Shown here piece after piece: positions 1-23,145 of a DNA stretch of 23,145 nt; the first letter of the stretch is position 1, and every line of letters starts with the position of its first letter. The position numbers and the translations under genes are program-made. The notes beneath the pieces are model-generated. The model searched no databases. It worked only from the letters and a program-made list of their open reading frames with translations, and was not told where the DNA came from. The stretch spans positions 1 to 23,145 of the IMG/VR virus record IMGVR_UViG_3300009180_000225, one strand, 5' to 3'. This DNA comes from a virus.

Positions 1-297
1 TTCAAAATTTAAATTTTCAATAATTTTATCTTTTATATTTTCATTATAAAAGGAAAGTCTTTTATCTTTTGCGTCTATTTCTGATCCAAGTGATATTTTT
101 ACTATAGATCCACCCATTAATGGTATGGTTTTTTTCCCAGAGTCTTTTGTCTTTGGAAATAATACTGTAAGCTCTGAAGAGTCAATACTTGTAACTTCTG
201 GACCACATGGATCTATTTTATATCTTCCACTTGGCTCAGTTCTTTTTGTCTGAGAGTTAATAAGATCTTGTGTAACTTTTGGTATTGTATCAGCCAT
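1..297 (-). CDS. Unknown tail-module protein, 3' end cut by window edge
   Basis: The gene starts with ATG at 297-295 and stays open for 99 codons to the left edge, so only the N-terminus is visible. It begins MADTIPKVTQDLINSQTK. A Shine-Dalgarno-like AGGA lies 7 nt before the ATG, and the gap after the spike gene's stop is 36 nt. No signal peptide or membrane segment is visible. The stretch is mixed polar with short beta-prone segments (for example around residues 62-71, GGSIVKISLG). I do not recognise a family. By position, directly after the spike gene in the same transcription direction, it is probably another virion or baseplate component, but that is context only. Confidence 0.75.
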   Translation of the reverse strand, partial: MADTIPKVTQDLINSQTKRTEPSGRYKIDPCGPEVTSIDSSELTVLFPKTKDSGKKTIPLMGGSIVKISLGSEIDAKDKRLSFYNENIKDKIIENLNFE

Positions 298-333
298 TTA
301 TATTTCCTAACTGTAACTTTCTAATAAATAGAA

Positions 334-2694
334 TTAGCTTCTTGATCTTCCACTATCTGAAGGTGTCTTTCCAAATTCAACAGTTTCTACTGCAGATCCC
401 TTTAATATAACCTTATCACTTGAACTTTCAATCATAAGTGGTCCGTCATTCCTTATTACCATTGGTGCTCCGGCCTTCATGCCAGATATAACAAGGCCCT
501 TCTCACTTATTGATATCAAATAATCTGAGCTATGCGGTGCATCATCAGAATATTTTGCGCCAATCATAGATCTTGAATTTTCAGAATCATAAAATCCTTT
601 ATCTACAACATTTACTCTTAAATCAAACCTACCTTTATTAAATGTATAATCAGAATCTGGATTATCTCCAGAGGTATATGTTCCACCAACATTAACAAGA
701 ACATCTCCATCTGATTGGAATATCATACTTCTATTATTCTTATCTTTTCCTAGCCACATTACAAGTGATCCTGCCGTATCTAAAATCATACTCTTATTAT
801 CAGAATTGTCTGCACCAAGAGAAAGCTCAAGGCTTCCTTCCATATTTACATTGGCACTAACACCACCATGTGTTTGTATATTTTCAAATGTCTTATCTGT
901 AGTTAATTTTATTCCATCATCACCATATTCTGCTTTAAAATAATTACTTATTATTGGCTGCTGACTACTTTCTCCACCATAGTTTACTCCAGCAACATAG
1001 GTGTCCCCACCTGTTGATATTGCTGGTCTTGCAGGAGAGACTGCAACAGTTGAATAGAATAAATTTTTATGATCTGTTTTATTATTTGGATCATCGGCAC
1101 CAGATTTATCATTTGTTTTTGTTGAATCATACATTATTTCAAATGCAGAGTGATAAGAGTATTCACTTGCCTGCTTTGGTATTTCTGGTAGTTTTCCAAG
1201 ACTCTTTGATCCTACCATAAATTCATTTTCTCTTACAAATGCATTTGGAATGCTAATATCCGTAACATAATTTGCAATCAATCTTTCTGCAGCAGCATAA
1301 ATGTTATGATGCTTGGTTGTGTTTACTCTTATTGCTCTTTTTCCACTCGTATCTGATGATGGAAAATATGCATCACCAGCTTGATTTGCAAACCTTATTC
1401 CTGTAGTGCGAGTTAATGTAGGTGGATTGGTACCTACAATTTTTCCATCCCTATCCCTAAGATTTACAGGTATTTTTTCTTCCTTTGTTGGATGCGAAGG
1501 AGAAATTCCAATTAATCTTGGATCAGTATCTGACTTAAAATTTATGTCAGTTAAATATGGTATATTTCCAGTTGTAGATGATCTTGGAATATTTACCTTT
1601 AAAACTCCTTCTTTATCTATATCAAATACAAAGTCTTTTGATAACCTCGATTCATCTTTTGAACTTGCATTTGTAGATAACTTAAAGTGATAACCAATTC
1701 CACGTCTACTCTTCTTCACTGCCTCTTCAAATTTTAACTCTGAATCAACAGTTGGAAAGCTAATTGTTGATAATATTGGATTGTAATTTAGGTCAAAAAC
1801 AAGTCCATTTATATCAATAAAGTTTCCTCCTATTATCTCTATTAACTCTCCTTCTGATAAATAAAGACTATTTGTTGACTCTCTATGTCTAGATGATGTT
1901 GGAAGTTTTTTTGCTGCAAGCTCTGAATCTTTTATTTTTTTTAATTCATTATCAAATCCAGAAAATCCAAATTCTGTAGAAAATTCATTTATAACAAGCT
2001 TATATTCTGATAATGGTATATTTCTGTTTATTGTTTTGCTTGATATTAATTGACCAACCTTATCTCCAATCCAGAATCCAACGTCTCTAAGTTTATCATT
2101 TCTAGTTATGTCTGTAAAAAAATCAGATATTGAACTTGAGCCTGTATCATTTAAGCTTCTCTTTACTCTGCCCCAGCTCAATCTTCCGCCAGAGCCTTCT
2201 GTTAAATGATTATTTGCCAAAGAAAACATGCTATTTGTTCCAAATAGCTCTGGCATTACAAATAGTCCACTGCCTCTGCTTGTAGATAGATGAATTGAAT
2301 CATTTGTTTTTAAAAGAAATCTTGGTCCAGAATGCGCTGATAAATTCACATCACCAACATCAAGTGTTTTTGGATATGCCATGCTTCCAGCGTTCTTATC
2401 TAGTGCGCCATCAGAAGTGTCATTATAATCATCAATTTTTTGAGCATCTGATGTTAAAACTGCAATTATAACTACAGTCTCTCTGGATGTATCATGTAGA
2501 TATGCGGCAATTACCCTGGTTCCATTCATTATATTTACGATTAGACCAGAGTTTCCTGCTCCAGCTAAATTTGGAAGAGGAACGTTTGTTGACTTTTCAG
2601 CACTATTTAAATCACCATATAAAAGATCACATGTAAATTTTTCTGGATTTACATTTGTAACTATTGCTTCTCTAAAGAAAAATGGTTTGCTCAT
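334..2694 (-). CDS. Baseplate central spike-like protein (OB-fold N-terminus, beta-repeat C-terminus)
   Basis: A 786-aa protein, probably the membrane-puncturing spike or a hub-spike adaptor under the tail tube. Residues about 8-80 look like the OB-fold of gp5/VgrG-type spike proteins: an alternating beta pattern starting REAIVTNVNPEKFTCDLLYG, then proline-bounded strands and a 'GTRVIAAYL' strand. Residues about 605-690 contain short repeats spaced roughly 22 residues apart, with SMILDTAG, SMIFQSDG and flanking LGAD/LGKD segments, as expected for a beta-helical or beta-prism stalk. The middle (about 90-600) is unassigned. No lysozyme-like catalytic motif was recognised. The ATG overlaps the hub gene's TGA as ATGA (4 nt), implying translational coupling. 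The spike role is inferred from fold pattern and from position after the hub gene. Confidence 0.7.
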   Translation of the reverse strand: MSKPFFFREAIVTNVNPEKFTCDLLYGDLNSAEKSTNVPLPNLAGAGNSGLIVNIMNGTRVIAAYLHDTSRETVVIIAVLTSDAQKIDDYNDTSDGALDKNAGSMAYPKTLDVGDVNLSAHSGPRFLLKTNDSIHLSTSRGSGLFVMPELFGTNSMFSLANNHLTEGSGGRLSWGRVKRSLNDTGSSSISDFFTDITRNDKLRDVGFWIGDKVGQLISSKTINRNIPLSEYKLVINEFSTEFGFSGFDNELKKIKDSELAAKKLPTSSRHRESTNSLYLSEGELIEIIGGNFIDINGLVFDLNYNPILSTISFPTVDSELKFEEAVKKSRRGIGYHFKLSTNASSKDESRLSKDFVFDIDKEGVLKVNIPRSSTTGNIPYLTDINFKSDTDPRLIGISPSHPTKEEKIPVNLRDRDGKIVGTNPPTLTRTTGIRFANQAGDAYFPSSDTSGKRAIRVNTTKHHNIYAAAERLIANYVTDISIPNAFVRENEFMVGSKSLGKLPEIPKQASEYSYHSAFEIMYDSTKTNDKSGADDPNNKTDHKNLFYSTVAVSPARPAISTGGDTYVAGVNYGGESSQQPIISNYFKAEYGDDGIKLTTDKTFENIQTHGGVSANVNMEGSLELSLGADNSDNKSMILDTAGSLVMWLGKDKNNRSMIFQSDGDVLVNVGGTYTSGDNPDSDYTFNKGRFDLRVNVVDKGFYDSENSRSMIGAKYSDDAPHSSDYLISISEKGLVISGMKAGAPMVIRNDGPLMIESSSDKVILKGSAVETVEFGKTPSDSGRSRS

Positions 2695-5600
2695 GCTTTA
2701 TTGTAACTCATTAGCAATTTTACTCTAGATTGATCTAATTCAACTATGCCTATTTCAATAACCTTCTCATATGATATATCTGCACCACTAAATAGTGTGC
2801 CTATGTTTTGAAGCAAGTCGTCCATCTCAAGCCAAGTTGATTGTGATGGACCTCCTCTTGGAAGAGCATTATTTAGATTATCCATACTATTTTCAATCAA
2901 TTCACTAATATTATCTGAGTTCTTTCCAATTAATTTGGAGGTTTCTTTTAGTTTTTTTGGAGAAAAGCACTTAAATGAATTTGATGTGCTTGTTCCAAAA
3001 TAAGATTCTTTGCCATTCTCCTTTTCTTTATCTGTTCTTAAATCTCTTTTCATATTTACAAGCTGCAATATTATTTGAGATTCTTTTACCTTTACTGCAG
3101 GAACACCATTTGGAAGAAACATTGTCTTAAGTTCCTTGTTCATTCCAGATGTCATATTTATATTAAATATATTCTGCAATGGTGATAGTGAATTTGCTAT
3201 TAAGTCATCTCCAAGTGCAGAATCTAGCTTTTGAGATAGCATAACTGGATTCTGAAATAACTCAGAAACAACCAGCATTTTATTTGTTATTTCTTCATTT
3301 TCTGATTCATCTTTTGTAAATCCTCTAATTAGAAGAAATCTATTTGGAGTCATTATTCCATTTGAAATATCTGTAACCATATTATAAAACTTGACCATAT
3401 TATTCTTATGGCTTAACAAATACTCTATATTTGAACTTGTTATTTCTGGAGATCTTGGGAATCTAAGATTACAATCTGGCATTAATGGCTTATAACTACT
3501 ATCTCCATAGTTAGATCTTTTTACAAAATAAGAGCCTTGCTTCATCATATCCTTTGAGTATGATTGCCCAATTATATCTACTGGAGTTGGAAGATAAATA
3601 CCTGGTGGATGACCATTTATTAGTGTTAAGCTTGTGTCAAATGTAGAGCCATATGTAAAGCTATGTGATACGGCGCTTACATAAAATAGAAGGCCTTTAG
3701 ATGGAATATATACAGTATCACCGGGCTGATAATATTCATTTCCTGACAACTGTATTCCTGCAGAGAATATTACGGCTCTTTGTATTGCAAGATGTTGCAA
3801 TGCAAGTGGCTTTGCCTGAGTTTCTGCGTCTGATATAAATGGAGCATCTTGTATTGGCTTTGATTTATATCCATATTGTCTCCATAAGTCATAATCTACT
3901 GCTCCAGCCCACTGTATAAGGTTTTCGCCACCAGTAACGGCCTTCATCTTATCGTTTATAAGTGGGGTACTTCCAAATACATCTATTCTTGTTACTTCTG
4001 GTTCACTCTCTCTTACATCATAACTCTTTATTTGCTCATCATAAATAACAAATCTTCTTCCTGATCCTGGCCCAAGTAAATTTCTCGTATCATCATCAAT
4101 TAGGTGATCAAATAATGAGCCTTTTCCAGCAGAGCCCGTTAGAAAGTCTTTTCCTGCATTTATTGATCTGTTTGTATATTTTCCACTCTGATATAGAAAA
4201 TTTCCAAATGATTTTATACCTTTATAAAAACTATTATTTGAATCAATTCCTCTTTTCATCAGCTCATCTACCTGATCATCTTCAAGTATATTTCCATTGC
4301 CATCTGTAAACCCTGATGTCAAGCTTTGCTGTATAGATTGAAGCTCTGCCTCTTTTTCTTTATTTTTTTGCAATATAGAAATGAGAGAATTTCTTTTTGA
4401 AACAGAAATTGAAATATTATTAAATACAGACTCTAATCTTGTTTGTATTGTATCAAAATATTGTGAAGAAAGGCTGGTTTTCTTTTTTAGATCAAATAGT
4501 ATATCATCTTGTGTAAATGTGTCTCCATTAGATCTAAGGCCAGATCCTGGATCGTATCCAGTTTCCTCCCTAAATGTTTTAACAAGCTTATTTATAAGAT
4601 CTGCAATATTTTGGTTAGTTAATCCTATATCTGATATTGCAACACTTTGTGCGGCAGTTGGAGTTCCGACTGGAGTATTTGCAACATTTTTATTTGGATT
4701 TAATAATGAGTCAAATGCATAGTCATATACTGTTGTTTGCCCTGCTCCAAATTGAAATTCTCTTGATATTTCGTCAAAATTTCCAATTTGAGTCTCTGTA
4801 TCTCCATCTAATATATCACCATCCTCTGCAGTTCCAAGCTTTAGTCCAAATTTGATTCCAGTTTTATTCTGAAGATTATATGAAAATTTATCAATTGAAA
4901 AATTATTTATATCGCCTATTCCTGGTATATTTTTTGGATCAAGACTTGATTCTATTCCGCTAAAGTTTATTCCAAAAAAATCAAAAGATTTCTCTCTTTT
5001 TCTTGGAACACCTGGAATTAGACCTGAGTCTGGGAATCTTCCAAGTAACATTGCAAGTATACATATCCTGACGTTTAAATAATGAATTTCTAATTTTAAA
5101 GAAGATATTCTATCATTAAACATCTTAAATAAGAAGTCTGGAACTATTGTTTTTTTTGTTTTCTCCTGATAATTGTAAAGAGCATTTAAAACAGACAACG
5201 GAGTCTTATTATATTGCGGAGGTCTTATCTCAAGATGTCCCTGAGTATTACAGAAGAACTCCATCATGGTAAGTCCTGCTGCCTCCTTACATCTTGTATA
5301 TGTATCCATATAGCTTCCCTGAAATAACTTAAATCCTGATGTTTTTAAGTTTAATATATAAGCTTTTATATCTGGATTGATATCATACTGGTCTGAAACT
5401 ATAAGCAGGTTTTGATCTCTATTTAGCCTTACATCTTCTATTCTTCTTGTCGCCGCAACCTTCATCATTGCTCTAGTCAAATCATGATTAGACTCTAGAT
5501 TTCCATTATTTTTTATTGCCTTATTAACACCAAATATATTGAAATTTGTATTAAATAAATCCTCTGAACTTATTGCACCGCTTGAAGCTGTACCATATGA

Positions 5601-7697
5601 TTCGCTAACCATATTTTGAATTGATATATTTATTGTCTCTAGCTCTGCACTCAATATTTGAATAATTGATGCAGAATTTTGATCACCTTTTAAAATTGCT
5701 ATTTTCTTTTTTATTTCATTTTTTCTATTTCTTAATATACTTATTTTTGATCTATTTTCTTGTATTGTAAACGTATCTCCGCTAAGTCTTCCAATTGTCT
5801 GTTCAGACATTGTTATCATTCTGAATGGCTTAAAGTTTCCATAAAATGGATTTTGTTTCTTTATTGAATCCATAACAAATGATAGTGCATCACTTGGGCT
5901 AAAAGCATTATTCTGCCTCATTCCATTCATTGCATCTATTGCCTGCTGAGTAAATGTTTCTATATTATATGGCTGTCCTGTTATCATTACACTTATAACA
6001 TTTGCAACATCTAGATTTGATACCACGCTATTTGTTACGGTAAAGCCGTATTGCTGTCTAGATGTTGCTGCGGTTGCAGCTGCAATATTTGCGTCTCCAT
6101 CGCCACTTGGATTATATGGACTAGTTAGAGCAAGAACACCAGTTCTCCATCTATAGACAAGTCCAGATGGATGCTGAACAATTTTTGCTCCATACATTGA
6201 GCCTGGACCAGAGTATTGTCCTTGAAAAATGTTTGTTTCATTTGCATTTTGACCATTTAATAATCCAGAATCAAATGATAAAAGACCAGATTTTAATAGC
6301 CTTTTATTTTCAGATAAAAGTTCAAGATCTTGTCTTCTTAATGTTTCTGATGATGAAATTGTCTTTAAATCATATGGTGTTAAAGGATCTTCAAGTGGTG
6401 CTTTTGGATCCATTAGTCCTGGTTCTTCCATAAATCTTACATTTGTTAGCCAGCCCATATTATCTTGACAGCTTATACTTATATTAGATCTATCTGGAGA
6501 ATAAGATTCAGAAACTCCTTTTACATAGCCGCCAAATACATGCTGCATTGTAAATGAGTTATTTGCATATTTTCTGAGACTCTTATATGTTTCACTTGAT
6601 ATATTTTGATTTGTATATAGTTTTCTTTCTGCCTCAAGCATTATATCATCTACTTCTAGGTAAGATGAGTCAAATTCATGCTCATTAAAATTATTGCCAA
6701 ATACTGACTTATTACTTGCTATAAATATATGTACTCCATCGCCTACATTGACCATCCACTTTCCAAGATAGAAAGTTCTCATTCTATCTCTTATATAGTC
6801 TATATCAATTGTAGAATCTAGATTACCTAAGCCACCAAGCTCAAATGCAGAAGATACAGTAAGCATTGGATCAACATATTCTCCTCCAAGTCCAGAATAT
6901 GCCAAATCATTTAATAGACCAAGCGCACCATATAGAGACTCTTCTATTGCTGCCTCAATATCATCTTCTATAATATTCATTATTCTATGAGGGTCCATAA
7001 TTGATATTGATGCACCCTTTGAATCTGAATTAACACCAACAGAGGTGCTAAAGTTTGTAAATGTACAAAGCTCAATTACTCCTGTTCCAGGTCCTGTACC
7101 ATAATTAGTTACATCATCTGGATCCACTACCCAAGTTGTTTTTGTGTTTGCGCTAGAGAATGCATTTCTTCTAATAATCTTTATAACGTCATCTATTGAT
7201 GCGGCCATTCCAGCAGCAACACCAAAACTGCCAAGAAAAGAAAGTACCTGTGATGTATTTGAGGTGCCTGGAAGTTGCAGATATTTTGTTGACATAATTA
7301 GATCTGAAAGTAGTGAGAAATTAACATCTCCATACTCTTCATAAAACTTTTCTAATTTTGTAAGTGACTCATATGATCTAAGCTGTGCAACTTTCAAGGC
7401 AAACAATGCTTTGGTAGCCCTTAGTAACATTTTCTCCGTAGAATCCATCCACCTAAGATCATTTGTTGCCTTAAAGGTTGAAAAGGCCTTCTTTTTGATC
7501 AGAATGCTTGCAGTAGGATTTGATGCAACTATTGCTCTAGTCTTTTTTCTTGTTTCTGTTGCATTATTTTGATTTATAAAGAGAGATACACCAGACTCAA
7601 CAAAATGAAGATCTGCTTTTCCTCTTACTACCTGATCAAGTGTTTTATCTATAGTGCCTTTTATATTTTGGAGTAATGGCTTATATGAGTATGACAT
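2691..7697 (-). CDS. Giant baseplate hub-like virion protein
   Basis: A 1668-aa protein, the largest in the window, lying between a hub/tube-junction gene and the spike gene. Visible regions: a helical N-terminus (about 1-170); a beta-rich region with 'SISIMDPHRIMNIIEDDIEA' near 227-247; a second beta region near 305-330 (FYLGKWMVNVGDGVHIFIAS); a lysine/isoleucine-rich coiled coil near 640-700; 'EFFCNTQGHLEIRPPQYN' near 810-828; and a C-terminal hub-like beta segment near 1315-1350 (GDTVYIPSKG, then VSAVSHSFTYG). The last resembles the gp27/gpD-type tail-hub barrel, where a GDxxxI strand precedes a V..V.H.....G..T strand. Typical hub proteins are about 350-500 aa, so this looks like a hub expanded by extra domains. 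An AGGT lies 8 nt before the ATG. No peptidase or lysozyme signature was recognised. Structural role likely; exact role inferred. Confidence 0.65.
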   Translation of the reverse strand: MSYSYKPLLQNIKGTIDKTLDQVVRGKADLHFVESGVSLFINQNNATETRKKTRAIVASNPTASILIKKKAFSTFKATNDLRWMDSTEKMLLRATKALFALKVAQLRSYESLTKLEKFYEEYGDVNFSLLSDLIMSTKYLQLPGTSNTSQVLSFLGSFGVAAGMAASIDDVIKIIRRNAFSSANTKTTWVVDPDDVTNYGTGPGTGVIELCTFTNFSTSVGVNSDSKGASISIMDPHRIMNIIEDDIEAAIEESLYGALGLLNDLAYSGLGGEYVDPMLTVSSAFELGGLGNLDSTIDIDYIRDRMRTFYLGKWMVNVGDGVHIFIASNKSVFGNNFNEHEFDSSYLEVDDIMLEAERKLYTNQNISSETYKSLRKYANNSFTMQHVFGGYVKGVSESYSPDRSNISISCQDNMGWLTNVRFMEEPGLMDPKAPLEDPLTPYDLKTISSSETLRRQDLELLSENKRLLKSGLLSFDSGLLNGQNANETNIFQGQYSGPGSMYGAKIVQHPSGLVYRWRTGVLALTSPYNPSGDGDANIAAATAATSRQQYGFTVTNSVVSNLDVANVISVMITGQPYNIETFTQQAIDAMNGMRQNNAFSPSDALSFVMDSIKKQNPFYGNFKPFRMITMSEQTIGRLSGDTFTIQENRSKISILRNRKNEIKKKIAILKGDQNSASIIQILSAELETINISIQNMVSESYGTASSGAISSEDLFNTNFNIFGVNKAIKNNGNLESNHDLTRAMMKVAATRRIEDVRLNRDQNLLIVSDQYDINPDIKAYILNLKTSGFKLFQGSYMDTYTRCKEAAGLTMMEFFCNTQGHLEIRPPQYNKTPLSVLNALYNYQEKTKKTIVPDFLFKMFNDRISSLKLEIHYLNVRICILAMLLGRFPDSGLIPGVPRKREKSFDFFGINFSGIESSLDPKNIPGIGDINNFSIDKFSYNLQNKTGIKFGLKLGTAEDGDILDGDTETQIGNFDEISREFQFGAGQTTVYDYAFDSLLNPNKNVANTPVGTPTAAQSVAISDIGLTNQNIADLINKLVKTFREETGYDPGSGLRSNGDTFTQDDILFDLKKKTSLSSQYFDTIQTRLESVFNNISISVSKRNSLISILQKNKEKEAELQSIQQSLTSGFTDGNGNILEDDQVDELMKRGIDSNNSFYKGIKSFGNFLYQSGKYTNRSINAGKDFLTGSAGKGSLFDHLIDDDTRNLLGPGSGRRFVIYDEQIKSYDVRESEPEVTRIDVFGSTPLINDKMKAVTGGENLIQWAGAVDYDLWRQYGYKSKPIQDAPFISDAETQAKPLALQHLAIQRAVIFSAGIQLSGNEYYQPGDTVYIPSKGLLFYVSAVSHSFTYGSTFDTSLTLINGHPPGIYLPTPVDIIGQSYSKDMMKQGSYFVKRSNYGDSSYKPLMPDCNLRFPRSPEITSSNIEYLLSHKNNMVKFYNMVTDISNGIMTPNRFLLIRGFTKDESENEEITNKMLVVSELFQNPVMLSQKLDSALGDDLIANSLSPLQNIFNINMTSGMNKELKTMFLPNGVPAVKVKESQIILQLVNMKRDLRTDKEKENGKESYFGTSTSNSFKCFSPKKLKETSKLIGKNSDNISELIENSMDNLNNALPRGGPSQSTWLEMDDLLQNIGTLFSGADISYEKVIEIGIVELDQSRVKLLMSYNKA

Positions 7698-7706
7698 TTA
7701 GTTTAC

Positions 7707-8603
7707 CTATTTCCTTATCTTACTCCATCTTGACGTATTACTTGTGGATCCTGTTTCTTTTGATGTTCCAACCTGATCATCAGTAACTCTAGATATTGTT
7801 TTTGATGTATTTTCTGTTCCAGGACTTATCATAGGAAATGATGGATTATAGTTTAATCCATTTGGTCCAACCTTTGGCTTTTGGATTGGATTTCCTGCGC
7901 TATCATATGGATTTGTATGCCAAGGCATAAAGTTCTTTCTTTCTCCATATTCTTTTAATGATTTAAAACTAATTGTATAATCAAAATGTCCTGGACTATT
8001 TGCACTTTCTGTTACATTCATAGAGTCTATATACCCTCTATTTATTCTTCCTTGATAGTGCATTTCTAGAGATACTGCAAATGCAGAAAGTGTTGGCATT
8101 AGCGTTGTTTTTGAATTCTTATTATCTAGGCCTTCTCCAGTTACAGAGGCTCTAAAATAGTCCATTGTTTCAGAGACTCCGCTTGCAATCTCTGATATTG
8201 CCCCTCCAAATAGGACCTGGTCTATTGCTTCAAGTCTTGATGGCGTTGAATTTAAATATTGGTTATTTTCAGCTGCCTTATCAAGCAACTCTTGCTGTCT
8301 CTTTATGAGTGTTTTTTGAAATGATTTTTGCTCTGATTTATAAATATCATACAGTATATTTATTGCGTCAATACCACCGCTACCTGTGGTTCCGCTTATT
8401 GACATTGTGGTTATTTTATCTCCCCAATATTGAATGATAAAGCCACCAATTGTTTGTGATTCGGATATATTTTTTGTATAATTAGTTGTTATTGTGCTTG
8501 GATTTATATATAGAGGAACTACTCTGCTATTTCCAGCGGTAGAAAGTAGCAGAGATGACATACTGGTTGGTATTACAAACTTGATTGTTTCTCTTTTAAA
8601 CAT
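7707..8603 (-). CDS. Baseplate hub / tail-tube junction protein candidate
   Basis: A 298-aa protein encoded directly after the tape measure gene, the usual place for the protein joining tube to hub. The N-terminal half has strands 'VVPLYINPSTITTNYTKN' and 'GFIIQYWGDKITTMSISG' followed by TGSGG and a helix (INILYDIYKSEQKSF). This is the pattern of XkdP/gp53-like junction proteins: a position-defining NPS turn, an aromatic strand, then I.G.TG. A helix around 90-125 is charged. A beta segment near 185-225 (SLEMHYQGRINRGYIDSM) follows, and the C-terminal 70 residues are Pro/Ser/Thr/Asn-rich and probably disordered. The start ATG lacks a convincing Shine-Dalgarno. It lies 35 nt after the tape measure stop in a very AT-rich gap. 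The gene ends in TAG, 9 nt before the hub ATG. Confidence 0.6.
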   Translation of the reverse strand: MFKRETIKFVIPTSMSSLLLSTAGNSRVVPLYINPSTITTNYTKNISESQTIGGFIIQYWGDKITTMSISGTTGSGGIDAINILYDIYKSEQKSFQKTLIKRQQELLDKAAENNQYLNSTPSRLEAIDQVLFGGAISEIASGVSETMDYFRASVTGEGLDNKNSKTTLMPTLSAFAVSLEMHYQGRINRGYIDSMNVTESANSPGHFDYTISFKSLKEYGERKNFMPWHTNPYDSAGNPIQKPKVGPNGLNYNPSFPMISPGTENTSKTISRVTDDQVGTSKETGSTSNTSRWSKIRK

Positions 8604-8638
8604 ACTATCTAATTATATATTGATAGATTTATATTTTA

Positions 8639-10522
8639 TTAATTACGAATATGAGCTATGTTTACTGTAAATCCAGATGCACTTAGAGCGCCTGATGTAA
8701 CTTCTGCCCTCAAATCTTTTGGCGCAGTAAGAACCACATTTAGAGTTTTGGGGCTATTATCAAGATCTTTTGAAACGTTTTTGTTGCCAACTGTCTGTGA
8801 GCCTGGCTGACCAGGATCGGTTGGCTCTCCAGCTCCAGATTCTGCCTTTTTTGCTGCATCTCCTGCAACACCAACGAGCATGTCTAATGAGAGTTGTTTT
8901 GAGTCTCTTTTACCCTTTAATTCTTCGTTACCAGAATCTTCAATTAATTGATTTGATAAATCGCTTATTTCACTTATTAATTTCATAACCTGATCTTCCA
9001 TCGGCTTTCCGTAACTTACTTTTGCTAAGTTTACCTGTTCCTGAAGAAGAATAAGCGATTTATCAATTGATTGAGATATCTTTTGCTGAACATCAAGTAC
9101 TCTATCATTTCCTTTTATTGCATTTGAAATTTGCTCATCTATTTTTTGTACAAGCTCATCATCACCAGAGGCCATTGCTTCATCTTGCTGTTGCAAATAT
9201 TCTAATACTCTACTTTGAGTTGTAATATCTGATATTCCATAAACAGATCCTAGCATCATCTGTTGCTGTGTAAATCTTGACTGAGTAGAGGCATCTCCTG
9301 CGGCAGCCTGATTTACATTTACTATCTCACCACCAGTTGTTGATGTTAGCATCTCTCTAATTCCAGAAGAAAGATTTCTTGCCAATTCAGCTTGAGAGCC
9401 AGGCTCCTGGTTTAACATCATTGCCTGCATTTGAATACTTGGATTCAAAACACCACCTGGACCACCCATCGCACCTTCAAATCCGCCCTTCATTGCAGTT
9501 ACATAGGCAAGTGCTGGATTATTTACTATTCCTAATAACGACTTAGAAAATTCAGAAGAAAGATCTTTTGCCTGTTCTATACCAAGACCAACTTCTTTTA
9601 CAGAATCTGCAAAACCCTTTAATATTGGACGGCCAAAATCCATAGTTGTTCCCATTCTTTGAAATCCGCCTACCACTCCCTCAAGTGATTGAGTTACTTC
9701 ATCTAACCTAAGGCCTGTTTCCGATGAAAGCTCTTGCGCTCCAGCCATCATTTTCATTGAATCTTCAGTTGATAGGCCGGTTTTTCTTATCATATCAGCC
9801 ATTTTTCTTGAATATTCAGAAACATCCATTCCCATTGCTTTTGCCTGTAGAGTCATCATCTGCACATTATTCATTCCCTGGCTAGATACATTTGATGCTC
9901 TAGATAATTCATCCATAGATATTCCTGCTGCTTGCAGATTTTGTACGGCTAACCTAAACTCTTCTCCACCAAAATATATGCCTGATTGTGCAAACTCAGA
10001 ATTTGTTGCTATTAGATTTTGAAATGCTTTATTATTTTTCTCTGCTTGGTCAAAAGTCATTCCAAGTGCTGCAGCATATTTAAACTGTGTAGCTATATTC
10101 TCTCTTGTACCCTTGTCGGCACCATCGTATGCTTTTGCAAAATTTTCTGTTGCCTGTGCTGCAGTTTTTGCTAATTCAGCTGTTTTATCAAAGGCACCCA
10201 ATATTGGATCAAGAATATTTCCTGCTATTGGAATTCCTTTTACTCCTGCTGCAAATTTTTCAAAAGAAGCTCTTGCAGACTCTATTGAGTCAATTAGTCC
10301 ACCAAAAGAATTTGTATTTGATATAGACAGCTTTGAAAATGCCTCAAGACCTGTAGCAGCAGATCCTATTGCTCCAGAAAAGTTATTTGCACTACGAACG
10401 GCACTTTCCAATCCCCTTTCAAGTGCTGCATTTGCATCTTTTCCAGTTCTTATTGCTTCTTCATAATCCTTGATTGCATCTTTAAATCCTGCAACAAATT
10501 TACTTATATCTTGTGCGCTCAT
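8639..10522 (-). CDS. Tail tape measure protein
   Basis: A 627-aa, predominantly helical protein, rich in Ala, Gly, Gln, Ser and Met, encoded straight after the chaperone locus, which is the standard position for a tape measure. Helical stretches run through most of residues 1-330, with Gly/Pro-containing breaks such as GVKGIPIAGNILDPILGAF near 93-111, the only moderately hydrophobic stretch. A Gly/Met-rich linker lies near 345-375, further helices near 420-540, a Pro/Gly/Gln-rich linker near 565-590, and a beta-prone C-terminus (TLNVVLTAPKDLRAEV). No lytic transglycosylase or peptidase motif was seen. At the common estimate of about 1.5 angstrom per residue, the tail would be near 95 nm. AGGGATGA lies about 10 nt before the ATG. 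The gene begins 3 nt after the T-ORF stop, so it is probably co-translated with it. Confidence 0.88.
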   Translation of the reverse strand: MSAQDISKFVAGFKDAIKDYEEAIRTGKDANAALERGLESAVRSANNFSGAIGSAATGLEAFSKLSISNTNSFGGLIDSIESARASFEKFAAGVKGIPIAGNILDPILGAFDKTAELAKTAAQATENFAKAYDGADKGTRENIATQFKYAAALGMTFDQAEKNNKAFQNLIATNSEFAQSGIYFGGEEFRLAVQNLQAAGISMDELSRASNVSSQGMNNVQMMTLQAKAMGMDVSEYSRKMADMIRKTGLSTEDSMKMMAGAQELSSETGLRLDEVTQSLEGVVGGFQRMGTTMDFGRPILKGFADSVKEVGLGIEQAKDLSSEFSKSLLGIVNNPALAYVTAMKGGFEGAMGGPGGVLNPSIQMQAMMLNQEPGSQAELARNLSSGIREMLTSTTGGEIVNVNQAAAGDASTQSRFTQQQMMLGSVYGISDITTQSRVLEYLQQQDEAMASGDDELVQKIDEQISNAIKGNDRVLDVQQKISQSIDKSLILLQEQVNLAKVSYGKPMEDQVMKLISEISDLSNQLIEDSGNEELKGKRDSKQLSLDMLVGVAGDAAKKAESGAGEPTDPGQPGSQTVGNKNVSKDLDNSPKTLNVVLTAPKDLRAEVTSGALSASGFTVNIAHIRN

Positions 10523-10525
10523 ACT

Positions 10526-10840
10526 TTAAATATCATCCCTAATCAACTTATTTAAATTAATAGACCTAAGTGCAGAGTCATCTTCATTTATATTTGAGTT
10601 TGCCTCTCTTAATCTTTTAATTGCATCAATTAGTGGATTATTTTTAAATTCATTATTTCTTGCCGATTCTATAAATTCTTCTGCTTCCTTTATTGAATCT
10701 TCTTTCTGGCTTTCTCTAAACTCTTTTGCCTTCTTTACACCTTCGTAATTTGAAAATGCAGCATGATAATCAAGGTATGATAGGAATTTTTCAAGCTCTC
10801 TTTCTTTATCTTGAAGAATCATTAACGCGTACCATGACAT
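10526..10840 (-). CDS. T-domain ORF as a conventional gene call (part of the G-T fusion)
   Basis: This 104-aa reading frame begins MSWYALMILQDKERE and is what a simple gene finder would report. It is probably not initiated independently. No Shine-Dalgarno lies at a useful distance before its ATG, the same frame is open upstream to the slippery site at 10939, and the upstream codons carry the conserved-looking T-domain start. Residues 1-80 are charged helix (EKF, KKAKEFRESQKED), and the C-terminus ends NLNKLIRDDI. Treat it as the C-terminal exon-like part of the frameshift product. Independent translation from 10840 remains possible but is less likely. Confidence 0.6.
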   Translation of the reverse strand: MSWYALMILQDKERELEKFLSYLDYHAAFSNYEGVKKAKEFRESQKEDSIKEAEEFIESARNNEFKNNPLIDAIKRLREANSNINEDDSALRSINLNKLIRDDI

Positions 10841-11448
10841 TTGAATTGATGTTATTCCATTGAAAATAGGATCATCAACTCTGCATTTCCATATTTTGCA
10901 AAGCTCCCACCTTAGGTAGTGGTTGGAGCTTTTTATTATTTTTTTAGGTTTTCTTCCGTAAGAGACTTAGATGTTTCTTCTGTAAGTTTATCTACTTCAG
11001 AAAATAAATAATCAAATACAGATTGCTGAAGATTCATTACTATGCTTAGCCTTGAGGTTATGTTATCCTCTTCAACATAAGAAGATATATTTTTTCCGTT
11101 TATCTTTTTTATTGAAAGTGCTAAAATTGCTTTTTTAAAGAAAAAAACTCGCTCTACTTCTGGAAGTTTTATTGACTCTTTAAATATTTCATCTTGTTCT
11201 CTTGTAGATAGAGTTCCTATTGTAAATGAAAAATCTCCAAGCCTAACTTCTTTTGTACTTGCACCGAGAAATATAAGCTCTTCAAGTCCTTTTAATTCCT
11301 TTGGAACTGAAAAAGACTTCTTTTGTGCTTCTTCTGCCTCTTCAAATCTCTTATTTATTAGATTTGGATCTAAATTTGGATTTGACGAAACAGCATTTTT
11401 TAATGAACCAATATCATGTGAGGAAACTACTTTTGAACCAGGTCTCAT
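10526..11448 (-). CDS. Tail assembly chaperone G-T fusion made by -1 frameshift
   Basis: Predicted 307-aa frameshift product: 170 residues of the G protein, then 137 residues read in the -1 frame. Ribosomes that slip on A AAA AAA at 10945-10939 read ATA next (starting at 10939), and the -1 frame is open for 33 codons before joining the ORF with the ATG at 10840. I translated this bridge by hand and found no stop. It contains 'DDPIFNGITSIQMSWYALMI', which resembles the W/DP/F/Q.WY pattern of T domains of phage tail chaperones. The T part is rich in Lys/Glu and helical, as expected for tape measure binding. By analogy with lambda gpG/gpGT, G coats the tape measure while GT recruits tube subunits. 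Frame continuity, slippery site and hairpin are seen directly; function comes from family knowledge and position. Confidence 0.88.
10900..10945 (-). promoter_or_regulatory. Programmed -1 ribosomal frameshift signal (slippery heptamer plus stem-loop)
   Basis: On the minus strand the G gene ends CTA AAA AAA TAA. The heptamer A AAA AAA (10945-10939) fits X XXY YYZ exactly in the zero frame. After a 6-nt spacer (10938-10933), AAAGCTCCAACC (10932-10921) pairs with GGTGGGAGCTTT (10911-10900) around a 9-nt loop: 8 bp, one mismatch, then 3 bp. The stop codon directly after the heptamer would add pausing at the site. All three parts of a classical -1 signal are present, and the shifted frame is open. 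Confidence 0.88.
10936..11448 (-). CDS. Tail assembly chaperone G (unshifted product)
   Basis: A 170-aa protein encoded between the tail tube and the tape measure gene, the product made when ribosomes do not shift. It begins MRPGSKVVSSHDIGSLKN. A basic, disordered-looking N-terminus is followed near 55-105 by a beta/alpha core (KEVRLGDFSFTIGTLSTREQ, then VERVFFFKKAILAL), a pattern of chaperones that read 'v.lg.....i..Ls..e...i......', as in many phage G-type proteins. The C-terminus is acidic and helical (FDYLFSEVDKLTEET). A GGAG Shine-Dalgarno lies 8 nt before the ATG. It ends ...NLKK with tandem TAA TAA. The two lysine codons are part of the slippery heptamer. It follows the tube gene's terminator, so its level can be set separately from the tube. 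Confidence 0.85.
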   Translation of the reverse strand: MRPGSKVVSSHDIGSLKNAVSSNPNLDPNLINKRFEEAEEAQKKSFSVPKELKGLEELIFLGASTKEVRLGDFSFTIGTLSTREQDEIFKESIKLPEVERVFFFKKAILALSIKKINGKNISSYVEEDNITSRLSIVMNLQQSVFDYLFSEVDKLTEETSKSLTEENLKK

Positions 11449-11466
11449 TTGTAAAACTCCAAATAC

Positions 11467-11472
11467 ATTATA
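11467..11472 (-). promoter_or_regulatory. Possible -10 box (TATAAT) between terminator and chaperone gene
   Basis: TATAAT occurs on the minus strand just downstream of the terminator and 18 nt before the chaperone ATG. No good -35 hexamer lies 16-18 nt upstream, where the terminator stem sits. Such a hexamer is common by chance in AT-rich DNA, and the start site would leave a very short leader, so this is only a candidate for restarting transcription. Confidence 0.2.
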
Positions 11473-11476
11473 CTAA

Positions 11477-11511
11477 AAAAATAAGCCGAACATTAAGTAC
11501 GGCTTATTTTT
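11477..11511 (-). terminator. Intrinsic terminator after the tail tube gene
   Basis: A perfect 12-bp inverted repeat, AAAAATAAGCCG / CGGCTTATTTTT, with an 11-nt loop sits in the 79-nt gap between the tube stop and the chaperone ATG. On the minus strand the 3' arm runs into seven T residues (CGGCTTATTTTTTTAG), the standard rho-independent layout. The A-rich opposite flank makes it potentially bidirectional. It would give abundant sheath/tube mRNA and lower read-through into the chaperone and tape measure genes. Confidence 0.88.
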
Positions 11512-11527
11512 AAATTAAATATATCTG

Positions 11528-12142
11528 CTAGTATGCTGCGCTGATTAGGCCTGGATAGTCTAGGGAGCCTCTTGTTCCATTTGCTCCAGAGTCTGCTGCA
11601 AGCTCTGCAATATCAAGCTGGGTACTTGGAATCTGTCTACCGCCGCCTGTACCCTGACTTAGTGCTATTGCCTCTCCGCCTCTTATTGTTGACACGTATT
11701 CGCAATCTACAGATGCGCTCTGTGATATTGTATAATCGTTTGCAGTGTAAGAGATTGAAAGATTGTTAAACCAGCAGTTGTGATAGGTTGTTATTATGGC
11801 ATCATTTCCGGTTCCAGTGAACTGATCAATAACAACTATATCGAATGGAATTCTCTGTGATTGAAGATTTCTAAATCCACGAGAGAATGCTTCTGGTAGG
11901 GAAAGTCCATCAAAGTACATTCTGTCTATCTGCAAAGATACTTTTGTTGGTGACTGTGGAACTAGCTCTATAATGCCATCTGTTCCAACTTCATTGATTG
12001 GTTTAATTGATCTTTGCTGGGTCTCTCTGAATGACTGAATTGCGCCTACAGGCTCATTTTCAACCATGATTATGATCTGGGTAGAAAGTGAAGTCTTTGT
12101 AGTTGAGTCTAGATTAGATCCAGTTCTTGGATATGATGCCAT
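11528..12142 (-). CDS. Tail tube protein
   Basis: A 204-aa protein encoded directly after the sheath, in the standard sheath-tube order. Its size is close to contractile-tail tube proteins (about 140-200 aa). Residues about 20-150 alternate beta strands typical of the tube fold: 'QIIIMVENEPVGAIQSFR' leading into QQRSIKPINEVGTDG (the 'N.vG...' turn common in tube proteins), VSLQIDRMYFDGLSL, PFDIVVIDQF and the closing TISQSASVDCEYV. The C-terminal 45 residues are Gly/Ser/Ala-rich and probably extended. AGGAGA lies 8 nt before the ATG. Base composition is less AT-rich than in the fibre genes, consistent with high expression. The gene ends in TAG and is followed by a strong terminator. Confidence 0.85.
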   Translation of the reverse strand: MASYPRTGSNLDSTTKTSLSTQIIIMVENEPVGAIQSFRETQQRSIKPINEVGTDGIIELVPQSPTKVSLQIDRMYFDGLSLPEAFSRGFRNLQSQRIPFDIVVIDQFTGTGNDAIITTYHNCWFNNLSISYTANDYTISQSASVDCEYVSTIRGGEAIALSQGTGGGRQIPSTQLDIAELAADSGANGTRGSLDYPGLISAAY

Positions 12143-12160
12143 TTAATTTATCTCCTAAAA

Positions 12161-15100
12161 TTATACTATTCCAACTTCGATATCAATGAATACATAGTTG
12201 ATTGGGTAACTTGGTGTAAAGCGGAGGTAAACGTTCCACTGTCTTGGATCTACCTTGTCTTTTTCAACCCTAATGTTCTTGAAGTCTGTTATTAGACCCT
12301 GAGAAACAAGTGCGCTCATGATGCTCTTAACTTTTGCGGTCATTAGACCCTGAGTATTTGCATCCTCAACGGTTCCTACGAATGACATCATTGAATCTCT
12401 AAGGACCTTCTTTACTCTGTCTCTAATGAAGATTATCGATATCTCTTCATCTTCGACAAATCCAGACTGGCTTGTTGTACGTCCTGCAAGAACCTTTCCG
12501 CCACCTGTTATTGGCTGAACTACTGTTGCGCCCTCTCCACCGAGCTGATCTAGTATCTGCTTGCGGAATACTCTGTCTCTTCCTATTGAGAAGCCTGTAA
12601 GCTCCTTAAAGGTTAGTGGTACGGCTACGTTCTGTGTTCCAGATAGATATCCTGCGGCTGCTGCAGCCATATAGAATCCGTTTACAAAGCTATTTGTTCC
12701 AGATACATTTCTTATTATCTGGTCTGGGTAGAAGAATACTGCTCTGTTGCTATTGTAGTTATCAGAAAGCTGGTAGTTTGCAAGATCTTCTGTATTTCCA
12801 GAGAGAACTTCGGATACATCATCGCCCTGAATTCCTTCAAGAACGCCTATATCCTCTATTGCTACTTCGGTCTGTCCAAGAAGAGCTGGAACAGTTAGGC
12901 CTCTTTGAGCACCAATGAGAGCAACTCTTTCTTTCTGATTTGCTATTGTACTCATTGTCTCACAGTGAGATACTGCTGCGCGGAAAATGCCTGAGATATT
13001 CTGAGTTGGGAGTGGAACTACAATCTGGCACTCTGAAGCTTCAATTGTCTCAAATGCCTCAAACCAATTTGTATCAAAGAATGATGCATCTTTTTCGTCA
13101 ATGTATGAAACTCTAAGTCCATCGCCTGGCTTTAATGTCTTGCTATCAACGAGATCCTTGTGAAGTAGAATCTTTGTTGATAGGTCTGCTGTATTTGCTG
13201 AGTCTTTTACAAAAAATGATATATTTGTTGCATCATTACCAAGTGTATTGAATGAGCCGGTTGATGGAATCAAAGTGACGGTATTATCATTTATTACAGA
13301 GTCTATTGTAAATTCAACAACTCCAAGACCAGTAGAGCTTAAGAGATAATCACTTATATCATCTTTTGATGTTAATGTTGTTGTTGGGGTTTCAATTGAC
13401 TGAATTACAATTGTTCTTTCACTACCAGGAATTGCATCTACAGCATCAAAATTTACTTCGTATGATGTAAATTGTCCAGATGATGTTATAAGCTCTGCAC
13501 CCATACCCATTCCAGTAATTTCAACATCTGTGTTGACTACTGTATATGAATATGAATACTGTGGGCTTGTTATAAATGAAAGCTGTGCTGTCTCTGATTC
13601 AAACTGTGAGTTATAGAAATTAACCTTATTTGGGAAGATCTGTGTTTCTACTCCACCTCTGACTACAAAGAAGTTTACTCCAGTTGTGCCGTCTGGTCTA
13701 CCTGCTCCAAGTCCAGATGCTGGCTTTGGAATTATGAATGAAAGATCGTCTACCTGACAGTCTGCAGAAACTCCTCCGCAAGCTGGGAAGCCTCCAATAC
13801 CACGAGAATTCTTCTCTGTGTATAGTGTTGCAGATGATCTTCTTGGTACTGCTGGCTTGCACTGAATTGCCAATACTCCAGGTGCTCCATTCTCAAGGGC
13901 CATCTGTGCGCCAAGTGCCAATGTATTTGTTAGTGATGGTGTTCCATGTTTTGCAAATAGATCATTTGCACTTACAAAGTACTCTGCATCATTTATTGTT
14001 GTCTCTGGAATATAAAGTGCGGATAGTTTATCGCCCCTCTTTAATACTCTTGATCTTACATCAATAAAGAATTTATCACCAACTGCAAATGGAATGCTTG
14101 GCCCATCAAGTGATGATTCAAGTCCTTCTCTTATGCCAAATACAAGAATTCCATTTGTCTCTAGTAAGCTGAATGTGATATCGCCACCATCAACTGCAAT
14201 TCCTGTTGATCCTGAGGATAATAGGTTTATTGGATATGCTGCACTAGTGTCGCCAAGTAAATGTACTCTTACTCTACGAGAAGATGTAACTGATTTAATT
14301 ACATAATATCCTGGAGCTGGTCCACCGCAAAGAAGAAGTACCTTTCCAATGTCTCTGCTTGAGAAGTAGCCAGCTGTTACTGGTGTTCCTGCTGAATCAT
14401 GTTGAACAGATACATCATCAATAAATATATCATTTGCTCTTATTGACCAAGCAACATTTGATAGTGAAGAGTCAAGAGTATCTGTCTCTACAACAATTGT
14501 TGTCTTTAAAGTGCCAGAATTATATGATAGTGATACAATTCTTAAACCATCATCTGGTGTGTAGCCATCTGCTGTAATGCAGAGGTAATCGCCAACAAGA
14601 ACCTGTCCTGGTGAAACCAGGTCGTCATCAACCTGGAATCTATCGGTTGTTCCTGATGTTGCATCATTTGCGGAATCATATGCTGCAGATCCTAATCCAT
14701 AGACTGAATCATCTGCAACAACATATGAGTCTGATGATATGGAATTTGTTCCAGGAATTGCACCATGTACTCTATTGAACATTGCTGGATTTGTTCCGTG
14801 GAAAAGTAGTGGTGCGCCAGCTGAGTCTTTTATTTGTCCTGAAACTGCACCAGATACTGTAAATGTTGAAAGTCCTGGTATTGGATTTCCTGCAGAATCT
14901 CTTACTACGGAAACACAACGAACTGTCCATCTTTCGGCTGGAGCATTGCTATCTACAATTGAGATTAGCTCATAAGAGCCACACTGCTCTTCGGCTATTG
15001 TTCCATTTCCTACATTTGTAGTTGCTGCTGAGTATCTTTTTCCGTTCTGATCGCCAATTGAAGCACCCTGAAGCTCAATACATCCAGTTTCTGGATCTAT

Positions 15101-15439
15101 TCTATAGTCAAATTTGCCAGAAAAAGAGCTTTCATCAACGACGCTTTCTGTGCCGTAAAGCTCAGTTCCGTTTAGGAATAGTCTTGTTCTACCAACAACA
15201 ACTGGTGATTCTGCAAGCTGAAAATACTTGCTGTCGCCATTGCCGGTTGGACTACAAGCAGAAGAGCCGTCCTGACCTTCGCCAAAAGCAGAGTCAACAA
15301 TGACTTCTTCCTTTATACCTTCGCCCATAATGCATGCAACACGAAGACCGCCAGGAATTGAAACGCCACGAGTGACAACTCTATCTCTTGCAAATGTTCC
15401 GGGCTGTACGTAGCCGCTTATTCCTGGAATGTTAGCCAT
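12161..15439 (-). CDS. Contractile tail sheath protein (unusually long)
   Basis: The main structural protein of the contractile outer tail. The N-terminus (MANIPGISGYVQPGTFARDR) and the C-terminal region (about 800-1092) match the sheath family: 'GSERTI' and 'ERVALIGAQRG' regions, then AVFFYPDQIIRN, NGFYMAAAAAGYLSG, LTGFSIGRDR, and the closing 'RQWNVYLRFTPSYPINYVFI' strands that form the sheath C-terminal domain. At 1092 aa it is far longer than T4 gp18 (659 aa) and most relatives. The extra length lies between about residues 45 and 780, in beta-rich, Gly/Ser/Asp-rich insertions that probably decorate the tail surface. GGAGGT lies 8 nt before the ATG, the strongest Shine-Dalgarno in the window. 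The gene is less AT-rich than its neighbours. It is separated from the upstream gene by 51 nt in which I see no clear promoter. Confidence 0.93.
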   Translation of the reverse strand: MANIPGISGYVQPGTFARDRVVTRGVSIPGGLRVACIMGEGIKEEVIVDSAFGEGQDGSSACSPTGNGDSKYFQLAESPVVVGRTRLFLNGTELYGTESVVDESSFSGKFDYRIDPETGCIELQGASIGDQNGKRYSAATTNVGNGTIAEEQCGSYELISIVDSNAPAERWTVRCVSVVRDSAGNPIPGLSTFTVSGAVSGQIKDSAGAPLLFHGTNPAMFNRVHGAIPGTNSISSDSYVVADDSVYGLGSAAYDSANDATSGTTDRFQVDDDLVSPGQVLVGDYLCITADGYTPDDGLRIVSLSYNSGTLKTTIVVETDTLDSSLSNVAWSIRANDIFIDDVSVQHDSAGTPVTAGYFSSRDIGKVLLLCGGPAPGYYVIKSVTSSRRVRVHLLGDTSAAYPINLLSSGSTGIAVDGGDITFSLLETNGILVFGIREGLESSLDGPSIPFAVGDKFFIDVRSRVLKRGDKLSALYIPETTINDAEYFVSANDLFAKHGTPSLTNTLALGAQMALENGAPGVLAIQCKPAVPRRSSATLYTEKNSRGIGGFPACGGVSADCQVDDLSFIIPKPASGLGAGRPDGTTGVNFFVVRGGVETQIFPNKVNFYNSQFESETAQLSFITSPQYSYSYTVVNTDVEITGMGMGAELITSSGQFTSYEVNFDAVDAIPGSERTIVIQSIETPTTTLTSKDDISDYLLSSTGLGVVEFTIDSVINDNTVTLIPSTGSFNTLGNDATNISFFVKDSANTADLSTKILLHKDLVDSKTLKPGDGLRVSYIDEKDASFFDTNWFEAFETIEASECQIVVPLPTQNISGIFRAAVSHCETMSTIANQKERVALIGAQRGLTVPALLGQTEVAIEDIGVLEGIQGDDVSEVLSGNTEDLANYQLSDNYNSNRAVFFYPDQIIRNVSGTNSFVNGFYMAAAAAGYLSGTQNVAVPLTFKELTGFSIGRDRVFRKQILDQLGGEGATVVQPITGGGKVLAGRTTSQSGFVEDEEISIIFIRDRVKKVLRDSMMSFVGTVEDANTQGLMTAKVKSIMSALVSQGLITDFKNIRVEKDKVDPRQWNVYLRFTPSYPINYVFIDIEVGIV

Positions 15440-15490
15440 AATTAAAAACCTCCAAATCTAAAACCAATTAGACTAAATATTATTAGTAGT

Positions 15491-16300
15491 TTAAATTTCA
15501 GTTAGCTCCAAAATGTCACTATATCTTAATATCGTAGAATTAGCAGAACTGAGTCCTTTTTGAGAATCTGTTTTAACAGAATCAAAATAAAACATAATTT
15601 TCTCAATTACATTTTCAAGAGGAATTTCAACTCTCCATTCTGATAAACACCTTAAACTTATATTTTGTGAATAAACATAATCATTTGCATATGGCTCAGA
15701 GCTTTCTCCACCAATTGAAACACCCTGTATAAATAATCCAGATGCCCTAAGATCATTCCATAAAACATGCTGTAATGCTATAGATACAATATCTGTTAGC
15801 TCCTGAAGTTCGGATGAGCTTTCACAGTATATTGTTGCATCTATATTTAACTCCCACTTTCCAGCATAAACCTTATGTGTTGGAGTTGATATTTTTCTTC
15901 TTGCACCATATTGATTTTCAATATAGTCAGTTCTATATTTATATGTTCCTTCTTGATTAAAAGATATTGGCTTATATGATCCACCATTATGTTTTATTGT
16001 TATTGCTGGAAAAAACTTTATATCATATCTGAAGATATCTGATATAAGAATTCTCGTTGATTCATCTGTATCTAATGGCTTTCCGGTTAAATCTGGCGTA
16101 AGCGGAAAGCCATATTCATCATCTCTATATGTAAAAACAGAATCTCTTCTAAAAAGATCTCTTAGTGATTGAATTAGCAAATTTTTAGGCTGAACTACCG
16201 CAACATTCTGTATTATGTTGTTGTTTGCAAAGAAATCAGAGAAGACTCTATGGTCTCCGCTCGATCCTGTCCCCGGTAATGCCTGTTCTATTATTGCCAT
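15491..16300 (-). CDS. Tail terminator/completion or neck protein candidate
   Basis: A 269-aa protein encoded just before the sheath, where contractile phages often place the tail terminator or head-tail completion gene. Visible features are a hydrophilic N-terminus, 'LLIQSLRDLFRRD' near 40-55, a beta region 'KFFPAITIKHNGGSYKPISF' near 92-112, and 'KWELNIDATIYCESSSELQE' near 145-165 leading into a helix (LTDIVSIALQHVL). This is the strand-strand-strand-helix order of small tail-terminator folds, which take substrate-like positions P.I.I...gg.y..i.f. The C-terminal third is mixed (SLRCLSEWRVEIPLENVIEK). GAGGG lies about 9 nt before the ATG, inside the upstream gene, which overlaps it by 53 nt. 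It is clearly a real gene; the function is inferred from position and fold pattern, and another virion role is possible. Confidence 0.5.
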   Translation of the reverse strand: MAIIEQALPGTGSSGDHRVFSDFFANNNIIQNVAVVQPKNLLIQSLRDLFRRDSVFTYRDDEYGFPLTPDLTGKPLDTDESTRILISDIFRYDIKFFPAITIKHNGGSYKPISFNQEGTYKYRTDYIENQYGARRKISTPTHKVYAGKWELNIDATIYCESSSELQELTDIVSIALQHVLWNDLRASGLFIQGVSIGGESSEPYANDYVYSQNISLRCLSEWRVEIPLENVIEKIMFYFDSVKTDSQKGLSSANSTILRYSDILELTEI

Positions 16301-16646
16301 TCTTCTTTTCCCTCATATTTAAGGGCAAATAAACATAGTTATTTATATTAACTGATTGATTACAAAAATTTTTTATTTCAGAAATTATTCTATCAATCTC
16401 TTGCCTATCTTCTATATCAAGATTATTAATAGTTATAGTTTTCTTAAAAGTAAGCTCTATTGTTGTTAAATCTTCTTTTTTCTCTACAAGATCAGATGTA
16501 ATTAGCTCTAGAGAACTTGAGTCATCAATAATGTTTATTTTTTCATTATTAAAATGCTCCCTTATAAATCCAAGCATTTTTGAAGAAAATACTTTTGATA
16601 TTAAACTTTCACTGCCATCCTTCTTTATGGCCTTAATCATAAGCAT
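16248..16646 (-). CDS. Small unknown tail-module protein
   Basis: A 132-aa protein of unknown function, rich in Ile, Lys, Asn and Glu. Residues 1-60 alternate helix and strand (MLMIKAIKKDG, KMLGFIREHFNNEKINIIDD), and 64-80 form a strand-rich stretch 'TIELTFKKTITINNLDI' followed by a helix (EIDRIISEIKNFC). The last 25 residues are basic (REKKNGNNRTGITGDRIERR) and are encoded within the first 53 nt of the next gene in another frame. The ATG overlaps the previous TAA as TAATG, so it is probably translationally coupled. A second ATG two codons in could also serve. No domain is recognised. By context it may be a small tail-completion or assembly factor. Confidence 0.6.
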   Translation of the reverse strand: MLMIKAIKKDGSESLISKVFSSKMLGFIREHFNNEKINIIDDSSSLELITSDLVEKKEDLTTIELTFKKTITINNLDIEDRQEIDRIISEIKNFCNQSVNINNYVYLPLNMREKKNGNNRTGITGDRIERRP

Positions 16647-17182
16647 TAGACTACCTCATAAGTTTTCATATCTTTTGATAATTCAAATTCTTTGTTTATT
16701 GTTTTTAATTTTGGATGAATCATCTCGATTGAGTATCTTCCGCTTGGAAGCTTGCACTCCCAATACCCATCTTTATCAGTTATAATATTTCTAATAAGAT
16801 CATTTTCTTTGTCAAAAACATTTATCGTCATACCATCAACAGGCTTTCCTGACGCTGTCTTTATCTTGCTGAAAACCTTTATTGAGCCTAGTACAAGTTT
16901 GCCCGATACGCTTCGCGCAGGGCGCTTCTGCTGGTCATCAATTGGTCCTGGCATGGCCATTGGCCTCTGTATCTGCTCTTCACTCTCAGCGGCCTCCTGA
17001 GGCTGATTCTGTGGTATTATAGGAGCTGCCTGTGGCTGAGACTCTGTAGCTTTTATTTTATTTATTTTTGTATTTAATATTTTTAAATTTGTATCTAATA
17101 CATCTATTTTATTCTCTATTTTTTTAAGAATAGATGGAAGTTCTAGAATTATCTCTAGAGCTGTTTTTTCAACCTCTGCCAT
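16646..17182 (-). CDS. Coiled-coil protein with carboxypeptidase-regulatory-like domain
   Basis: A 178-aa protein with three parts. Residues about 1-45 are a Leu/Ile/Lys heptad-like helix (ILKKIENKIDVLDTNLKIL). About 46-90 are a Pro/Gln/Glu-rich linker. About 95-178 are a beta-sandwich of the carboxypeptidase-regulatory-like/transthyretin-like type, with the diagnostic order 'ASGKPVDGMTINVFDKEND', then TDKDGYWECKLPSGRYSIEM. Such domains are adhesion or scaffold modules, not enzymes. With an N-terminal oligomerisation helix this suggests a trimeric or fibrous virion accessory, perhaps attached to the fibres encoded upstream or to the collar. AAGGTG lies 5 nt before the ATG, directly after the fibre gene's TAA. 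The linker is noticeably GC-richer than the flanks. Domain call fairly sure; role inferred. Confidence 0.7.
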   Translation of the reverse strand: MAEVEKTALEIILELPSILKKIENKIDVLDTNLKILNTKINKIKATESQPQAAPIIPQNQPQEAAESEEQIQRPMAMPGPIDDQQKRPARSVSGKLVLGSIKVFSKIKTASGKPVDGMTINVFDKENDLIRNIITDKDGYWECKLPSGRYSIEMIHPKLKTINKEFELSKDMKTYEVV

Positions 17183-17192
17183 TAAGCACCTT

Positions 17193-20100
17193 TTATAGTT
17201 CTGAGCGTACTACGTTCGATGCTTCTATTATACCAGAAGTGGTGAAACCTTGAGTTGCTGTTCTTAAAATTGATGATGTTGCCGATGGATTTGTCGGAAC
17301 TACTCCAACGGCCATATTTGATGTAGCTATAATATTTCTAACATCTGGTGATGCAGATGGTGAGCTACTCTGCATTGGAAGCTCAACAATTATATTTTCT
17401 TTATACCCAGTTGCTCCGCTTTGATAAGCTCCCATTCTATGAAAGAAACAAGAAGAAATAAATATATTTGATATAGAAAGATTTATTGGAGATGTTTCTG
17501 TTCCAGGAGATGAGTTACTTGGTCTTCCACAAAATAAAAAATACTCTTTTATAGAATTATCTGTATCTCTTTCTGAAGTGCCATAGGCAGATATATTTTC
17601 AAATCTTAGTGTAAATGTTGGTGTTGTTCCAGATTCAAATGTACCCTGATATATACAGAATGCAGTTGAAGAACCTGATGGCATAGCTGATGATTCATAC
17701 ACAAGATCTTTAATAGTTACACCTCTTATTATTCCAAGAGAATAAGATCCGGTCAAACCTCCTATCGCTGGGCCATCTTGAACTACGAATATTGCAGTGT
17801 TTGGATCTGGAACGCTGGATGATGCTGGCGAAGATATATCAGAACCTCTTTTTAGTACAGTGTTTGCTCCAGAACCAATTATTGATATATCTTGCTTTAT
17901 TGCTATTGGACTTGATATAGTATATTTTCCTTCTCTTATAAAAATAGATGGAATATAATTATCAAATACACTGGCCCTTCCATAGTTTATTGTATAGAAT
18001 AATTGAGAATAATTTACTGCAGATTGTATATCTGTAAAGTGTGCAAGCGATGTTGATTTTCCAACTATAATTTGTGATGCGACCTTCATATCCAGATGGT
18101 TTATAAAGAATCTTAAGTCTGTAAAATCAGAATTTGAATCTAAAACTCCAAGATAAGCGACAGATCTGTGTAAGAATGGAGAAACGCCATATGATATGGT
18201 ACCGCCAAATATAAAGTAAGCAATCTCTATCTCTCCATATTCATTTAATATTATATATGAAGTTTCAGACTTATATGTTTTTAATGTGGTAATTCCAGCA
18301 AATTCTTTTCTTATGCCATTTGCTATGTATGCACCAGGAGAAACATCAAAGGTTACATATGAACCATCAGTATCGGTACCGGTTAATACATTTCTTACTT
18401 CACAACCGGATATTATTCCTGCGGCTCTCAGCTCTCCCCTTGGTCCTTCGATATACTTCTCTACAAAACTTGGGCAAATTTGCTCAATGTCTATTGTTCC
18501 AAAGTTTCTTTTATCAATTATTGATGGAATACCTCCAGTCCCAGATGTTCCAAATATTCTTCCTGAACCATTTGAAAATAGACATCTTGATAGATGCAAA
18601 GTACTTTTTGATATTTCACTTTTTCCATAAATTGTACAACTCAAATCTGAAGATGGTGCAATAGTTGCTATAACCCTAATTACAACAAATGATGATCCAT
18701 CTGGAGATTTTATTTTATATAAATCAGAGTGTTTTAATGTGGATGGTGAAATATAACCACTAACAAATACCATTTCTCCAGTTGATCCAAATGAATCTTC
18801 TAGATATGCCATTCCATCGGTATTTATTTTGAGAAAATATGTCTCTCCAGACAATATAAAGTCTTTTGATATATCAACAACTGATGCATAAAATCCAGAT
18901 GAATATAATGCTCCACTTATTTCTAATCTTTTTGAATAAAATATTTGTGATGATTCTGTTGCAAATATATCAACCAACATAAATCCAGACAATTCATCTA
19001 TTTCTTCAAAATTTAACTCTGATATTGGTGCCGATCCTCTTAATATAACGACTGATGAATTTGTTGGTAGAGTACCAGAGAATGAGAAACCTGATGGAGC
19101 ATCAAGTAATGCTTCTGCAGCAGATAATGACTTTATTACAAATAATCCATCATCTAATATATCTGATGATCCGGTTATAACTACCAAATCTCCAACTCTT
19201 ATATCTAAACTTAAAAAGTTATTTAATAATGAGGTTATTCTTGGTGATCCTGAACCAAACGCTACATCATCCTTTGATAAAACTATCTTTTGCTCAAGAT
19301 CTCTAAATAATCTTCCATTTATAAAAGAAGAATTTCCATAAGATCCCTGCAAATTTACATCAATAAGGTGTGACAATCCCAATCCACTGGTTCCGTCGTT
19401 TGAACTGCCTGCAGATATTTTTATTGTTCTATTTTTTATGTCTCCAGAAAAATTTGGTAAAACGTGAGATATTGCAAATTCATATCCATAATTTGTTCTT
19501 AATTTATAGGCAAATGCGGACAAATGATTTAGCGCAAGTGATTCATTAATTTTTTCTATTACAGAATCTATTGATTGCTCTATTGATAAGGATGAGTTAT
19601 AGCAAGATATTGTTATAGGGCTATAATCATCAATTGTTATATCAAATGAATCTGATGTTGTGGTAATTAGACTTGGCATAAATCCAAATGAAGTTATAGC
19701 TGCTGCATTTGGATTTGCAACAATTACGTCTGGAGTATTTGAATATGTATTTCTCAATCTATATGTTGAATTTAAGCCATTTGTATTTAGATTTTTAAAA
19801 TTATTTTTTGTTATTTTTGCAGATGCAATCCCAGCAGAGTCACTATATAGTTTTCCATAAACAGAAACAGAAACTAATCCACCGCCTCCATCATCAACAA
19901 CTTCATTTATATAAAAACTTTTATTATCACTATCAGACAAGGCTCCAGATATTGTTAATATATCAAATTTTGAAATATCTTTTATTATTACTGGTATTGA
20001 ATCAAAAAATATTTCTGATACAGACGTTGTACTTGATGAAAATGAAATTATTGATTGCTCTACTATGGTTTCTTCAAATTTTGTTCCAGAGTATGCATCA

Positions 20101-20864
20101 TAAGATTTGCCCCATTTTACTATACCATTCTTTGTTAAATTTGCTAAATTTTCAGCAATTGCCTCGGCATTTCCTCCGGCAATTTCCTCTACTGCACCCT
20201 GTACAGAGTTAGACAAAATTGCAGAAGACACATTTGAATTATCAAAATAAACTTGATTTGCAGAGTGTGAATTATTTGTTGAGTTTATCGATGTTCCATC
20301 ATAATTAAAGTGATTTTCAACAATAGACTTTAATGTATTTTGTAAATTATCCCCAGAGAAAGTTTTTATTGCTTCACTTGATTCTATTTTTAATATAGAT
20401 TCTGTTGTTATTGCTTTTGCTTTATGCCTATTTATTGCCTCAACTGATATGTGAGCAGATATTTTTGAAGCAAGAATATCAACTTCAGACTGTATTCCTG
20501 CTATAATTGATGCAACAGAAGATATCTGTGATTGAAGAACTGTTGTTGGAAAATTTAATTTTAATTTTTGCTCGCTTATTGCTGCTGCATCTGCAACCTG
20601 ATCATCAAATATTGGACCAGATACTATACCGGCCTTATCAACAGCTTCTTTTTTTAGATTTCCAGAAGAATCAATTACACCAGATATTCTTTGGCCTACA
20701 GTCTGTCCTACATCACCCTGAGGATTTATGCCTAGTGTTTTTTCAATCTGAATAATTGCTGAGCGTAAGGAATTAACAATATCAGATGTTATTTCTGTTA
20801 TGTTATCCCTTACGATTGGAACTTCTGAAGGTGTATCTATTTGATTTGGGTATTTTGATTTCAT
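17193..20864 (-). CDS. Large tail fibre/spike protein with beta-helix
   Basis: A 1223-aa protein. The N-terminus (about 1-60) is helical, with 'DNITEITSDIVNSLRSAIIQ' and IEKTLGINPQG, a motif I associate with large phage structural proteins. Residues about 80-110 contain 'DDQVADAAAISEQKLKL', resembling the 'V..aAaI..sKL' motif frequent in fibres. About 110-260 are long helix and coil. About 260-800 are beta-rich modules rich in Ser and Asp. About 805-940 match the module shared with the neighbouring upstream protein (ELRAAGIISG, FINHLDMKV), and 'HFTDIQSAVNYSQ' at about 941 starts a pectin-lyase-like beta-helix with SIFIREGKYTI and IKQDISIIGSG, ending near the C-terminus. No catalytic depolymerase residues can be assigned. 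TAATG overlap (1 nt) with the upstream gene suggests coupling. Confidence 0.75.
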   Translation of the reverse strand: MKSKYPNQIDTPSEVPIVRDNITEITSDIVNSLRSAIIQIEKTLGINPQGDVGQTVGQRISGVIDSSGNLKKEAVDKAGIVSGPIFDDQVADAAAISEQKLKLNFPTTVLQSQISSVASIIAGIQSEVDILASKISAHISVEAINRHKAKAITTESILKIESSEAIKTFSGDNLQNTLKSIVENHFNYDGTSINSTNNSHSANQVYFDNSNVSSAILSNSVQGAVEEIAGGNAEAIAENLANLTKNGIVKWGKSYDAYSGTKFEETIVEQSIISFSSSTTSVSEIFFDSIPVIIKDISKFDILTISGALSDSDNKSFYINEVVDDGGGGLVSVSVYGKLYSDSAGIASAKITKNNFKNLNTNGLNSTYRLRNTYSNTPDVIVANPNAAAITSFGFMPSLITTTSDSFDITIDDYSPITISCYNSSLSIEQSIDSVIEKINESLALNHLSAFAYKLRTNYGYEFAISHVLPNFSGDIKNRTIKISAGSSNDGTSGLGLSHLIDVNLQGSYGNSSFINGRLFRDLEQKIVLSKDDVAFGSGSPRITSLLNNFLSLDIRVGDLVVITGSSDILDDGLFVIKSLSAAEALLDAPSGFSFSGTLPTNSSVVILRGSAPISELNFEEIDELSGFMLVDIFATESSQIFYSKRLEISGALYSSGFYASVVDISKDFILSGETYFLKINTDGMAYLEDSFGSTGEMVFVSGYISPSTLKHSDLYKIKSPDGSSFVVIRVIATIAPSSDLSCTIYGKSEISKSTLHLSRCLFSNGSGRIFGTSGTGGIPSIIDKRNFGTIDIEQICPSFVEKYIEGPRGELRAAGIISGCEVRNVLTGTDTDGSYVTFDVSPGAYIANGIRKEFAGITTLKTYKSETSYIILNEYGEIEIAYFIFGGTISYGVSPFLHRSVAYLGVLDSNSDFTDLRFFINHLDMKVASQIIVGKSTSLAHFTDIQSAVNYSQLFYTINYGRASVFDNYIPSIFIREGKYTISSPIAIKQDISIIGSGANTVLKRGSDISSPASSSVPDPNTAIFVVQDGPAIGGLTGSYSLGIIRGVTIKDLVYESSAMPSGSSTAFCIYQGTFESGTTPTFTLRFENISAYGTSERDTDNSIKEYFLFCGRPSNSSPGTETSPINLSISNIFISSCFFHRMGAYQSGATGYKENIIVELPMQSSSPSASPDVRNIIATSNMAVGVVPTNPSATSSILRTATQGFTTSGIIEASNVVRSEL

Positions 20865-23145
20865 TATGATATTCCAATTAGCTCAAAAAGATTATTAGAT
20901 TCAAATGTAAGTCTAACTCTATCAAATGATTGGCTTCCCAATGCAGTATTTTCTATAACTATAAAATGTGAATAATTATCATCTGGTTTATAACTATAAT
21001 TTATTGAATAAGAAAATCCACTTTTTACAGCTGGTAAAGATAAAAATACAACTTCTAAAGTTTGGTTATTTCTATATACTCTATATAAAGATATATTTAC
21101 ATTTATATACGTTGAAGAAGAATCAAGTACTACTGTTATTGTTTTTAACTTTTGATTTTTATAAATTTCAACTGGAACTGATAAAAACCCTCCAGATGCA
21201 AGTTGAACAGATGGCACCTGAAATGCTCCTGAAAGAAGGTTAAAGTCAATTCTTGTTGAGGATGATGATAACATTATAAATGGATCTGCTGCAGAAATTT
21301 TTGATGCAGATGATCCTGGATCATAGGGTATTTGTCCTGAATAAATCCAAAATGTTTTTTCAAAAGTTTTTGTTGAATTAAAATAATAATTATCTGATAT
21401 TATATTTCCAGAGATTGTTGCGTTTCCACCAACAATTATGTTGGAAGCAATTCTATCTGAATATGCATAATTTGGAGTAACGTTTCCTATTGACCAAACC
21501 GTATTTGCAGAAGGGTACATTGCAACGTCTGAAAATGATGGTGTAACAATTCCGCTTGATGATAATGTAAAACTATTGCTTATTGTAATATTTTTATATC
21601 TCATTGGGGATGATAATGGAGATTGCGCAAGATAAACTCTTCCGCTATTTAAAAACCTACAATTATTTATAAATATATTTCCTTTTGACCTTGTATTATT
21701 ATCAACTTCATAAAAGAATGGTCCGGAATAATCTGATATTATAAAGATTGTTTTTAATAAAGTAGAGGTAACTAATTTTTCAAATGTTATATTTTCAATA
21801 TTTAATTTAAATGTTAAATTATTTGTACCATCATTATTTACCAAGTCTATTCCAAGAATTCCAGTTTCTTTAAGATAGAGATTTGAGATATTTATTATTC
21901 CATAATTAAATCTATTGTGAAAATATGATGCTGATGATCCTGACGTATTAAAACCATCTCCAACAATCATAAATCCACTTGTTAAATTAAATTCTCCATC
22001 GGATGCATTTAATTTATAGACGGCCTCAACTATTGAAGAATCTCCCTCTCCTTTTATTGAGATTGGAAAATCTAAAAATAATCCATTTTTTATTATGTTA
22101 TTATGATAGGATATTCTTTCATTTGTACCGGGTGTATCAATTGATGCAAACCATGCTAGCAAAGATAGACTTGTACTATCAGTTATAGTTACTTTGTGCA
22201 AACCAGACTTTAAATGAACTTCTGGTATACCTGCTTTTGGAAATATTTCTGAAAATCTTTTTGCATATTTTATTGCATCAGGAATGTTTGTAAAATGACC
22301 CATTCCTGGCTGAGGACTTACGGTTATTGAATTTAATAACTTTAAGTCAAGATTATTTATAAATAATCTTTGATCTATTATGTCATAATATGTTGTTCTA
22401 TTTTCTATCGTTGCAAGTAAAAGGACTTTCTCTTCAGACCAAGGATAAAGACATATTGGATCCGGTCCTGAGAATACAAAATTTCCGTTATAATCTACTC
22501 CAACATAAACTTTGTCATTTTCAGAAAGTCCTGAGTTAATTCCAGAATTAAAGTTTTCTACTGCAGAAACTTCAAATCTTTTTCCTTCAACATAACAAAT
22601 TCCCGCCTCTATCGATACTATATAATTTCCTGATGAATATCCATCCAGATCTAGACCGGCAGATACCTTTAATCCGCTGACAACTCCAGATGATCTAAGC
22701 TCCATTATTGGAAGCTCTGTTAGCGTTGCCTTAAGTGCAGTAGATATATCCTTTTCTTCAATATTTCCTATATTTAATTTTGAAACTGATAGACTACCAT
22801 TTATTCCGCCATCAAATTTTCCTAAGTTATTTGTATAATGAATATTTGAAATTACAAGATTATTTTCTCTATTTATTTTTGAATTTAAGAAAATTGTCTT
22901 TGAAAAAGATCCTCCTACGCTATCAGCATAATTATATAGCGCTGCAGCGTCAGGTATAAATACCTCACATTCAAAATTTCCAAGATTTGATTGGATTTTT
23001 ATATAATTATTATCTCCAACTATTTTTTTCTTATTTTCATATTCATCTAACCAAACATAAGTTGTCAAATCTGATGTTATTTTTTCAAAATTTATTTGAA
23101 AAGAGGTTAGGCTACTATTATTTTTAAAATCTAAAATTTGATAAA
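20864..23145 (-). CDS. Tail fibre/spike protein with beta-helix, 5' end cut by window edge
   Basis: A fibre/spike protein whose frame is open to the right edge. The apparent start at 23068 is a TTG within a continuous reading frame (about 25 extra codons upstream, including YQILDFKNNSS and FQINFEKITSD), so the true start lies outside. Visible order: a beta-rich N-terminal part; the shared module at about 22720-22200 (ELRSSGVVSG, RLFINNLDLKL, MGHFTNIPDAIKYAKRF); a beta-helix at about 22200-21400 with repeats such as INISNLYLKE, LNIENITFEK and NIFINNCRF; and a C-terminal beta-sandwich of about 160 aa absent from its neighbour. The module and beta-helix fit a receptor-binding or polysaccharide-degrading spike, but no active site is identified. 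It ends in TAA overlapping the next ATG by one base. Confidence 0.75.
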   Translation of the reverse strand, partial: YQILDFKNNSSLTSFQINFEKITSDLTTYVWLDEYENKKKIVGDNNYIKIQSNLGNFECEVFIPDAAALYNYADSVGGSFSKTIFLNSKINRENNLVISNIHYTNNLGKFDGGINGSLSVSKLNIGNIEEKDISTALKATLTELPIMELRSSGVVSGLKVSAGLDLDGYSSGNYIVSIEAGICYVEGKRFEVSAVENFNSGINSGLSENDKVYVGVDYNGNFVFSGPDPICLYPWSEEKVLLLATIENRTTYYDIIDQRLFINNLDLKLLNSITVSPQPGMGHFTNIPDAIKYAKRFSEIFPKAGIPEVHLKSGLHKVTITDSTSLSLLAWFASIDTPGTNERISYHNNIIKNGLFLDFPISIKGEGDSSIVEAVYKLNASDGEFNLTSGFMIVGDGFNTSGSSASYFHNRFNYGIINISNLYLKETGILGIDLVNNDGTNNLTFKLNIENITFEKLVTSTLLKTIFIISDYSGPFFYEVDNNTRSKGNIFINNCRFLNSGRVYLAQSPLSSPMRYKNITISNSFTLSSSGIVTPSFSDVAMYPSANTVWSIGNVTPNYAYSDRIASNIIVGGNATISGNIISDNYYFNSTKTFEKTFWIYSGQIPYDPGSSASKISAADPFIMLSSSSTRIDFNLLSGAFQVPSVQLASGGFLSVPVEIYKNQKLKTITVVLDSSSTYINVNISLYRVYRNNQTLEVVFLSLPAVKSGFSYSINYSYKPDDNYSHFIVIENTALGSQSFDRVRLTFESNNLFELIGIS

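Follow-up and report, generated by a model that had tools for sequence, protein, structure and literature searches.

A lambda G/GT-type tail assembly chaperone gene with a predicted -1 frameshift in an uncultivated myovirus related to Bacillus phage G

We are highly confident that the locus described here encodes the G/GT tail assembly chaperone of an uncultivated myovirus with a tail module related to that of Bacillus phage G, and that a slip near the end of its first reading frame yields a G-T fusion of 307 aa. The locus lies in the window, by which we mean the whole 23,145-nt stretch of DNA that was analysed (IMG/VR record IMGVR_UViG_3300009180_000225, positions 1 to 23,145). What is known in this arrangement is the lambda G/GT-type -1 frameshift, which is already annotated in the phage G homologue and is widely conserved among long-tailed phages (PMC5009743). 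The new element is modest, namely a family-wide hairpin behind the slip site that appears to have been rebuilt in the course of evolution.

The window reads, on the minus strand throughout, in the order sheath, tube, G, T and tape measure. The G ORF (10936-11448), with a GGAG ribosome-binding site upstream, encodes by standard decoding a putative tail assembly chaperone of 170 aa, and its 3' end reads AAC CTA AAA AAA TAA TAA. The heptamer A_AAA_AAA (10945-10939) lies there in the slippery phase, immediately before the stop codon TAA; it is followed by a 6-nt spacer, TAATAA (10938-10933), and then by a proposed stimulatory hairpin of 11 pairs with a 9-nt loop (10932-10900). From the heptamer onwards the -1 frame is open as far as a TAA at 10528-10526, running first through a bridge of 33 codons (10939-10841; IIKSSNHYLRWELCKIWKCRVDDPIFNGITSIQ), which is read only after a -1 shift and carries the near-invariant RWELCKIWKC.VDDP, and then through the rest of the T domain (10840-10526). 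The latter begins MSWYALM at the ATG at 10840 and equals the separate 104-aa ORF that a gene finder would call. G and T together give 170 + 137 = 307 aa, and the gene is flanked by a tail tube gene (11528-12142, phrog_985) and a tape measure gene (8639-10522, phrog_167, E 1.6e-5), the start of the latter lying a few nucleotides past the T stop. The original prediction had described this same layout, from the heptamer abutting the stop to the length of the fusion and its place between tube and tape measure, and all of it was confirmed; its warning that the calling of two ORFs would omit 33 residues also holds, the bridge being absent from the 104-aa call.

In the mechanism that we infer, from the occurrence and the efficiency of the shift through its stimulation by the hairpin to the roles of the products in tail assembly, most ribosomes would translate G and stop at the TAA. 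In a minority, held by the hairpin 6 nt downstream with Lys-tRNAs on AAA AAA, the tRNAs would slip back by one base, and these ribosomes would go on to read ATA ATA AAA and so forth, via the bridge into T, producing the 307-aa fusion. On the lambda model, the tape measure protein would be coated by G together with the G portion of G-T, the T part would recruit tube subunits, and the ratio of G to G-T set by the slip would govern tail assembly.

Searches for homologues returned 30 non-identical IMG/VR relatives and Bacillus phage G, which together with the window make up a set of 32 distinct loci, related to one another and hence not 32 independent events. Copies identical around the site were removed, the nearly identical L054 and L072 were counted once, and the contig of L081 holds only the last few G codons. 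Most relatives came from T queries with patterns lying in the bridge, which biases the set toward loci with an open bridge. A search with G alone returned only four loci, all of which possess the bridge; the search with bridge and T returned 13 loci, and the set was enlarged by profile searches. The heptamer was absent from all of the queries. With the window G and bridge plus T as tblastn queries, no match was obtained among 50,697 phage records, phage G being reached by tblastn only from the divergent relative L065, and no proviral relatives turned up when 84,980 species genomes of bacteria and archaea were scanned.

Taken by itself, such a heptamer means little: elsewhere in the G ORFs, in-phase X_XXY_YYZ sequences (Y = A/T) turn up at about 1.1% of codons (57/5117), and several others lie within the G ORF of the window. 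The site is nevertheless taken as real, since all 32 loci have an in-phase heptamer at the same place, either abutting the G stop or standing one codon ahead of it. It takes three forms, all obeying X_XXY_YYZ: A_AAA_AAA in most loci, A_AAA_AAC in L017, L057, L059, L060, L062 and phage G, and T_TTA_AAA in L064, L075, L083, L085 and L086, where the A7 site has been lost and the slip site lies 3 nt upstream. In L067 a T_TTA_AAA overlaps an A_AAA_AAA, which is plausible as an intermediate between the two site types. We also observed that the 0-frame stop, TAA or TAG, adjoins the heptamer in every A_AAA_AAA and A_AAA_AAC locus (10938-10936 in the window); never having drifted downstream, this abutting stop may be part of the signal. 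In some bacteria the dnaX gene likewise has a 0-frame stop directly after its slip site (PMC5009743).

The bridge is open in every relative found, and this, together with the in-phase heptamer in all of them, supports the frameshift that had been predicted; among these relatives, none had a closed bridge and separate ORFs with ribosome sites of their own. The bridge had moreover been suspected of being a segment of T, and in each of the relatives it proved to be the best-conserved stretch of T, the invariant columns of a 20-member alignment falling mainly at residues 10-26 (RWELCK.W.C...D..F), that is, within the bridge. Substitutions among eight close relatives are distributed over the first, second and third codon positions of the -1 frame as 156/96/355, and as 102/70/243 outside the hairpin, a pattern from which, together with the invariant columns, the bridge is judged to be under protein-level selection in that frame. 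It is extremely improbable, then, that G and T are two separate genes, with the bridge an untranslated spacer and T started from the ATG at 10840, either through reinitiation or with the help of a ribosome site of its own. That ATG does open a 104-aa ORF in the window and its close relatives; it is retained, however, at T residue 34, in only 9 of the 32 loci; the first 60 T-frame codons of L017 and L080 contain no ATG at all; and the Shine-Dalgarno before 10840 is poor (GGA at best), as against the GGAG of G. Because the supposed spacer evolves as coding sequence and the ATG is kept in 9/32 loci, a separately initiated T is not the conserved product.

Two further explanations concern the A7 run at the site. 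Homopolymers are common places of indel error, and a sequencing error or a pseudogene might have split what is really a single G-T gene; yet the same break at an in-phase heptamer recurs in the 30 other metagenomic loci, no two of them identical, and in an isolate, Bacillus phage G, and among the relatives recovered none was found with one uninterrupted G-T frame. As the break recurs in independent contigs and an isolate, we regard an artefact of this kind as practically excluded. Slippage by RNA polymerase on the A7 run, rather than by the ribosome, could produce the same fusion from a slipped mRNA. The bacterial cases, however, are described for runs of about nine A or T (PMC5009743), and since the A_AAA_AAC and T_TTA_AAA sites of relatives contain runs of only six and four A, which fit tandem tRNA slippage and not polymerase slippage, we consider transcriptional slippage very improbable; the conserved downstream hairpin, the usual stimulator of ribosomal shifts, also speaks against it. 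Ribosomal frameshifting accordingly remains our reading of the locus in what follows.

The hairpin of the window pairs 10932-10925 and 10923-10921 with 10911-10909 and 10907-10900. Its minimum free energy is -15.8 kcal/mol, which corresponds to z = -3.0 against dinucleotide shuffles and to z = -4.7 to -5.9 against synonymous-codon shuffles, none of which folds as well. Over the 32 loci, the stretch behind the heptamer has a mean z of -3.4 against synonymous-codon shuffles, with 27 loci below -2, in comparison with a mean of -0.2 and 30/463 below -2 for 463 other windows from the same G and T genes. Of the two elements expected to be conserved in relatives, the heptamer is kept in all loci (32/32) and the hairpin in most (27/32), no significant structure being present in L055, L056, L060, L064 and phage G.

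At least two hairpin layouts exist, and their arms are non-homologous. In the group of the window, AAAGCTCC, which encodes K-S-S, forms the 5' arm and GGGAGCTTT, which encodes W-E-L, the 3' arm; in the group of L054, L072, L080 and L017 the same 3' arm pairs instead with GAGCTCCC or AAGCTCCC, coded E/K-L-P, and the 5' arm sits two bases nearer the heptamer. Relatives of the L065/L059/L082 type form a different hairpin, GGAGCC...GGCTCC, over other codons, and in them the W-E-L codons have for the most part shifted to GAA/AAA and TTA/TTG. The distance between hairpin and heptamer is kept while the sequence and the codon register of the hairpin change. Compensatory changes were seen from C-G to U-A (A4; L051) and from G-C to U-A (A5; L063), although covarying base pairs are few, with two in A5 and one in A4, where near-invariant arms weaken the shuffle control (68 of 500). 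A hairpin that exceeds synonymous shuffles in most loci, and does so in two non-homologous layouts, points to a selected stimulator, and selection for a hairpin at a fixed distance is the simplest reading of these patterns, the hairpin then presumably stimulating the shift.

That the hairpin is instead an intrinsic terminator for the opposite strand has to be weighed, for read on the plus strand it is terminator-shaped and is followed by TTTTTATTATTTTTTT. All long ORFs of the window that match a family, however, lie on the minus strand, the distance to the heptamer is held in the manner just described, and the hairpin was not flagged in a terminator scan, which permits loops only up to 8 nt. 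We consider this quite improbable, and it would bear on the hairpin only and not on the frameshift.

A_AAA_AAG is far more prone to shifting in E. coli than A_AAA_AAA or A_AAA_AAC (PMC5009743), and a conserved hairpin would fit a need to lift such a weak heptamer to a useful level. On balance we think it likely that the -1 shift in this phage-G-related lineage depends on a selected 3' hairpin that was rebuilt at least once, its distance kept but its sequence and codon register new, in contrast to tailed phages that are said to need no stimulator; lineages devoid of the hairpin may use another element, such as the GAGGAGG upstream in L060. In the clade of L055, L056 and L060 (no significant hairpin), purine-rich, Shine-Dalgarno-like stretches were noted upstream of the heptamer, and in L060 (heptamer 2971-2977) GAGGAGG ends 7 nt before A_AAA_AAC. 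By-eye inspection of the 24 nt before the heptamer showed that a common Shine-Dalgarno-like upstream stimulator is not general.

The assignment of G rests on sequence as well as on a predicted structure. Of 20 family members, 11 have a G that matches PHROG tail assembly chaperones (PHROG 2792/2992; best E 1.6e-5). No Pfam family matches G. The core of its AlphaFold model has a pLDDT above 90, and the two PDB entries that match the model best are 2OB9, the HK97 tail assembly chaperone (VIA-align Z 7.9), and 3KLU, YqbN (Z 7.6); the other PDB rows are unrelated at Z 3.7 and below, except a PICI protein at 4.8. Both structures share the predicted fold of the G core, residues about 53-159, at only 10-15% sequence identity and with Z just under 8, so that the fold match alone is not decisive; the modelled G is nonetheless, in our judgement, a tail assembly chaperone fold. 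T gave weak and inconsistent matches to PHROGs, and its best BFVD fold match is Bacillus phage G gp182.

The closest named homologue is the tail assembly chaperone gp181/gp182 of Bacillus phage G (NC_023719), annotated as a joined CDS. Both G and T are homologous to it (hhalign E 4.7e-15 and 4.8e-8, respectively), gp181 ends in A_AAA_AAC followed by TAG, with the same adjacency of heptamer and stop and a -1 shift as in the window, and the order of sheath, tube, chaperone and tape measure is shared. The tube protein of the window is homologous to gp180 (tblastn E 4e-14 against the phage G region) and the C-terminus of its sheath matches at E 3e-10, so homologues of sheath, tube, gp181 and gp182 are all present in the same order. 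Phage G differs in its shorter G (115 aa), its longer T (252 aa), a hairpin that is only weak, and a larger tape measure; where the proteins can be compared they are about 25% identical.

Comparison with lambda G/GT (PMC5009743) brings out the position between the tube and tape measure genes on the same strand, an in-phase slippery heptamer and -1 shift near the end of G, a shifted frame open through a T without a conserved start of its own, and a G recognised as tail chaperone through PHROG 2792/2992, 2OB9 and 3KLU, and homology to gp181. The likeness to lambda is one of layout, and the heptamers differ. The lambda slip site is G_GGA_AAG. A general -1 frameshift of long-tailed phages was reportedly described by Xu, Hendrix and Duda in 2004. 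Mycobacterium phage ScoobyDoobyDoo (cluster C type), a myovirus with a related sheath, has a joined chaperone CDS (genes 122/123) between sheath/tube and tape measure and, by inspection, a site of the G_GGA_AAA type; its G is barely similar and its T not recognisably similar by hhalign. The dnaX gene of E. coli (A_AAA_AAG) shares with the window an A-rich heptamer, a short spacer and a simple 3' hairpin, but it is a cellular gene with another product logic, and its upstream Shine-Dalgarno-like stimulator is not general here.

Several observations were made on the surroundings of the gene. Only a few bases separate the T stop from the start of the tape measure gene (10528-10520, minus strand; TAAAGTATG), which suggests coupled translation of the tape measure after the frameshifted product. 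Between tube and G there is a terminator-like hairpin, AAAAATAAGCCG...CGGCTTATTTTTTT (11511-11460, minus strand), with AGTATAAT and the G ribosome site directly 3' of it; hairpin, T-run and (A/G)GTATAAT are kept in close relatives, the hairpin differing in sequence, and the element may serve to restart transcription after the abundant tube gene, ahead of G, T and tape measure. The sheath (12161-15439, minus strand; Phage_sheath_1C and phrog_2839) is 1092 aa long, compared with 579 codons for the annotated sheath of phage G, and sheath profiles match only about its C-terminal fifth, so that large additional domains may be present. A 1668-aa protein (2691-7697, minus strand) is encoded downstream of the tape measure gene; the phage G region searched gave no convincing match for it.

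These results correct the annotation for an uncultivated lineage, in which one G and one G-T product would be made, the latter including the 33 residues that a gene finder omits, and they tie the tail module of this lineage to that of Bacillus phage G. More broadly, the 32 related sites, with their three heptamers and two hairpin layouts, constitute a natural set for studying the trade-off between sequence and structure that would set the ratio of G to G-T.
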